This document shows positions 1 to 55,748 of a DNA stretch of 55,748 bases, piece after piece. Location of the stretch: the NCBI GenBank assembly GCA_011050235.1, contig DRGC01000012.1, forward strand, positions 1 to 55,748, in the 5' to 3' direction. Within the stretch, counting starts at the first letter, position 1, and every line of letters starts with the position of its first letter. The position numbers and the translations under genes were made by a program. A model generated the notes under the pieces. It searched no databases. It had not been told where the DNA came from and saw only the letters and a list, made by a program, of their open reading frames with translations. The DNA comes from Phycisphaerae bacterium. Lineage in GTDB: Bacteria > Planctomycetota > Phycisphaerae > SM23-33.

Positions 1-24
1 GCGCTGGACGAAGTGCTGGCCTAG
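1..24 (+). CDS. 3' end of an upstream gene (partial)
   Basis: The first 24 bases form an open frame ending in TAG that encodes the last seven residues ALDEVLA. The start lies outside the window, so the product cannot be named. It ends 24 bases before the nnrE start on the same strand, so the two may share a transcript. Confidence 0.4.
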   Translation, partial: ALDEVLA

Positions 25-48
25 CACGCCCTTGCCGGTTGGCCCAAC

Positions 49-744
49 ATGGACAGCCTGACCCGCCAGCAGGTCCGGGCGATTGACCGCTGCGCGATCG
101 AGCAGTGGGGCGTCTGCAGCCTGGTGTTGATGGAAAACGCCGGCCGCCAGGCGGCGGATCTCGCCGCCGAACTCCTGGGCCCGTCATCGCAGGGCTCGGT
201 CGCCATCGTCGCCGGGGCCGGCAACAACGGCGGCGACGGGTTCGTCATCGCCCGCCATCTGAACCTCCGTGGTATCGATGTTGCTGTTTATCTGGTCGCA
301 GCCCGCGACAAGCTCACCGCCGACGCCGACGCCAACCTCCAAATCCTCACGCGGCTTGCCGTCCCCGTCCGGGATGTCGCCGAAGCGGACCTGGGCTCGC
401 TGGCCCGGACACTGGCCGGGGCGGATCTGGTGGTCGACGCCGTCGGCGGCACGGGCATCACCGGCGGGCTGCGAGGATCGATGGCCGAGGCCGTCCGACA
501 GATCAACGCCGCCGATCGGCCGGTGCTGGCGGTGGATATTCCCACCGGGCTGGATTGCGATACCGGCAGGGCGGGGGACCCCACCGTCCGGGCGACGGCA
601 ACCGTGACATTCGTCGCCCGCAAGCGAGGCTTTGATGCGCCCGAATCGGCCGCCTACACCGGGCGTGTGGTCGTCGCCGATATCGGCATCCCGACGGAGG
701 CGATTAATCTGAAGGATATGCTTGACTCGGCCGGCGACCGGTAG
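49..744 (+). CDS. nnrE: NAD(P)H-hydrate epimerase (YjeF N-terminal family)
   Basis: This 231-residue protein should epimerise the R and S forms of damaged NAD(P)H hydrate, a cytoplasmic metabolite-repair reaction. It shows the family motifs in order: a Rossmann-type glycine segment GAGNNGGDGFVIARHL near residues 55-70, DAVGGTGI near 128-135 and AVDIPTGLDCDTG near 163-175. The length matches the epimerase domain alone. The C-terminal ADP-dependent dehydratase (NnrD) domain found in fused E. coli-type proteins is missing and would have to be encoded elsewhere. The ATG at 49 follows an upstream stop by 24 bases and no strong Shine-Dalgarno sequence is visible. Confidence 0.88.
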   Translation: MDSLTRQQVRAIDRCAIEQWGVCSLVLMENAGRQAADLAAELLGPSSQGSVAIVAGAGNNGGDGFVIARHLNLRGIDVAVYLVAARDKLTADADANLQILTRLAVPVRDVAEADLGSLARTLAGADLVVDAVGGTGITGGLRGSMAEAVRQINAADRPVLAVDIPTGLDCDTGRAGDPTVRATATVTFVARKRGFDAPESAAYTGRVVVADIGIPTEAINLKDMLDSAGDR

Positions 745-911
745 GTAGTCTGCCCGAGGATATGGAGGTCCCACCGGCCTGGGCCGGTGACATCTCGTGC
801 AGGGAATTCATACGGACAGTGTTTTCCGGGACTCGGTATAAGTTTCTGAACTTTACGCCGCGATGTAGCCGAAGAAGGAAGGACGGGGACGTAAGAGAGT
901 CCTTTCATCTA

Positions 912-2471
912 ATGCAGCGACGAGTCGCTATTTTGACGTGCCTGTGTCTGGCGACGAGTGTTGCCGTCGCCCAGCCGTCTGCGCCCCCGCCGGCGAAGAC
1001 GTATCCCTACTATGTCCAGCAGTTGCTCGGCGCGTTTCCCGCATCGCAGGCCGGGGGGGCGCCTGAAGTCGACCTGTTCCTGCCGAACGTCCCGCTCGCC
1101 GACGGCATCCGCGGCCCGACGTGTCTGATTCGCGTGCCGGCCGAGTTGATCCACGGGCGCGCGGCCACCCGTGCGGCCGCCGCGCGGGCCAGTTGGGTCC
1201 TCAGCAACCTGCCCGACGATCAGTGGCGCCAGTCGCTGGACCAGGCTACGCACGTATACGTTCAGTTCTGGTGCGTGCCGCTGGCCGATTACGCCAAGGC
1301 CGGCGCCGAGCTCCAGAAGCGACTTCGGCCCCACCGGCGTAACGGGCGCCGAGCCGAAATCGTCCACCTCGGCAACGGCCAAAACTATGCCGTCTTCGCC
1401 TGCCTGCCCCAAATGCGATGGCCCGTGCTGCAGCAACGACTGAAGCTGGCCGGCGGCGCCGACCCCATCGATGCCGCAATGACCCTCCTCCAGCGCATCG
1501 ATGCCAAAAGCGATCTGGCCGCGTTGTGCTATCAGACCCTGGCGCTGCGGGGGGCCGAGTCGATCGAGGCCGTCGAGTACCTCATCGCGATCGGTTCGCC
1601 TCACCGAAGCGGCGCGATCCGCGCCATGCAGACCTGCGACAGCGCGGACGTGACGGACTGGCTGATCGGCCTGGTCGCCAGCGAAGACCGCCTGGTGTTC
1701 CGGGCGGCGCGGCGAGCGTTGCTGGATCGGCCTCGACAACAGGCTCGCGCTCTGTACGTTTCCTGGCTGGCCCAACGCGCGGGCAAGACGAGCGTTGAGG
1801 CCGAACTTGAGGCCTGCGCCGCTGTCGGCGCCACAGAGGCCGCCGCCCCTTTGGCGACCGTCCTGCGGAAGCCGTTTCGCCTTCGCGAGTTTCTCCGGGC
1901 GCTCTGGCTGCGGCGCGAACTGACCGGCCACCCGATCTCGCCACAGCTTCAGGCCGCCGCCGAACAAGTCAAGCAGTTGGCCGGCCCCCACCGGAGCGAG
2001 GCTGAAACAAAGCGTCAGGCCATTCAGGCCGTCGAGGCCATCGCCGCCGCCAACGATACCGAGGCCGCCGCCGTGATCGGCGTCGAACTGGCCGTCCTGC
2101 GCACCCGCCGAAGCGGCGGATCGAGCGTCGTCAATCGGGCTGGGCTCTACATCCTGCAGCACCTCCCCGATGGCGCCGGCGAGAAGTTCGTGCGGCAGGT
2201 CGCAGCCACGTGCGCGGCGCCCCAGGACGTCCGTCGTCTGCAGGCGATCGCTATCCATCTGGCCCTGGTGGCCCGGTCCCATGCCAACAGCCAAAAGTCT
2301 GGCCGCCGACGCCCGTTGTCCGTCAGCCGGCCGAGGGTCGCCGGCCCGCGCATCAAGACCGTCACCCCGGGCAGGAGCCCTTACGGCATCAAGCGGGGCG
2401 TCAAAGCCCCTCACATCAAGGCCATCAAGATCAAGCCTCTCGCCAAACCGGCCGTCAGGACCCCTTACTAA
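912..2471 (+). CDS. Exported alpha-helical repeat protein of unknown function
   Basis: This 519-residue protein is not matched to a named family. The start at 912 is chosen because a good signal peptide follows at once (MQRRVAILTCLCLATSVAVAQ); an in-frame ATG at 762 would add 50 residues with no secretory character. After a Pro-rich linker there is an N-terminal domain (about 30-165) and then roughly 300 Ala/Leu/Arg-rich residues of short helical pairs (about 170-455) resembling degenerate HEAT repeats, with no catalytic motif. The last 50 residues are strongly basic, rich in Lys, Arg and Pro. A purine-rich stretch GAAGGAAGGA lies unusually far (about 35 bases) upstream of the start. Probably periplasmic. 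Confidence 0.6.
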   Translation: MQRRVAILTCLCLATSVAVAQPSAPPPAKTYPYYVQQLLGAFPASQAGGAPEVDLFLPNVPLADGIRGPTCLIRVPAELIHGRAATRAAAARASWVLSNLPDDQWRQSLDQATHVYVQFWCVPLADYAKAGAELQKRLRPHRRNGRRAEIVHLGNGQNYAVFACLPQMRWPVLQQRLKLAGGADPIDAAMTLLQRIDAKSDLAALCYQTLALRGAESIEAVEYLIAIGSPHRSGAIRAMQTCDSADVTDWLIGLVASEDRLVFRAARRALLDRPRQQARALYVSWLAQRAGKTSVEAELEACAAVGATEAAAPLATVLRKPFRLREFLRALWLRRELTGHPISPQLQAAAEQVKQLAGPHRSEAETKRQAIQAVEAIAAANDTEAAAVIGVELAVLRTRRSGGSSVVNRAGLYILQHLPDGAGEKFVRQVAATCAAPQDVRRLQAIAIHLALVARSHANSQKSGRRRPLSVSRPRVAGPRIKTVTPGRSPYGIKRGVKAPHIKAIKIKPLAKPAVRTPY

Positions 2472-2504
2472 CGCCACCTGCCGGCGGGCGATTCAGGAAT
2501 ATAT

Positions 2505-2533
2505 TTCTTTGGGCGGCGAAGCGTCCGTATAAT
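2505..2533 (+). promoter_or_regulatory. Candidate sigma-70 promoter for the aldolase gene
   Basis: A perfect -10 box TATAAT at 2528-2533 lies 64 bases before the aldolase ATG. Seventeen bases upstream is a weak -35 match (TTCTTT, 2505-2510). It sits in an AT-rich patch of an otherwise GC-rich intergenic region. Assignment is by consensus only. Confidence 0.5.
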
Positions 2534-2597
2534 CCCCGCGCTCGGTCGTCGAGACGTCACGAAATAGGACCTTAAGCCCAACGGATGGAGAAGCCCC

Positions 2598-3722
2598 ATG
2601 CCACTGGTACCGATGCGAATCCTGCTGGACCACGCCGCCGAGAACGATTACGGCGTCGTCGCCCTGAACGTCAATAACATGGAGCAGATCCAGGCGATCA
2701 TGATGGCCGCGACCGAAACCGACTCGCCCGTGATCGTCCAGGCCTCCCGCGGCGCGCGGAAATACAGCAACGACGACTACCTCCGTCACCTGATACTGGC
2801 GGCAGTTGAGTTGAACCCCAAGCTGCCCATCGTCATGCACCAGGACCACGGCAACAGCCCCGAGACCTGCATGAGCGCTATCAAGCAGGGCTTCACCTCG
2901 GTGATGATGGACGGCTCGCTGAGCGAGGATGGCAAGAGCCTCGCCACCTACGAACACAACGTCAAGGTCACCCGCAAGGTCGTCAACGCCGCGCACAAGA
3001 GGGGCGTCACGGTCGAGGGCGAGCTGGGCGCACTGGGCGGCATCGAAGACGGCCACGGGGCGGGGCTGTCCCAGGCCGAGGCCCAGGCCCACCTGACCGA
3101 TCCCGACCAGGCCGAGCAGTTCGTCGCCGCCACCGGCGTCGACGCGCTGGCCGTCGCGATCGGCACCAGCCACGGGGCCTACAAGTTCTCCCGCAAGCCC
3201 ACCGGCGATGTGCTGCGCATGGACGTCATCGAGGAAATCCACAAGCGCCTGCCCAGCACACATATGGTGATGCACGGCTCATCGAGCGTCCCGCAGCACC
3301 TGCAGGACATCATCAACAAGTATGGCGGCAAGATAAAGCAGACCTACGGCGTGCCGATTAGGGAAATCCAGCGGGGCATCCGCCACGGCGTCCGCAAGAT
3401 CAACGTCGACACCGACAATCGCCTGGCGATCACCGGCGCGATCCGCAAGGTCTTCGCCGAGACGCCCGAGAAGTTCGACCCGCGCGACTATCTCAGGCCT
3501 GCCCGCGAAGCGATGGCCGAGGTCTGCAAGCAGCGGATGATCGCCTTCGGCCAAGCCGGCAACGCCGGCAAAATCCGCACCAGGACCTGCGCGAAGATGG
3601 TGAGCTTCTACGGGCTGGGCCTCAAGAGCAAAACCGCAAAGAAGGCCAAGAAAAAGGCCACCAAGACCACCAAGAAAGCGACCCGCAAGACTGCCAAGAA
3701 AGCCAAACGTCCCCGTCGCTAG
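2598..3722 (+). CDS. fba: Class II fructose-bisphosphate aldolase with Lys-rich tail
   Basis: This cytoplasmic zinc aldolase interconverts fructose 1,6-bisphosphate with dihydroxyacetone phosphate and glyceraldehyde 3-phosphate in glycolysis and gluconeogenesis. The catalytic Asp and zinc His are in VMHQDHG (D83, H84). The [12 protein letters not shown] motif (near 134-145), TSHGAYK and VMHGSSSV supply the further metal and phosphate contacts, as in the Calvin-cycle subtype. The enzyme fold ends near residue 343. The last 30 residues are almost entirely Lys, Ala, Thr and Arg ([18 protein letters not shown] core), like a histone H1 tail and absent from ordinary aldolases. The gene has its own -10 box upstream and a strong hairpin terminator downstream, so it is probably monocistronic. 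Confidence 0.93.
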
Positions 3723-3770
3723 GGCATCGAGAGCATTGACAGGCGCTTCACAAATTTCCGCACACCCATC

Positions 3771-3833
3771 GGCCCGAAACACTCATCGGCTCGCAATCGG
3801 TGGAACGGTTTCGGGCCTTTTTCTTTTTCTTTT
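3771..3833 (+). terminator. Rho-independent terminator after the aldolase gene
   Basis: A perfect 10-bp stem is formed by GGCCCGAAAC (3771-3780) and GTTTCGGGCC (3808-3817), with a 27-base loop. It is followed directly by a T-rich tract (TTTTTCTTTTTCTTTTC). It lies 48 bases after the aldolase stop and before the next gene on the same strand, separating the two transcription units. Confidence 0.8.
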
Positions 3834-3925
3834 CAGCAGGGAGTGTGGACTTCCTTTTTATCCCATGCTGTGGTAGGTTCTGGGTGGTAAAGTGGCCAGG
3901 CGCACGTAAAGGAAAGGGGCTTGCC

Positions 3926-5134
3926 ATGTTGGGAAAGAATGTATGGGTCGTACTGATTTCGATGGGTCTGATTCTGGCTCTTGTGGGCTTTGTCGCCGAC
4001 GGGCCGCGCGCCCACGGGCAGGAGGACCCGCCCGCCGGCGAAGAGGGTGAGGACGGCGAGCGCACGAAAGACCGTTGGGTGCTGCCCAGCTACGTCGATC
4101 CGCATCCGTGGCTCCAGTATGTGCGGGTCTCTCCCAACGGCAAGCAGGTCTTCTACAACCAGATACGCCGGCTGGAAGGGCACGAGGCCGATCAGTCATG
4201 GTACTCGAGCCGTTGGTGCACGTACGTGCTGGATACGACCTCCGGCATGACGGACGACGCCGCCAACACCATCGACCGGAAGCTGACGGCCCATTTCGAC
4301 GTGTACTCCATCGAGTACTCTCCGGACAACAAGCTGCAGTTGATCTCGCTATTGCGGCGGACATACCCGGTGCGCGCGCTGTTTATCGTCCGCAACGTCA
4401 AGACCGGCAAGATTATCGCCAAGATCCCCCAGCCGGAACGGGCATGGGCCTGCTGGCTGGGCAACAAGCGGCTCGCCGTCTCGCGCCAGATCGACAAGAA
4501 GTTCGGCTTCGTCTACATGTATTCGCCCAAAGGCAAGAAGCTCGGTCGGACCAAGTTTCGCGGGCGCGTTCTGGCCGCCGACGCCGCCGGCAAGATCCTG
4601 GTGATGATGGCCCACAAAGCGGATATGACCCGCGGCGTCACCCACGCCAAGGCGGACGTGGTGGTCCTTCGGGCCTCGGACGGCAAGGTGCTCCGATCCG
4701 TGCGTAACGCCCGAAGGCAAAAGCCCGTCACCGCCGCGATCAGCCCGTCGGCTAAGTATGTCGCGATCGGGCAGATGTGCTGGGACTACAATACCGTCGG
4801 CACGGATCACATTCTGAACGTCATGCCCGTCGACCCGGAGTCCGAGGTCAAGCCGCTCAGGATCTCGCGCCGGGCGCCGATCATGCCCATTTCGATCAGC
4901 GATGAGGGCAACACGATCATCCTGGCCGAGAACCCGGGCGGGCGGACCTTCGGCTCGGTGAAGTACATGAACATCGAGGGCAAGTCGCGGGTCATTGTCC
5001 CCTACAACGCCTCCGGTGCGCAGGTCCACGGCGACGAGGTGTTCTGCCTCGTTGACGCCGATGTGCCCTTTATTGTCGCTACCCCTTTGGAGACCGAAGG
5101 CGATCTGACGGGCGACGAGACAAAAACGCCGTAG
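3926..5134 (+). CDS. Exported beta-propeller-like protein
   Basis: This 402-residue protein has an N-terminal signal sequence or membrane anchor (VWVVLISMGLILALVGFVA), then an acidic linker. The rest is a series of beta-rich segments typical of propeller blades: VSPNGKQVFYNQ, IEYSPDNKLQLIS, VRNVKTGKIIAKI, YSPKGKKLGRTKF, AISPSAKYVAIG and ISDEGNTIILAENP. The repeated S-P-D/N-G/K pattern suits a WD40/PD40-like or TolB-like fold. The ATG at 3926 is chosen for the Shine-Dalgarno GGAAAGGGG seven bases upstream; an ATG at 3800 in the same frame falls inside the preceding terminator. No enzymatic motif is visible, so a periplasmic binding or scaffold role is inferred. Confidence 0.6.
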   Translation: MLGKNVWVVLISMGLILALVGFVADGPRAHGQEDPPAGEEGEDGERTKDRWVLPSYVDPHPWLQYVRVSPNGKQVFYNQIRRLEGHEADQSWYSSRWCTYVLDTTSGMTDDAANTIDRKLTAHFDVYSIEYSPDNKLQLISLLRRTYPVRALFIVRNVKTGKIIAKIPQPERAWACWLGNKRLAVSRQIDKKFGFVYMYSPKGKKLGRTKFRGRVLAADAAGKILVMMAHKADMTRGVTHAKADVVVLRASDGKVLRSVRNARRQKPVTAAISPSAKYVAIGQMCWDYNTVGTDHILNVMPVDPESEVKPLRISRRAPIMPISISDEGNTIILAENPGGRTFGSVKYMNIEGKSRVIVPYNASGAQVHGDEVFCLVDADVPFIVATPLETEGDLTGDETKTP

Positions 5135-5155
5135 ATCGATCGCCCCGAGAGACGC

Positions 5156-6376
5156 TCAGGTGATTGTCTCGATTTCCTCTCGGCAGATTTCGGCCCAGCG
5201 GGTCAGGCGGCGGGGGTCGTTTTCGATGGTGCTGACATCTTTCAGCACGATCGAAAAGTGCGTGCCGCGGGCGATCTGAAGACCCTCCGAAATAATGCGA
5301 CGCACCCGGTTCTCGTCAAAGCCCACGCACACCATCTCCGCCGGGTTCGGGCGCCAGGAGATCGAGTAGTCCGCGCCGATCTGCTCGACACACCTGGCCA
5401 GGTCCGCCACCGGGGCCACGCCGATCCGCCGCAGATTGGGAATCTGCCGCAGCATGTCGATCTTGTTGGTCAGGTCCTCGCAGCATCCGTAGGCGATCAG
5501 CCCGAACTGGGCCATGATCGGCAGTTGGTACTGCAGCAGGAACTCCTCGTGCATCGCCGGCGAGACCAGCGTGAACTCCTGGCTGGGCGTGAACCACCAC
5601 AACTGTTTTCGATCCACGCCGCACACGTTGGCGGCCGGGCCGGGAAGCTCGTTGGCGTAAGGCATCGTCAGCGTGTTCGACGCTGACAGCCCCCAGTCGC
5701 CGGCATCGGCGGCCTGTTGGTGAACGGCCAGGATGCCGTCGCGCATGAACGCCATCACCCGATGCAGCTTGGCCGGCTCATCCACCATATCGAACATGAA
5801 CTGCTGGATCCCTCTCAGCCACCCCAGGTCGGTCGAAAGGTCCGATGACCAAACGTTGTACCAGGGGCTGCGGTCCAGATCGACGGGAATCAGATCGCCG
5901 ACCGCCTCACACACTCGCTCATAGCGTTCAGCCGTAGCGGCCCCATCGATTTCATGCCGCGGCGGGACGAGCTTGTCGACGTCGTCGAGCGTCTTGAGCG
6001 GGTAATCGGTGATCTTGAAGGAATAGCCGTCCTGGACGCGGTCGCCGCCAACGCCCCAGCCGGTGTGAGTGAACGCCGCCCGCACCGACAGCCACGGCTC
6101 GATGATGAAGTCATCCGGATACGCGTGCCGCCACAGGCCGAACCGAAGCTGGTGCTCCAGCGGGTACAGGGAGTCATCCTCGCACTCGCGATGCATCACC
6201 TCCGGCACTTCGCCCTCGCCGCCGTCGGGCCGCAGGCAAAACAACGGCCGCACCGGCTTGAGGCTGTTGTGGTCACGCCACAACTGGCGCAGCTCGTCAT
6301 AGCGCGGGTCAGCCGCCGCCTCGGCATACGCCTCGGCCAAGCCGCGAAGCATCTCAATATCCTTGGAACGACTCAT
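5156..6376 (-). CDS. Uroporphyrinogen decarboxylase (URO-D) superfamily protein
   Basis: This 406-residue protein has the overall pattern of URO-D superfamily proteins of the methyltransferase or unknown-substrate type: a long N-terminal region, DLGWLRGIQQFMFDMVDEPAKLHRVMAFM near the middle, and a C-terminal half ending in EGLQIARGTHFSIVLKDVST. The N-terminal decarboxylase signature of HemE is not apparent, so heme synthesis is unlikely. A corrinoid-linked methyltransferase-like or sugar-related role is possible but not shown. The start at 6376 follows GGAG with normal spacing; an ATG at 6382 abuts that GGAG too closely. Two palindromes lie just upstream. The gene converges with the beta-propeller gene, whose stop is 21 bases away. 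Confidence 0.75.
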   Translation of the reverse strand: MSRSKDIEMLRGLAEAYAEAAADPRYDELRQLWRDHNSLKPVRPLFCLRPDGGEGEVPEVMHRECEDDSLYPLEHQLRFGLWRHAYPDDFIIEPWLSVRAAFTHTGWGVGGDRVQDGYSFKITDYPLKTLDDVDKLVPPRHEIDGAATAERYERVCEAVGDLIPVDLDRSPWYNVWSSDLSTDLGWLRGIQQFMFDMVDEPAKLHRVMAFMRDGILAVHQQAADAGDWGLSASNTLTMPYANELPGPAANVCGVDRKQLWWFTPSQEFTLVSPAMHEEFLLQYQLPIMAQFGLIAYGCCEDLTNKIDMLRQIPNLRRIGVAPVADLARCVEQIGADYSISWRPNPAEMVCVGFDENRVRRIISEGLQIARGTHFSIVLKDVSTIENDPRRLTRWAEICREEIETIT

Positions 6377-6396
6377 CTGCATCTCCAAGCCGAAAC

Positions 6397-6469
6397 GCGG
6401 TGGGTTAGGAAACCCACCGCGCAGGAAGGTAACTTCGCCAAGCGCGGCGGATTTCCTAATCCGCCGCGC
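6397..6469. repeat. Pair of opposed palindromes upstream of the URO-D-like gene
   Basis: The first unit (6397-6420) has 10-bp arms GCGGTGGGTT with loop AGGA. The second (6442-6469) has 12-bp arms GCGCGGCGGATT with loop TCCT. Both stems are perfect. The loops are reverse complements and the arms are related, so these are diverged copies in opposite orientation, as in REP/BIME elements. They occupy the 5' flank of the URO-D-like gene. Confidence 0.7.
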
Positions 6470-6553
6470 ATCGAACGCCCGCAGATTCTCCACTCGGGCT
6501 GGCGCCATTTCAAGCATGCGCGCCGCATCCGGCCCATGGTATCATGACATGCT

Positions 6554-6850
6554 ATGGCCGAAACAAAGGAACAATACGCCCAACAGCTGAAGGGGTGGGT
6601 CGAGCGGCTGGAGGCAGGGGAGTGCGGCGATTGCCCGTGCCCGAAAACCAAGTGCCACTGGCACGGCAACTGCCGCGACTGCGTCCGCCTCCACCGCATG
6701 CAGGGCCATCACCTTCCCGCCTGCCTGCAATTCATCATCAAAGACAAGATCAAAGCCCTAGCCGCCACAGCCGAACTAAACACCTCCGACAAGCCCCTCC
6801 GCCCCGACGAGTTCTACGAACACGCCAAGAAGGCCCTGTCCCAGGAGTAG
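6554..6850 (+). CDS. Small Cys/His-rich protein
   Basis: This 98-residue protein carries a compact cluster (about residues 24-57) of Cys and His: CGDCPC, then C-x2-HGNCRDC, then HRMQGHHLPAC. The pattern suggests a structural zinc site or a small Fe-S site, and recalls small bacterial proteins ending the cluster in LPAC followed by an aromatic residue (DUF6485-like). I cannot confirm that family by eye. The rest is a charged helical tail. No signal peptide is present, so it is likely cytoplasmic. It is divergent from the URO-D-like gene and its 3' end faces the HEAT lipoprotein gene across an inverted repeat. Confidence 0.6.
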   Translation: MAETKEQYAQQLKGWVERLEAGECGDCPCPKTKCHWHGNCRDCVRLHRMQGHHLPACLQFIIKDKIKALAATAELNTSDKPLRPDEFYEHAKKALSQE

Positions 6851-6867
6851 GCGGGACGCTATCAGGC

Positions 6868-6940
6868 GTAGGGTGGGCAACTTGTTGCCCACGGGGGTCC
6901 GAGCGCCCTGCGATGGTGGGCAACAAGTTGCCCACCCTAC
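6868..6940. repeat. Inverted REP-like pair with GTAG heads, probably a bidirectional terminator
   Basis: Two 25-base arms (6868-6892 and 6916-6940) are exact reverse complements. Each arm itself contains a hairpin, GTGGGCAA/TTGCCCAC with loop CTTG or CAAG. The outer ends are GTAG on the left and CTAC on the right, so both heads face outward, as in REP pairs recognised by RAYT enzymes. The right end contains the stop codon (6937-6939) of the HEAT lipoprotein gene. Position between converging genes makes a termination role plausible. Confidence 0.75.
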
Positions 6941-8157
6941 GGCTGAGGTGCAGTTGCTGGGAGTTGCTGTTGGATCTCCGCAATCGCCTGCTCTACGACC
7001 TCTCGCACCGACGCCGATGTGCCAGGTGCGCGAGCCAATTTCTGCAATGCGGGCAAAGCGTCTTGAGCTTCAGATCCCATCTTTCCCAGCGCCGTAGCAG
7101 CTTGGTAGCGCGCCGCCGGGTCACGACTGCCAAGGCAAGCCACCAGTGCGGGAACAACGATCTTGGGATCGTCCGTAATCTGCGAGAGGGACTTCGCGGC
7201 CCGAATGCGGACTTCGGCGTCAGGATCATTTGCCGCGCGGGTTAGGGCAACGACAACTCTTTTCGCGGCAACGCCAATTTGCCCAAGGGAGCGTGCAGCC
7301 GCCATGCGGACGCCGTTGTCTTTGTCCGTCTCCAGGCAGACGGCCAACGCCATAGCTGTCTCCTTGGCCGGCGGGCCAATCTTGCCAAGCGCTTCGGCGG
7401 CCGACTCGCGCACTACGTTCAACTTGTGGGATAATGCCCTTGCCAGCGCCGGAACAGCCTCACTTGCCCCCGGACCAATCCTCCCAAGGGCCGTCGCAGC
7501 TTCCATGCGGACAACACCGTGTTTGTCCGTGTCTAGGCAGACAGCCAACCCCATAGCCGCATCCTTGGCGGGCGGGCCCATGAAACCAAGAGCTACGGCG
7601 GCAGAGCTGCGAACGCCATACGGCTTGGCGGACAACGCCTCCACCAACGCCGGAACAACTTCACTTGCCTCCGCACCAATCTCCCCCAGGGCCCCTGCAG
7701 CTGCCTGACGGATCTCGACATGTTCACCATCATCGTGCAACAGGCGGATCAAGGACGGCACGGCAGCCTTTGCAATCGGACCGACTTCCCCCAACGCTCT
7801 TGCACTTTCGTCCCGGACGATCCCATCTCCATCCCGCAATCCGTGCATCAGGGCCTTCACGACCACCTGACTACGGACACGAATGCTGCCCAGCGCGATA
7901 GCCGCCAGACGTCGGACTTCGACGTCCTTATCCTCAACAAGTACTTCCGAAAGAGCTGCCGCAGCAGGTGTGGTCCCCCAATTGCAAACTTGTAGCGCCT
8001 CCGCAGCCTTCCTCCGGACCTTCACGTTGGATGAACGCAGATCCTTCAGCAATCGACGGACTCGTCTTTCTGATCGGGTCTGGTCGTCTCCGCACCCCAC
8101 AGACAGCATCAGGGCGATGCATACCGTAAGAGCTACAGCGACTGTCTTCTGGTGCAT
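6937..8157 (-). CDS. HEAT-repeat lipoprotein
   Basis: This 406-residue protein begins with a lipoprotein signal (lipobox LSVGC, Cys22), so it should be anchored in an outer or inner membrane leaflet. The rest is about ten HEAT/PBS-lyase-like repeats of 30-36 residues with the pattern VRxxAAxALGxIG. Residues 164-230 and 231-297 are a tandem duplication of a two-repeat unit. HEAT solenoids usually bind other proteins; no catalytic residues are seen. The stop codon lies inside a REP-like repeat. A Shine-Dalgarno GGGAG precedes the ATG. It follows tyrS on the same strand after a 124-base gap. Confidence 0.85.
   Translation of the reverse strand: MHQKTVAVALTVCIALMLSVGCGDDQTRSERRVRRLLKDLRSSNVKVRRKAAEALQVCNWGTTPAAAALSEVLVEDKDVEVRRLAAIALGSIRVRSQVVVKALMHGLRDGDGIVRDESARALGEVGPIAKAAVPSLIRLLHDDGEHVEIRQAAAGALGEIGAEASEVVPALVEALSAKPYGVRSSAAVALGFMGPPAKDAAMGLAVCLDTDKHGVVRMEAATALGRIGPGASEAVPALARALSHKLNVVRESAAEALGKIGPPAKETAMALAVCLETDKDNGVRMAAARSLGQIGVAAKRVVVALTRAANDPDAEVRIRAAKSLSQITDDPKIVVPALVACLGSRDPAARYQAATALGKMGSEAQDALPALQKLARAPGTSASVREVVEQAIAEIQQQLPATAPQP
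7267..7668 (-). repeat. 201-bp tandem duplication within the HEAT lipoprotein gene
   Basis: Bases 7468-7668 (residues 164-230) and 7267-7467 (residues 231-297) encode consecutive 67-residue units. They share ASExVPALxxALS, VRxxAAxALGxxGPPAK, AMxLAVCL and TDK. The DNA is also visibly similar, for example CCATGCGGAC recurring 201 or 202 bases apart, so the duplication is fairly recent. Confidence 0.75.
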
Positions 8158-8281
8158 AAGACGTCTCCCTTATGGCCAAGTTCCTAGCACGGGCAGCCCC
8201 AACGGGGCAGGCACAGTTGCCCGCCGCCGCGCTGAGTCCAGATGTCGCGAGTCGTTCCCTCAATTCAGCATCAAGAGTTCA

Positions 8282-9505
8282 TCATTCATCATTGGCGACA
8301 AGTCGCCCAAACCGTCGCTTGCCGACTTTGAGGACTTCGCCGCCCTTGGGCGTTATGTCGGCGTCGACGTCTGTGATCTTGGCGTCGTCGATGCTGACGG
8401 CGTTTTGGGTGATCAGGCGGCGGGCTTCGCCTTTGCTCTTGGCGAATCCGGCTGAGACGATGAGGTCCACCAGCTTCATCCCGCCGGCGGGGACGGGGAT
8501 GTCGGGCATGTCCGTGGGCTTTTGGCGCTCGGAGAATACGCGGTCAAACTCGGCTGCCGCCGCGGCGCCGGCCGGGTCGCCGTAATACTGGGCGACGACA
8601 AGCCGGCCGAGCTGGGCCTTGGCCTGACGCGGGTGTGTTTGCTCGCTGTCGCACAACGTCGCCACCTCGTCGGGCGGCGTGCTGGTCAGCAAGGTGAAAT
8701 AGTTGCTCATCAGATCGTCGGGCATCGACATGATCTTGCCGAACATGTCGTTGGGCTCGTCGGTAATGCCGACGTAGTTGCCCTTGGACTTGCTCATCTT
8801 CTCGACGCCGTCGAGGCCGACGAGAATGGGCATGATCAGGACGATCTGCGACTGCTGGCCGGCATTGGCCTGCAATTGTCGGCCGACGAGATTGTTGAAC
8901 GTCTGGTCCGTGCCGCCCAGTTCGACGTCCGCCTCGATGCAGACGCTGTCGTGGCCCTGCATCAGCGGGTAGAGGAACTCGTGCACGCCGATGGGCACAC
9001 CGGCCTTGTAACGCTGCTCGAACGTGTCGCGCTCCATCATCCGCGCGACGGTCATTTGGCCGGCCAGCTTCAGGACGTCGGCGAAGCTCAGATCCTTCAG
9101 CCATTCACTGTTGTTGCGGACCTCGAACTTCTCGGGCGAGGTATCGAGGATCTTGCCCGCCTGCTCGAAATACGTCGCGGCGTTGGCCTCGATCTCCTCG
9201 GGCGTCAGGACCGGGCGGGTCTTGTTCTCCCCCGACGGATCACCCACGCGGGCGGTGTAATCGCCGATGATCAGCACCGCCTTGTGGCCGAGGTCCTGAA
9301 ACTGTCGCATTTTTCGCAGCACGACCGAATGGCCCAGGTGGATATCGGGGGCCGTCGGGTCCATGCCGAGCTTCACCCGCATCGGGCGGTTCTGCTCGGC
9401 GGCGGCCTTGAGGCGCTCGGCCAGGTCCGCTTCGGTGTAGATCGCTTCCGTCCCTCGTGCGAGGATCGCCAACTGCTCGGCCAGATTCTTGTCGGAAAGT
9501 GCCAT
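8282..9505 (-). CDS. tyrS: Tyrosyl-tRNA synthetase
   Basis: This 407-residue class I synthetase charges tRNA-Tyr. The HIGH-type signature is GMDPTAPDIHLGH (HLGH at 56-59) and the KMSKS loop is intact at 236-240 (EKMSKSKGNYVG). A C-terminal S4-type RNA-binding domain (about 340-400) ends the protein. The length and the KMSKS context fit the TyrZ-like branch. The first ATG gives a full N-terminus. It is divergent from the lipoprotein gene at 9688 and lies upstream of the HEAT lipoprotein gene on the same strand. Confidence 0.95.
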   Translation of the reverse strand: MALSDKNLAEQLAILARGTEAIYTEADLAERLKAAAEQNRPMRVKLGMDPTAPDIHLGHSVVLRKMRQFQDLGHKAVLIIGDYTARVGDPSGENKTRPVLTPEEIEANAATYFEQAGKILDTSPEKFEVRNNSEWLKDLSFADVLKLAGQMTVARMMERDTFEQRYKAGVPIGVHEFLYPLMQGHDSVCIEADVELGGTDQTFNNLVGRQLQANAGQQSQIVLIMPILVGLDGVEKMSKSKGNYVGITDEPNDMFGKIMSMPDDLMSNYFTLLTSTPPDEVATLCDSEQTHPRQAKAQLGRLVVAQYYGDPAGAAAAAEFDRVFSERQKPTDMPDIPVPAGGMKLVDLIVSAGFAKSKGEARRLITQNAVSIDDAKITDVDADITPKGGEVLKVGKRRFGRLVANDE

Positions 9506-9601
9506 AGCGCGGCAAGTCTAGTGGGGCGGGGCTAGTTTTGCAACCGCCCCCGGCGCGGGAGTGGGCAAAAGAGATCGGGAAGGTATGCTCGCCTTTGCCT
9601 C

Positions 9602-9629
9602 TTGCCATGGAACTTGGAATCGCTACAAT
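9602..9629 (+). promoter_or_regulatory. Sigma-70-type promoter before the lipoprotein gene
   Basis: TTGCCA (9602-9607) and TACAAT (9624-9629) are separated by 16 bases, each one or two changes from consensus. The downstream ATG is at 9688 on the same strand. It lies in the divergent region between tyrS and this gene. Confidence 0.55.
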
Positions 9630-9687
9630 TCACGGGCCATGCGGCGGTCTGTGGGCCGTCGCTTATTTGTAGGGGCCCTTGCTGACA

Positions 9688-11199
9688 ATGCGACGATGGT
9701 TAACAGGACCGATGGCGACCGCCCTGGCGGCTGTGCTGCTGGCCGGAGCGTTCCTCGCTGCGCCCGGCTGTGACAAGCCGATCGCCCGTCCGCCGGTGAC
9801 GGTGGCCGAGTACGAGAAGAAGCTGGACCGTCGCGGCGCCTATCCGCCCGTCGTGGTGGCCAGGCACAATATTCAGCGCGTGTTGGACGAGGATGTCCCC
9901 ATCGAGCATCGGCAGGCGTCGCTGGCGCTGGTGATGCACCTCCAGACGACGGGCTCTCACTCGAAGGAAACGCTGGCGGCGTTGTGGGGCAATCCGAACG
10001 TGCCACCCCGGCTGCAGCGGGACCTGCGGAACTACCTGTTGCAGCGCGACGATCCGGCCCTGACGGGGTTCGTGCTCGAGACGCTCCGCCAGCCGAATAT
10101 CAGCCAGGCCACCACCGATGCCTTGATGCACTGGCTGGCCCGCAACGGCGATGCCGGGGCCTTTGCCGAACTCGTCAAGGTCTGGGCCCGCGAGCCGCCG
10201 ACGGGCCCGAACGAAGAGCTCTTCCGCACGACGGTGGCGCGCATTCGCCGGACGACGTGGGACCAGGCTCTGCTGGACGCCCAGAACAGTCCGAAGTTCC
10301 GCGCCCGCGGATCGCTCCAGGAAGTCCTCGTGAAACGGGTGCCCATGGGCGAGCTGAAAAAGCGGTTCCTGGCTCCCTCGGCCAGGAGCGACGCCGTCGC
10401 CGCCATCCAGGCGTTCATCAGGACGTTCGACTACGTGCCCGTCACCCGCGGCGCCTTGATCCAGGCCGTCTATGTCTACAAGACGCAGCGGCGATCCCTC
10501 CAGCGGCCCTTGGACCTTTACGAGCGATGGCGCACCGACGCGACGAGACCCTATGACTTCAACGTTCGCGACTTCTCCCTCATGTCGGCGTTGGCCGGCG
10601 ACCCCGAGGCCATGGAGACCTCGCGGTCCACGCTGCTGAGGCAGCTGGCCTACGCCCGCAGCGGGCGGCGTCATGCCATCTACCGCGCGGCCCGTCACCG
10701 TGCGGGCAGGATCGACACACGTCTTCACCGGCAGTCGAGCATGTTGAGCATGGCCGACGTGTGGAACATATGGCTGATCGAGGAACTGCTGTCGCGCCCG
10801 AAGATCCGGGCCTCCCTGAAAGAACTGGCCAAGCGCGACCGCGCCGACACGCGCGTCCCCAGCGGCGGGGTGATCGTCTACGAAGGCCGGCGCGCCGAGG
10901 CCAAGCTCTACCCGGCCGACCCCGCCGCCAGCGACGACATGAAGTACGTCCCCGGTAAGTCCATGCTCCGCGCCGCCCGGCGGGCCTTGTGCCGATTCGT
11001 CGCGCATTTCGAGAAGGTCAACAACGCCGAGCGGACCGGACCGACGGTCGAAGAACTCCTAGACGCCAAGAGCAACAACTATTATGGCCTGACCTTCACC
11101 ACGCTCGACGAAGACACCTTCAGCGCGCACTACTACACGCCGACCGGCATCGTGATCTCCTTGGGCAAGTTCCCCTTTGGCGCTGCGGCCGAACGCTGA
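9688..11199 (+). CDS. Lipoprotein of unknown function
   Basis: This 503-residue protein starts with a lipoprotein signal ending in LAAPGC. The ATG at 9688 is chosen over an in-frame TTG at 9679 because AGGGGC at 9671 has proper spacing only to the ATG. The body is helix-rich and Arg-rich in its first 330 residues (HEAT- or TPR-like in feel but without a clear repeat). A C-terminal region (about 375-500) contains short beta segments such as GGVIVYEGRRAEAKLY and YYGLTFTTLDEDTFSAHYYTPTG. No catalytic motif is recognised. A candidate promoter lies at 9602-9629 and a large hairpin follows the stop. Confidence 0.55.
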   Translation: MRRWLTGPMATALAAVLLAGAFLAAPGCDKPIARPPVTVAEYEKKLDRRGAYPPVVVARHNIQRVLDEDVPIEHRQASLALVMHLQTTGSHSKETLAALWGNPNVPPRLQRDLRNYLLQRDDPALTGFVLETLRQPNISQATTDALMHWLARNGDAGAFAELVKVWAREPPTGPNEELFRTTVARIRRTTWDQALLDAQNSPKFRARGSLQEVLVKRVPMGELKKRFLAPSARSDAVAAIQAFIRTFDYVPVTRGALIQAVYVYKTQRRSLQRPLDLYERWRTDATRPYDFNVRDFSLMSALAGDPEAMETSRSTLLRQLAYARSGRRHAIYRAARHRAGRIDTRLHRQSSMLSMADVWNIWLIEELLSRPKIRASLKELAKRDRADTRVPSGGVIVYEGRRAEAKLYPADPAASDDMKYVPGKSMLRAARRALCRFVAHFEKVNNAERTGPTVEELLDAKSNNYYGLTFTTLDEDTFSAHYYTPTGIVISLGKFPFGAAAER

Positions 11200-11205
11200 C
11201 CAAAA

Positions 11206-11300
11206 GAGAGCGGGATTTTAAGGATTAACGAGATTCGGGGATTTCTTTTGGCAAAGAACCCCAATCCCGTAATCTCCTAAATCCTTAAAATCCCGCTCTC
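11206..11300. terminator. Bidirectional hairpin between converging genes
   Basis: A perfect 21-bp inverted repeat (11206-11226 against 11280-11300; arm begins GAGAGCGGGATTTTAAGG) encloses a further imperfect match (CGAGATTCGGGGATT against the complement of AATCCCGTAATCTC). It fills the gap between the lipoprotein stop at 11199 and the DUF151 gene stop at 11320, so it probably ends transcription from both sides. There is no long T run. Confidence 0.6.
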
Positions 11301-11319
11301 GTTTCACCCGCAACGGCCT

Positions 11320-11928
11320 CTAGCCCAGCTTGTCCAGCACCTGCCGGATCGCCTCATACTCCGCCTCGGCCGCCTCCAGGTGCGCCTCCATCTGTTCGAT
11401 CTGCTCGTCGGGCGCGTCGTCGCGAAAGGTCTCATCCGCCAGTTTCTGCCTGAACTGGTCGATGGTCTGTTCCAGCAGGATCAGCCGGTCGCGTAAGAGC
11501 TGGAGACGATCCTCCTTACTCTGAGGCGCCTTGACCAGATCGTTGAGGACCTTTTCGGCGACAAAGATCGGGGTCTTCAGCGCCACCCCCAGCGCGATCG
11601 CATCCGACGGCCTGGCGTCGATCTCCAGCGTCCGCCCGTTCTGATGGACGTAGAGCGTGGCGATAAAGGTGTGCTGGCGAAGATCGTTGATGACAACGCG
11701 CTCGATGTGGCCGCCCATCTGGTCAATCACATTGGCCAGCAGGTCGTGGGTCATCGGGCGGGGGGGGGTCTGACCTTTGAGCCGCCGGTCAATGGCCAGC
11801 GCCTCGTTGATGCCGATCAGGATCGGAAACGCACGCTCGCCGCCGATCTCCCGCAGGAAGATCATCTGCTGATCGCCGTATTCGGTGATCAGGATCCTGG
11901 CCAGTTCCATCGGCACATCCACAGCCAT
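11320..11928 (-). CDS. Bifunctional nuclease family protein (DUF151)
   Basis: This 202-residue protein carries the DUF151/BFN domain in residues 1-135: GGERAFPILIGINEALAIDRRL, RPMTHDLLANVIDQMGG and ARPSDAIALGVALKTPIFVAE are characteristic. Members have been reported as DNases/RNases in plants and occur as small proteins in many bacteria; the bacterial role is not settled. Residues 140-200 are a charged coiled-coil extension absent from minimal family members. The ATG at 11928 is preceded by GGAG at normal distance. It is cytoplasmic and lies downstream of the SH3b protein on the same strand. Confidence 0.85.
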   Translation of the reverse strand: MAVDVPMELARILITEYGDQQMIFLREIGGERAFPILIGINEALAIDRRLKGQTPPRPMTHDLLANVIDQMGGHIERVVINDLRQHTFIATLYVHQNGRTLEIDARPSDAIALGVALKTPIFVAEKVLNDLVKAPQSKEDRLQLLRDRLILLEQTIDQFRQKLADETFRDDAPDEQIEQMEAHLEAAEAEYEAIRQVLDKLG

Positions 11929-11985
11929 CTCCTTCCGCCGTAAGATAACATCCGGGCGATCTAAACTCGCCGCCGGCGGGTCGCC

Positions 11986-13704
11986 CTATTCATATTCACT
12001 TTCGTCGAAGTCACCTTCATCGCCGGCAGGTTCCTCGCCCTCGTCACCGTCATCGGCGTCCTCGTCATCCTCGCCAGCGGGGGGAACCATCGTGACCGTC
12101 TTGGCGGGCTTTTCGGCGGGGGCAGGCTTTTCAGCCGGCTTGGTGGCGGGCTCGGGCGTCTTGTCGTCCTCGGCGGGGGCCTCACGCTCGACCGGCGGCG
12201 GCTTGGAGTATCCAGGCCCGGACCTCGTCGGGCGCATGGGCTTGTCCGGCGCAGCTGGCTCTTCCGGTTCCGGCGGGATCAGCTTGACGGACTTTTCCTC
12301 AGCCGCCATGTCATGCTTGGCGGCCGCCGCCTTGTCGTGCTTGGCGGCCGCCGTCTCTTTCGGCTTCTCGATGGGCGTTTCCTTGGCGTTGGGCTTTACC
12401 TTCACCGGGGACAGTGGCTCTTCATCTTCGCCTTCCTCGGCCTCTCCCTCTTCCTTTTCGCGTTCCTCTCCGCGTTCCTCAGTTTCGTCCTCGTCCTTCT
12501 TCTTCTTCTTCTTTTCGGGTCGCAGCGAGCTCGGTGGCGCAACGTAGTCGTCGATCGGCCGCATCGTCGGATCGAGAATCTCGATCTTCTCGGCCTCGAT
12601 GGTGTCCCGGCCGTGCGCATCGTCACGAGTCATCGTGCCGTACACAGCCACGAGCTTGCCCGTGAACTTCTTCAGGTCGATCCGCCCGCTCGCCGACTGG
12701 ACGAAGGCGTTGACCACGCCGCTTTCGGGGTTTCGCAGGACGAACCGCTGGGGCCGGGCTCCGCCGGGATAGAGCAGGCTCGGTTCAAGGACGCCTTGGG
12801 CGACCGGCCGTCTTGGAGCAAGCAGCGGCTGCGACTTGGCCAGCTCTTTGCGCCGGTCCCGAAGCTCCTGGTGCCGCTGGCGTATCTTCTTGGCATTATC
12901 CAGGGCAGCCTGCAGGCGGTTCCGGCGGTCCTGGGCCTTCCGCAACGAGCGGATCCGAGCCCCGACCGCAGCCGCCACCGGCGTACCCGGCTGGGCGCGA
13001 ATGGCCAGATAGCGGCTCAGGACCGACTCAAAGTCGCGCTGGTCGAAGGGCTTCTTGTACTCGATCTTCAGCGCCTTCTCGGCCTCATCGAAGGCCGCCA
13101 CCGTAGCAACCGCATCCGGCGCCGGTGAGGCGTCGGCAGGGGGCGAAGGCGGCTTCGGCCGGTCGACGGTCGTCCGCGGCAGGGGCGGCAGGGGCGCAGA
13201 GGCGACGAGATCGCTACTGACATATTCGGCCGAAATCCAGACGTACACACGGGCCGGCGGCGCGATCTTGTAGAAATCGCTGCCCTCGCCGACGATCGTC
13301 ACCACGTTGCCGGCGTTAAGGTGACGCTGAAACGCCCAGTGCTTGGTGATATCGCCAAGGGTGACCAGGTCCGACCCGGCCCGCACGCGGACCCGATCGC
13401 CCGAGACCGTGCCGGTCTTGCGGTCAGCGGACAGCTTGACGTATTGCTTGCTGATCACGCTGAACACGCCCGCCGGCGGGGCGACGCGCAGCCACTCGTT
13501 GCTTCGGCCGATGACCGTCACCCGGGCCGGCCCACTGAGTTTGGCGACCGGATACGCCCGCATGTTCGGTCCGGAACGAACGTAAACGTTGGCGCCCTTG
13601 ATCTGGCCCGTATACGGAAAGGTCTCATCCGCTGGCGCCGCGGCGGCAGGAACACACACGGCAGCGCTTACCAGCAACAGCGCAATGGTCACACGCGTGG
13701 TCAT
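11986..13704 (-). CDS. Exported SH3b-domain protein with acidic/Pro-rich tail
   Basis: This 572-residue protein has a signal peptide (VTIALLLVSAAVCVPAAAA) and two bacterial SH3 domains at about residues 28-85 (VYVRSGPNMRAYPVAKL) and 90-155 (DRVRVRAGSDLVTLGDI). A coiled-coil linker follows, then an OB-like segment near 335-385 (LKKFTGKLVAVYGTMTRDD). The final 180 residues are low-complexity Lys/Glu and Pro/Ala sequence. SH3b domains usually bind peptidoglycan or peptides, so a cell-wall role is likely. The start at 13704 is supported by GAAGGAG upstream; a GTG-like extension to 13800 lacks a signal sequence. Confidence 0.75.
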   Translation of the reverse strand: MTTRVTIALLLVSAAVCVPAAAAPADETFPYTGQIKGANVYVRSGPNMRAYPVAKLSGPARVTVIGRSNEWLRVAPPAGVFSVISKQYVKLSADRKTGTVSGDRVRVRAGSDLVTLGDITKHWAFQRHLNAGNVVTIVGEGSDFYKIAPPARVYVWISAEYVSSDLVASAPLPPLPRTTVDRPKPPSPPADASPAPDAVATVAAFDEAEKALKIEYKKPFDQRDFESVLSRYLAIRAQPGTPVAAAVGARIRSLRKAQDRRNRLQAALDNAKKIRQRHQELRDRRKELAKSQPLLAPRRPVAQGVLEPSLLYPGGARPQRFVLRNPESGVVNAFVQSASGRIDLKKFTGKLVAVYGTMTRDDAHGRDTIEAEKIEILDPTMRPIDDYVAPPSSLRPEKKKKKKDEDETEERGEEREKEEGEAEEGEDEEPLSPVKVKPNAKETPIEKPKETAAAKHDKAAAAKHDMAAEEKSVKLIPPEPEEPAAPDKPMRPTRSGPGYSKPPPVEREAPAEDDKTPEPATKPAEKPAPAEKPAKTVTMVPPAGEDDEDADDGDEGEEPAGDEGDFDESEYE

Positions 13705-13876
13705 GGATGGCTCCTTCAGAAATAGACGCGCTGCACCCGTAATCTGTTCGTCTGGGGATGCAAAAAGTCTAGCATTCGCCCACCCCCATGTCAATGCCAC
13801 CTGGGTGTGATTCAGCGCGGATGGAGATTGGCGAGAATGGCAGAAAAAGGGCAGGGGGGCGAGAGTGAGCAGGGGG

Positions 13877-14641
13877 TTATTGCGTCGGCAGCGTCAGCGT
13901 GAACGTCGTGCCTTCGCCGACGGTGCTGTCCACGGTGATCGTCCCGCCCAACGACTGGACGATCTCGCGGCAGACGGTCAACCCCAGGCCGAAGCCGGCG
14001 TCCTTGTCCGTGCGGTCGGCTGTGGAGAAAAACGGCTCGAAAATCCGCGCCAGGTCGTCCGACTCGATGCCCACGCCGTTGTCGCAGACACGAAGGACGC
14101 ACGAGCCGTCCTCCTGGTGAGCGTCGATCGCGATCCGACCCGAGCCGCGTTCGGCCAGAACTGCGCGCCGGGCGTTGAGGATCAGGTTCAGAAGCACCTG
14201 CTGGAGCTCGACCGGGCGAGTGGAGAGCGTCAGATCGGCGGGGATTGCTATCGGCAGATCGATGCCGTCCTTGTTCGGGTGGCGGGCGATCGCTTCCACG
14301 GTCAACGATACGAGTTCGGCGACGTTGGCCTCGACGCGCTGGACCTCGTCGCCGCGGCACAAGCCCAGCAGGGCGCGGCAGACGGTTTGTGCCCGCTCGC
14401 CGCCGCGGGCGGCCTTATCAATGGCCTTGTCGGTCAGGTCGGGATTGTGCCGGGCCATCTCGGCGTAGGTGATAATGGGGGTGAGGATGTTGTTGAACTC
14501 GTGGACCATCATGGCCGTCATCGTGCCGATAGAGGCCATGCGCTGGCTGCGTCTCAGGTGCTCACGAAGCTCCTTAACCTCCTGTGCAAGCTTGGCTAAT
14601 GCGTCTTCGTGGCCCGTGGATAGGCCGATAGCTTGGTTCAT
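13877..14641 (-). CDS. Soluble sensor histidine kinase
   Basis: This 254-residue protein is a minimal kinase. It has a short N-terminal coiled coil (10-35), a dimerisation and phosphoacceptor helix with MVHEFNNIL (His47), and a GHKL ATPase domain with the N box NLILNARRAV, G1 DNGVGI, F box FEPFFS and G2 GFGLGL. There is no membrane segment and no PAS or receiver domain, so it needs a partner for sensing or takes input through the N-terminal coil. No response regulator gene lies beside it. It is divergent from acpS with a 255-base spacer. Confidence 0.9.
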   Translation of the reverse strand: MNQAIGLSTGHEDALAKLAQEVKELREHLRRSQRMASIGTMTAMMVHEFNNILTPIITYAEMARHNPDLTDKAIDKAARGGERAQTVCRALLGLCRGDEVQRVEANVAELVSLTVEAIARHPNKDGIDLPIAIPADLTLSTRPVELQQVLLNLILNARRAVLAERGSGRIAIDAHQEDGSCVLRVCDNGVGIESDDLARIFEPFFSTADRTDKDAGFGLGLTVCREIVQSLGGTITVDSTVGEGTTFTLTLPTQ

Positions 14642-14896
14642 CCCGAACGTCTTTCTGGCGACTGGAAAAGGTATCTGATGACAAACCTAACAACTTGTCC
14701 TCGCTACTATATTTATCGCCAGACCTGCCGGTGACTTGATTTGTTAGCGATAGAAAAGTTCGCCCGCCGCGCCTGCGACGCCATCGGGATATCGCCGCCC
14801 GCCCGCGGCGGCGGCCTGCGCTCTTGACGGGTCGCGGTCGTTGGCCCCATAGTGGTAGCCGCCCCCGGGCCCGGCCCGGTTGGGGGGCTGACTGTT

Positions 14897-15295
14897 ATGA
14901 ACGATTTTTCACACGGTATCGACATGGTCGAGTGCGCTCGCCTTCTCGGCAGCATCAACCGCCATGGTGAGCGGTTCCTCCAGCGCGTCTTCACCCAGGC
15001 CGAGCTGGACTACTGCCTTGGGCGCAAGCGCGAGATCGAGCATCTCGCCGGGCGGTTCGCCGCCAAGGAGGCGGTGTTGAAGGTCCTGGGCACAGGCTGG
15101 ACCAACGGGATCAGCTGGACCGATATCGAGGTCCTCAACGAATCCTCGGGCCGCCCGCGCGTCTACCTGACCGGCCGATGCCGCCAGATCGCCGACGAGT
15201 TGGGCCTGACGGACATCCAGATATCGATCAGCCACATCGCCACCCACGCGATCGCCTCGGCCATCGGGGTCGCCGGCGGCGGGGCGGACAGATGA
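14897..15295 (+). CDS. acpS: Holo-[acyl-carrier-protein] synthase
   Basis: This 132-residue enzyme moves 4'-phosphopantetheine from CoA to apo-ACP, activating fatty acid synthesis. The metal-binding Asp is in HGIDMVEC (near residue 8). The second motif is RFAAKEAVLKVLGTGW with the conserved Glu. The C-terminal SISHIATHAIASAI matches the usual SISH-x4-A-A-x-V ending. The start at 14897 is chosen because the family N-terminus begins there; a GTG-type extension to 14852 is Gly/Pro filler. It is 31 bases upstream of lpxB, so the two probably form an envelope-lipid operon. Confidence 0.92.
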   Translation: MNDFSHGIDMVECARLLGSINRHGERFLQRVFTQAELDYCLGRKREIEHLAGRFAAKEAVLKVLGTGWTNGISWTDIEVLNESSGRPRVYLTGRCRQIADELGLTDIQISISHIATHAIASAIGVAGGGADR

Positions 15296-15326
15296 GGGCT
15301 CGCCTGAGCTTCCGGCGACAACGACC

Positions 15327-16475
15327 ATGAGCGATTCTCCCACAATCTTTTTCTGTGCCGCCGAAGCCAGCGGCGACGCCCACGCGGCCGAACTGATCAC
15401 CGCGTTGAAGCGCCGGCTGCCCGGCGCGCGGATAATCGGCGCGGGCGGCCAGCGGATGGCCGACGCCGGGTGCGAGGTCGCTATCGAGATGGTCTCGCAG
15501 GCCACCATGCTGCACGGGCCTTTTCTGAAGATCGGCTACTACCGCCGCTGTCTGCGGCAGATGAAGCAGATCATGGACGAGACGTCCCCGGCCGTGGTCG
15601 TCCCCGTCGACTCGCCGGCGCTGAACTGGCACGTCGCTCGGGCCGCCAAGCAGCGCGGCATCGGCGTGATGTACTACATCGCCCCGCAGGTGTGGGCCTG
15701 GGCCACGCACCGCGTCGGCAAGCTCGCCCGGTTGACCGACCACGTCGCCTGCATCCTGCCCTTCGAGCAGGACTACCTTCGCGCCCGCGGCGTCAACGCC
15801 ACATTCGTCGGCCATCCGCTGTTCGACCACGCGGCCCCTCGCCCGGCGTCGCTGCCGGACCTGGCCGAGGCCTCGCAGACCGGCCGATGGCGCGTGGCGC
15901 TGCTGCCGGGCTCGCGAGCGGGCGAGATCGCCGACCACGCATCAGCCATGGCTGCCGTCGCCGACGCCATTGCCCAACGATGGCCCGAAGCCGTCTGCAC
16001 CTTCGCCGCTCCGGACGAAACAGCCGCACAGCGCATCGCCGATGCCGTCGGCGACAGTTCCGTGAAGATCGTCGCCGGGCAAACGCCGAAGGTGCTGGCC
16101 GATTCGCACATGGCCGTCGTCACCAGCGGCACGGCCACGCTGCTGACGGCCCATTACGGCGTGCCGATGGTGGTGGTCTACAAGTTGGCCTGGCTGACCT
16201 ATCAACTGGTGGGGCGGTGGATCCTCCGCACGCAGTTTCTCTCGCTGGTCAATATCCTGGCCGACCGTGAGATCGTCCCCGAACTGATGCCGTGGTTCGG
16301 CAGCGTCGGCAAGCTCGTCGATGCGGTCCTGGCGCAGATGACCGACCTGGAAAAGCTGACCACGGCCCGGCGAGACGTGCTGGCCGTCTCCGCATCGCTC
16401 GAAGGCGGCGCCAAGCCCGCCTGCGAGGCAACGGCCGACCTGGTGATCGATCTGATCCAGCGGCGGGGCGGTTAG
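15327..16475 (+). CDS. lpxB: Lipid-A-disaccharide synthase
   Basis: This 382-residue GT19 glycosyltransferase joins UDP-2,3-diacylglucosamine and lipid X to give the lipid A disaccharide at the inner membrane. Motifs are AEASGDAHAAELI near 13-25, YYIAPQVWAW near 114-123, GHPLFD near 157-162, LLPGSRAGEI near 193-202 and TSGTATLLTAHYGVPMVVVYK near 270-290. The segment equivalent to the usual GIDxPDFN reads VDSPALN, a modest divergence. Its presence indicates that this lineage makes lipid A or a derivative. It follows acpS closely. Confidence 0.93.
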   Translation: MSDSPTIFFCAAEASGDAHAAELITALKRRLPGARIIGAGGQRMADAGCEVAIEMVSQATMLHGPFLKIGYYRRCLRQMKQIMDETSPAVVVPVDSPALNWHVARAAKQRGIGVMYYIAPQVWAWATHRVGKLARLTDHVACILPFEQDYLRARGVNATFVGHPLFDHAAPRPASLPDLAEASQTGRWRVALLPGSRAGEIADHASAMAAVADAIAQRWPEAVCTFAAPDETAAQRIADAVGDSSVKIVAGQTPKVLADSHMAVVTSGTATLLTAHYGVPMVVVYKLAWLTYQLVGRWILRTQFLSLVNILADREIVPELMPWFGSVGKLVDAVLAQMTDLEKLTTARRDVLAVSASLEGGAKPACEATADLVIDLIQRRGG

Positions 16476-17253
16476 ACGGTTTAGCATAAGCCTGTAGCGT
16501 TTGGGTGTCGGGTCCTCCGCCCGGCGGGCGTGAGACCTGTCCGGCTGCTCTTGCTTGGCCTCGTTGGTTGTTGGGCCCCAACGGGGCTTCTTGCATAGCC
16601 CAGGGCGTGGGCCGTCAGGCCAAGCCCTGGGTTATCGTCGGCAATGCGGCAAGCCCCATAAGGGGTGTCTTGGCTTTGCCGGCAATGCGATTGAGACCAT
16701 ATCGTTGAGGCCATCGCATCCCAGCCGCCAGCGTGATCGGGTCCGTCAAGGCGCCCCATTGGGGCTTTCCCATTGGCCGGCTCATGCCCCAGGGCTCGCC
16801 TTCGGCTTCACCCCGGGCTAAGCAAGATGGCCCTTCGGGCCTGTGCCGCCCAGCGCGGAAGGCCACCTGGACGTCGATCGTCGTCCCCACACAAAACATG
16901 TCAGCCCATGGCGGGAGCCATGGGTAGAGATGCGCCCGCGAACCGTCATCGAGCCCCTTGGGGCGACACAATTCCGGATGGGTCCAGAGGTGACGGCCCG
17001 GCGGCCCTAGTGGCGCCTGGCCCGGCCCCGGTGGGCCGGCAGTGGCGATTGATCTTCCTTCTGGGCCAACGTAGTATACATATCGCGTGATAGGCGTGGG
17101 GGGCTGTGCCGAAGATGGCGCCATCTGTCGATCGGGCATGAAACGGCCCGCGATGGGTGCGGCATGAGGCTATCCGGGAAATCCCGGATAGAGTCCATCA
17201 GCGATGACGGGCTGGGCGTTCAGTGCGTTGCGTCGGTCTGGGGAGAATATCAC
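16476..17253. repeat. Palindrome-rich non-coding block (778 bp)
   Basis: No convincing gene is seen here. The block is dense in short palindromes: GGCCCCAACGGGGC (16574-16587), GCCCCATTGGGGC (16752-16764), CCCATGGC/GCCATGGG with loop GGGA (16905-16924) and CTATCCGGGA/TCCCGGATAG (17170-17191). There are also repeated words such as CGGCAATGCG and pairings like CCCAGGGC against GCCCTGGG. Open frames exist but lack start signals and family features. It may be a decayed cluster of REP-type repeats, and the last part should contain the promoter of the next gene. Confidence 0.5.
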
Positions 17254-18411
17254 ATGAGCGAATTGCCGCATGCCAAGCAGCCGGGCAACCGCGAACGACT
17301 GCACTGGGGCGCTCTTGTCGCCATCTTCTACGTGGCCGTGAGTCTCCTGATACTGTACTTCCTCCCGTGGGTAGGGCTGCGAGGGAACATTGCGCCCACG
17401 GAGGAATGGTTTCCCAGCTGGGACGAGTTTGCAGAGGCAAGCGGCTTTGACTTAGCCATCGGGCGATGGATCGAAACTTATCGCGATGGGAGCGTTGAAC
17501 ACACGGCTTCAGCGATTTGGCTGAGGCTCGGGTTGATCCTGCCAATCGGCATTCTGGCTGTCGCTGTGTGGAACTTGGTCACCAAGATGTCTGCCAGGAC
17601 GGCTTGGTGGGCGCTGCTGATTCTCGGCGCAGGTGGTGTGGCTGTTGTGGGAGTCGCGGCGATTGTCTTCTGTCCGCATCACCCGATGGGCCGCCACGTG
17701 GCGGACGCAGTTGCCGCCCGGTCACGTAGCTGGTCCCTGTTGGGCATCACGGTGAGCAAGAAATATTACTTGCATGACATCCCGGGCATGCAAAGGACCG
17801 GGAATCTCTGGTGTTCGATGGGAATGTACGCCATGTTGGCCGTCGTGGCCGGGGTCGTATTGTTGCCCCGACGGCTGAAGGACTTGGCAAAGAGAATGGT
17901 TCGTGTCGACGGGGCTCGCAGCCGGCCCGGTCTGGTCCAATGGGTATCCTGGGGGCTGCCGCTTGCAGCCATGGTTGCGCTTGTTCCAAGCTACCTCAGA
18001 TGGCCGGGCGGGCCGTCACGGCACCTTCCGTGGGTCTTCGACCTGGTCTTCCTCGGATGGCTGCTGGCGGCCATTGTGTGCCACCTAATAGGGGCAACTG
18101 GCGCTTTGCTATTTCCTCCAACAACGGAGCAATTGCGGGCGAACAGGGACCTCGTTGTGCGGTCATTCTTTGCGCTGCCGCTGTTGACGATTGCCTTCTG
18201 TCTGCTGGCTTGGGTGTCGATGCTTGGGCGAGGGTGGGACGACGGGGCGGCCCTCGTGCTCTTGCCAATCCCTCTGGGCGCCATTGTCGCTCCGATACAT
18301 TGGGCTGTTAGAGCGAGAGGACAAAGAGACAGGAAGATGCTGCTGCGAGGGAGCATTCTGCGGGGCGTGTCGATGCTCCTGCTGTACGTCTACGTTGCAA
18401 TGCTGATATAG
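17254..18411 (+). CDS. Multi-pass membrane protein of unknown function
   Basis: This 385-residue protein has about nine hydrophobic segments, including ALVAIFYVAVSLLILYFLPWV (22-42), LGLILPIGILAVAVWNLV, WALLILGAGGVAVVGVAAIVF, MLAVVAGVVLLP, LVFLGWLLAAIVCHLIGATGALLF and SMLLLYVYVAMLI at the C-terminus. No transporter or enzyme signature is evident. The ATG at 17254 follows GGGGAGA with good spacing; the frame runs upstream to 17164 without membrane character. Gene context (non-coding block before, tRNA-binding protein after on the other strand) gives no hint of function. Its codon use seems less GC-biased than neighbours. Confidence 0.6.
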   Translation: MSELPHAKQPGNRERLHWGALVAIFYVAVSLLILYFLPWVGLRGNIAPTEEWFPSWDEFAEASGFDLAIGRWIETYRDGSVEHTASAIWLRLGLILPIGILAVAVWNLVTKMSARTAWWALLILGAGGVAVVGVAAIVFCPHHPMGRHVADAVAARSRSWSLLGITVSKKYYLHDIPGMQRTGNLWCSMGMYAMLAVVAGVVLLPRRLKDLAKRMVRVDGARSRPGLVQWVSWGLPLAAMVALVPSYLRWPGGPSRHLPWVFDLVFLGWLLAAIVCHLIGATGALLFPPTTEQLRANRDLVVRSFFALPLLTIAFCLLAWVSMLGRGWDDGAALVLLPIPLGAIVAPIHWAVRARGQRDRKMLLRGSILRGVSMLLLYVYVAMLI

Positions 18412-18476
18412 ATCCGGCGACATTCCCTCCGTGAGGTGACATAGGGCCGCCCGGGCTGCGGACGCAGTGGAGCGGG

Positions 18477-18842
18477 CTAGGAGACCGACGAGCCCGGCGG
18501 CGCGTCGCGGTCGAGCGTCAGCACGACCACGTCGGCGGGGCCTTCGCCCGCTGACGCCGCCAGCAGCATGCCGTTGGATTCCATCCCCCGCATCTTTCGC
18601 GGCTGGAGGTTGGCCACCACGACGATCTGCTTGCCCAGCAGCGACTCCGGCGCATAGGCGGCCTTGATGCCGGCGATGATCTGGCGGCGCTGGCCGCCCA
18701 GATCGATCTGCAGGACCAGCAACTTGTCGGCGTTGGGGTGCTCGGCGACCTCGACAATCGTCGCGACGCGCAGGTCCAGCTTGCAGAAATCGTCATACGT
18801 GATGGTCGCCTTGGCGTCGGAGGGGGTGTCGGCTTCGCACAT
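18477..18842 (-). CDS. Stand-alone tRNA-binding domain protein (MetRS C-terminal type)
   Basis: This 121-residue protein is a single OB-fold of the Trbp111/CsaA/EMAP-II class. It has ITYDDFCKLDLRVATI, EVAEHPNADKLLVLQIDLG, RQIIAGI, GKQIVVVANLQPRKMRGMESNGMLLAA and a Ser-rich end. The same domain forms the C-terminus of many methionyl-tRNA synthetases. Here it is free, so it could act in trans with MetRS or as a tRNA chaperone. The ATG at 18842 follows AAAGGAT closely. It is divergent from manA. Confidence 0.85.
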   Translation of the reverse strand: MCEADTPSDAKATITYDDFCKLDLRVATIVEVAEHPNADKLLVLQIDLGGQRRQIIAGIKAAYAPESLLGKQIVVVANLQPRKMRGMESNGMLLAASAGEGPADVVVLTLDRDAPPGSSVS

Positions 18843-18969
18843 CGGTGATCCTTTCGTCCTGGGTCCGCAACCGCCGGAGTGTACCGCCCATAGCCGAGGC
18901 CATCAACCTTCAGCGCTGGCGGCCGGTGGGGCAGGTCGGTAAAATGCCGCCACCGTAAGGACCGTCGCC

Positions 18970-19926
18970 ATGCGAATCACCCCACTGACATTCGAGCCGA
19001 TCTACGTGGAGAAGATCTGGGGTGGGCGGAATCTCGAGCGATTGTTCGACCGGGATTTGCCCGCCGGTAAACAGATCGGCGAGAGCTGGGACCTGGTCGA
19101 CCTGCCCAACGGCGTCAGTGTCGTTGCCGACGGGCCGGCCAAAGGCGCGACGCTCACCGAGTTGACGGCCGAGATGGGCTCGGCGCTGCTGGGCGATGCG
19201 CGGGCGATGCCCGACGGGCGTTTCCCGCTGCTGCTGAAGCTGCTGGACGCCAACGAGACGCTCTCGCTGCAGGTGCATCCGGATGAGGCCGCCGTCGCCG
19301 ATATCGGCGGCGATGCGGCGCTGAAGACCGAATGCTGGTACGTGCTCGAAAGTCGCGATGGGTACATCTACAAGGGCGTCGCCGACGGTGTGACGCCGCA
19401 GCAGTTTCGCAGCGCCATCGAGGCCGACACGTGTCAGGACGTCATCACCCGCTTCGACGTAACGACGGGCGAGTTTCACTACCTCCCGGCCGGCACGGTT
19501 CACGCGCTCGGCGCCGGCGTGGTGGTGGCCGAGGTGCAGACCCCGTCGGATACGACCTATCGTGTCACCGACTGGGGCCGGGGGCGGGAGATCCACGTCG
19601 ATCGGTCGCTGCAGTGCATCCATTTCAATCCGCCCGCCGCTGCTCCCGGGGCCAGCGGCCAGACGCTGCTGGTGACCGATTATTTCACCGTCGCCCGTCG
19701 CACGGCCGGGGAGGGCGAGCCGTTCCTGCCCACCGCTGGGCGATGCACAGCATTGATGATCCTCAGCGCCGCCGCGCCGGCCGTGGTCGCTTACGATAAC
19801 GACGGTGGGGGGACGATTTCGGTAGGGGCGGGGCAGACCGTTCTGCTTCCGGCGGGGCTGGAAGGGGCCCGCGTCCAGTCGCCGCAGCCGTGCAGCTTCC
19901 TCGAAATTACGTTGCCCGAAAGGTGA
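18970..19926 (+). CDS. manA: Mannose-6-phosphate isomerase, class I type
   Basis: This 318-residue zinc enzyme interconverts mannose 6-phosphate and fructose 6-phosphate. Zinc ligands are visible in LQVHPDE (Gln and His near residues 98-100), in KTECWYVL and in PAGTVHALGAG. The EVQTPSDTTYRVTDWGR motif carries the substrate-binding Arg. The N-terminus PLTFEPIYVEKIWGGRNL is typical of the shorter Bacillus-type proteins. It is first in a tight operon with a pseudouridine synthase (7 bases) and rhamnulokinase (6 bases), linking it to hexose and deoxyhexose use. TAAGGA precedes the ATG. Confidence 0.92.
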   Translation: MRITPLTFEPIYVEKIWGGRNLERLFDRDLPAGKQIGESWDLVDLPNGVSVVADGPAKGATLTELTAEMGSALLGDARAMPDGRFPLLLKLLDANETLSLQVHPDEAAVADIGGDAALKTECWYVLESRDGYIYKGVADGVTPQQFRSAIEADTCQDVITRFDVTTGEFHYLPAGTVHALGAGVVVAEVQTPSDTTYRVTDWGRGREIHVDRSLQCIHFNPPAAAPGASGQTLLVTDYFTVARRTAGEGEPFLPTAGRCTALMILSAAAPAVVAYDNDGGGTISVGAGQTVLLPAGLEGARVQSPQPCSFLEITLPER

Positions 19927-19933
19927 TTGCGCC

Positions 19934-20944
19934 GTGAGTAAGATGCGAATCCAGAAAATGCTGGCCGAGGTGGGCGTCGCCTCGCGCCGGACGATCGAAG
20001 AGATGATCGGCGAGGGCCGAATCACCGTCAACGGCAAGCTTGTGGTCGCGCTGCCGTGCTTCGTCGAGCCCGACACCGACACGATCCACGTGGACGGCGA
20101 ACTCGTGGCGACGGCCACCGGGCCGAAGCGGTACTTCCTGCTCAACAAGCCCAAGGACGTGGTCTGCACGTCGAACGATCCGCGGCAGCGAACGCGGGCC
20201 ATCGACTGCATCCCGTCGATCGGCGATCGCGTCTATTGCGTCGGCCGGCTGGATGCCGACAGCACGGGGCTGATCCTGCTGACCAACGACGGCGAGCTGA
20301 CCCAGCATCTGACGCATCCGAAATACGGCGTGATCAAGACCTATGTCGCGCTGATCGACGGGCAGCTGACGGGTGAGAAGGTCGAGCAGTTCAAGAAGGG
20401 CGTCTGGCTGGACGGGCACCGCACGGCGGGGGCGATGATCCGCGTGCTGAAGCGCACGCCCAAGAGCAGCCTGCTGCAAATCCGTCTGACCGAGGGCCGC
20501 AATCGAGAAATCCGCCGCGTGCTCGCCCGCCTGGGCCACAAGGTCCGCCGCCTGCATCGCTCGGCCATCGGCCCGCTGACGGACCGTGGGATGGCCGTCT
20601 CGGATTGGCGCGAGCTATCGGCCAACGAGGTGGAACAGCTCCGCACGGCCGGGGGGTTCGTCTCGCGGAAACAGCCCACTCGAAAGACGACGGTCAAGAA
20701 AACCGGACGCGCGACCGTCAAGAGAGCCGAGCGAGCGACCGCCAAGACAACAGAACGCGCGGGCGTCAAGAAAACCAAACGCGCGACCGCCAAGAAGACC
20801 GGGCGCGTGAAGAAAGCGTCCGCATCTCGGCCGCCGTCAAAACGACCCGCAACGGGCAGGGGGGCCAAGCCCAGGCCCGGCGCAAAGAAACACACACGCA
20901 AACGAGGCCCGGCGCCCAAGCGGTCGGCCCGACGCAGGAGATAG
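19934..20944 (+). CDS. RsuA/RluB/E/F-family pseudouridine synthase with basic tail
   Basis: This 336-residue rRNA pseudouridine synthase has an N-terminal S4 RNA-binding domain (residues 1-60) and a catalytic domain with GRLDADSTGLILLTNDGEL, where the Asp of RLD is the nucleophile, plus RLTEGRNREIRR near 185-196. The target U (16S 516 or 23S 2605 type) cannot be decided from sequence alone. The family ends near residue 235. About 100 further residues are a Lys/Arg/Thr/Ala repeat (KKTxRATxKK pattern), much like the tail on the aldolase in this window. It is the middle gene of the manA-rhaB operon. Confidence 0.9.
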   Translation: MSKMRIQKMLAEVGVASRRTIEEMIGEGRITVNGKLVVALPCFVEPDTDTIHVDGELVATATGPKRYFLLNKPKDVVCTSNDPRQRTRAIDCIPSIGDRVYCVGRLDADSTGLILLTNDGELTQHLTHPKYGVIKTYVALIDGQLTGEKVEQFKKGVWLDGHRTAGAMIRVLKRTPKSSLLQIRLTEGRNREIRRVLARLGHKVRRLHRSAIGPLTDRGMAVSDWRELSANEVEQLRTAGGFVSRKQPTRKTTVKKTGRATVKRAERATAKTTERAGVKKTKRATAKKTGRVKKASASRPPSKRPATGRGAKPRPGAKKHTRKRGPAPKRSARRRR

Positions 20945-20950
20945 ACACCC

Positions 20951-22420
20951 ATGAGCGACACACATCGTTTTCTGGCGATCGACCTGGGCGCCGAGAGCGG
21001 CCGGGGCATCATCGTCACGCTCGCCGACGGTAGGGCGGAGATGGAAGAAATCCATCGCTTCCCCAGCCACCGCGTGCACCTGGGCGGCACGATGTACTGG
21101 AACTTCCCGGACCTGTGGGACGGGATCTTGAGCGCGATGCGCATCTGCGCCGAGCGAGGGGTCGATCTGGCCGGTATCGGCGTGGACACGTGGGGCGTGG
21201 ACTTCGGCCTCATCGACGCCAACGGCGATCTGGTCGGCCTGCCGGTCTGCTACCGCGATCACCGCACCGACGGCATCCACGAATACTCCGATCCGATCAT
21301 GTCGCGAGAAGAGCTCTACGAAATCACGGGCTGCAACCCGTGGAACCTCAGTTCGCTGATGCAACTGCTGGCGATGCAGCGGGACGGCTCGCCGCTGCTG
21401 AAGGCGGGCGACTGTTTCCTGCACATCCCCGATCTGATCAACTTTTTCCTGACCGGCGTGCGGGCGGCGGAACAGTCCAACCTGTCGACGGGCAACCTGC
21501 TGACGGTCCGGGGCAAATGGGCCCGACGCGTCACCAGCCGATTCAAGCTGCCGCGAAAGCTCTTCGGCGCCGACATCATCAAGCCGGCCACCCTCCTGGG
21601 CCCGCTGAGCGACGAGGTGCAAAAACTCACCGGCCTGGGGCCTATCCCCGTGGTCGCCACGGCCGGCCACGACACCGGCGCCGTGGTGGGGGCCATCCCC
21701 GCCAAGGGGCGGAAGTGGGCGTTCCTGTCGTGCGGAACGTGGGGCATTATGGGCGCGATGGTCCGCAAGCCCGTCACCGCCCCCGAAGCGCTGGCCGCAC
21801 AAATGACCAACGAGGTGTGCATCGGCGGGTGGTTCTTCTGCCGCAACATGGTGGGCATGTGGCCGGTGCAGGAACTGCGGCGGAAATGGGACACGGCCGA
21901 CGACCCCTGGGACTACGATCGCATAACAGCCGAAGCCGACCGAGCGCCCGCGGGCCCGCTGATCCCCGTGGCGGATGAATCGCTTCTGGCGCCGGACGAC
22001 ATGGAAGAGGCCTTAAACGCCGTGATCGCCAGGACAGGGCAGGGGCCCGCCGAGTCGCGGGGCCAGTTGATCCGCAGCGTGATGGAATCGGTGGCGGCGG
22101 CCTGTGCGATCGAGCTGAAGCGGATAACGCCGCTATTCGGCCATGACGTCGAGACGCTCTACATGGTCGGCGGCGCCACGGCCAACAAGCCGCTCTGCCA
22201 ACTCGTCGCCAATGCCTGCGAGCTGAAGGTGCTGGCAGGGGCCCCGGAGTGCACGGCCATGGGCAACGCGCTCGGCGTGGCGCTGGGATTGGGCATTCTC
22301 GAAAAAGCGTCCGACATCCGCCAGGTCATGCGCGATTCGGTCGAGATCGAGACCTACACGCCGCAAGACGGCGACCACTGGGCCGACCTGCGGAAGCGTT
22401 ACGCCGGGCTGGGCGACTGA
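20951..22420 (+). CDS. rhaB: Rhamnulokinase (FGGY carbohydrate kinase)
   Basis: This 489-residue kinase phosphorylates L-rhamnulose at O1. The N-terminal phosphate loop is FLAIDLGAESGRGIIV, and DLGAESGR is typical of RhaB rather than xylulose or glycerol kinases. Other marks are GVDTWGVDFGLID near 77-89, VATAGHDTGAVVGAIP near 235-250, SCGTWGIMG and MVGGATANKPLCQLVANACE near 398-417. No other rhamnose genes are adjacent; its partners are manA and a pseudouridine synthase. It is followed directly by a REP-type mini-element. Confidence 0.9.
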   Translation: MSDTHRFLAIDLGAESGRGIIVTLADGRAEMEEIHRFPSHRVHLGGTMYWNFPDLWDGILSAMRICAERGVDLAGIGVDTWGVDFGLIDANGDLVGLPVCYRDHRTDGIHEYSDPIMSREELYEITGCNPWNLSSLMQLLAMQRDGSPLLKAGDCFLHIPDLINFFLTGVRAAEQSNLSTGNLLTVRGKWARRVTSRFKLPRKLFGADIIKPATLLGPLSDEVQKLTGLGPIPVVATAGHDTGAVVGAIPAKGRKWAFLSCGTWGIMGAMVRKPVTAPEALAAQMTNEVCIGGWFFCRNMVGMWPVQELRRKWDTADDPWDYDRITAEADRAPAGPLIPVADESLLAPDDMEEALNAVIARTGQGPAESRGQLIRSVMESVAAACAIELKRITPLFGHDVETLYMVGGATANKPLCQLVANACELKVLAGAPECTAMGNALGVALGLGILEKASDIRQVMRDSVEIETYTPQDGDHWADLRKRYAGLGD

Positions 22421-22424
22421 CGCC

Positions 22425-22554
22425 GTGGCATGGCCATCTTGGCCATGCGTCTCAGGGCCATCCCCGAGCAGGGGCCCGTTGGGCCTGGCCCTGACCGCAG
22501 GTGTTTGCATGGCCGGGACGGCCATGCGACGCATGGGCGAGACGCCCATGCCAC
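22425..22554. mobile_element. REP-type mini-element with the same ends as the valS insertion
   Basis: The left unit has head GTGG (22425) followed by arms GCATGGCCA/TGGCCATGC with loop TCT. The right unit has arms GCATGGGCG/CGCCCATGC with loop AGA (22531-22551) and ends in CCAC (22554), so the heads face outward. A third palindrome (22507-22527; arms GCATGGCCG/CGGCCATGC) and a CAGGGCCA/TGGCCCTG hairpin lie between. No gene is inside. The right unit, read in reverse, is almost identical to the left REP of the valS insertion. I read this as a non-autonomous relative of that RAYT element. Confidence 0.7.
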
Positions 22555-22595
22555 GTTTTGAGACAGTTCCTAAGAAATCGAAAGGAGGCCTCTGC

Positions 22596-23246
22596 GTGCT
22601 CATTCAGACCGGACAGACCGTCCTGTTTCAGGGCGACAGCATCACCGACTGCGGGCGGCCGCGCGATGACAGCGACTCGCACCTGGGGCTCGGCTACCCG
22701 AGCCTGATCGCGGCGCAGCTACCGTTCCGCCAGCCGCAGCTCGAGATCACGTTCGTCAATCGCGGCGTCGGCGGCGGGCGGGTCCCCAGCCTTCAGGAGC
22801 GATGGCAGGGGGACTGTATCGACCTCAAGCCCGATTGGGTCTCGATCCTCATCGGCATCAACGACGCCTGCGCCATCGCGGGCGATGATTTGCCCGGCTA
22901 CGACGTCGACGGCTACGAAGCCGGCTATCGCGACATCCTCACCCAGGTGCGCGACGAGACGGGCGCAAGGCTGATCATTCTGGAACCGTTTCTGCTGCAC
23001 ACCGAGCATCCGTACGATTTCATCTCGCCGATCGCGAAGATTCGCCAAGCGCTCGACCCGATCATCCAGGTCGCCCGCACGCTTGGGGCCGAGTTCGACG
23101 CCATCACCGTCCCGCTGGACGACATGTTCCAGGAGACGTCCAAGGACGTCGACCCCGCACACTGGGCCGCCGACGCTATCCACCCGACACCGGCCGGACA
23201 CGCCTTCATCGCGAACGCGTGGCTGAAGGCCGTAGGGGCGATGTAG
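22596..23246 (+). CDS. SGNH/GDSL-family hydrolase
   Basis: This 216-residue esterase-like protein has the four SGNH blocks: FQGDSITDCG (catalytic Ser near residue 15), NRGVGGGRV (Gly), LIGINDAC (Asn) and DAIHPTPAGH (catalytic Asp and His). It resembles the rhamnogalacturonan acetylesterase / carbohydrate esterase group, and its position after rhaB fits deacylation of a sugar. The GTG at 22596 is chosen because AAAGGAGGC lies seven bases upstream; the open frame extends to 22425 but that part is REP sequence. There is no signal peptide from this start, so it is cytoplasmic. Confidence 0.88.
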   Translation: MLIQTGQTVLFQGDSITDCGRPRDDSDSHLGLGYPSLIAAQLPFRQPQLEITFVNRGVGGGRVPSLQERWQGDCIDLKPDWVSILIGINDACAIAGDDLPGYDVDGYEAGYRDILTQVRDETGARLIILEPFLLHTEHPYDFISPIAKIRQALDPIIQVARTLGAEFDAITVPLDDMFQETSKDVDPAHWAADAIHPTPAGHAFIANAWLKAVGAM

Positions 23247-23269
23247 AACGGATTGCGCATGTTGGGTGC

Positions 23270-23298
23270 CACGCTTTTGCGCTGTGTGCAAAAGCGTG
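23270..23298. terminator. Hairpin downstream of the SGNH hydrolase gene
   Basis: A perfect 11-bp stem CACGCTTTTGC / GCAAAAGCGTG with a 7-base loop lies 24 bases past the hydrolase stop and on the convergent side of bioB. There is no T run. The remainder of the gap to bioB (23299-23451) is AT-richer, with a direct repeat of GTTATGT at 23372 and 23382. Confidence 0.45.
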
Positions 23299-23451
23299 CA
23301 GGGCCCATATTGAAACGCACGCTGAGCCAATAGCCACAATCGAACCCCATCCATACTGTCCGATAATATATGTTATGTGACGTTATGTATCGCGAAACGC
23401 CCAGCAAGGCGTGGATTTAGTGTTTGGGGCCCGCAGCATGCCACGGCCCTC

Positions 23452-24474
23452 TCAGTCGACGGGTGGGAGTTCGCTGACGACGTTGAAGCCCATCTCGGCG
23501 ACCATCTTTAGGTCTTCAGCGGCGGATTGGCCTGTGGTGGTCAGATAGCCGCCCGTCATGCAACTGGTGGCCCCGGCGTGGAAGATTCGGTGCTGCTGGT
23601 CGCCGAGGCAGAACTCGCGGCCGCCTGCGACCTTGATGTCGGTCGTCGGCAGCAGCAGGCGAAAGGTGGCGATGATGGTCAGGCACTCGTCGGGCCCCAG
23701 AGGCGGCTGATTCTCCATGGCCGTCCCCGGAATCGGCTGCAGGAAGTTCAGCGGCACGCAGTCGGGCCGGACCTGGTCGCCGAGGGTCAGGGCCAGGCTG
23801 ATGCGGTCTTCCCACGATTCGCCCAGGCCGAACAAGCCTCCGCAGCACAGGCCCAGGCCCCCGCGCCTGGCCGCGGCCAGGGTCGCCAGGCGGTCGTCGT
23901 AGGTGTGGCCGGTCACCAGGTGGGGGAACATCTCGCGCGAGGTCTCGAGGTTGTGGTGGTAGCGGTCCAGGCCGGCGGCCGCCAGTCGCCGGGCCTGGGA
24001 TTCGGTGATCTCACCCAGCGACGCGCAGAGCCGCACATCGCAGCTGCCGTCGGCGCCAATACGGTCCAGGGCATCGATGACAGCGTCGATATCGGCGTCG
24101 GTGGGGCGTCTGCCGGAGTTGACGATGCCGAACCGCCCTGCCGCCCCCGCCTGGGTGGTCCGCCTGGCGGCGGCCAGGACATCCTCGACGGGCGTGCGAA
24201 CGGTGCGGGGCCCCTGCTGGGTGTCCGATCGGTGGGATTGGGCGCACCAGGCGCAATCCTCGCCGCACCCGCCGAGCTTGCCGGCCGCGATCGAACACAT
24301 GCGCACGGCGCGGCCGAAGAATCGCTCGCGCACCCGCCACGCGGCCGCGAGCAGTTGCGCACCGTCGCCGCGGGCCAGGTCGGCCAGTGCGGCGGCGTCC
24401 GCGGCATCGGGCGGCTGGCCGGCCAACACCCGTTCGACCAGAGGGCGCAAACGCCGATCGCCAACCGTCTTCAT
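23452..24474 (-). CDS. bioB: Biotin synthase
   Basis: This 340-residue radical SAM enzyme inserts sulfur into dethiobiotin. The 4Fe-4S cluster motif C-x3-C-x2-C is in GGCGEDCAWCAQS (Cys70, 74, 77). The auxiliary-cluster region is represented by RYHHNLETSREMFP and GLGLCCGGLFGLGES, and KVAGGREFCLG lies near the C-terminus. The ATG at 24474 is chosen over in-frame TTG codons at 24480 and 24477. The gene starts 14 bases after a small membrane-anchored protein gene that is itself preceded by a paralogue; no other biotin genes are visible. Confidence 0.92.
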   Translation of the reverse strand: MKTVGDRRLRPLVERVLAGQPPDAADAAALADLARGDGAQLLAAAWRVRERFFGRAVRMCSIAAGKLGGCGEDCAWCAQSHRSDTQQGPRTVRTPVEDVLAAARRTTQAGAAGRFGIVNSGRRPTDADIDAVIDALDRIGADGSCDVRLCASLGEITESQARRLAAAGLDRYHHNLETSREMFPHLVTGHTYDDRLATLAAARRGGLGLCCGGLFGLGESWEDRISLALTLGDQVRPDCVPLNFLQPIPGTAMENQPPLGPDECLTIIATFRLLLPTTDIKVAGGREFCLGDQQHRIFHAGATSCMTGGYLTTTGQSAAEDLKMVAEMGFNVVSELPPVD

Positions 24475-24488
24475 CAACAAGCGTCCGG

Positions 24489-24788
24489 CTACCGGGACGA
24501 GCCCGTGGTGCGGAAGTACTTCGCCAGATCGAGGCTGTCTTTCAGATCGATTCTCTTGCGGTTGGGGTCCAGCGAGTAGGCGTTCAGGCGTTGTTCGAGC
24601 ACGTCGATGATATAGAGATTATCGAACGAATCGGACCGCCCGCCCGGCGTCATGATGTAGTGGTTAAACCGCACGCCGGAGTTTCCGGCCTGGGCGGGGG
24701 GCAGATGAAACGCCAGGCCCGCCAGCACCGACAGGACCACAGCCGACATAAGCAGCATCACGATGGTAACGTTCTTGCCGTCTTTCAT
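24489..24788 (-). CDS. Small membrane-anchored protein, paralogue of its neighbour
   Basis: This 99-residue protein has an N-terminal hydrophobic helix (VTIVMLLMSAVVLSVLAGLAF) and a small C-terminal domain with HYIMTPGG, NLYIIDVLEQRLNAYSLD and a basic end. The next gene upstream encodes a protein with the same plan, sharing YIM, YIID and QRL-x-A. The YIID...QRL segment suggests two or three beta strands. No known family is recognised. It lies between its paralogue and bioB in one operon; an AGGAGG-type Shine-Dalgarno precedes the ATG. Confidence 0.6.
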   Translation of the reverse strand: MKDGKNVTIVMLLMSAVVLSVLAGLAFHLPPAQAGNSGVRFNHYIMTPGGRSDSFDNLYIIDVLEQRLNAYSLDPNRKRIDLKDSLDLAKYFRTTGSSR

Positions 24789-24805
24789 GGGTCACCTCCT
24801 GGGCG

Positions 24806-25090
24806 TTAGCGGCCTGATGTTCGGAAGTCGTCCTTGAGCTTTTGCCCGCGATAGCCTCTGAGTTTCTTGGTCGACAGATCGTACTTCCAGGCGCCCAATC
24901 GCTGACTGGCCATGTCGATGATGTAGATAACCTCATAGCCGCTTTCGATCTGGCCGGTCACCATGATGTAGTTGGTGGACGGAAAGTAGCCTTCCTGGGC
25001 GGCAGCCGAACTGACGGCTGCGACCGCTACTAACGTGAGAATCAGTCCCACGTTGATGCAGATCAGTAGGATAATCGCAACGTTTTTCAT
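24806..25090 (-). CDS. Small membrane-anchored protein, first of a paralogous pair
   Basis: This 94-residue protein has an N-terminal hydrophobic segment (VAIILLICINVGLILTLVAVAA) that could be a signal peptide or anchor. The domain that follows contains NYIMVTGQ, EVIYIIDMASQRLGAWKYD and a basic C-terminus, matching the plan of the protein at 24489-24788. AGGGAG lies upstream of the ATG. The two small genes and bioB are closely spaced and co-directional, but a link to biotin is not implied by sequence. Confidence 0.6.
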   Translation of the reverse strand: MKNVAIILLICINVGLILTLVAVAAVSSAAAQEGYFPSTNYIMVTGQIESGYEVIYIIDMASQRLGAWKYDLSTKKLRGYRGQKLKDDFRTSGR

Positions 25091-25196
25091 CGTTGTTCTC
25101 CCTGCCGACCCCGACGCCGGGCCGGCTGTTATTGGTTCACGAGATCGTGGCCTGCCCTACCAACGTGGCGGATCGTTCGTCCGTGCGTACCGCACG

Positions 25197-25451
25197 TCAG
25201 TCCAAATGGGTTCGCCGCGAATTCCTGAAGGCCGGGGCCAGGATCACGACCACCGCCAAAGGACCATAGAGATAACTAAGCCACGCTGGCGACGGATCAG
25301 GATCTCTGGGCCAGTACCCGTCCATGCGGACCTCGAACGCCATAACGCGAAACGGCGGGATGTCCTTGTCTTTATTGGCGCCCATCACCGGCGCGGTCAA
25401 CAGGACCACGACGATGAGCGCTAGCATCCAGGCTATCGTCTTGACTGTCAT
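25197..25451 (-). CDS. Small membrane protein
   Basis: This 84-residue protein has two hydrophobic segments: an N-terminal one (TIAWMLALIVVVLLTAPVMG) that may be a signal peptide and one near the C-terminus (LSYLYGPLAVVVILAPAF). They are separated by a short soluble segment with RMDGYWPRDPDPSP. No family is recognised. The start is uncertain: a GTG at 25460 and an ATG at 25451 are both possible, with GAAGG too close to the ATG. It lies upstream of the small-protein/bioB operon on the same strand. Confidence 0.45.
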   Translation of the reverse strand: MTVKTIAWMLALIVVVLLTAPVMGANKDKDIPPFRVMAFEVRMDGYWPRDPDPSPAWLSYLYGPLAVVVILAPAFRNSRRTHLD

Positions 25452-25508
25452 GGCCTTCACTATACGCCAACGCTGCCGGAGTATTCAATATTGCATTCTT
25501 TTCGGCGC

Positions 25509-26030
25509 TTATAGCAGAGCGGACAAATCGACCGCCTTATCGGCAAAGGCCCTGGCCGCCACGCTGATCGTCTGCCACCGCGCGCTGCGCGGTTTGGACA
25601 GCACCACATAATCGGCCAGCGTGATCGCCATGAACGCGTAGTGCCTTCCCCGGAACACGTGGACGCTCTCGAACGGCGCATCCTGGGGCCGGCCCTGAAG
25701 CCAGTACGTAAACACCAACGCCGCGACGAACCCCCCGTCGAAAATCCCCTGCCATTGGCGCAGGCCGTCCACGTCCTCGCGCGTGATCCAGTTCTCCCAC
25801 GCCCGCCCGCCCCTGCGCTTGCCCGTGGCCCGCAGGTCGGGAAACTTCCGCCCTTTGACATCCACTAGAAGGTTGGGGCCCGACTCGCTGTAGACGACGA
25901 AATCGAAACTTTTCAGCGACACGTCGGCGAAAATCGCCTTTTTCCCCTCGTCGACCATGACGTAGGGCCAGCCTTTCGACCGTAGGTAATCCTCGAAGGC
26001 GGCCTCGTAGTGGATCTTTCGATCAGCCAT
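25509..26030 (-). CDS. PD-(D/E)XK nuclease-like protein overlapping the toxin gene
   Basis: This 173-residue protein begins MADRKIHYEAAFEDYLRSKG. It then has YVMVDEGKKAIFADVSLKSFDFVVYS followed by NLLVDVKGRKFPDL. The series Glu, Asp in FDF, and D-x-K in VDVKG fits the PD-(D/E)XK endonuclease fold, though activity is not demonstrated. The remainder alternates strands and helices. Its ATG overlaps the end of the RelE-like gene by eight bases, so translation is probably coupled. Similar proteins, as far as I recall, occur as single genes in planctomycetes, so the link to the toxin pair may be local. Confidence 0.65.
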   Translation of the reverse strand: MADRKIHYEAAFEDYLRSKGWPYVMVDEGKKAIFADVSLKSFDFVVYSESGPNLLVDVKGRKFPDLRATGKRRGGRAWENWITREDVDGLRQWQGIFDGGFVAALVFTYWLQGRPQDAPFESVHVFRGRHYAFMAITLADYVVLSKPRSARWQTISVAARAFADKAVDLSALL

Positions 26031-26319
26031 CGCCCCCCTCCCCTGCTGCGTCAGTCTGCGGGCGACCACCTGTGTGGCGGCCACCGACGTGAACGATGCA
26101 CAGGCAGCGACGCTCATCGCGCACATAATAAAGGATTCGATACCCACCGGTCCGGACGCGAAGGTAGGGCCGCCACTGCCCCTCCTGCAGCTCGGCCCGC
26201 AGCGGGTGGGGATTATCCCGCAGCAGCTCGACGGCCGCCAACACCCGGCATCGACCCGGCGCATCCAGTTCCCGCAGGTCGCGGGCGGCCGTCGGGCGAA
26301 ACTCAACTGCGTAGCGCAT
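26023..26319 (-). CDS. RelE/ParE-family toxin
   Basis: This 98-residue protein has the RelE/ParE plan: MRYAVEFRPTAARDLREL, an alpha-helical pair, then LRVRTGGYRILYYVRDERRCLCIVHVGGR. The final Arg/His segment holds the residues that usually contact mRNA in RelE toxins (Arg in RVRTGGYRI and the C-terminal basic strand). The start codon directly follows the antitoxin stop. The C-terminal tail (GGRPQTDAAGEGGDG) is short and disordered and overlaps the next gene. Cytoplasmic. Confidence 0.8.
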   Translation of the reverse strand: MRYAVEFRPTAARDLRELDAPGRCRVLAAVELLRDNPHPLRAELQEGQWRPYLRVRTGGYRILYYVRDERRCLCIVHVGGRHTGGRPQTDAAGEGGDG

Positions 26320-26568
26320 CTAGAGCCCCAGTTCTCGCCGGATCTCGTCCAGCGCGATATCCCGCCCCCCCTCGGCCATCGCCTTGTCGGCGGCCCGGGC
26401 GTCGGCGACCTCGGCCAGCGCCTTGAGATGCTCCCATTCCTGGCGCGAGATCATCACGACCTCTTCCTTCTCATGGCGAGTGATAACCACCACCTCCCGA
26501 CGGTGCAAGACCGCATTGAACAGGTCGGGCAGATGGGCGCGGGCTTTCGTGATCGGTACGCTTGTCAT
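26320..26568 (-). CDS. Phd/YefM-family antitoxin
   Basis: This 82-residue protein starts MTSVPITKARAHLPDLFNAVLHRREVVVITRHEKEEVVMISRQEWEHLK (in pieces), which is the Phd/YefM DNA-binding fold, followed by a C-terminal helix that would wrap the toxin. The ATG at 26568 has AAGGA nine bases upstream; an upstream frame to 26601 has no such signal. It is stop-to-start adjacent to the RelE-like gene. Antitoxins of this class repress their own promoter, and a palindrome lies upstream. Confidence 0.85.
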   Translation of the reverse strand: MTSVPITKARAHLPDLFNAVLHRREVVVITRHEKEEVVMISRQEWEHLKALAEVADARAADKAMAEGGRDIALDEIRRELGL

Positions 26569-26593
26569 AGCGAACTGTCCTTTATGCACAAAT

Positions 26594-26624
26594 AGTATCA
26601 ACTGTACATTACGTACGCAGACAA
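26594..26624 (-). promoter_or_regulatory. Candidate promoter/operator of the toxin-antitoxin operon
   Basis: On the minus strand TTGTCT (26619-26624) and GATACT (26594-26599) are 19 bases apart. The spacer contains GTAC-N5-GTAC (26604-26616), a plausible autoregulatory operator. The fit to consensus is only moderate. Confidence 0.35.
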
Positions 26625-26692
26625 GGCGTTTCGGCGAACATTGTCAAGAAAATTGCGGATGTCTTTCCTGTCCCCTCCCCCCGGGGGGTGGG

Positions 26693-27985
26693 TCAGCGGG
26701 TCTTGTCGAGCAGGGAGAGGAAATCTTCGAGCGGCTGGTCGGTCTGGTTGCCGTTGGCGAGATTCTTGATGCCGATGGGCTTGCCCGCTCCACGGACGAT
26801 GACGGCGGCTGCGGCGCCGCGGCGGTTGGCCTCTTTGAGTTGCTTGCCCGTGTTCTGGCGTTTGTAGGAGAAGTCGGCCTGCCCCCCCCGCTTGCGTATC
26901 TCCGAGACCACCTGCAGCACCAGCGAGAGCGGACACTCTCTGTCGTCGATCACGAAGTAGTCCAACCGCCCGGCCGTGTGCGGCAGCTTGTCCTTGTCTT
27001 TCAGCAGGATCGCGAGCACGACATCGCCCATCCCGAAACCCGTCGCCCCAATCTTCGGCCCGCCCAGGACCTCCACGAGGTTATCGTACCTCCCGCCGCC
27101 GGCGACGGCCCGCAGGCTGCCGGCGGCGTCGAAGACCTCGTAGACGATGCCCGTATAGTAGGCCAGCCCGCGAACGATGTGCCAATCGAACCGGCAGTAG
27201 GGCCAGACGCCCATCGCCTCGAGGTGCGTGCGAAGCTGCAGGATGGCGTTGCGGTCGCCGTCCATCCCTTCCACCGCGGCCACCTGCTGCAGGCTGTCGG
27301 TTTCCGGCACGTCGAGGAACTCGCAGATGGCGCCCACCTGCTCGTCGGACAGACCGGCCTTGGCGCACTGCTCGGCGAATGCCTCGGCCGAGATCTTCGG
27401 ACGGCGGTCCAAGGCCACCAGCGCCTGATCCATCGCCGCCTCGGCCACGCCCAACTGGCGGAGCTTGTGGACCACCAGGGGCCGCGAGCCGATCCGGACG
27501 ACCACGTCATCGGGCGTCAGGCCGACCTGGCGGAGGAAATCCACGGCCGTGTAGATGCACTCGGCATCGGCGAGCACATCGTCACTGCCGATGACATCGA
27601 CGTTCCACTGGAAGAACTCCCGCAGCCGGCCGCGCTGGGGGTTCTCGGCCCGACAGAGGCGAGGCACGGAGAACCATTTGATCGGCCTGGGCAGCGCGTT
27701 GATCCTGGCGTTGACCATCCGCGCCAGCGAGGGGGTGATTTCCGGGCGGATCGCCAGGCTTCGCCCGCCGCGGTCGGTGAAGCTGAACAGTTGCGCGGCG
27801 ATCTCATCGCCGCTCTTGATCGTGAACAGATCCAGGTACTCGAAGATCGGGGCGTCGTATTCCTCGAACCCGTTGCGCAGCGAAACCTCGCGCCATGTGT
27901 CGGCGATCCAGTTTCGCAGACGCATGTCGTCGGGATAGAAGTCGCGTGTGCCCTTGACCGACTGGATATTTTTCGCGTCGCTCAT
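26693..27985 (-). CDS. hisS: Histidyl-tRNA synthetase
   Basis: This 430-residue class II synthetase charges tRNA-His. Motif 2 is RLCRAENPQRGRLREFFQ with the catalytic Arg. The His-specific motifs are GLAYYTGIVYEVF and GGGRYDNL, and the N-terminus is GTRDFYPDDM. The C-terminal anticodon-binding domain (about 335-430) is present. The gene begins three bases after the YkgJ-type gene, sharing its promoter. The length is normal and there are no frame breaks. Confidence 0.95.
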   Translation of the reverse strand: MSDAKNIQSVKGTRDFYPDDMRLRNWIADTWREVSLRNGFEEYDAPIFEYLDLFTIKSGDEIAAQLFSFTDRGGRSLAIRPEITPSLARMVNARINALPRPIKWFSVPRLCRAENPQRGRLREFFQWNVDVIGSDDVLADAECIYTAVDFLRQVGLTPDDVVVRIGSRPLVVHKLRQLGVAEAAMDQALVALDRRPKISAEAFAEQCAKAGLSDEQVGAICEFLDVPETDSLQQVAAVEGMDGDRNAILQLRTHLEAMGVWPYCRFDWHIVRGLAYYTGIVYEVFDAAGSLRAVAGGGRYDNLVEVLGGPKIGATGFGMGDVVLAILLKDKDKLPHTAGRLDYFVIDDRECPLSLVLQVVSEIRKRGGQADFSYKRQNTGKQLKEANRRGAAAAVIVRGAGKPIGIKNLANGNQTDQPLEDFLSLLDKTR

Positions 27986-27988
27986 CCG

Positions 27989-28462
27989 TTAACGCTGTGT
28001 TATAGCCTTCGGTTTCCGTGACTTGCGTCGCGCCCGCTTGACAGCGGCGAAGGCGGCCTTTTCCGTCGCGCCGCCGAGCTTTGCGCGGTGCTTGGCCCGC
28101 TGATAGTCAAACTCGTCTTCGCCCAGCTCCTTGCGAGCGTAGGCCATCAACACCTCGGGCGTGTTGAACTCTTCGTCGTAGCCGTAGTCGCCCATTGTCT
28201 GATCGCACTCGGACAGATCATATTTTCGGCAGATCAGGGGCCGATCGTCGTAGATCGTGCACACGCCGTCCTCGTCCAACATCTTGCAGGGGTTCATGAG
28301 CGAAATGAACCAACTGCCTTCATCGATATGGACGGTGGCGCCCTGGTGACAGATGTACCACCGAACGTCCTCGAACTCTTCGTAGTCGTCGGGCTCGTCG
28401 ATCTCGAAGCAGAAATATCGGCAACATTTCGAACCGCATGTTTTGCAGAACTCGGCACTCAT
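27989..28462 (-). CDS. YkgJ-family cysteine-cluster protein
   Basis: This 157-residue protein has the zinc/iron-chelate Cys pattern: CKTCGSKCCRYF near residues 6-17, then CHQGATVHI, NPCKMLDEDGVCTIYDDRPLICRKYDLSEC. These eight or so Cys are typical of YkgJ proteins, whose function is unclear. The last 45 residues are basic and Ala/Lys-rich. The ATG at 28462 follows GGGAG by seven bases; a frame extending to 28513 has no such signal. It is the first gene of a two-gene operon with hisS. Confidence 0.85.
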   Translation of the reverse strand: MSAEFCKTCGSKCCRYFCFEIDEPDDYEEFEDVRWYICHQGATVHIDEGSWFISLMNPCKMLDEDGVCTIYDDRPLICRKYDLSECDQTMGDYGYDEEFNTPEVLMAYARKELGEDEFDYQRAKHRAKLGGATEKAAFAAVKRARRKSRKPKAITQR

Positions 28463-28521
28463 CGCAGACTCCCATGCATGTCGATGCATCCCAGCTCCGG
28501 CCGGGCACATCACAGCAAGCG

Positions 28522-28550
28522 ATTATAGGTCGAGATGTCGCCCAACGCAA
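28522..28550 (-). promoter_or_regulatory. Promoter of the YkgJ-hisS operon
   Basis: On the minus strand TTGCGT (28545-28550) and a perfect TATAAT (28522-28527) are separated by 17 bases. The YkgJ-type start codon is 60 bases downstream. It lies back to back with a candidate valS promoter. Confidence 0.6.
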
Positions 28551-28559
28551 AGCCGCGTG

Positions 28560-28588
28560 TGGACGCTGATGGAGCAATCGTTTATAAA
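28560..28588 (+). promoter_or_regulatory. Candidate valS promoter
   Basis: TGGACG (28560-28565) and TATAAA (28583-28588) are separated by 17 bases, about 55 bases before the ATG at 28644. This position argues against translation starting at the upstream in-frame ATGs at 28443 or 28569. Confidence 0.45.
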
Positions 28589-28643
28589 ACACGCTTCGAT
28601 TGCCGCCCGCCCCCGCCTCCCGCGGGCCGCGACAGAGACCACG

Positions 28644-31600
28644 ATGACGGACGACCTGCCCACAACCTACGACCCTCGCGCCGTGGAAGGCCCGGTCAGC
28701 GAGCGCTGGGCCGCCGAGGGCGCCTTCGCCGCCGACCCGGCCGCCGACGGGGCGAGCTATACCGTCGTCATCCCTCCGCCCAACGTCACCGCCCCCCTGC
28801 ACCTGGGCCACGCCCTCAACAACACGCTGCAGGACGTGCTGATCCGCTATCACCGCATGGCGGGCGACAACACGCTGTGGATGCCGGGCACCGATCACGC
28901 GGGCATCGCCACGCAGACGGTCGTCGAGAAGCGCATCCTCGCCGACGAAAACAAACGGCGCACCGATTTTACCCGCGACGAATTCATCGCCCGCGTCCAG
29001 GCCTGGAAGGACGAGTACGAGGCCCGTATCCTCATCCAGCTCAAGCTGATGGGCTGCTCGTGCGACTGGGATCGAACGCGGTTCACCATGGACGATGTCT
29101 GCGCCCGGGCCGTCCGCGAGGTGTTCTTCAAGCTGTTCGCCGACGGGCTGATCTACCGTGGCAAACGGCTGGTCAACTGGGACCCGGCCACCCAGACCGT
29201 CCTTGCCGACGACGAGGTCGAACACCAGGACGTGGCCGGGCACTTCTGGTATCTGCGGTATCCGCTGACGGAGGCTGTTACCGTTGGACGTAGCATGGGC
29301 GTCTCGCCCATGCATCCCGAGGGCGACCAGCCTGTAACCAGGCGGCAAGGGTCGTACCTTCCCCACTGGACTCAGCCCGGCGCAAAGTACGCCGTCACCT
29401 TCCGCCTCGGAGATTCGGTCCCGCAGGATGTCGCCGAAGCCTGGCGGCAGGCCCGGGATGACCTCCATCGGCGCGCGGAACGGCAAGGGCGCGAGTTAAC
29501 CCCCGACGAGCAACGTGAGTTGGCCCGGCTACACTCAGATAAGATCGAAGCCTACTTGGATGCCGGGCACGGGCAGTGCTATATGGCCGACGCTCGCATC
29601 GCAAGGTTGGTTCGCGACGCACTGAAGCACTTCAACCACCGGCGGTACGACCTGGTCGCATGGTGTGTCATGCCGAATCACGTCCACGCCGTTGTTCGCC
29701 CACTCGGGGACCACACACTCCCGGAGATCCTACACTCGTGGAAGTCTTTCACGGCCAGAGAAGCCAATAACGTTCTTGGGCTGTCAGGGCAGTTTTGGAA
29801 GAAGGAGTCCTACGACCACCTGATCAGGGACGAGGATGATTTCAATAATCAGGTGAATTATATCCTCGCGAACCCCGCGAAGGCCGGGCTGTCTGATTGG
29901 GGTTGGTGTGGGTATGAGAGTTTGCAGGAGCAAGATGCTCCTGCGACGCATGGGCAAGATGCCCATGCCACGATTACGCACGTCACCGTTGCGACCACCC
30001 GCCCCGAGACGATGCTGGGCGATACGGCGGTGGCCATGAACCCGCGCGATCCGCTGGCTGAGGCGCTTGTCGGCAAGATGGTTCGCCTGCCGCTGGTCGG
30101 GCGGGTGATCCCCATTATCGCCGACGACCACGTCGTCCTGCCCGACCCGGACAGCGACGACGAGAAGGCAAGGTTCTCCACGGGCTTTTTGAAGGTCACC
30201 CCCGCCCACGACCCCGACGACTGGCAGATCGGCCAGCGACACGACCTGCCGGTGATCAACGTGATGGCCCCGGACGGGTCGATCAGCGACCGCCACGGCT
30301 GGGACGATTGCGCCGGTTCGGACGCCGAATTCCTGCTGGGCATGGACCGCTTCGAAGCTGGCAAGGCCATCGTCGAATGGTTCAAGACAGAAGGCCTGCT
30401 CGCCGATGTCCGCGAGTACGTCCACCCGGTTGGCCACAGCTACCGCAGCCACGTGCCCATCGAGCCCTACCTTTCGGATCAATGGTACATCGCCGTCAAA
30501 CAGCCCATCGCCCACCTGGCCGAGCCCTTCGGCGAAGGTGTGATCGAAGGCACAGACGTGCCGCTCAACTCGCTGGCGGGCCTGGCCCTGAAGCCCCTGC
30601 TCGATGGCCGTCTGCGGTTCGTGCCCGATCGCTACGCCAATACCTACCGGGCCTGGCTGGAGAATCTCCGCGACTGGCCCATCAGCCGCCAGCTCTGGTG
30701 GGGCCACCGAATCCCCGTCTGGTCGCAGGACCTCGAACTACCCGCCGACGTGGAACCGGTCGAGTCCGACCGCGGCCCGGATGCGCAAACCTGCGCCGCG
30801 CTGGATCGCGCCATCGGCGGGCACTTCGGTGACACGCTGAGGCAATTCCCCAACTTCCATTACTTCCTCCGCCGCGAGAAGCACCCCGAGAAGGAAGGTT
30901 GGATCCGCACCTACATCTGCGCGCGAGAGAATGACGCCAACGCCATCGCCCTTCTCGAGAACGCCGGCTGGACGCGCGATGAGGACGTGCTGGACACGTG
31001 GTTCTCCTCGGCGCTGTGGCCGTTTTCGACGATGGGCTGGCCGGACGAGACGCCCGAGCTGGCCCGCTACTATCCGGGCAATCTGCTGTGCACGGCCCGC
31101 GAGATCATCACGCTGTGGGTCAGCCGCATGGTGATGATGGGCCAGTATTGCCTCGGCGCTCCTCCCTTCCCCGAGGTGTTCATCCACGCGATGATCCAGG
31201 ACGGCGAGGGACGCAAGATGTCCAAGAGCCTCGGCAACGGGATCGACCCGCTGGACATCATCGACAGCCACGGCGCCGACGCCATGCGGTTTACGCTGGT
31301 GACCATGACCACCCAGACGCAGGACGTTCGCATGCCGGTGGCCGAGCTCGTCACGCCCGACGGACGAACGGTCAACTCGTCGACGAAGTTCGACATCGGG
31401 CGAAACTTCTGCAACAAGCTCTGGAACGCCGCGCGTTTCGCCCTGATGAACCTCCAGGACTGCCCGCCCTTCGACCCGGCGGCCGTGACCGACCTGGCCG
31501 ACCGGTGGATCCTCAGCCGACTGGCCACCGTCGTCGGCGAGACGACGACCTCGCTGGAAAACTATCGGTACAACGAACTGGCCGACGGGTTGTACCACTT

Positions 31601-32330
31601 TATGTGGGACGATTTCTGCGACTGGTACCTGGAGATCGCCAAGAGTCGCATCAACGCCGGCGAGACGACGCCCAAGGCCGTCCTGGCCCTGTGCCTGGAC
31701 CATCTGCTTCGGCTGCTGCACCCGATCTGCCCGTTTATCACCGAGGCGATCTGGGCCAAGCTCAACGAAACGGTCCCCTCTCGCCTGGGCGACCAGCCCG
31801 ACGAGCCCTTGCTGGTCCGCGCCGCCTGGCCCGCCAGCCGGGACGATTGGATCGACCCCGACGCCATCCGGCAGTTCCCCCTCCTGCAGGATCTCGTGCG
31901 GCAGGTCCGCAACGTTCGCAAGCAGCACGACGTGCCGCCCAGCCGAAAGGTGGACGCCCTCATCGAGGCCGACGGTGACGAGGCGACGCTGATCGGCGAG
32001 ACCATCGGCCTGCTCCAATCGCAGGCGGGGCTCGGTGAGGTGTCGATGGGCAAAGAGTCCGGCGCCGACGAGGCGGCCGCGACCGTCTCAGCCGGCGGCA
32101 TCAAGCTGCATGTGCTGGGCGTCATCGACCGCGACGCCGAACTGGCCCGGCTGACCAGACAGTGCGAGCAGTTGACCAAAGGCATCGACGGCATCGGACG
32201 CAAGCTGACCAACGAGAAGTTCGTCTCCAACGCCCCCGCCGACGTCGTTCAGCGAGAACGAGATCGGATGGAGCAACTCCAAGCCCAACTGGCCGTCGTC
32301 CAGGAGGCCATCGCGTCGCTGAGCGGCTAG
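28644..32330 (+). CDS. valS: Valyl-tRNA synthetase containing an in-frame RAYT transposase
   Basis: This 1228-residue open frame is a class I valyl-tRNA synthetase: the HIGH motif is HLGH at residues 53-56, the KMSKS motif KMSKS at 858-862, then an anticodon-binding domain and a C-terminal coiled coil. Residues about 216-443 do not belong to ValRS. They are a transposase domain entered through REP sequence and placed between RYPLTEAVTV and THVTVATTRPETMLGDTAV. That is the hairpin leading into the CP1 editing domain, where ValRS proteins normally vary in length. Removing it leaves about 1000 residues, slightly long for the family. There is no stop or frameshift anywhere. The start at 28644 is preferred for the family N-terminus and the promoter position. 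Whether the chimera is translated, spliced or processed is unknown. Confidence 0.9.
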   Translation: MTDDLPTTYDPRAVEGPVSERWAAEGAFAADPAADGASYTVVIPPPNVTAPLHLGHALNNTLQDVLIRYHRMAGDNTLWMPGTDHAGIATQTVVEKRILADENKRRTDFTRDEFIARVQAWKDEYEARILIQLKLMGCSCDWDRTRFTMDDVCARAVREVFFKLFADGLIYRGKRLVNWDPATQTVLADDEVEHQDVAGHFWYLRYPLTEAVTVGRSMGVSPMHPEGDQPVTRRQGSYLPHWTQPGAKYAVTFRLGDSVPQDVAEAWRQARDDLHRRAERQGRELTPDEQRELARLHSDKIEAYLDAGHGQCYMADARIARLVRDALKHFNHRRYDLVAWCVMPNHVHAVVRPLGDHTLPEILHSWKSFTAREANNVLGLSGQFWKKESYDHLIRDEDDFNNQVNYILANPAKAGLSDWGWCGYESLQEQDAPATHGQDAHATITHVTVATTRPETMLGDTAVAMNPRDPLAEALVGKMVRLPLVGRVIPIIADDHVVLPDPDSDDEKARFSTGFLKVTPAHDPDDWQIGQRHDLPVINVMAPDGSISDRHGWDDCAGSDAEFLLGMDRFEAGKAIVEWFKTEGLLADVREYVHPVGHSYRSHVPIEPYLSDQWYIAVKQPIAHLAEPFGEGVIEGTDVPLNSLAGLALKPLLDGRLRFVPDRYANTYRAWLENLRDWPISRQLWWGHRIPVWSQDLELPADVEPVESDRGPDAQTCAALDRAIGGHFGDTLRQFPNFHYFLRREKHPEKEGWIRTYICARENDANAIALLENAGWTRDEDVLDTWFSSALWPFSTMGWPDETPELARYYPGNLLCTAREIITLWVSRMVMMGQYCLGAPPFPEVFIHAMIQDGEGRKMSKSLGNGIDPLDIIDSHGADAMRFTLVTMTTQTQDVRMPVAELVTPDGRTVNSSTKFDIGRNFCNKLWNAARFALMNLQDCPPFDPAAVTDLADRWILSRLATVVGETTTSLENYRYNELADGLYHFMWDDFCDWYLEIAKSRINAGETTPKAVLALCLDHLLRLLHPICPFITEAIWAKLNETVPSRLGDQPDEPLLVRAAWPASRDDWIDPDAIRQFPLLQDLVRQVRNVRKQHDVPPSRKVDALIEADGDEATLIGETIGLLQSQAGLGEVSMGKESGADEAAATVSAGGIKLHVLGVIDRDAELARLTRQCEQLTKGIDGIGRKLTNEKFVSNAPADVVQRERDRMEQLQAQLAVVQEAIASLSG
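29290..29313 (+). repeat. Left REP of the valS insertion (in-frame coding)
   Basis: Head GTAG (29290-29293) is followed by 9-bp arms GCATGGGCG and CGCCCATGC around loop TCT (29293-29313). It is translated as part of valS (residues about 216-223, SMGVSPM). RAYT enzymes recognise a GTAG or GTGG head before the hairpin. Confidence 0.8.
29948..29971 (-). repeat. Right REP of the valS insertion (inverted)
   Basis: Arms GCATGGGCA and TGCCCATGC surround loop AGA (29948-29968), and the unit ends in CCAC (29968-29971), the complement of GTGG. It is the mirror image of the left REP. It is read in the valS frame as THGQDAHAT. Confidence 0.8.
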
Positions 32331-32367
32331 AGAGCCGGGCGACACGGACCGGCCGGTTTATTCTCAC

Positions 32368-33690
32368 ATGCCAAGCATGGACACAACAATTTGGCGGGGC
32401 GTCGAAATCCATCACCCGGTCGACTGGGAGTTATCGGTGGCCTCTGCGCCAGGCGAGGTCGGCCGGTGCCGGTTCACCGACCGGTATTGGCAACGGCTGG
32501 AGGTCATGTGGCGCCGGCTCGACTCCAGGCCCGACCCAAAGGTCCTGCTCGAGAAATTTCGCCACGAACACCTCCAGGCCACCAAGGTCGAATCCTCGCA
32601 GTTGCACCCCCTGACCGACGCGCCACAGGAGTGGCATGGGTTCGTCCAAAGTCGCCCCCGCGGCTCGCTGGTACGGGCGCTTCGGCTGGACGTGGAAAAC
32701 CATCTGCTCTTTGAGATCACGGTCCTCTGGCCCGACCGCCGCAACACCACCCTCGAGCGTGAGATCCTCAATAGTATCGCCGCCCTGCCGACGGACACCC
32801 CCACCCGCCGGTGGCGGGCAATGGGGCTGGATGTCACGCTGGAGGACGACTACGACCTGCCTCACTGCGAGCTAACTGTCGGGCGAATCCATTGGGAGTT
32901 CCTCCCCAGCGGCAAGGGCTCCAAGGGTCTGATGGTCGAACGCATCGCGATGCCGGACGTCTGGCTGACCGGCTCGCTGGCGAACTGGATGCCCCGCCAG
33001 CTTCCCATCTACAGCACGGTGCTGTCCCAACAGGCCCGCACGATCAACGGCCATCCGGGCCAGGAACTGCTGAGCCGCTCGCGGGCGGGGCGGCTCGGGT
33101 CGGTGTCGGGGCGACACAATATCCGCCTGGAATGGGGGTGGATCTGCCCGACCGAGCATCGCATGTACCGGATCTGTATGACCGACGTCTCCCGCCGCGA
33201 AACACTCGAGCTTCCCCCGTCACTGGTGGTCCGTTGCTGCCAGCCCAGCGGAAATATTCCCGATCGACCCGAGGTCGGCTCACCCGCCCCGCCGCCTCCG
33301 GCCGATGCCGCCGAGGGGACCTCGACCGGCCCGGTGAGCACCCGAGACTTCCTGGCCGCCGTACCGCACCTGAATCAGGCGATGACGCTGGATCGCCAAT
33401 CCCCAAAAGGCCCAACGGCGCGGGTGGAGATCCCCCGCCCGTGGTACCTCGTGCCGCCGATCAGTTGGATCCTCCCGTTCGGCAAGTACAGGCAAATTCA
33501 GTTGGATGCGATTGGCGTGGAGTTGCTGGACCTCTGCGACGGCCGGCGACCCATAGAAAACATCATTGAAATCTTCGCCGCCAACCATAAGCTAACGTTT
33601 CGCGAGGCGCAGCTTCCGGTGACACAGTACCTTCGAAAGCTGACGCAACGCGGGATACTGGCAATCGTTGGTGGCGGCGATGCACGCTGA
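32368..33690 (+). CDS. PqqD-like (RRE) C-terminal domain protein
   Basis: This 440-residue protein has an N-terminal region (1-300) with no family I can name, starting IHHPVDWELSV and containing mixed strand/helix sequence. A Pro-rich linker near 300-315 follows. The C-terminal domain (about 360-435) is LDAIGVELLDLCDGRRPIENIIEIFA then FREAQLPVTQYLRKLTQRGIL, a close match to the PqqD / RiPP-recognition-element fold, including CDG and the Leu-rich helix. PqqD domains bind precursor peptides, but no radical SAM or precursor gene is adjacent. It is 37 bases after valS and 81 bases before the FtsX permease gene, so it may belong to the ABC cluster. Confidence 0.75.
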   Translation: MPSMDTTIWRGVEIHHPVDWELSVASAPGEVGRCRFTDRYWQRLEVMWRRLDSRPDPKVLLEKFRHEHLQATKVESSQLHPLTDAPQEWHGFVQSRPRGSLVRALRLDVENHLLFEITVLWPDRRNTTLEREILNSIAALPTDTPTRRWRAMGLDVTLEDDYDLPHCELTVGRIHWEFLPSGKGSKGLMVERIAMPDVWLTGSLANWMPRQLPIYSTVLSQQARTINGHPGQELLSRSRAGRLGSVSGRHNIRLEWGWICPTEHRMYRICMTDVSRRETLELPPSLVVRCCQPSGNIPDRPEVGSPAPPPPADAAEGTSTGPVSTRDFLAAVPHLNQAMTLDRQSPKGPTARVEIPRPWYLVPPISWILPFGKYRQIQLDAIGVELLDLCDGRRPIENIIEIFAANHKLTFREAQLPVTQYLRKLTQRGILAIVGGGDAR

Positions 33691-33771
33691 CGCTCTCGTC
33701 GGCAGGCAGTGTCGCCACGGATCGGCCGAACGTTCTGGCCCGCCCTAAGTAGCCATTGCCCCAATGGTAAG

Positions 33772-35364
33772 ATGCAGATGAAAGTGATCGACGTCGACAA
33801 ACAGGTGCGACTGTCCCTGACGAAGACGCTGCAATTGGTCCTCAGCGGCGTGCGTTTTCGCCTGTTTCGTGCGGCCATTACGGTGGTGATCGTCGCCCTG
33901 GCGGTGGCGTTTCTGATGACGATGCTCAGCGACTCGATCATCACCCGCAACGTGGCCGCCGCCATCGACATCGAAACCGCCCCGCGCCGCCTGCTGGGGT
34001 TCTGGGTCAATCAGCTCACTAGCACGATGACGGTCCAGAAGCTCACCGAAGATCTGACCGCCCTGCCACCCGACAGCAACCGCTGGAAGGAACTGAAAGG
34101 GTGGGGCCAGATCGAGGACAACGACGCCATGGGGCGCCTGGTCGACGTTGCTCAGCGCGAGCAGATGTATGCGGCGTTTTTCGACAACCTGAAGGAAGGC
34201 GACCGGCGAGCGTTGGTCGGTCGAGCTGTCGGGCTGGATATCTTCGACGTATTAGTGGACGACGAGGCCTTCCAGACATTCCAGAAGGAACTCCCCTCGG
34301 TCGGCCAGTTGTTCCCTGGCGAAGGAATCGACGCCTTCAGGGATTTTCTGACGGCGTGGGCTTCGGCCAGACCGGCCATGGATGCCATCATCGCCGGCCA
34401 CAGCACCGCGGCCGGACAGGCCCGGAAAACGTTGCTCAAAGGGCGACCCGCCGACGTGTTTTTTGCCGACGAAGCGGACGAATCTCTGCCGGGCAAGTTG
34501 GCGACATTCGGGTTCATCCTCCCGAATGACGACGTCGTGGTTCTGCATCGCCGGGCGACCCTTCGCCGCGACGCCGAGCGGATCGCCGGCACGTTCGCCG
34601 CACCGCTGCTCAAGCAGTCCGTCGCCAAACGCGCCGGGCTCGAAAAGGCCAACGAAGCAACGGTCGACACCTTTTTCAAACAGACCTCCAGTCGGCGCGG
34701 GGTTAAGTGGTTCCTCGCCGAACTGGACAACATCCGCCGGCGCTTTGACGAACTGCCCGAAGACGCCGACAAGCGGCAAGACCTCACTCAGGAGCAGAAG
34801 CTGATCCTCGCCTCTCGGGACCCCCTGACGATTTTTGCAGCGTTTGAGATATCGCCCGAACGAATCACGGAGGTTACGCAGGAGCGCCTGCGAGACAAGC
34901 ACCTCCAGAACGTCGAAAAAAGAATCACGGTGACGCCCGAGGGAACGGGACTGGGCGGGTTCTCCTCCCGGACGCTCGCCCTGATCGCCGTCAGTTTTCT
35001 GGTCTGCATTGTGGGAATCGCCAACGCCATGTTGATGAGTGTCACCGAACGATTCCGCGAGATCGCAACAATGAAGTGCCTCGGCGCCACCGATGGATTC
35101 ATCATGGTCAACTTCATCCTGGAGTCCTGCATGCAGGGCGTCGCCGGGGGCGTGATCGGCGCCATCGTCGGCATGCTCCTGGGCTGCGGCCGCAGCGTCG
35201 TGATGTACGGGTGGATGGCGATGGCCCAGACACCGTTTTCTGAACTCGCCGCCACGGCGCTGATTTCGTTCGTCCTAGGACTATTCATCGCGGCCATGGC
35301 GGCCGTGTACCCGGCCTGGGTAGCCGCTCGACTGGCCCCGATGGAGGCGATGCGCATCGAATAG
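33772..35364 (+). CDS. FtsX/MacB-type ABC transporter permease
   Basis: This 530-residue inner-membrane protein has the MacB/FtsX topology: one TM helix near residues 30-52 (AAITVVIVALAVAFLMTMLS), a large periplasmic domain of about 350 residues, then three TM helices. The FtsX signature lies in TLALIAVSFLVCIVGIANAM and MSVTERFREIATMKCLGATD, near 403-440. The C-terminus MEAMRIE is typical. The first ATG of the pair 33772/33778 is used; the Shine-Dalgarno signal is weak. The ATPase gene is 30 bases downstream. The periplasmic domain has no recognised fold. Confidence 0.85.
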   Translation: MQMKVIDVDKQVRLSLTKTLQLVLSGVRFRLFRAAITVVIVALAVAFLMTMLSDSIITRNVAAAIDIETAPRRLLGFWVNQLTSTMTVQKLTEDLTALPPDSNRWKELKGWGQIEDNDAMGRLVDVAQREQMYAAFFDNLKEGDRRALVGRAVGLDIFDVLVDDEAFQTFQKELPSVGQLFPGEGIDAFRDFLTAWASARPAMDAIIAGHSTAAGQARKTLLKGRPADVFFADEADESLPGKLATFGFILPNDDVVVLHRRATLRRDAERIAGTFAAPLLKQSVAKRAGLEKANEATVDTFFKQTSSRRGVKWFLAELDNIRRRFDELPEDADKRQDLTQEQKLILASRDPLTIFAAFEISPERITEVTQERLRDKHLQNVEKRITVTPEGTGLGGFSSRTLALIAVSFLVCIVGIANAMLMSVTERFREIATMKCLGATDGFIMVNFILESCMQGVAGGVIGAIVGMLLGCGRSVVMYGWMAMAQTPFSELAATALISFVLGLFIAAMAAVYPAWVAARLAPMEAMRIE

Positions 35365-35394
35365 CCTACTCGGGAATCGACCGCTGCGAAGGAT

Positions 35395-36186
35395 ATGACC
35401 TCGACAGAAACAACCCAATCCCCCAACGGGGCCGGCGACAACGAAAGCCGGCGTGCGGTCATTATTCGGACCGTCGCGCTCAAGAAGGAATACCTGATCG
35501 GCCAGGTCGTCACGTACGCCCTGCGCGGCATCGACGTGGAACTGTACCGCGGCGAGTTCATCTGTGTGATGGGACCGTCGGGATCGGGCAAGAGCACGTT
35601 CTTCAACATGGTCGGCGGCCTGGACGCGCCCACCTCCGGACGGGTGTTCATCGACGAGGTGGACGTCGCCCAACTCAGCGCCGTGGAGCTGGCGTTCCTG
35701 CGGTGCCGAAAGATCGGGTACATCTTCCAGACCTACAACCTCGTGCAATACATGACGTGCCTGGAAAACGTCACCGTGCCGATGGCGTTCGCCGGCGTCA
35801 GCGGCGACCGGGCCCAGCAGCGCGGCATGGAGCTGCTGGAGCTGGTGGGCCTGGCCGAGCGGTGGTTCCACAAACCGATCGAAATGTCGGGCGGCCAGCA
35901 GCAGCGTACAGCCATCGCGCGATCGATGGCCAATCAACCCTCCGTCCTGCTGTGTGACGAACCCACCGGCAACCTGGACCTCAAGACCGGGTCCGAGATT
36001 CATGACTGCCTGATGAAACTGAACAAGCAGCGCGGCGTCACCATCATCTGTGCGACGCACGATCATCGCCTGATCAACATGGCCGACCGGATTATGTGGA
36101 TCCGGGACGGCCAGATCGAGCGGCTGGCTGATCGATCCGAGGTGACGGTCGAAACCGGCACGATCGAAGGAGAGGAAAATGCCTAG
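35395..36186 (+). CDS. LolD/MacB-type ABC transporter ATPase
   Basis: This 263-residue ATPase has Walker A GPSGSGKS, the signature MSGGQQQR, Walker B VLLCDEPTGNLD and the His switch ATHDHRL. The YALRGIDVELYRGEFICVMG start and GYIFQTYNLVQYMTCLENV Q-loop put it in the LolD/MacB/FtsE group, which energises FtsX-like permeases. Its last eight bases overlap the giant FtsX gene. It is a close paralogue of the ATPase at 43998-44726. It probably couples to the FtsX-type permeases on either side. Confidence 0.93.
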   Translation: MTSTETTQSPNGAGDNESRRAVIIRTVALKKEYLIGQVVTYALRGIDVELYRGEFICVMGPSGSGKSTFFNMVGGLDAPTSGRVFIDEVDVAQLSAVELAFLRCRKIGYIFQTYNLVQYMTCLENVTVPMAFAGVSGDRAQQRGMELLELVGLAERWFHKPIEMSGGQQQRTAIARSMANQPSVLLCDEPTGNLDLKTGSEIHDCLMKLNKQRGVTIICATHDHRLINMADRIMWIRDGQIERLADRSEVTVETGTIEGEENA

Positions 36187-39100
36187 GCCCCGCGTGTGGT
36201 GGATCTGCGTGATCCTGCTGGTGATCGGTGGCGCCATCGGCGCCGCGCCCGCCCAGACATTGCGCAACACGCTCGACAAAGCCCAGTTCGTCCGCGATGT
36301 CGAAGCCCTGACGAAATACGCCCACCGCCTGGCGGGCTTCGGCAGCGAAGAGCGAATCGCCGAGATGGCGCGGCGCATCGAAAGCACCCGCACCCAGGAC
36401 GACCCCGACCGCCCCGTCTCGGACATCTTCCATGAGGCCACCGATGCCGTTGTCGCCTACCTGGACGACCCGGACAATATCGCCGACGCACCGGGCAGCC
36501 TGCTGGCGTCGCAATACATCCAGAATCGTCTGACGGCCATCCGCGAAAGCCTGCCCGCTGGTGAGCGAAAGGCGTTCACGATCTTCACGCAGGAGTTCGA
36601 CGTCGTCCAGGCGAAAACCACCGAATGCCGCCTGGTGATCGATGGAAAGTCCCACACGCTTTACGCCACGCGGCCCAACGGCGTTGTCGCCCGCGTGACG
36701 CCTGCAGACGGCCTGACGGGCCGCTTGCTGTATGCGAGCAAGGGCAGGCTTGAAGACTACGGCAACCGCTCGCCCCAGGACGCGATCGTCGTGCTCGATT
36801 ACGACGGCGACTGGCAGACGCCGTTTGCCTTCGGCGCCAAGGCCGTCATTGTCCTGGGCGACCTGCAGGCGACACGGCCCATGTCGTATTGCCTGAACGT
36901 TCCGGCCACTCTGCCTTTGTTTTACCTTCCGCCCGAAACCGCCCAAGCCATCCGCCTGAGGCACCGCGCCGCCAGTGAGACAACCGTCTCGGGCACCATC
37001 TTTGCCGGGGCAAAGTGGCATCGCCTTCGCGGACGAAACGTGATCGCCGTGCTCAAGGGCACCGCCCCCAATATGAGCGATCCCGGAAAACCCGATCAGG
37101 CCCTTCTGCTGGCCGCTCCGATCGACAGCCTGTCGGAAGTCCCCGCCCTTTCGCCCGGAGCGCGCGACGCCGCCAATGCCGCCGCCCTGCTGCAACTGGC
37201 CAAGTACATGGCCTTCAACCGTCCAAAACGCGACGTGGTGCTGTGCTTCTTCGACGGGCAGACCGTGAACCACCAGGGCGCGCGGGCGTTCTACGACGCG
37301 ATTCGCCGGCCTCGATACGACAGCGACGCCAACACCGCTCCAGCGGTGGGCACCGCGCTCGAGAAACGCTCCAACTCGGTCCTCGAAGAGTACGAATTTC
37401 AGAACTATGCCATCGCGATCCTCAACCAGGAAAGCGTCTTCAAGCCAGATACGCACGATCTGATGCAGCGGCGCAACGCGATGCGTAAGGACGTCCACAT
37501 TCCGCTGATCCTGAAGATCGGTCCCATCCTGCGCAACTGGAGTTTTGTGGCGATGACGATCATTCTGGCCGCCATTGCCATCATCCTTTCGGCCGTCCTG
37601 CAACGCGACGAGGATCAAAAGCCGCCCCTCCAAGCCGCGCAGCGGTCGGCCACAGTCGGGGCCGTCATCCTGGCGGCGGCGATGGTCTATGGGCTGTTCG
37701 TCGACCCGGCGCTCTTCGATAAGCGACGCGGACAACTCGAGCGGCAAACGCAACAGAACCGCTCGCGGATGGACGTCCTGACCAAGAAGATCGAAGGCCT
37801 CGAAAGCAGCCACCGCGCCACGCTGGAACTGCTGAAGGACCAGGCCCGCATTGCCGACAGCGACGCCCTGGAGAAACTCCGGCCGATGCGAATCCTGGTG
37901 GGCACGCTCCCCCGCCAACTGGTCGCACTCGAAACGTCCATCGCCGATCTGACCAGGCGGCACGACGAAATGAAGGACACGTCGGTCGAGACCCCCGCAG
38001 CCGAGCGAGACAAGCTGGCCAAACAGATTGCCGCGCAGTCCGATGAAGCCTTGCGGCTGCGGGCAGCGATCGACCAGGCCCGCGACGCGCTGAACGAATT
38101 TGAGATCGAGGACCTTCTGTGGAACACCTGTCTGCGAATTATCCAGCAGGAACTCGACTGGCGTGACATCACCTTCGTCAAGAAGAAGAAAATCGCCGAC
38201 TCGCTGATCGACCAGCAGGATCCCGCCCGCCAACAGGCCAAGCGTCAGGCGTTTCTGGAACGTTTGACGGGCAAGCTGAAAGACCCGGAGACCGATACGT
38301 GGGAGATCAACCCGGCCGAACTCGACCGGCGTTTCCAGGGCGTCTTCGGCCAGCTGAAACGCGACGTCATCAATGCCTGCCAGCAGCGCAAGAAGGAACT
38401 CCTGCTGCGCGACGTGGACATCGTCCAGGCCATCCGCCTGAACGAAGCCTTGGGCGTCAAGCAAAGCATTGTGGCGTTGCACGTCAGTCTCAATCTCGCC
38501 GACGAGCGCCCCTTCTGGACCTTCATCCACGGTGATCGCTCGTCCAGCCTCGACAAGGACACAGTCAGTTCCTATGACGAATGGGTTTTCAAGGCCGTTC
38601 GCGCCACCGTCGAGGAACTAGGCTCGCGGGTCGCGCACTTCGACGAACGGGCCGTCAGCGGCCAATATGACATCGCGCTGTTCGGCGGGCCGGGCGTCGA
38701 TAGTAGCGGCATGGCGAGGCTGTTCGGGATCAAGAATGTCTCGGTCATGACGGTGATGGATCACCTCAACCGTCAGGGGCAGGTCAACGACACAACCGCG
38801 GCGCTGGACCTCGACACGATGTTCACCCAGGTCGCCGAAATCGCTCCCCTGTTTCGGATCCTCGCCGATAGCGATCAGCTTCTGGGCCGAGCGAATTTGC
38901 CAAACCGGGTACGCCACTTTGAGGTCCAGTGGGAGAACAACCGCCTCAAAGGTCCGAAAGTCGCTCGCACCAGCGCCGGCCACGCCATGCGCCAGCACCC
39001 CGTGCCCGACGCCGTGATGACGGTGTATGACACGTGGGGGTGGCAAGCTCTCACGACACCGCCGGGATTCGTCGGCACGCTGATGGCCATGACCAATTCG

Positions 39101-41929
39101 AGGGGCTTCTGCGAGTTCGGCCCGTTCGACAGCACACGGGTACGGTGGGGGTTCCGGTGTCTGGCGGCCTCCTTCGATGACGACAATCCGGGCGTGGTGC
39201 GGTTTATCACCAACGAAAAGACGATCGGCTCGGACCAAGTGACGCTCTTCGAGGCACGGTCGATGACGTTCGTGAACTATGGATTTGCCGCCGCCGGAGG
39301 CACGCTGGCGATGGAGGCATTACAGACAGCGGCCATGGCGCCGACGCTCCGGCTCGTGTGCGAGGCCGGTCAGATCATGACCGTTTACGCCCCCGTCGCA
39401 GCCAAGGGAATCAAACTGTTCAATAGTGGGTCCTTCGTCGTCCTCAACAACGATGCAACAAAGGCGAATTACCAGGGCACGGGGATCCCGCTTGGCTCGC
39501 TGGCCGATGAGTTCTCCCACCCCATTGTGATCGAAAGCAGCGCCCGTGACCTGGGCATGCTGAACACCTATCGCCTGCAGCTTCTGCGCGACAGCCGGAT
39601 CTACCAGGAATCGCTGGAGGTGATCAACGGCCAGGCCGGCGACTTGCTGTCCGACACGATCGCCAGCGGCATCGAAGGGGCGGGCCTCCAATCATATGCG
39701 GGCAACGCCGCCGTCTCGGCCGCCCTGTCACGGGCGGTCTATCCGCCCCTGCTGACCGTGATGAACGATCTGGTCACCGCCGTCGTCCTGCTGTTGATGC
39801 TGGCCATGCCGTTCGCCTTCTGCATGGAACGCCTGCTGATCGGCTCGCCCCATATCTACCGTCAGATCGCAGGCTTCGCAGGGTTCTTTGTCGGGACCTT
39901 CGGCATTCTGTACGTCGTCAACCCGGCGTTTAAGATTGCCACGACCCCCATCATTATCTTCCTGGCGTTCGCGATTTTGTTATTGTCATCGCTGGTGATC
40001 TTCCTGCTGATCCGAAAGCTTCAGTCGACCGTCAAGGCCTTCCAGGGCCTGGGCCAAACGGTCCACAGCACCGACGTCTCCCGTATCAGCACGATGGCCG
40101 CTGCGGTGATGATGGGCATTTCGACCATGCGGCGGCGCCCATTGCGAACGTTTCTGACCGCCAGCACCGTTGTCCTTCTGACGTTCACGATTCTGACGTT
40201 CGCATCCTTCGGGTCCAGCTACGACAACCGGCGCAGCTACAAGGGCCCCATGACGGGCATGCCGCCCCGTATGATGATCCACGATCCGTTCTGGAACGCC
40301 ATGGACGCCGGTGTCGTCGAAGTCCTCCGAGGCCATCTCAAAGGCCAAGCCACCGTCGTGCCTCGCTACTGGATGTCGCCGACCGCCCAGACCGCCCAGG
40401 CCGCCGCGAAGACCGGACTTTCGATGGACAAGCTGCTGGCCAACGACACGACAGAGCGCATCGTGCCGATCGGCGCCGGCATCGGCATCGATCCGGCCGA
40501 TATCGAGAAGCAAGCGCACCTGCGTGAGCTTTTCGCACCCGGGTCGCGATTCGAACTGCTGGCCGAGAACGGCATCTTCCTGACCGAGGCCATCGCCAAA
40601 CGACTCGGGTTCGGCCCCGACGACGTCGGCGTGGCCATCGTGCGTCTGGCAGGCCAGAAATTGATATTCGCCGGCACGGTCAGTGACGATCTGGCCGGGT
40701 TCAAGTCGCTCGAAGGATCGAGCGTCGTCCCGGTCGACTTCGAAATGAGCACCGGCAAGGAAGGCATCGCCCCACAACAGGTCGGCGGCGACCAGGGCTT
40801 GAAAGAACCCCCGGAAATCGAGACCGGGATGTTCGCCGTCTTCGGCCTCGATGACGTCGTGATTTTCGGCCCCGAGACCGCCAAACGCGTGGGCGCAACG
40901 GTTCGGTCCCTGACCATCTATCCGGACGATCCCGCCGAGGTCGAAGCCATCGCCGACCGCGTGGCGAAGGTAACGCGCCTGCCAACGTATTTCGGAATCC
41001 ACGGCGAAGTCTTCCGCTTTGTCTTCACCACGGTCATCTCGGCCAGCGGCCTCAAGGACCTCCTCATCCCAATGGCCCTGGGCGGGCTGATTATCTTTGC
41101 CACGATGCTCGGCAGCGTCAGCGACCGCGAGCGGGAAATCTACACCTTCAGTTCGCTGGGGCTCGCACCGGCCCACGTGGCAAGCCTGTTCTTCGCCGAG
41201 GCGGCCGTCTACGCCATCATCGGCGGCATGGGCGGGTACCTGCTGGGCCAGACCGTCGCCCGCGTGCTCAGCTGGGTCAGTACCTTCGCCAATGTCGCCG
41301 TGCCGACGATGAACTACAGCTCGACCAACGCCATCATGACCATCCTCGTGGTCATGGGAACGGTTCTTCTGTCCACGATCTACCCGGCGATCAAGGCCTC
41401 ACGCAGCGCCAACCCGGGCATTCAGCGGTCGTGGAAAATCCCCAAGCCCGAAGAAGATCTGTACGATCTGATTTTCCCGTTCACCGTCTCGGCCTACGAC
41501 ATCACCGGCGTGGTGAACTTCCTCAAGGAGCACTTCGAAAACTACAGCGACACGTCGCTGGGGATCATGGCCACCAGCGAATCGCACGTCTTTCGACAGG
41601 CGGCCAGCAGCGAACGCATCGGCGTGACGGCTACCATGGCCCTGGCGCCGTTCGACCTGGGCGTCAACCAGCACTTCGCCCTGCTCAGCCAGCCCAGTGA
41701 GATTGAAGGCATCGACGAGATCCGTATTCTGATCCAGCGGATCACCGGCACACGAGGTGATTGGCTGCGGGCCAATCGAATCTTCATCAACGACCTGCGG
41801 AGACAGTTGCTGATCTGGCGATCGTTAACGCCCGAAGTCATGGACCAATACCGCCAGCGCACCCTCGATGCCTGGGACGACCTGCCGCAGGAGAAGATCG
41901 ACGAGCTCCTGATTGGAGATATGTCGTGA
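36179..41929 (+). CDS. Giant FtsX-type permease with a degenerate M28 peptidase domain
   Basis: This 1916-residue protein has an N-terminal signal or TM helix (7-25) and a PA/M28-like region (about 140-375). That region keeps the M28 outline (AAPIDS at 312-317, PGARDAANAAALLQLAK at 325-342, CFFDGQTVNHQGARAF at 356-371), but the His of HxD is Pro and the EE pair is Gln-Thr, so zinc and catalysis are lost. TM helices follow near 456-510, then a long coiled coil (about 520-680), a large soluble region, TM helices near 1195-1350 and an FtsX-type domain near 1580-1745. A soluble C-terminus ends near 1916. The start overlaps the ATPase gene by eight bases with GAAGGAGAGG upstream. Confidence 0.75.
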   Translation: MPRPRVWWICVILLVIGGAIGAAPAQTLRNTLDKAQFVRDVEALTKYAHRLAGFGSEERIAEMARRIESTRTQDDPDRPVSDIFHEATDAVVAYLDDPDNIADAPGSLLASQYIQNRLTAIRESLPAGERKAFTIFTQEFDVVQAKTTECRLVIDGKSHTLYATRPNGVVARVTPADGLTGRLLYASKGRLEDYGNRSPQDAIVVLDYDGDWQTPFAFGAKAVIVLGDLQATRPMSYCLNVPATLPLFYLPPETAQAIRLRHRAASETTVSGTIFAGAKWHRLRGRNVIAVLKGTAPNMSDPGKPDQALLLAAPIDSLSEVPALSPGARDAANAAALLQLAKYMAFNRPKRDVVLCFFDGQTVNHQGARAFYDAIRRPRYDSDANTAPAVGTALEKRSNSVLEEYEFQNYAIAILNQESVFKPDTHDLMQRRNAMRKDVHIPLILKIGPILRNWSFVAMTIILAAIAIILSAVLQRDEDQKPPLQAAQRSATVGAVILAAAMVYGLFVDPALFDKRRGQLERQTQQNRSRMDVLTKKIEGLESSHRATLELLKDQARIADSDALEKLRPMRILVGTLPRQLVALETSIADLTRRHDEMKDTSVETPAAERDKLAKQIAAQSDEALRLRAAIDQARDALNEFEIEDLLWNTCLRIIQQELDWRDITFVKKKKIADSLIDQQDPARQQAKRQAFLERLTGKLKDPETDTWEINPAELDRRFQGVFGQLKRDVINACQQRKKELLLRDVDIVQAIRLNEALGVKQSIVALHVSLNLADERPFWTFIHGDRSSSLDKDTVSSYDEWVFKAVRATVEELGSRVAHFDERAVSGQYDIALFGGPGVDSSGMARLFGIKNVSVMTVMDHLNRQGQVNDTTAALDLDTMFTQVAEIAPLFRILADSDQLLGRANLPNRVRHFEVQWENNRLKGPKVARTSAGHAMRQHPVPDAVMTVYDTWGWQALTTPPGFVGTLMAMTNSRGFCEFGPFDSTRVRWGFRCLAASFDDDNPGVVRFITNEKTIGSDQVTLFEARSMTFVNYGFAAAGGTLAMEALQTAAMAPTLRLVCEAGQIMTVYAPVAAKGIKLFNSGSFVVLNNDATKANYQGTGIPLGSLADEFSHPIVIESSARDLGMLNTYRLQLLRDSRIYQESLEVINGQAGDLLSDTIASGIEGAGLQSYAGNAAVSAALSRAVYPPLLTVMNDLVTAVVLLLMLAMPFAFCMERLLIGSPHIYRQIAGFAGFFVGTFGILYVVNPAFKIATTPIIIFLAFAILLLSSLVIFLLIRKLQSTVKAFQGLGQTVHSTDVSRISTMAAAVMMGISTMRRRPLRTFLTASTVVLLTFTILTFASFGSSYDNRRSYKGPMTGMPPRMMIHDPFWNAMDAGVVEVLRGHLKGQATVVPRYWMSPTAQTAQAAAKTGLSMDKLLANDTTERIVPIGAGIGIDPADIEKQAHLRELFAPGSRFELLAENGIFLTEAIAKRLGFGPDDVGVAIVRLAGQKLIFAGTVSDDLAGFKSLEGSSVVPVDFEMSTGKEGIAPQQVGGDQGLKEPPEIETGMFAVFGLDDVVIFGPETAKRVGATVRSLTIYPDDPAEVEAIADRVAKVTRLPTYFGIHGEVFRFVFTTVISASGLKDLLIPMALGGLIIFATMLGSVSDREREIYTFSSLGLAPAHVASLFFAEAAVYAIIGGMGGYLLGQTVARVLSWVSTFANVAVPTMNYSSTNAIMTILVVMGTVLLSTIYPAIKASRSANPGIQRSWKIPKPEEDLYDLIFPFTVSAYDITGVVNFLKEHFENYSDTSLGIMATSESHVFRQAASSERIGVTATMALAPFDLGVNQHFALLSQPSEIEGIDEIRILIQRITGTRGDWLRANRIFINDLRRQLLIWRSLTPEVMDQYRQRTLDAWDDLPQEKIDELLIGDMS

Positions 41930-43977
41930 GCGCAATGCGACTGGACAAAGAGCTCCAGCAGTATCGCGACATTATGAAGGTTCCGTCGCGGTTCGAGGAG
42001 GGCTTCAGTTGGACCGCACTGGTTGCGGCCCTGTTCATCGCACTGCTGATGGTGCCGGGCTCGATGTACATGGGCCTGCTGATCGGGCAAAGCGGCGGTG
42101 CGTCCCAGTGGGTGACGGTGATCCTGTTCCTCGAGGCCGCCCGCCGCGCACATAAAACGCTCAAACGCGCCGAACTATACATTCTGTTTTTCATGGCTGG
42201 GGCCGCGATGGGCTCGCCCTTTTCCGGCCTGCTGTGGAATCAGTATTTCATACAAAGCCAAGCCGCCATCGGCGCCGGGGTCGCCGAGCCCTTGAAGGAG
42301 GTCTGGTGGTACGCGCCCAGCGACCCGGCTGTGCTGGCCCAGCGGTCCTTCTTCATGAAGGAGTGGTACCCGGTGCTCGGGATGATCATCTTTGGGACGA
42401 TCATCAATCGGTTCAACAGCACGGTGCTGACCTACGGGATGTTCCGCCTGGCCAGTGATATCGAGCGTTTGCCGTTCCCGATGGCTCCGGTCGGGGCGGC
42501 CGGCATCATGGCGCTGGCCGAGCAGCAGGTGGAGGAGGATAAGGTCCAACCCGAATCCGTCGGCGACGCCGATGACGACAAACCCGAAAGCTGGCGGTGG
42601 CGTGTGTTCTGTATAGGCGCCGTGCTGGGGCTGAGCTTCGGCGTCGTGTATGCCGCCTTGCCGGCGCTGTCCAACGCGTTCCTCAATGGCAAGAAAATCA
42701 TGCTGCTGCCGATTCCGTTCGCCGACTTCACACAAAAGACCTCCGACATTCTGCCCGCCTTTGCCACCGGGTGGACTTGGAGCATGGGCGGCGTCATCAG
42801 TGGGATGGTCTTCCCGTTCTTCGGCGTGCTGGGAGGATTTATCGGATTGATCATCACGATGGTGGCCAACCCCCTCCTATACAAATTCGGTCTGCTGCAC
42901 AGTTGGGAACACGGCATGGACACCATCCGGACCAACTTCAGCAACCAGATCGACTTCTATTTCAGCTTCAGCATCGGCATCTCCATTGCCTTTGCCATCG
43001 CCGGGTTCTATCAGATCTACCGGGCCGTTCGCGACCGCGCCAAGGAGCGCCGGCAGCAGGAGCAGGGCCTGGTCGTCGAAGCCGAAGACGACCAACTTAA
43101 AACCCGGGAGAATATCGCCGAACGCGGCGACATTCCGCTTCCCATAATCATCGCGACCTATTTCATCATCTCGTTTCTGTACATCGGTCTGTCGGGATGG
43201 TTGATCGAGTGGCACAGGGGCGTCATGGTGGCGATGTTCTTCTTCGCGTTTTTCTATACGCCCATCATCAGCTACGTCACCGCCCGCCTGCAGGGCATGA
43301 CGGGCCAGAGCGTCAGCATCCCAATGGTCCGCGAGGCGGCGTTCCTTCTGTCGGGCTACACGGGGGGGGTCAAGATATGGTTCCTGCCCATGCCGTTCCT
43401 CAATAACTACGGAGGCGGCGCCGGCGGGTGGCGCGTCGCCGAACTGACCGGCACGCGGTTCTGGTCGATCTGGAAGGCCGAGATCATCCTGACCCCTATC
43501 GTGCTCGTTTCGTCGATTGTGTTCGCCCAGTTCATCTGGTCGTTGGACCCGATCCCCTCATCCGCCTATCCCTATGCCCAGAAGATGTGGCCCCTGAACG
43601 CCGCCACCAGCACCATTATCATGACGTCCACGCTGGGGCGATTCAGCCAGTTCCAGGAGACGTTCCGGTGGGAATACCTCGCCGCCGGCGCGACGTTCGG
43701 GACGGTCATGTTCTTTGTGCTCTATGCGATGAACCTGCCCATGATGCTGGTCTACGGCATGGTGGGCGGGCTGAACGAGACCACGCCCCACAGCGTTCTC
43801 CCGCAGTTCATCGGGGCGCTGGTCGGGCGGTACTACTTCCAGAGACGCCTGGGCCTCAAGTGGCGCCAGTACATTCCGGTCGTGATGGCCGGGTACGGCT
43901 GCGGGCTGGGGTTGATTGTCACCTTCAGCACCGGCGTGACGTTCATGACCAAGGCCGTTATCAAGATTCCTTTCTGA
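41926..43977 (+). CDS. OPT-like oligopeptide transporter family membrane protein
   Basis: This 683-residue protein has about fifteen hydrophobic helices, including FSWTALVAALFIALLMVPGS, LYILFFMAGAAMGSPFSG and IIATYFIISFLYIGLSGWLI. The overall pattern, with MFRLASDIERLPFPMAPVGA and a long central acidic loop (EDDQLKT), resembles OPT-related proteins found in planctomycetes (DUF6784/DUF6785-like). I do not see a substrate motif. The GTG at 41926 overlaps the previous stop (GTGA) with GGAG seven bases upstream; an ATG at 41935 is the alternative. It sits between the giant FtsX protein and an ATPase gene. Confidence 0.6.
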   Translation: MSAMRLDKELQQYRDIMKVPSRFEEGFSWTALVAALFIALLMVPGSMYMGLLIGQSGGASQWVTVILFLEAARRAHKTLKRAELYILFFMAGAAMGSPFSGLLWNQYFIQSQAAIGAGVAEPLKEVWWYAPSDPAVLAQRSFFMKEWYPVLGMIIFGTIINRFNSTVLTYGMFRLASDIERLPFPMAPVGAAGIMALAEQQVEEDKVQPESVGDADDDKPESWRWRVFCIGAVLGLSFGVVYAALPALSNAFLNGKKIMLLPIPFADFTQKTSDILPAFATGWTWSMGGVISGMVFPFFGVLGGFIGLIITMVANPLLYKFGLLHSWEHGMDTIRTNFSNQIDFYFSFSIGISIAFAIAGFYQIYRAVRDRAKERRQQEQGLVVEAEDDQLKTRENIAERGDIPLPIIIATYFIISFLYIGLSGWLIEWHRGVMVAMFFFAFFYTPIISYVTARLQGMTGQSVSIPMVREAAFLLSGYTGGVKIWFLPMPFLNNYGGGAGGWRVAELTGTRFWSIWKAEIILTPIVLVSSIVFAQFIWSLDPIPSSAYPYAQKMWPLNAATSTIIMTSTLGRFSQFQETFRWEYLAAGATFGTVMFFVLYAMNLPMMLVYGMVGGLNETTPHSVLPQFIGALVGRYYFQRRLGLKWRQYIPVVMAGYGCGLGLIVTFSTGVTFMTKAVIKIPF

Positions 43978-43997
43978 CCGAGCGAGCGAGGCCGCCA

Positions 43998-44726
43998 ATG
44001 AGCAACGGCGAGACCATTATTGAGTGCCGCAATCTGACGAAGATGTACCGCATGGGGGGCCAGGAGATCTATGCGCTGCGCGACATGGACCTGGACATCT
44101 ACCGCGGCGAGTACCTGTCCGTCATGGGGCCCAGCGGATCCGGCAAGAGCACGCTGTTCAACATGATCGGTGCGCTGGACAAACCCACCGCCGGCACGGT
44201 GAGGATTTCCGGCGTCGACCTGACCAAGCAGGGAAGCCTGGAGTTGGCCTACATTCGCAATCGCCACATCGGCTACATTTTCCAGGCGTTCAACCTGATC
44301 CCCTCGTTGACCGCTCTGCGAAATGTGATGCTGCCTCTGCTGTTTTCCGGCATGGAAACCCACGACGCCCAGCAGCGCGCCACCGACGTCCTGACGGAAG
44401 TCGGGCTCAGCGACCGCCTGCATCACCGCCCGGACGAGCTATCCGGCGGGCAGCAGCAGCGTGTGGCCATCGCGCGGGGCCTGTCGATGGAGCCCGCCAT
44501 CATGCTCGCCGACGAGCCGACGGCCAACCTCGATCTGCATACCGGCGAGGATATCATCAACAGCCTTCGCACCCTCTGCGACAACCACGGCGTGACCATC
44601 ATCACCGCCACCCACGATCACAAAATGCTCGACAAGTCCGACCGCATCCTGTGGATCAAAGACGGGCAGAGGGATCGCCTCGAAAACCGAGCCGACATCG
44701 ACATCCGCGTCGGCAAAGTCGAATGA
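43998..44726 (+). CDS. Second LolD/MacB-type ABC transporter ATPase
   Basis: This 242-residue ATPase has Walker A GPSGSGKS, signature LSGGQQQR, Walker [13 protein letters not shown] and ATHDHKM. It is a close paralogue of the ATPase at 35395-36186 (shared GQ-x3-[22 protein letters not shown]). It starts 20 bases after the OPT-like gene and closes the cluster. The two ATPases may serve the small and giant FtsX permeases separately. Confidence 0.9.
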
Positions 44727-44864
44727 CCATTCTGCATTCTCGACCCGCGTTTTTCGATTGTGACGTTACGGCACGGGGGCCGGGCCGCGAAGCAAGCGGG
44801 CCAAATCGAAAATCGGCACTCGAAAACCTGCCCGCCGGACAGGCAGGTCGACAATCCCTCCCCC

Positions 44865-45728
44865 CTACTCCTCTTCGATATACTGACGGCTCATCAGGAA
44901 GCTCACTCGTTTGAACGTATCCCCGTCCAGCGTGTCGCGAAGCGATTTTCGCGCCTGGGAGAGATTCGTCCGGCGGGTTACGTGGCAGATGATAATCCGC
45001 TCGTTGCGCATACCCTCCAGAATAGCCGGCAGGTCCGATACGTGCAGATGCTTGCCCGCCCGGGCCCGCCCGGCGTGGTCGCCGTCGAAGAATGTGCACT
45101 CAATCAGCAGCACCTGCGCCTCGGCCACGTGCGGAAGCTCGGCGTAGTTGGCCGGCGCCGTATCGCCCAGATACGCCACCAGCGGCAGTTCGATGCGATG
45201 CGTGACACTCTCACCCTTTTCCTTCAGCGCCACGATTTCCGGCCCGGTCAGCCCTTCGTACTCCTGTTTGAGCTTGTTCCGCACTTCAACCAACGAGAAT
45301 CCAAGCGACTCGGTCGTATGCACCGTCGCGAACGTTCGCACGACCAGGTCCCGCCGCAATTCGTAGTCCTCGCCGCCGCTCATGCCGACAAACCGGTGCG
45401 GCGCGACGTGGCCCTCAACGCGCCCCCACGCCGTCATGAGCTCTTCCAACGGCCCGACCAACCCCTTCGGCACCAACGCCACGCCGTCGCTGATGCCCTG
45501 GAAATCGCGCTGCGCAAAGTAATACGGAAGCCCCGCGACGTGGTCCATGTGCCCGTGCGACAACAGCACGTGGTTGACCGTCAGCGCCTCGCGCGGGCAC
45601 TTGCCGATGTCGAAGCAGCAGTCCAGCTCCGGCGCAACGATCACCGCTTCCTCACCGGCGACGCTGTAACCGGCCAGGGAAAACTGGTCGAGCTTGACCT
45701 CGTTGAGCTTGTACGGGCGGATTCGCAT
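44865..45728 (-). CDS. RNase Z-like metallo-beta-lactamase-fold hydrolase
   Basis: This 287-residue protein has the MBL zinc motif LLSHGHMDHVAGLP (about residues 56-69). Further ligands are in YLGDTAPAN and in ECTFFDGDHAGRA followed by HLHVSDL. The family relation is to tRNase Z-type enzymes, but the flexible exosite arm of true RNase Z is not obvious, so it may hydrolyse another substrate. The ATG at 45728 is used; the TTG at 45746 has no clear Shine-Dalgarno. It converges with the ABC cluster and is divergent from the glycosyltransferase gene. Confidence 0.8.
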   Translation of the reverse strand: MRIRPYKLNEVKLDQFSLAGYSVAGEEAVIVAPELDCCFDIGKCPREALTVNHVLLSHGHMDHVAGLPYYFAQRDFQGISDGVALVPKGLVGPLEELMTAWGRVEGHVAPHRFVGMSGGEDYELRRDLVVRTFATVHTTESLGFSLVEVRNKLKQEYEGLTGPEIVALKEKGESVTHRIELPLVAYLGDTAPANYAELPHVAEAQVLLIECTFFDGDHAGRARAGKHLHVSDLPAILEGMRNERIIICHVTRRTNLSQARKSLRDTLDGDTFKRVSFLMSRQYIEEE

Positions 45729-45859
45729 AACAGAACTTAACGACAAATGTTACGGCGCATGTAGCTCAAAATCAACTTTGCGCGCCGTCGCGCCCTGCGT
45801 TCGACCGAACGGATATGCTGCCACTTGGCACGGCCGGGGCCGGCCGATACACTACCGTC

Positions 45860-46780
45860 ATGTCTGACAGCAAAACAATTGCCGTCCTGATCCCGTGCCA
45901 TAACGAAGCCGCCACCATCGGCAAGGTCGTCGATGACTTCCGCAAGGCGTTGCCTGAGGCCCGCATCTACGTCTTCGACAACTGCAGCACCGACCAGACC
46001 GCTCAGATCGCCGCCGACCACGGCGCGACGGTCATATTCGAACCTCGTCAGGGCAAGGGCTTCGTCGTCGATGCGATGCTCAGCCGCGTCGACGCGGACG
46101 TCTACATCATGGTCGATGGCGATGACACCTACCCGGCCGACCACGCCCGAAAGCTCCTCGCCCCCGTGCTGGCCGGCAAGGCCGACATGGTCATCGGCAC
46201 CCGCCTGGCCGAGCACGGCGACAAATCTTTCCGCCCGCTGCACGTGCTGGGCAACAGGCTGATTCGCAGCCTGATCAACACGATCTTCGGCGTCAAGCTT
46301 ACCGATATCCTCTCCGGCTATCGCGCGTTCAATCGCAACGTCGTTCATCGTGTGCCCATCGTCTCGGGCGGGTTCGAGGTCGAAACCGAACTGACGATCC
46401 ACTCGCTCTACTACCGCCTCAAGCTGCTGGAGACGCCCGTCCCCTACGGCGTCCGCCCCAGCGGCAGCGAGTCCAAGCTGCACACCTTCCGCGACGGGGC
46501 CCGCGTGCTGTGGAAGCTGTTCAACCTCGCCCGAGCCTTCAAGCCGCTGACGTTCTTCGGAATCGTCAGTCTCCTGCTGTTCGTTCTGGGTGTGCTGGCC
46601 GGCATCCCGCCGATCACCGACTACGCCACCACCGGCAAGGTCCCGCATTTCCCCCTGGCCATTCTCGCCACCGGGCTGATGATCCTCTCGGCCGGGTCGG
46701 CGTTTCTGGGCATTATCCTGCACGCCATGAATTGGCGCTTCAAAGAGCTGCACAACGTCCTGGTCCGCGACAAGCGCTGA
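45860..46780 (+). CDS. Family 2 glycosyltransferase with C-terminal membrane helices
   Basis: This 306-residue enzyme has the GT2 pattern: IAVLIPCHNEAATIGKVV, VFDNCSTDQT, GKGFVVDAM and the metal-binding Asp motif MVDGDDTYPAD. A downstream segment TDILSGYRAFNRNVVH matches the group acting on polyprenyl or lipid acceptors. Two TM helices end the protein (LTFFGIVSLLLFVLGVLAG and LAILATGLMILSAGSAFLGI). The ATG at 45860 starts the conserved domain. It is likely involved in envelope polysaccharide or lipid-linked sugar synthesis. Confidence 0.88.
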   Translation: MSDSKTIAVLIPCHNEAATIGKVVDDFRKALPEARIYVFDNCSTDQTAQIAADHGATVIFEPRQGKGFVVDAMLSRVDADVYIMVDGDDTYPADHARKLLAPVLAGKADMVIGTRLAEHGDKSFRPLHVLGNRLIRSLINTIFGVKLTDILSGYRAFNRNVVHRVPIVSGGFEVETELTIHSLYYRLKLLETPVPYGVRPSGSESKLHTFRDGARVLWKLFNLARAFKPLTFFGIVSLLLFVLGVLAGIPPITDYATTGKVPHFPLAILATGLMILSAGSAFLGIILHAMNWRFKELHNVLVRDKR

Positions 46781-46789
46781 CCCGGCCGC

Positions 46790-47242
46790 TCATTCCTCGC
46801 CCGGCAGGTCCTTCAGGCGGCGCCGCGCCTGCTGGCCGGCAGGCTCCTTCGGATACACGTTGGCCACGTGCATGTAGATCGTCCGGGCATCGGCCGCTCG
46901 CCGCTGCTTTTCGCGGCAGAACCCCAGCCAAAACCACGCCTCGGCCGTGCGCGTCGCGTCGCCGACGGCCTGAAACCGCGGCGCCAGCGACTGCAATTCC
47001 AACGCCGCCCGGGCATACTCCAACTGCCCGACCAGATCGATCGCCGCCGCCAGACGCGCCGCCAACGGCCCGACCTCCTCGCTGGTTGGCGCTGCGGTCG
47101 GCGCCGGGGAAGACCCGGCCGCCGAGTCAGGCTCAGCCGGCACGGCCGTCTCGTACCGCGCCATGGGCTCGCCGACCGCACAGCCCGCCAGAAGCAGCGC
47201 CGCCAGCAGCAGTGTCGTCACGAGTGGTCGGTCACGAAACAC
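46790..47242 (-). CDS. Small TPR-type lipoprotein
   Basis: This 150-residue protein has a lipoprotein signal (LLLAGC), a Ser/Pro/Ala linker and two or three TPR-like helix pairs (LAAAIDLVGQLEYARAALEL, RTAEAWFWLGFCREKQRR, ARTIYMHVANVYPKEPAGQQARR). Its start overlaps the preceding gene by 11 bases, so it is coupled to the sigma-linked membrane protein. A role as outer-membrane-anchored partner of that protein is inferred. Confidence 0.65.
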   Translation of the reverse strand: MFRDRPLVTTLLLAALLLAGCAVGEPMARYETAVPAEPDSAAGSSPAPTAAPTSEEVGPLAARLAAAIDLVGQLEYARAALELQSLAPRFQAVGDATRTAEAWFWLGFCREKQRRAADARTIYMHVANVYPKEPAGQQARRRLKDLPGEE

Positions 47243-48620
47243 GGTCGACCCCTAGAAGGATCAGTTGAATTTCCAGCAGCACCAGCCGCGACCGCTCGTC
47301 CTCGGCCTGCTGCCGCGCAATCGCCAACATCTCCCGCAGGCTGCCCGTCCGCGTCGCCGCCGCGAACGCCTCGACCTCGGACGCGTCCGCCACGTCCAGC
47401 AGCGCCAGCCGCGTCAGCACGACCTCCAGTCGCTCGATCACGCGCCCGGTCTCGGTCTCTCCCACCCGCCGGCGAAGCTCGCCGCAACGGCGAATCAGAA
47501 GACGATTTCGCGCCACAGCCTGAACGGCCGTCATGCCCGTCTCGTTCGGCGCCACGGTCGTCAGGTACAGCGTCACCAACTCCGGGGCGACGTCAACCCC
47601 GACGGCCTCGGCCTTGTCCGCACCTATCTCCTTCACCTCACGCTCGGGTATTTCGCCATCGGCCAGTGCCAGCGCCTCGGGGGGAGCCACCTCGGCTGCA
47701 TCGAGTCTGTCGAACTTTTCGGCCAGTTCCGGCGTATCGGGGGGAGCAAGCTCGTCGGGTCCGTTAACGCTATCGATCTCTTGGGCCTGTTCCAGCTTGC
47801 TCATGGCCGCTGTGGCCTCATTCAAGCCCTTGCGAAGCTCGTCGGTCCGGCTATCGGCCTGGGCCAATTGTCTCCGCAGTTCGGTAACCTCAAAGGCCAG
47901 TTTGTCACGCTCGGCCTCCAGGACTTTTCGCTCGTCGGCGTAGGCCTTTTCGTGCTCAAGGCGACGATCACCATCATCGCGACCTTCATCCATCATGGGG
48001 TCTGGCGCATCCTTCGGCCCGGCCTCCACCTCGGGCCTGCGCCTGCTCTGACCGGCCTCGTGACCCACCTGCCCGACAACTTCCTCAGCGTCAGCAGGGC
48101 CTTCCGCGAAGGCCTTGCGCCGGGGCGCATCTGGCTGCGGCGACGCTGGCGCATCCGTCTGTCCGGCCTCCCACCTGGCCTTCGACCGGGTATCTGCCAG
48201 CTCATGAGTCACCGGCGGGGAAACTTCGTCGGCGTCAGCAGGGCCTTCCGCAGAGGCCCCGCGCTGGGGGGCATCTGGCTGCGGCGCAGCTGGCGGGGCC
48301 GGCTCGATGGCCAACCGCCTTTTGCCAGACCTGGGGATCGCATCCCGGGCCGGTAACAATTTCTCCGGCGCGTTGCGATCGGCCATTTGCATGCTCTCGG
48401 TCCCATACTCGATCAGCGAGGCGCGATACAGGACGCCGGCAACGATCAGCAACACGGCAGCCGCCGCCAGCGGAGCCCATCGCGCCGTCAGTGTCAACAC
48501 GACCCTTTGCTGCGGCCGGGGCGCCGCGGGCAATGGGGCCTGTTCAACGGCCCGTCGAGCGCCCCACTGTCGCAGGAGCTTTTCCAGGCCGTCGGGCGGG
48601 TTGTTCGGTTGATCGTTCAT
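47232..48620 (-). CDS. Sigma-linked single-pass membrane protein, possible anti-sigma factor
   Basis: This 462-residue protein has a short cytoplasmic N-terminus and one TM helix (ARWAPLAAAAVLLIVAGVLY, about residues 46-65). A long Pro/Ala/Glu-rich region follows with a 48-residue tandem repeat (PQPDAP-x-R-x3-AEGPADA). Then come a coiled coil (about 215-280) and a helical C-terminal domain. Lying directly downstream of an ECF sigma gene, it could be an anti-sigma factor, but no zinc (HxxxCxxC) anti-sigma motif is present. It is followed by a lipoprotein gene with overlapping start. Confidence 0.55.
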   Translation of the reverse strand: MNDQPNNPPDGLEKLLRQWGARRAVEQAPLPAAPRPQQRVVLTLTARWAPLAAAAVLLIVAGVLYRASLIEYGTESMQMADRNAPEKLLPARDAIPRSGKRRLAIEPAPPAAPQPDAPQRGASAEGPADADEVSPPVTHELADTRSKARWEAGQTDAPASPQPDAPRRKAFAEGPADAEEVVGQVGHEAGQSRRRPEVEAGPKDAPDPMMDEGRDDGDRRLEHEKAYADERKVLEAERDKLAFEVTELRRQLAQADSRTDELRKGLNEATAAMSKLEQAQEIDSVNGPDELAPPDTPELAEKFDRLDAAEVAPPEALALADGEIPEREVKEIGADKAEAVGVDVAPELVTLYLTTVAPNETGMTAVQAVARNRLLIRRCGELRRRVGETETGRVIERLEVVLTRLALLDVADASEVEAFAAATRTGSLREMLAIARQQAEDERSRLVLLEIQLILLGVDRVS

Positions 48621-48672
48621 GGCTTCATCAGATTCTATCCACACGTCGCGCCGATGCGCAGGTCGTGGGCCA

Positions 48673-49230
48673 TTACGCGTCGATTCCTTTGCCTTCCAGG
48701 CAGTCGCGCAGAAGCTCTCGCGCCTTGTTCAGGTGTAGCCGCACCGTTGCTTCAGCCAAGTTGGCCGTCGTCGAAATGCCGCGCGTCGTCCGCGCGTCCA
48801 CGTACCGCAGGCGAATTAGCTTCTGCATATCCTCGGGCAGTCGGCCGATGCAGTCGTCCAGCGCCTCGACCCGCTCGGCGGCCTCGGCGTCGATGCCCGG
48901 ATTGTCGTCGGCCAGCGTCTGCTCCGCCAGTTCCGGATCGACCACCCCCACCGGCTTCGCGCGACGCCAACGCTTGCGGACAACGTTGCGGGCGATCGTC
49001 GATATCCACCCGCCCAGCGAGCCGCGAGATGCGTCGAACGTGCCCAGCGACCGAAAGACCCGAACGAAGACGTCCTGGCAGAGGTCTTCGGCGTCATGGC
49101 GCTCGAAACCGCTGCGCAGCAGATAGGCCATCACCCGCCGCCCGTAGGCTGCGTACAGCGCCTCGAACGCGTCGGAATCGCCCCCAAGACACCGGGCGAC
49201 GGTCTTCTTGTCGTCAGTTAGCACGCCCAC
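48673..49230 (-). CDS. ECF-type RNA polymerase sigma factor
   Basis: This 185-residue sigma-70-family protein has region 2 (ARCLGGDSDAFEALYAAYG, DAEDLCQDVFVRVFRSLG, and GGWISTIARNVVRKRWRR) and region 4 (IGRLPEDMQKLIRLRYVD then ATVRLHLNKARELLRDCL). It directs RNA polymerase to an unknown regulon. The start is uncertain: GTG at 49230 is preferred because the domain begins just after it, but the upstream sequence is open to 49386. It is divergent from the VWA lipoprotein gene and heads an operon with the membrane protein and lipoprotein. Confidence 0.85.
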   Translation of the reverse strand: MGVLTDDKKTVARCLGGDSDAFEALYAAYGRRVMAYLLRSGFERHDAEDLCQDVFVRVFRSLGTFDASRGSLGGWISTIARNVVRKRWRRAKPVGVVDPELAEQTLADDNPGIDAEAAERVEALDDCIGRLPEDMQKLIRLRYVDARTTRGISTTANLAEATVRLHLNKARELLRDCLEGKGIDA

Positions 49231-49367
49231 AGTGGCGTTATTGTCGCCTGTGGACAGTAATCCCGTCAACGACTTGGGGGCCAGGCTTTTTCTCACCCCA
49301 TCCTGCGCACCGGCAGCGACCGGGAGTATCCACAACTGACGCAGCCAACGAATGAAGGGAAAACGCC

Positions 49368-51077
49368 ATGAAACACCTGCGACCACCCATCCTGCTGTTG
49401 ACGCTGACCGCCATCGCCGTCGCCGCCATCTTCATCGGCTGCGGCTTGCACCCCCAGAAACAAGCAGCAATCTCGTCGGAATCACGATCTGACGAAGACG
49501 ACCGGGGCGCTGCCGCCCTGCCACCCGCTGCCGACGAAGCTGGCCCCTCGCCCGCCCGGTCGATGCTTAAGCGCGTCCGGAGGGACGAGTTCCTGGCCGC
49601 GGTCCGGCCAGCCAGCGCCGATTGGAACCGCGAGGCCTATGACCATTTCGATGAGAACCCGTTTCGCAGTGTCGTGGACCATCCGCTCTCGACGTTTTCG
49701 ATCGACGTGGACACCGCCAGTTACGCCAACATCCGCCGCATCCTCAACAGTGGCCACCTGCCGCCCAAGGGCGCGGTGCGGATCGAGGAGATGGTCAACT
49801 ATTTCGACTATGAGTACGGCGGCCCGGAGGTCGACGACGATCACCCCTTCGCCGCCCACGTCAGCATCGTCGGCTGTCCGTGGAACGACGCCCACCGCCT
49901 GATGCGGGTCGCCCTCAAGGGCCGAACAATGCAGACCGATCAACGGCCGGCCAGCAATCTTGTGTTCCTGCTGGATGTGTCCGGCTCGATGACTCCCGCC
50001 AACAAGCTGCCGCTGGTCCGACAGGCCATGAAGATGTTGGTCCAGAACCTCGGCGAGAACGACCGGGTTGCCATTGTGGTCTATGCCGGCGCCTCCGGGC
50101 TGGTTCTGCCTTCGACAGAGTGTGACGACAAGCAGACCATCGTCGACTCCCTCAGCCGCCTGAAGGCGGGCGGGTCGACGCACGGGGCATCGGGTATCCG
50201 CCTGGCCTATAAGGTCGCACGTGAGAACTTCATCAAAGGCGGCGTCAACCGCGTGATCCTGTGCACTGACGGCGACTTCAACGTCGGCGTCACCGATCAG
50301 GGCGAGCTGGTCAAGCTCATCCGGAAAAAGGCCAAAAGCGGCGTCTTTCTGACCGTGCTGGGCTTTGGACGGGGCAACTATCAGGATTCGCGTCTGGAGA
50401 AGCTGGCCGACAAGGGCAATGGCAACTACGGCTACATCGACACCATCCAGGAAGCCCGCAAGATACTGGTCGAGCAGCTCTCGGGCACGCTGGTGACCAT
50501 CGCCAAGGACGTGAAGATCCAGATCGAGTTCAATCCGGCCAAGGTGTCGGCCTATCGGCTGATCGGCTATGAGAACCGCATTCTGGCCAAAGAGGATTTC
50601 AACGACGACAAGAAGGACGCCGGCGAGATCGGCGCGGGCCACACCGTCACCGCACTGTACGAACTGGTCCCGGCCGGGCAGGACGCACCGACGTCGGCGG
50701 TCGATCCGCTCAAGTACCAGAACGTCGCCGCCGCAACGACCGATGCGAACGAAGTCTCCGACGAGACGCTCACACTGAAGCTCCGCTACAAGCAGCCCGA
50801 CGGCGATACGAGCACGCTGATGACGATGGTCGTCCGGGACGAGACGGCCTCGTTCGCCAACGCTCCGCAGGACATGAAGTTCGCCGCAGCGGTGGCGGGC
50901 CTGGGGATGCTGCTGCGAGGCAGCGAGCACGGCGGCAGCTTCACCTATGACGACGTGATCGCACTTGCGGCATCGACCAAAGGCGTCGACCGACACGGCT
51001 ACCGGGCCGAGTTCATCAACCTGGCCAAAATCGCCGGCGAACTGGCCAGCCAGACCACCCACGCCAGCGCCGAGTGA
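49368..51077 (+). CDS. VWA-domain lipoprotein (YfbK-like, DUF3520)
   Basis: This 569-residue protein has a lipoprotein signal (AAIFIGC) and an N-terminal region with STFSIDVDTASYANIRR, NYFDYEYGG, then a von Willebrand A domain. The metal-binding MIDAS motif is intact in FLLDVSGSMTPANKL. The C-terminal DUF3520-type region includes DVKIQIEFNPAKVSAYRLIGYENR and YKQPDG. Such proteins are surface or periplasmic Mg2+-dependent binding proteins of unknown ligand. It is divergent from an ECF sigma operon and upstream of a DUF2330 gene, separated by a hairpin. Confidence 0.9.
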   Translation: MKHLRPPILLLTLTAIAVAAIFIGCGLHPQKQAAISSESRSDEDDRGAAALPPAADEAGPSPARSMLKRVRRDEFLAAVRPASADWNREAYDHFDENPFRSVVDHPLSTFSIDVDTASYANIRRILNSGHLPPKGAVRIEEMVNYFDYEYGGPEVDDDHPFAAHVSIVGCPWNDAHRLMRVALKGRTMQTDQRPASNLVFLLDVSGSMTPANKLPLVRQAMKMLVQNLGENDRVAIVVYAGASGLVLPSTECDDKQTIVDSLSRLKAGGSTHGASGIRLAYKVARENFIKGGVNRVILCTDGDFNVGVTDQGELVKLIRKKAKSGVFLTVLGFGRGNYQDSRLEKLADKGNGNYGYIDTIQEARKILVEQLSGTLVTIAKDVKIQIEFNPAKVSAYRLIGYENRILAKEDFNDDKKDAGEIGAGHTVTALYELVPAGQDAPTSAVDPLKYQNVAAATTDANEVSDETLTLKLRYKQPDGDTSTLMTMVVRDETASFANAPQDMKFAAAVAGLGMLLRGSEHGGSFTYDDVIALAASTKGVDRHGYRAEFINLAKIAGELASQTTHASAE

Positions 51078-51085
51078 CAGATTTC

Positions 51086-51122
51086 ATCGCTGGGCCCGTC
51101 CGCGGGGGGCGGGCCCAGCGAT
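51086..51122 (+). terminator. Strong hairpin after the VWA gene
   Basis: A 13-bp perfect stem, ATCGCTGGGCCCG against its complement (51086-51098 and 51110-51122), has an 11-base loop. It lies nine bases after the VWA stop and before the DUF2330 start. There is no T run, so attenuation rather than full termination is possible. Confidence 0.5.
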
Positions 51123-51148
51123 ACTGTTAAGGTCAAGAAGGAGCGACG

Positions 51149-52444
51149 ATGAAACCCCGGCGAGATAAGATACGATGCATGACGCTCCGACGACCGACTG
51201 CGCTGATTCTGCTCGCCTTTCTCGGCGTCGCCTCCCAAGCCCTGGCCGACGGCATGATGTTGCCCATCATCCCCGCCATCCGTCTAAAGCATGGCGAATC
51301 CACCCCCATGGTCACCTCGCCCCGTCAGGAGGCGGTCCTGATCGTCCGCGGGGAGATGACTCGCGTAATCCTGCGCACGCACTTCAATGCCGGCCCCAAG
51401 GAACTCGCGTGGCTGGTTCCTGTGCCCGCCGAACCCCTGGAGATCGCCACCGCGGACGAGAAGGTGTTCGAGCGGCTCGACGAATGGACGGCGCCGACGT
51501 TCTACACCGAAATAACGCGCGGGCTGCACTTGCAGTGCGGGTGTGGCGCCCAAGACAGTGCAGTGCTTTCAGACTCCAAGACCGTGATCGTCAAAGCCGT
51601 CGGCACAGCCGGGGTCTTTGATTATGTCGTCCTGGCCGCGACCAGCGCCGATGATCTGGCGGCATGGCTGAATGAGCACCATTACGCCATGCCCGACTCT
51701 CTCGCCCAAATCGTCGGGCCATATGTGCGGGATGGATGGCAGTGGCTGGCCATGCGGGTTCGCCCGCAAGAGGCCGACAAACCGACGCTTGCCCCACACC
51801 CAATCACCTACACCTACCGACACGACTGGATCGTCTACCCCCTGGCGATTTCCAGACCTTCGGCGGCGCAGGAAAACGAGATTCTCCTGTACGTCGTCGC
51901 CGACGGCCCATACCAATGCGAGAACTGGGCCAACATGACGTCCCGGCAGATGGTCCAAAGCGCCACGATGACCGCAGGCGCCCGCGTCGACGACACGATC
52001 TACGGCCTCGAGCGACGAAAGGGAACGCCGAGCGGCACGAACTACGAAGACATCTTCCGCGAAGAGACTGGCAGGAATGATGGTCGGCTCTTTGTGGCTG
52101 AGTACGTTGGGGACTATGGCCGTCAGATATTCCAGAACGTCCCCGGCCTCGATGACGGTGACGCCTTGCCGCCTGTTCTCACTCGGCTGCGGGCGTTGGT
52201 CACGCCGGCGGCCATGGACCGAGATGTTGAGCTTGTCCCCACCGACTCCGTCCTGCCATTTCGGAGCATCTTCCACCTGACCGCCCGGCGATCCCATTAC
52301 GCGGGGTTGAGCGGCCTGGGCGGCATCGGTGTGGCCTTCGGGCTATTGTTCATGGCCCAACACTGGTTCGCCGGTCGACGATGGCGTCGAGCGGCTGCGG
52401 TCGCCTGTGCGGCGGTAGCATGCCTCCTCCTGACGATGCTGTAG
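51149..52444 (+). CDS. DUF2330 exported membrane protein
   Basis: This 431-residue protein has a signal peptide (TALILLAFLGVASQALA), then the DUF2330 start DGMMLPIIPAIRLKHGESTPMVTSPRQEAVLIV and LRTHFNAGPKELAWLVPVPAEPLEI (shown in pieces here). A Cys-containing segment LHLQCGCGAQ and a C-terminal TM region (about 385-430) follow. The family function is unknown. The ATG at 51149 has GAAGGAG seven bases upstream. It follows the VWA gene and may belong to the same regulon. Confidence 0.8.
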   Translation: MKPRRDKIRCMTLRRPTALILLAFLGVASQALADGMMLPIIPAIRLKHGESTPMVTSPRQEAVLIVRGEMTRVILRTHFNAGPKELAWLVPVPAEPLEIATADEKVFERLDEWTAPTFYTEITRGLHLQCGCGAQDSAVLSDSKTVIVKAVGTAGVFDYVVLAATSADDLAAWLNEHHYAMPDSLAQIVGPYVRDGWQWLAMRVRPQEADKPTLAPHPITYTYRHDWIVYPLAISRPSAAQENEILLYVVADGPYQCENWANMTSRQMVQSATMTAGARVDDTIYGLERRKGTPSGTNYEDIFREETGRNDGRLFVAEYVGDYGRQIFQNVPGLDDGDALPPVLTRLRALVTPAAMDRDVELVPTDSVLPFRSIFHLTARRSHYAGLSGLGGIGVAFGLLFMAQHWFAGRRWRRAAAVACAAVACLLLTML

Positions 52445-52452
52445 CGGCCGCC

Positions 52453-53547
52453 CTACTGGCCGATCATGGCGGCGACGTTGTCTGCCGTGACAGGCGAGAT
52501 GATGCCGCGGTCGGTGATGATTCCGGCGATCAGCTCGGCGGGCGTGACGTCGAAGGCCGGGGCGTAGGTTTTGACGTTCTCGGGGGCGGTGCGCCGGCCG
52601 AAGCCGTGTGTGATCTCTTCACTGCCGCGCTGCTCGATGGGGATATCGCTTCCGCTGGCCAGCGTCATGTCGAACGTGCTGTATGGGGCGGCGACGTAGA
52701 ACGGCACGTTGTGATGGGCGGCCAGAATCGCCAGCCCGTAGGTGCCGATCTTGTTGGCGGCGTCGCCGTTGGCCGCGATCCGGTCGGCGCCGGTGACGAC
52801 CAACTGCACCTTGCCCTCTCGCAGGACCTGGGCGGCCATGTTGTCGGTGATCACGACCGCATCGATGCCGGCCTGCATCAGTTCCCACGCCGTCAGCCGG
52901 CTGCCCTGCAGCAGCGGGCGCGTCTCGTCGCAGAAAACCGTCAGGGCGTGTCCCTCGGCGGCGGCGACGTACATCCCGGCCGTCGCCGTGCCGATGCCAG
53001 CCGTTGCCAGCGCGCCGGCGTTGCAGTGCGTCAACACGGCCGAGCATTTCTTCATCAGCGGCGCCGCATGCCGGCCGATGGACGCGCACAGGGCGACATC
53101 CTCGGCGTGGATGGCCCGCGCCTCGTCCAGCATCGCCTCGCGGACGGCATCGAGATCGCTGGCCAGACCGTCCTGGGCCCGGCGGAACACTCGTCTGGCC
53201 GCCCAGGAGAGGTTCACGGCCGTCGGGCGGGAACTCTCCAGGTACTCAGCGGCCGCCTCGACCCCGGTGATGAAGTCGCCGGAATCCGGCAGGACCTGGG
53301 CGGCGACCACCATGCCGTAACCGGCCGCCACGCCGATCGCCGGCGCCCCACGAACGGCCAGGCTGCGGATAGCGTCCCAGACGGCCAGGGCGTCGCGACA
53401 GTCCAAAAACTCCGTCTCCGTCGGCAGGCGCCGCTGGTCGAGCAGCCTCAGATGCCCGGTGGCGGCATCGCCCGTCCAGGCGACGACCTCCACCGGCGGC
53501 GAGATCGAGCATTCTGCGGAATCTTGGTCGTTCATGGCGATGACCAT
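52453..53547 (-). CDS. mtnA: S-methyl-5-thioribose-1-phosphate isomerase
   Basis: This 364-residue enzyme converts methylthioribose 1-phosphate to methylthioribulose 1-phosphate in methionine salvage. Family motifs are SLAVRGAPAIGVAAGYG, THCNAGALATAG with the catalytic Cys, TRPLLQGSRLTAWEL, and VTGADRIAANGDAANKIGTY with the catalytic Asp. The ATG at 53547 is chosen because a GGGGGGG tract lies six bases upstream; an ATG at 53535 is possible. It is related to eIF2B alpha subunits, but the catalytic Cys/Asp pair identifies MtnA. Confidence 0.93.
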   Translation of the reverse strand: MVIAMNDQDSAECSISPPVEVVAWTGDAATGHLRLLDQRRLPTETEFLDCRDALAVWDAIRSLAVRGAPAIGVAAGYGMVVAAQVLPDSGDFITGVEAAAEYLESSRPTAVNLSWAARRVFRRAQDGLASDLDAVREAMLDEARAIHAEDVALCASIGRHAAPLMKKCSAVLTHCNAGALATAGIGTATAGMYVAAAEGHALTVFCDETRPLLQGSRLTAWELMQAGIDAVVITDNMAAQVLREGKVQLVVTGADRIAANGDAANKIGTYGLAILAAHHNVPFYVAAPYSTFDMTLASGSDIPIEQRGSEEITHGFGRRTAPENVKTYAPAFDVTPAELIAGIITDRGIISPVTADNVAAMIGQ

Positions 53548-53656
53548 AGCTTACCCCCCCTACCGGTTACAAGTCCTGTCCGTCCGGATACCCCATCCGG
53601 CCCGAAATGGGCGTTGAATCACATATCAGACAGCCAGAGGCCCTTCCCGATCTCGC

Positions 53657-55735
53657 TCAAAACGCCATCCACATCAAGCCGAACGTCAGCAGCGGAGAGC
53701 AGGGGACGATCTTGGTCGCCAGTGGGATCTTTCCTCGCGAGTCGAGCAACAGGCCTTCATCGTCGGGCTTGAACACCGACACCTCCGGGCCCAGCATGCG
53801 AACCATCTTGGCCGCCGAGGGCAGTTCCGCGAGTGGCGCATCTTCCTCTTCGGCGAACGCCTCCATCAGCATCGGCCAGAACGCCTGAGCGAAATCCGCC
53901 AGGTTCACCGAGAAAAGCACCGGCCCCTCGCCGGAAAGGGCGGCCAACGCTGGGCCCTTGCTGCCCTGGCGAAAACCGCCCACGTCGTCCAGGGCGGTAT
54001 CGATGGCCGTCTTCAACACATCGTCGGAGAATCCCAAAACGATCCGGTCGCTCATCACCGCCAGGCGAGTCACCGGGGCGTATATCATGCCGGGCAGGTA
54101 GCGGATGGGCACGTTGCGGTACTGTCGCGGCCGTGCGTCGCTCGGCTGCGGCATGGCGCCCGGGGGCCCAGGCGGGGCCGGCGCGGCGTCACTGTCGGCC
54201 TCCATCTCGCCGCCCGCCAGGTCGATCAGCTTGTCGACCGCCCGAAGGCCGGCGGCATGGTCCGAAAGACCGATCACAAGCCCGATCGGCGCGCCGCCCA
54301 TCATCATCGGCATCAGCCCGCCTCGGATATCGCCCAGGTAGACGCTTGCATTGCCGTTGCTGGCCGCGAGCAGCTCATCGATCGCCGCCAGGGCTTGGGC
54401 CTCCTTGTCGGCCTCATCATCGCCCGATTGCGTCGCCGGTTCGTCGATCGTCTGGATGATGCGGGGCCCCTGCTCCGGTCCTTGGAACAACTCGATGGTC
54501 TCCGTCTCCGTCTCGATCGTCGGCGGATCGTCCTGGCCGCCGCCCAGCGCCGCGTGAAGCATCTTCGCCAGCGTCTGCGTATCGATCTGCCCGGCCAGGA
54601 ACAGGCTAGACGTATCCGGCGTCATGGCCAGGGCCTCCTTGTACGAGGCGCCGGTCTTGAACAGCCGCAGCAGCCCGTCGGTTGTCTCGGGGCTGTGGAT
54701 GAACGTCTTGCGGGCGTAGACCTTGTCCACATAGCCCCCCATCCCGCCGATGCCCTCAATCTTGTCCAGCCCCAGCGATCGGCGCCAAGTGAAGTCCTCC
54801 GGATGCTCGTCGACCCCCAGCAACTCCCACATCTGCGCCATGTCGAAATACCAGCGAAACGCCCAATCCTCGATCTCGGTCTTTTCCATCACCTTGTTAA
54901 GGCTGACATTGCCCGCCTTGCTGAAACGCTTCCCTCCAGTCTCTGCGCTCTTGGCCGCCAGCAGACGCCCCATCGCATCGGCCGCCTCCAGGCCCGTTGC
55001 CAGCAGCAGCGTGTCGCCCTCCCAGTGGACCATGAACAGCGTCTTCTCGACCAGGACATCCCGCTGCTCGTCCACCGCGTCGGGAAGCGACCACTCGCGC
55101 CTGTCCTTGGCGACCCCATCCCACGCGATGCCCTCCCCCTCATACGTAAACGTCTGTCTCGTGGCGGGCTCGTCGCCTTCGGGCAGGCCGATCGCCGTCA
55201 GCTTGTCCAGCGCCGCTTTGCATTCCGCCTGGTATTCGCCCGTTCGGCAGATAAAGCCGAACTTCGGCTCTTGCGGGTCGTCGTCCTCATCGCGCGGAAC
55301 GACCACGTACATCGCCGCCGGCTGATACCAGAACGCCCGCAGAAACTGGTGCAGGATCATCTGGTACTCGACGACTTCGTCGTCCGTTTCCAGATCGAAC
55401 AGCTCCTTGACGATGAGCTGGCCGATCCGGATGCGCGAGGCGTGAGCGAACGCGTTGATCGCCTCGTCGGTGGCCATCTTGCCGAAGTTGGAGTCGAGAA
55501 ACGCCTCGCGGACCGCATGATGGCCGCGACGCTCGACGTAAAAGATCGCCTCGGGCGGAATCATCGACGCCAGCCCATCCGCCGACGATGCGGGCGCAGC
55601 CCCGGCCTCCCCAACCGGCCCGGCCTGGATCGCGCCAGGCCCCAAACACAACCACCCCGCCGCAACAACCGCCAGCAACACCCCGCCGGCGAGCAATGTC
55701 CCACGATTGGCAACCGTTCGTCCGCATCGATTCAT
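53657..55735 (-). CDS. Large exported protein of unknown function
   Basis: This 692-residue protein has a signal sequence (GTLLAGGVLLAVVAAGWLCLG) and a long soluble body with many short beta and helix segments and acidic stretches. There are repeated YV/VYLGDI-type strands and a Pro/Gly linker near residues 515-530. I cannot assign it to a family; it resembles large periplasmic proteins annotated as hypothetical in planctomycetes. It lies upstream of mtnA on the same strand, separated by 109 bases, and its start is 13 bases from the window edge. Confidence 0.6.
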   Translation of the reverse strand: MNRCGRTVANRGTLLAGGVLLAVVAAGWLCLGPGAIQAGPVGEAGAAPASSADGLASMIPPEAIFYVERRGHHAVREAFLDSNFGKMATDEAINAFAHASRIRIGQLIVKELFDLETDDEVVEYQMILHQFLRAFWYQPAAMYVVVPRDEDDDPQEPKFGFICRTGEYQAECKAALDKLTAIGLPEGDEPATRQTFTYEGEGIAWDGVAKDRREWSLPDAVDEQRDVLVEKTLFMVHWEGDTLLLATGLEAADAMGRLLAAKSAETGGKRFSKAGNVSLNKVMEKTEIEDWAFRWYFDMAQMWELLGVDEHPEDFTWRRSLGLDKIEGIGGMGGYVDKVYARKTFIHSPETTDGLLRLFKTGASYKEALAMTPDTSSLFLAGQIDTQTLAKMLHAALGGGQDDPPTIETETETIELFQGPEQGPRIIQTIDEPATQSGDDEADKEAQALAAIDELLAASNGNASVYLGDIRGGLMPMMMGGAPIGLVIGLSDHAAGLRAVDKLIDLAGGEMEADSDAAPAPPGPPGAMPQPSDARPRQYRNVPIRYLPGMIYAPVTRLAVMSDRIVLGFSDDVLKTAIDTALDDVGGFRQGSKGPALAALSGEGPVLFSVNLADFAQAFWPMLMEAFAEEEDAPLAELPSAAKMVRMLGPEVSVFKPDDEGLLLDSRGKIPLATKIVPCSPLLTFGLMWMAF

Positions 55736-55748
55736 AACCCATCTCCCA

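Follow-up and report, generated by a model that had tools for sequence, protein, structure and literature searches.

The element at positions 22425–22554 of the window (the whole stretch of 55,748 nucleotides that we analyzed, contig 12 of a 4.0-Mb assembly in 98 contigs) is probably, at odds of about two in three, a GT[AG]G-tagged REPIN that was copied into the space between rhaB and an SGNH hydrolase gene, most likely by the HuH/Y1 RAYT whose cognate gene lies in frame inside valS. We observed the tags, a four-hairpin anatomy, an end-to-end fold, the same ends as in the RAYT element, copies in two size classes, stems matched to lineage, and co-occurrence of the repeats with the RAYT.

The element is an inverted doublet of paired hairpins

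Features of the element and its flanks:
20951–22420, plus strand: upstream FGGY sugar kinase (rhaB-like)
22425–22554, no strand assigned: whole four-hairpin REPIN-like element, 130 bp; end-to-end fold, z −6.3
22425–22448, plus strand: left outer unit, GTGG tag and hairpin H1 (GCATGGCC-ATCTT-GGCCATGC)
22452–22494, plus strand: H2, inner hairpin with a long loop, TCAGGGCC...GGCCCTGA; module also in other gene-free copies of the same genome
22507–22527, minus strand: H3, right inner hairpin, followed by a GAC linker
22531–22554, minus strand: H4, right outer hairpin and CCAC (the GTGG tag on the minus strand)
22555–22570, minus strand: right flank GTTTTGAGACAGTTCC (reverse GGAACTGTCTCAAAAC), then TAA; possible TIR remnant, suggestive only
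22596–23246, plus strand: downstream GDSL/SGNH hydrolase, GTG start after AAAGGAGG

The bounds originally predicted for the element (22425–22554, 130 bp) proved exact, and its placement between rhaB and an SGNH hydrolase agrees with the FGGY sugar kinase found on one side and the GDSL/SGNH hydrolase on the other. The element begins four bases past the kinase stop codon, which ends at 22420, and finishes 41 bases ahead of the hydrolase GTG start. A longer GTG frame for the hydrolase, from 22425, runs through the element and is an annotation trap. Two hairpins had been predicted, and both the GTGG-headed one (22425–22448) and the CCAC-tailed one (22531–22554) were borne out; the count was incomplete, however, since two more lie between them at 22452–22494 and 22507–22527. 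The full layout is GTGG-H1-GTC-H2-spacer-H3-GAC-H4-CCAC. As read, the 5' half is GTGG, CATGGCC-ATCTT-GGCCATG, CGTC, TCAGGGCC...GGCCCTGA and spacer, and the 3' half is spacer, GCATGGCC-GGGAC-GGCCATGC, GAC, GCATGGGC-GAGAC-GCCCATGC and CAC.

The arrangement is that of two REPs in inverted orientation with a spacer between them, and a GT[AG]G tag, here GTGG, sits at the hairpin foot on both ends. The 41-nt ends of the element are 83% complementary. As single-stranded DNA the doublet folds as a whole, end to end, into a hairpin of −48.2 kcal/mol (z = −6.34, beating 200 of 200 shuffles), and as RNA it folds with a z of −6.08 (again beating 200 of 200). A chance inverted repeat was ruled out by the end complementarity, the fold z, and the counts of the tagged-hairpin pattern against a reversed control. 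No Rfam family was found within the window, and searches for plasmid relatives of the element found none.

The strong RNA fold (z of about −6.1) and the position between two co-directional genes are also what would be expected of a static REP cluster retained for RNA structure, acting as a transcript stabilizer or attenuator of a rhaB-SGNH message. However, copies occur in unrelated surroundings, some of them within coding frames, and neither the tags nor the RAYT-matched stems would be required for such a role. We consider this explanation improbable, although a role in RNA structure could be a secondary effect of the element.

The REPs within 22425–23246 and 29290–29971 translate to recurring peptides (HGQDAHAT, MGVSPM, MGETPMP). 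These REPs therefore insert in frame with no stop codons and inflate annotated proteins. Elsewhere in the window, at 36179–41929, a 1916-aa protein matches the PADLOC models CARF_m8 with a LolE transmembrane part, over residues 1552–1793 only.

The element shares its ends with a RAYT in frame inside valS

Features of the valS locus:
28644–32330, plus strand: valS frame including the RAYT, 1228 aa from an inferred start codon
29290–29971, plus strand: RAYT-bearing element in frame in valS, 682 bp, 6.7 kb downstream of the mini-element; its parts are a GTAG hairpin (29290–29313), RAYT coding sequence, hairpins at 29924–29944 and 29948–29968, and CCAC

The valS reading frame stays open across the inserted segment, which NCBIfam identifies as a REP-associated tyrosine transposase (85 bits, cut-off 80) and which retains the HVH motif (MPNHVH) and a Y..NP..AGL motif. 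Valyl-tRNA synthetase (ValRS) of T. thermophilus aligns on both sides of the insertion and spans with five residues a stretch that takes up 238 in this protein. The ends of the RAYT element have the same layout as those of the mini-element (GTRG-hairpin on one side, hairpin-GAC-hairpin-CCAC on the other). The near match first noted between the right unit in reverse orientation (GTGGCATGGGCGTCTCGCCCATGC) and the left REP in valS (GTAGCATGGGCGTCTCGCCCATGC) held at 23 of 24 bases. A cognate RAYT flanked by the same type of REP is thus present in the genome.

Six Y1-transposase genes of this genome score above the Pfam cut-off, and GTRG hairpins occur at the ends of the valS RAYT only. The other Y1 transposases were rejected as the source of the element, given that their flanks lack these REPs and that different repeats accompany the IS200-like copies. 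Of the latter, four Y1 transposase genes (L034, L035, L036 and L037) are flanked by GGCCC-TTCG/GAAG-GGGCC palindromes, a second repeat system unrelated to the REPs of the element.

Copies in the same genome fall into two size classes

Repeats were collected genome-wide by pattern searches and DNA searches. Within its own genome, BLAST returned one match to the element at full identity and four relatives at 83–85% identity; the fifth relative is a 92-bp version. Measured from tag to tag, the window copy and its five relatives are 92, 124, 130, 131, 131 and 154 bp long, and all are gene-free. There are also three shorter remnants (two single 27-bp palindromes and one truncated copy), so that the copies are dispersed and multiple but low in number, at six gene-free pairs and three remnants. 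The tagged-hairpin pattern matched 28 times, compared with once for the reversed control, each palindrome being counted in both readings. Among all copies, a gene is present solely in the 682-bp RAYT element inside valS.

The near identity of their ends would fit a mini-element that arose directly from the valS RAYT element by internal deletion, with no long-lived lineage of its own. In contrast to this expectation, the TCAGGGCC mid-hairpin module is common to the gene-free copies and missing from the RAYT element, so the gene-free copies form their own lineage and descend from each other. This derivation, already disfavored, is in our judgment very improbable. Since the copies in this genome are only 83–85% identical, a recent burst is excluded, and the divergence among their sequences argues that activity here has probably been old or slow, as the literature on REPINs in general likewise describes.

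Repeats match the RAYT by lineage in related genomes

Throughout the family, relatives have tens to hundreds of such copies, in a matching version particular to each lineage. In the genus g22 (two species, G021 and G030), 65 units with CTTGG stems gave 12 convergent pairs of 90–127 bp and one RAYT locus of 724/748 bp; no divergent pairs were found among these units. Convergent pairs are frequent in g22, though many units score as single. The check proposed at the outset was for copies of two kinds, those flanking a RAYT and empty ones with the spacing of this element, and these were recovered both in the element's own genome (92–154 versus 682 bp) and in g22 (90–127 versus 724/748 bp). The contrary pattern, common single REPs with random spacing, was not seen, the g22 pairs being convergent at 90–127 bp with none divergent.

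The 64 distinct elements collected have a median length of ~109 bp; 31 of them show the order ++--, in which two hairpins and a spacer precede two inverted hairpins, and the rest are mostly subsets of this arrangement in which one hairpin falls below threshold. G025 alone has 484 units, whereas the reversed pattern gave 0 there. Tandem arrays are present in some genomes, G025 above all, where tagged hairpins recur at 33-bp spacing (e.g., L097–L101, contig C9 148451–148764). Stem sequences vary while arm pairing is kept; some of the pattern searches required both arms to be paired, which biases counts of stem pairing, and loci found by similarity alone have the same pairing.

CTTGG stems, the type found at the g22 RAYT ends, gave 65 of their 68 matches in g22, with three one-mismatch matches elsewhere, whereas g22 has almost no CATGG stems. 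CGCGG stems reach their highest number in G002, where the RAYT ends (ACGCGGGC) are of the CGCGG type, and are common in G007 (RAYT ends CGCGGGC). They are also present in G015, G021, G025 and G006, and because they occur where the RAYT ends differ in type, the matching of stem to RAYT is a tendency. Each of the nine other genomes that have a RAYT of at least 51% identity contains at least five units, compared with 9 of 51 without one (Fisher p = 3e-6, which ignores kinship and, the genomes being related, overstates independence). The nine genomes with repeats and without a detected close RAYT suggest either that the repeats survive or spread in its absence or that the MAGs are incomplete.

RAYTs are embedded in ValRS at the same site in several genera

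Embedded RAYTs:
L070, L071, L072, L073, L074, L076, L078 and window 28644–32330: RAYT in frame in ValRS, inserted before TVATTRPETML
L075, L077, L080, L082: RAYTs in frame in other hosts (ValRS C-terminal, flavoprotein-like, PglX-like, LeuRS)

An in-frame RAYT occupies the same site of ValRS in G002, G007, G015, G021, G027, G030 and G038, which with the element's own genome makes eight genomes in seven genera. Relative to the window, the RAYT of these genomes is 48–57% or 51–59% identical, depending on the comparison, and ValRS 62–79%; in the G021 copy (L072) the contig ends just after the RAYT. The RAYT of G006 lies in another, C-terminal part of ValRS, and that of G025 in a protein resembling electron-transfer flavoprotein beta. 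More distant RAYTs were detected in two further proteins, one at the equivalent editing-domain position of a leucyl-tRNA synthetase (G035) and the other within a large PglX-like, methyltransferase-like protein (G059). REPs of the element's type were not found beside the G035 and G059 RAYTs. The other embedded RAYTs, except the G021 copy at the contig end, have hairpins of this type on either side, with a tag that varies (GTGT in G007).

Some copies in g22 carry terminal inverted repeats and 3-bp duplications

Composite elements, REPIN core inside TIRs:
L134, L141, L145, L162, L165, L166, L168, L174, L176, L178, L186, L190, L200

An outer inverted repeat, GAGC[CG]TGTATGAAAA, encloses a subset of the G021 and G030 copies. 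All 13 distinct TIR-bounded elements (TIR GAGCSTGTATGAAAA), most of them 147–154 bp long, have an identical 3 bp outside each end (12 TNA and 1 TCG). Y1 transposases of the IS200/IS605 type make no target duplication, and TNA duplications are known from IS5-type elements. Given that the 3-bp duplications are not a Y1 product, these copies have moved as DDE-type MITEs with a REPIN as core. DDE_Tnp_1, sought as the driver of this class in a search for that family only, was not found in G000, G021 or G030. Other copies lie within different inverted repeats, the 95% level of the null being attained by 15 of 44.

These composites raise the possibility that the mini-elements as a whole are or were DDE-type MITE cores, REP hairpins between TIRs with a 3-bp TNA target, and that the window copy is a one-sided relic. 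Beyond the duplications in g22, its right flank (GGAACTGTCTCAAAAC/TTA) resembles a TIR and target, and a similar sequence adjoins one other copy in its own genome (2 flanks seen, 0.006 expected, post hoc). As a genome-wide target the flank motif was rejected, with only one copy within one mismatch. However, the window copy shows no left partner for this flank and no target duplication, for which reason we do not class it with the TIR-bounded elements, and the pairing between its flanks does not exceed that of random pairs (5.5 versus a null median of 6). TIRs bound only a subset of the g22 copies, no DDE_Tnp_1 was found in G000, G021 or G030, and this scenario leaves the match of stems to RAYT ends unexplained. 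We regard it as unlikely for the window copy and the mini-elements at large.

Discussion

Mobilization in trans by the valS RAYT, proposed for the element at the outset, is in our view the best explanation. The shared ends, lineage-matched stems and co-occurrence are strong circumstantial support. On the other side, no recent copies were seen, some relatives moved with duplications, and a search for an empty orthologous site (via rhaB, in GTDB genomes) found none, yielding two relatives, both without an SGNH neighbor. In such a mechanism the RAYT would recognize GTGG-tagged hairpins in single-stranded DNA, excise the element as a single-stranded hairpin, and re-insert it without target duplication. 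The enzyme might be supplied as part of the valyl-tRNA synthetase message or from within it.

REPINs are gene-free inverted REP doublets with a spacer, occurring mostly as doublets, predicted to form a single hairpin and linked to a RAYT particular to the genome (Bertels and Rainey, 2011, PMC3116915). The element shares the gene-free inverted doublet with spacer, the one-hairpin fold and the genome-specific RAYT. It differs in that its halves carry two stem-loops each, not one, for a total of four hairpins with GTC/GAC linkers, and in having its cognate RAYT in frame inside valS. The GTAG REP families of PVC bacteria have a GT[AG]G tag, form head-head dimers with structured spacers, some in palindromes, and in some cases lie in frame in genes, tRNA synthetases included (Di Nocera et al., 2013, PMC3733652). 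Tag, PVC host, head-head dimers and in-frame gene copies are common to both, but here the outer arms of one palindrome-embedded class are TIRs with 3-bp duplications. Di Nocera et al. also described REP dimers inside palindromes and, in two species, found no empty target palindromes; a MITE origin would account for such cases. In the REPtron, or TnpA-REP, concept (PMC6006769), one RAYT corresponds to each REP type and has REPs with the GT[AG]G foot on its flanks, and REPtrons are considered not to transpose as a unit. Our RAYT has such flanks; unlike in that scheme, it shares a single host gene with its REPs, and the site is the same across several genera.

REPINs as such, the GT[AG]G tag and the REP families of PVC bacteria are already known. 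Three features are new here: halves that regularly hold two hairpins each, a link to a RAYT that is fixed in frame within ValRS in several genera, and a hybrid with a MITE that duplicates its target; in a literature search mostly outside subscription journals, we found no paper describing any of these. More tentatively, at somewhat less than even odds, the repeats may form a REPIN population kept by a RAYT domesticated in ValRS (one site, eight genomes, seven genera), with RAYT-end hairpins and REPINs having drifted jointly in a lineage-specific manner, and serving in one genus also as the core of a DDE-type MITE, which would place two unrelated transposition chemistries on one repeat.

REPINs endure over very long periods alongside RAYTs that are single-copy and inherited vertically. 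Frameshift or nonsense mutations could not remove a RAYT that lies in frame in an essential gene without also destroying ValRS, which would provide a simple reason for its retention. Given the TIRs and duplications seen in g22, some REP dimers in palindromes of other bacteria may likewise be MITE hybrids. This planctomycete-like group offers many genera in which the co-evolution of RAYTs and their repeats can be tested.
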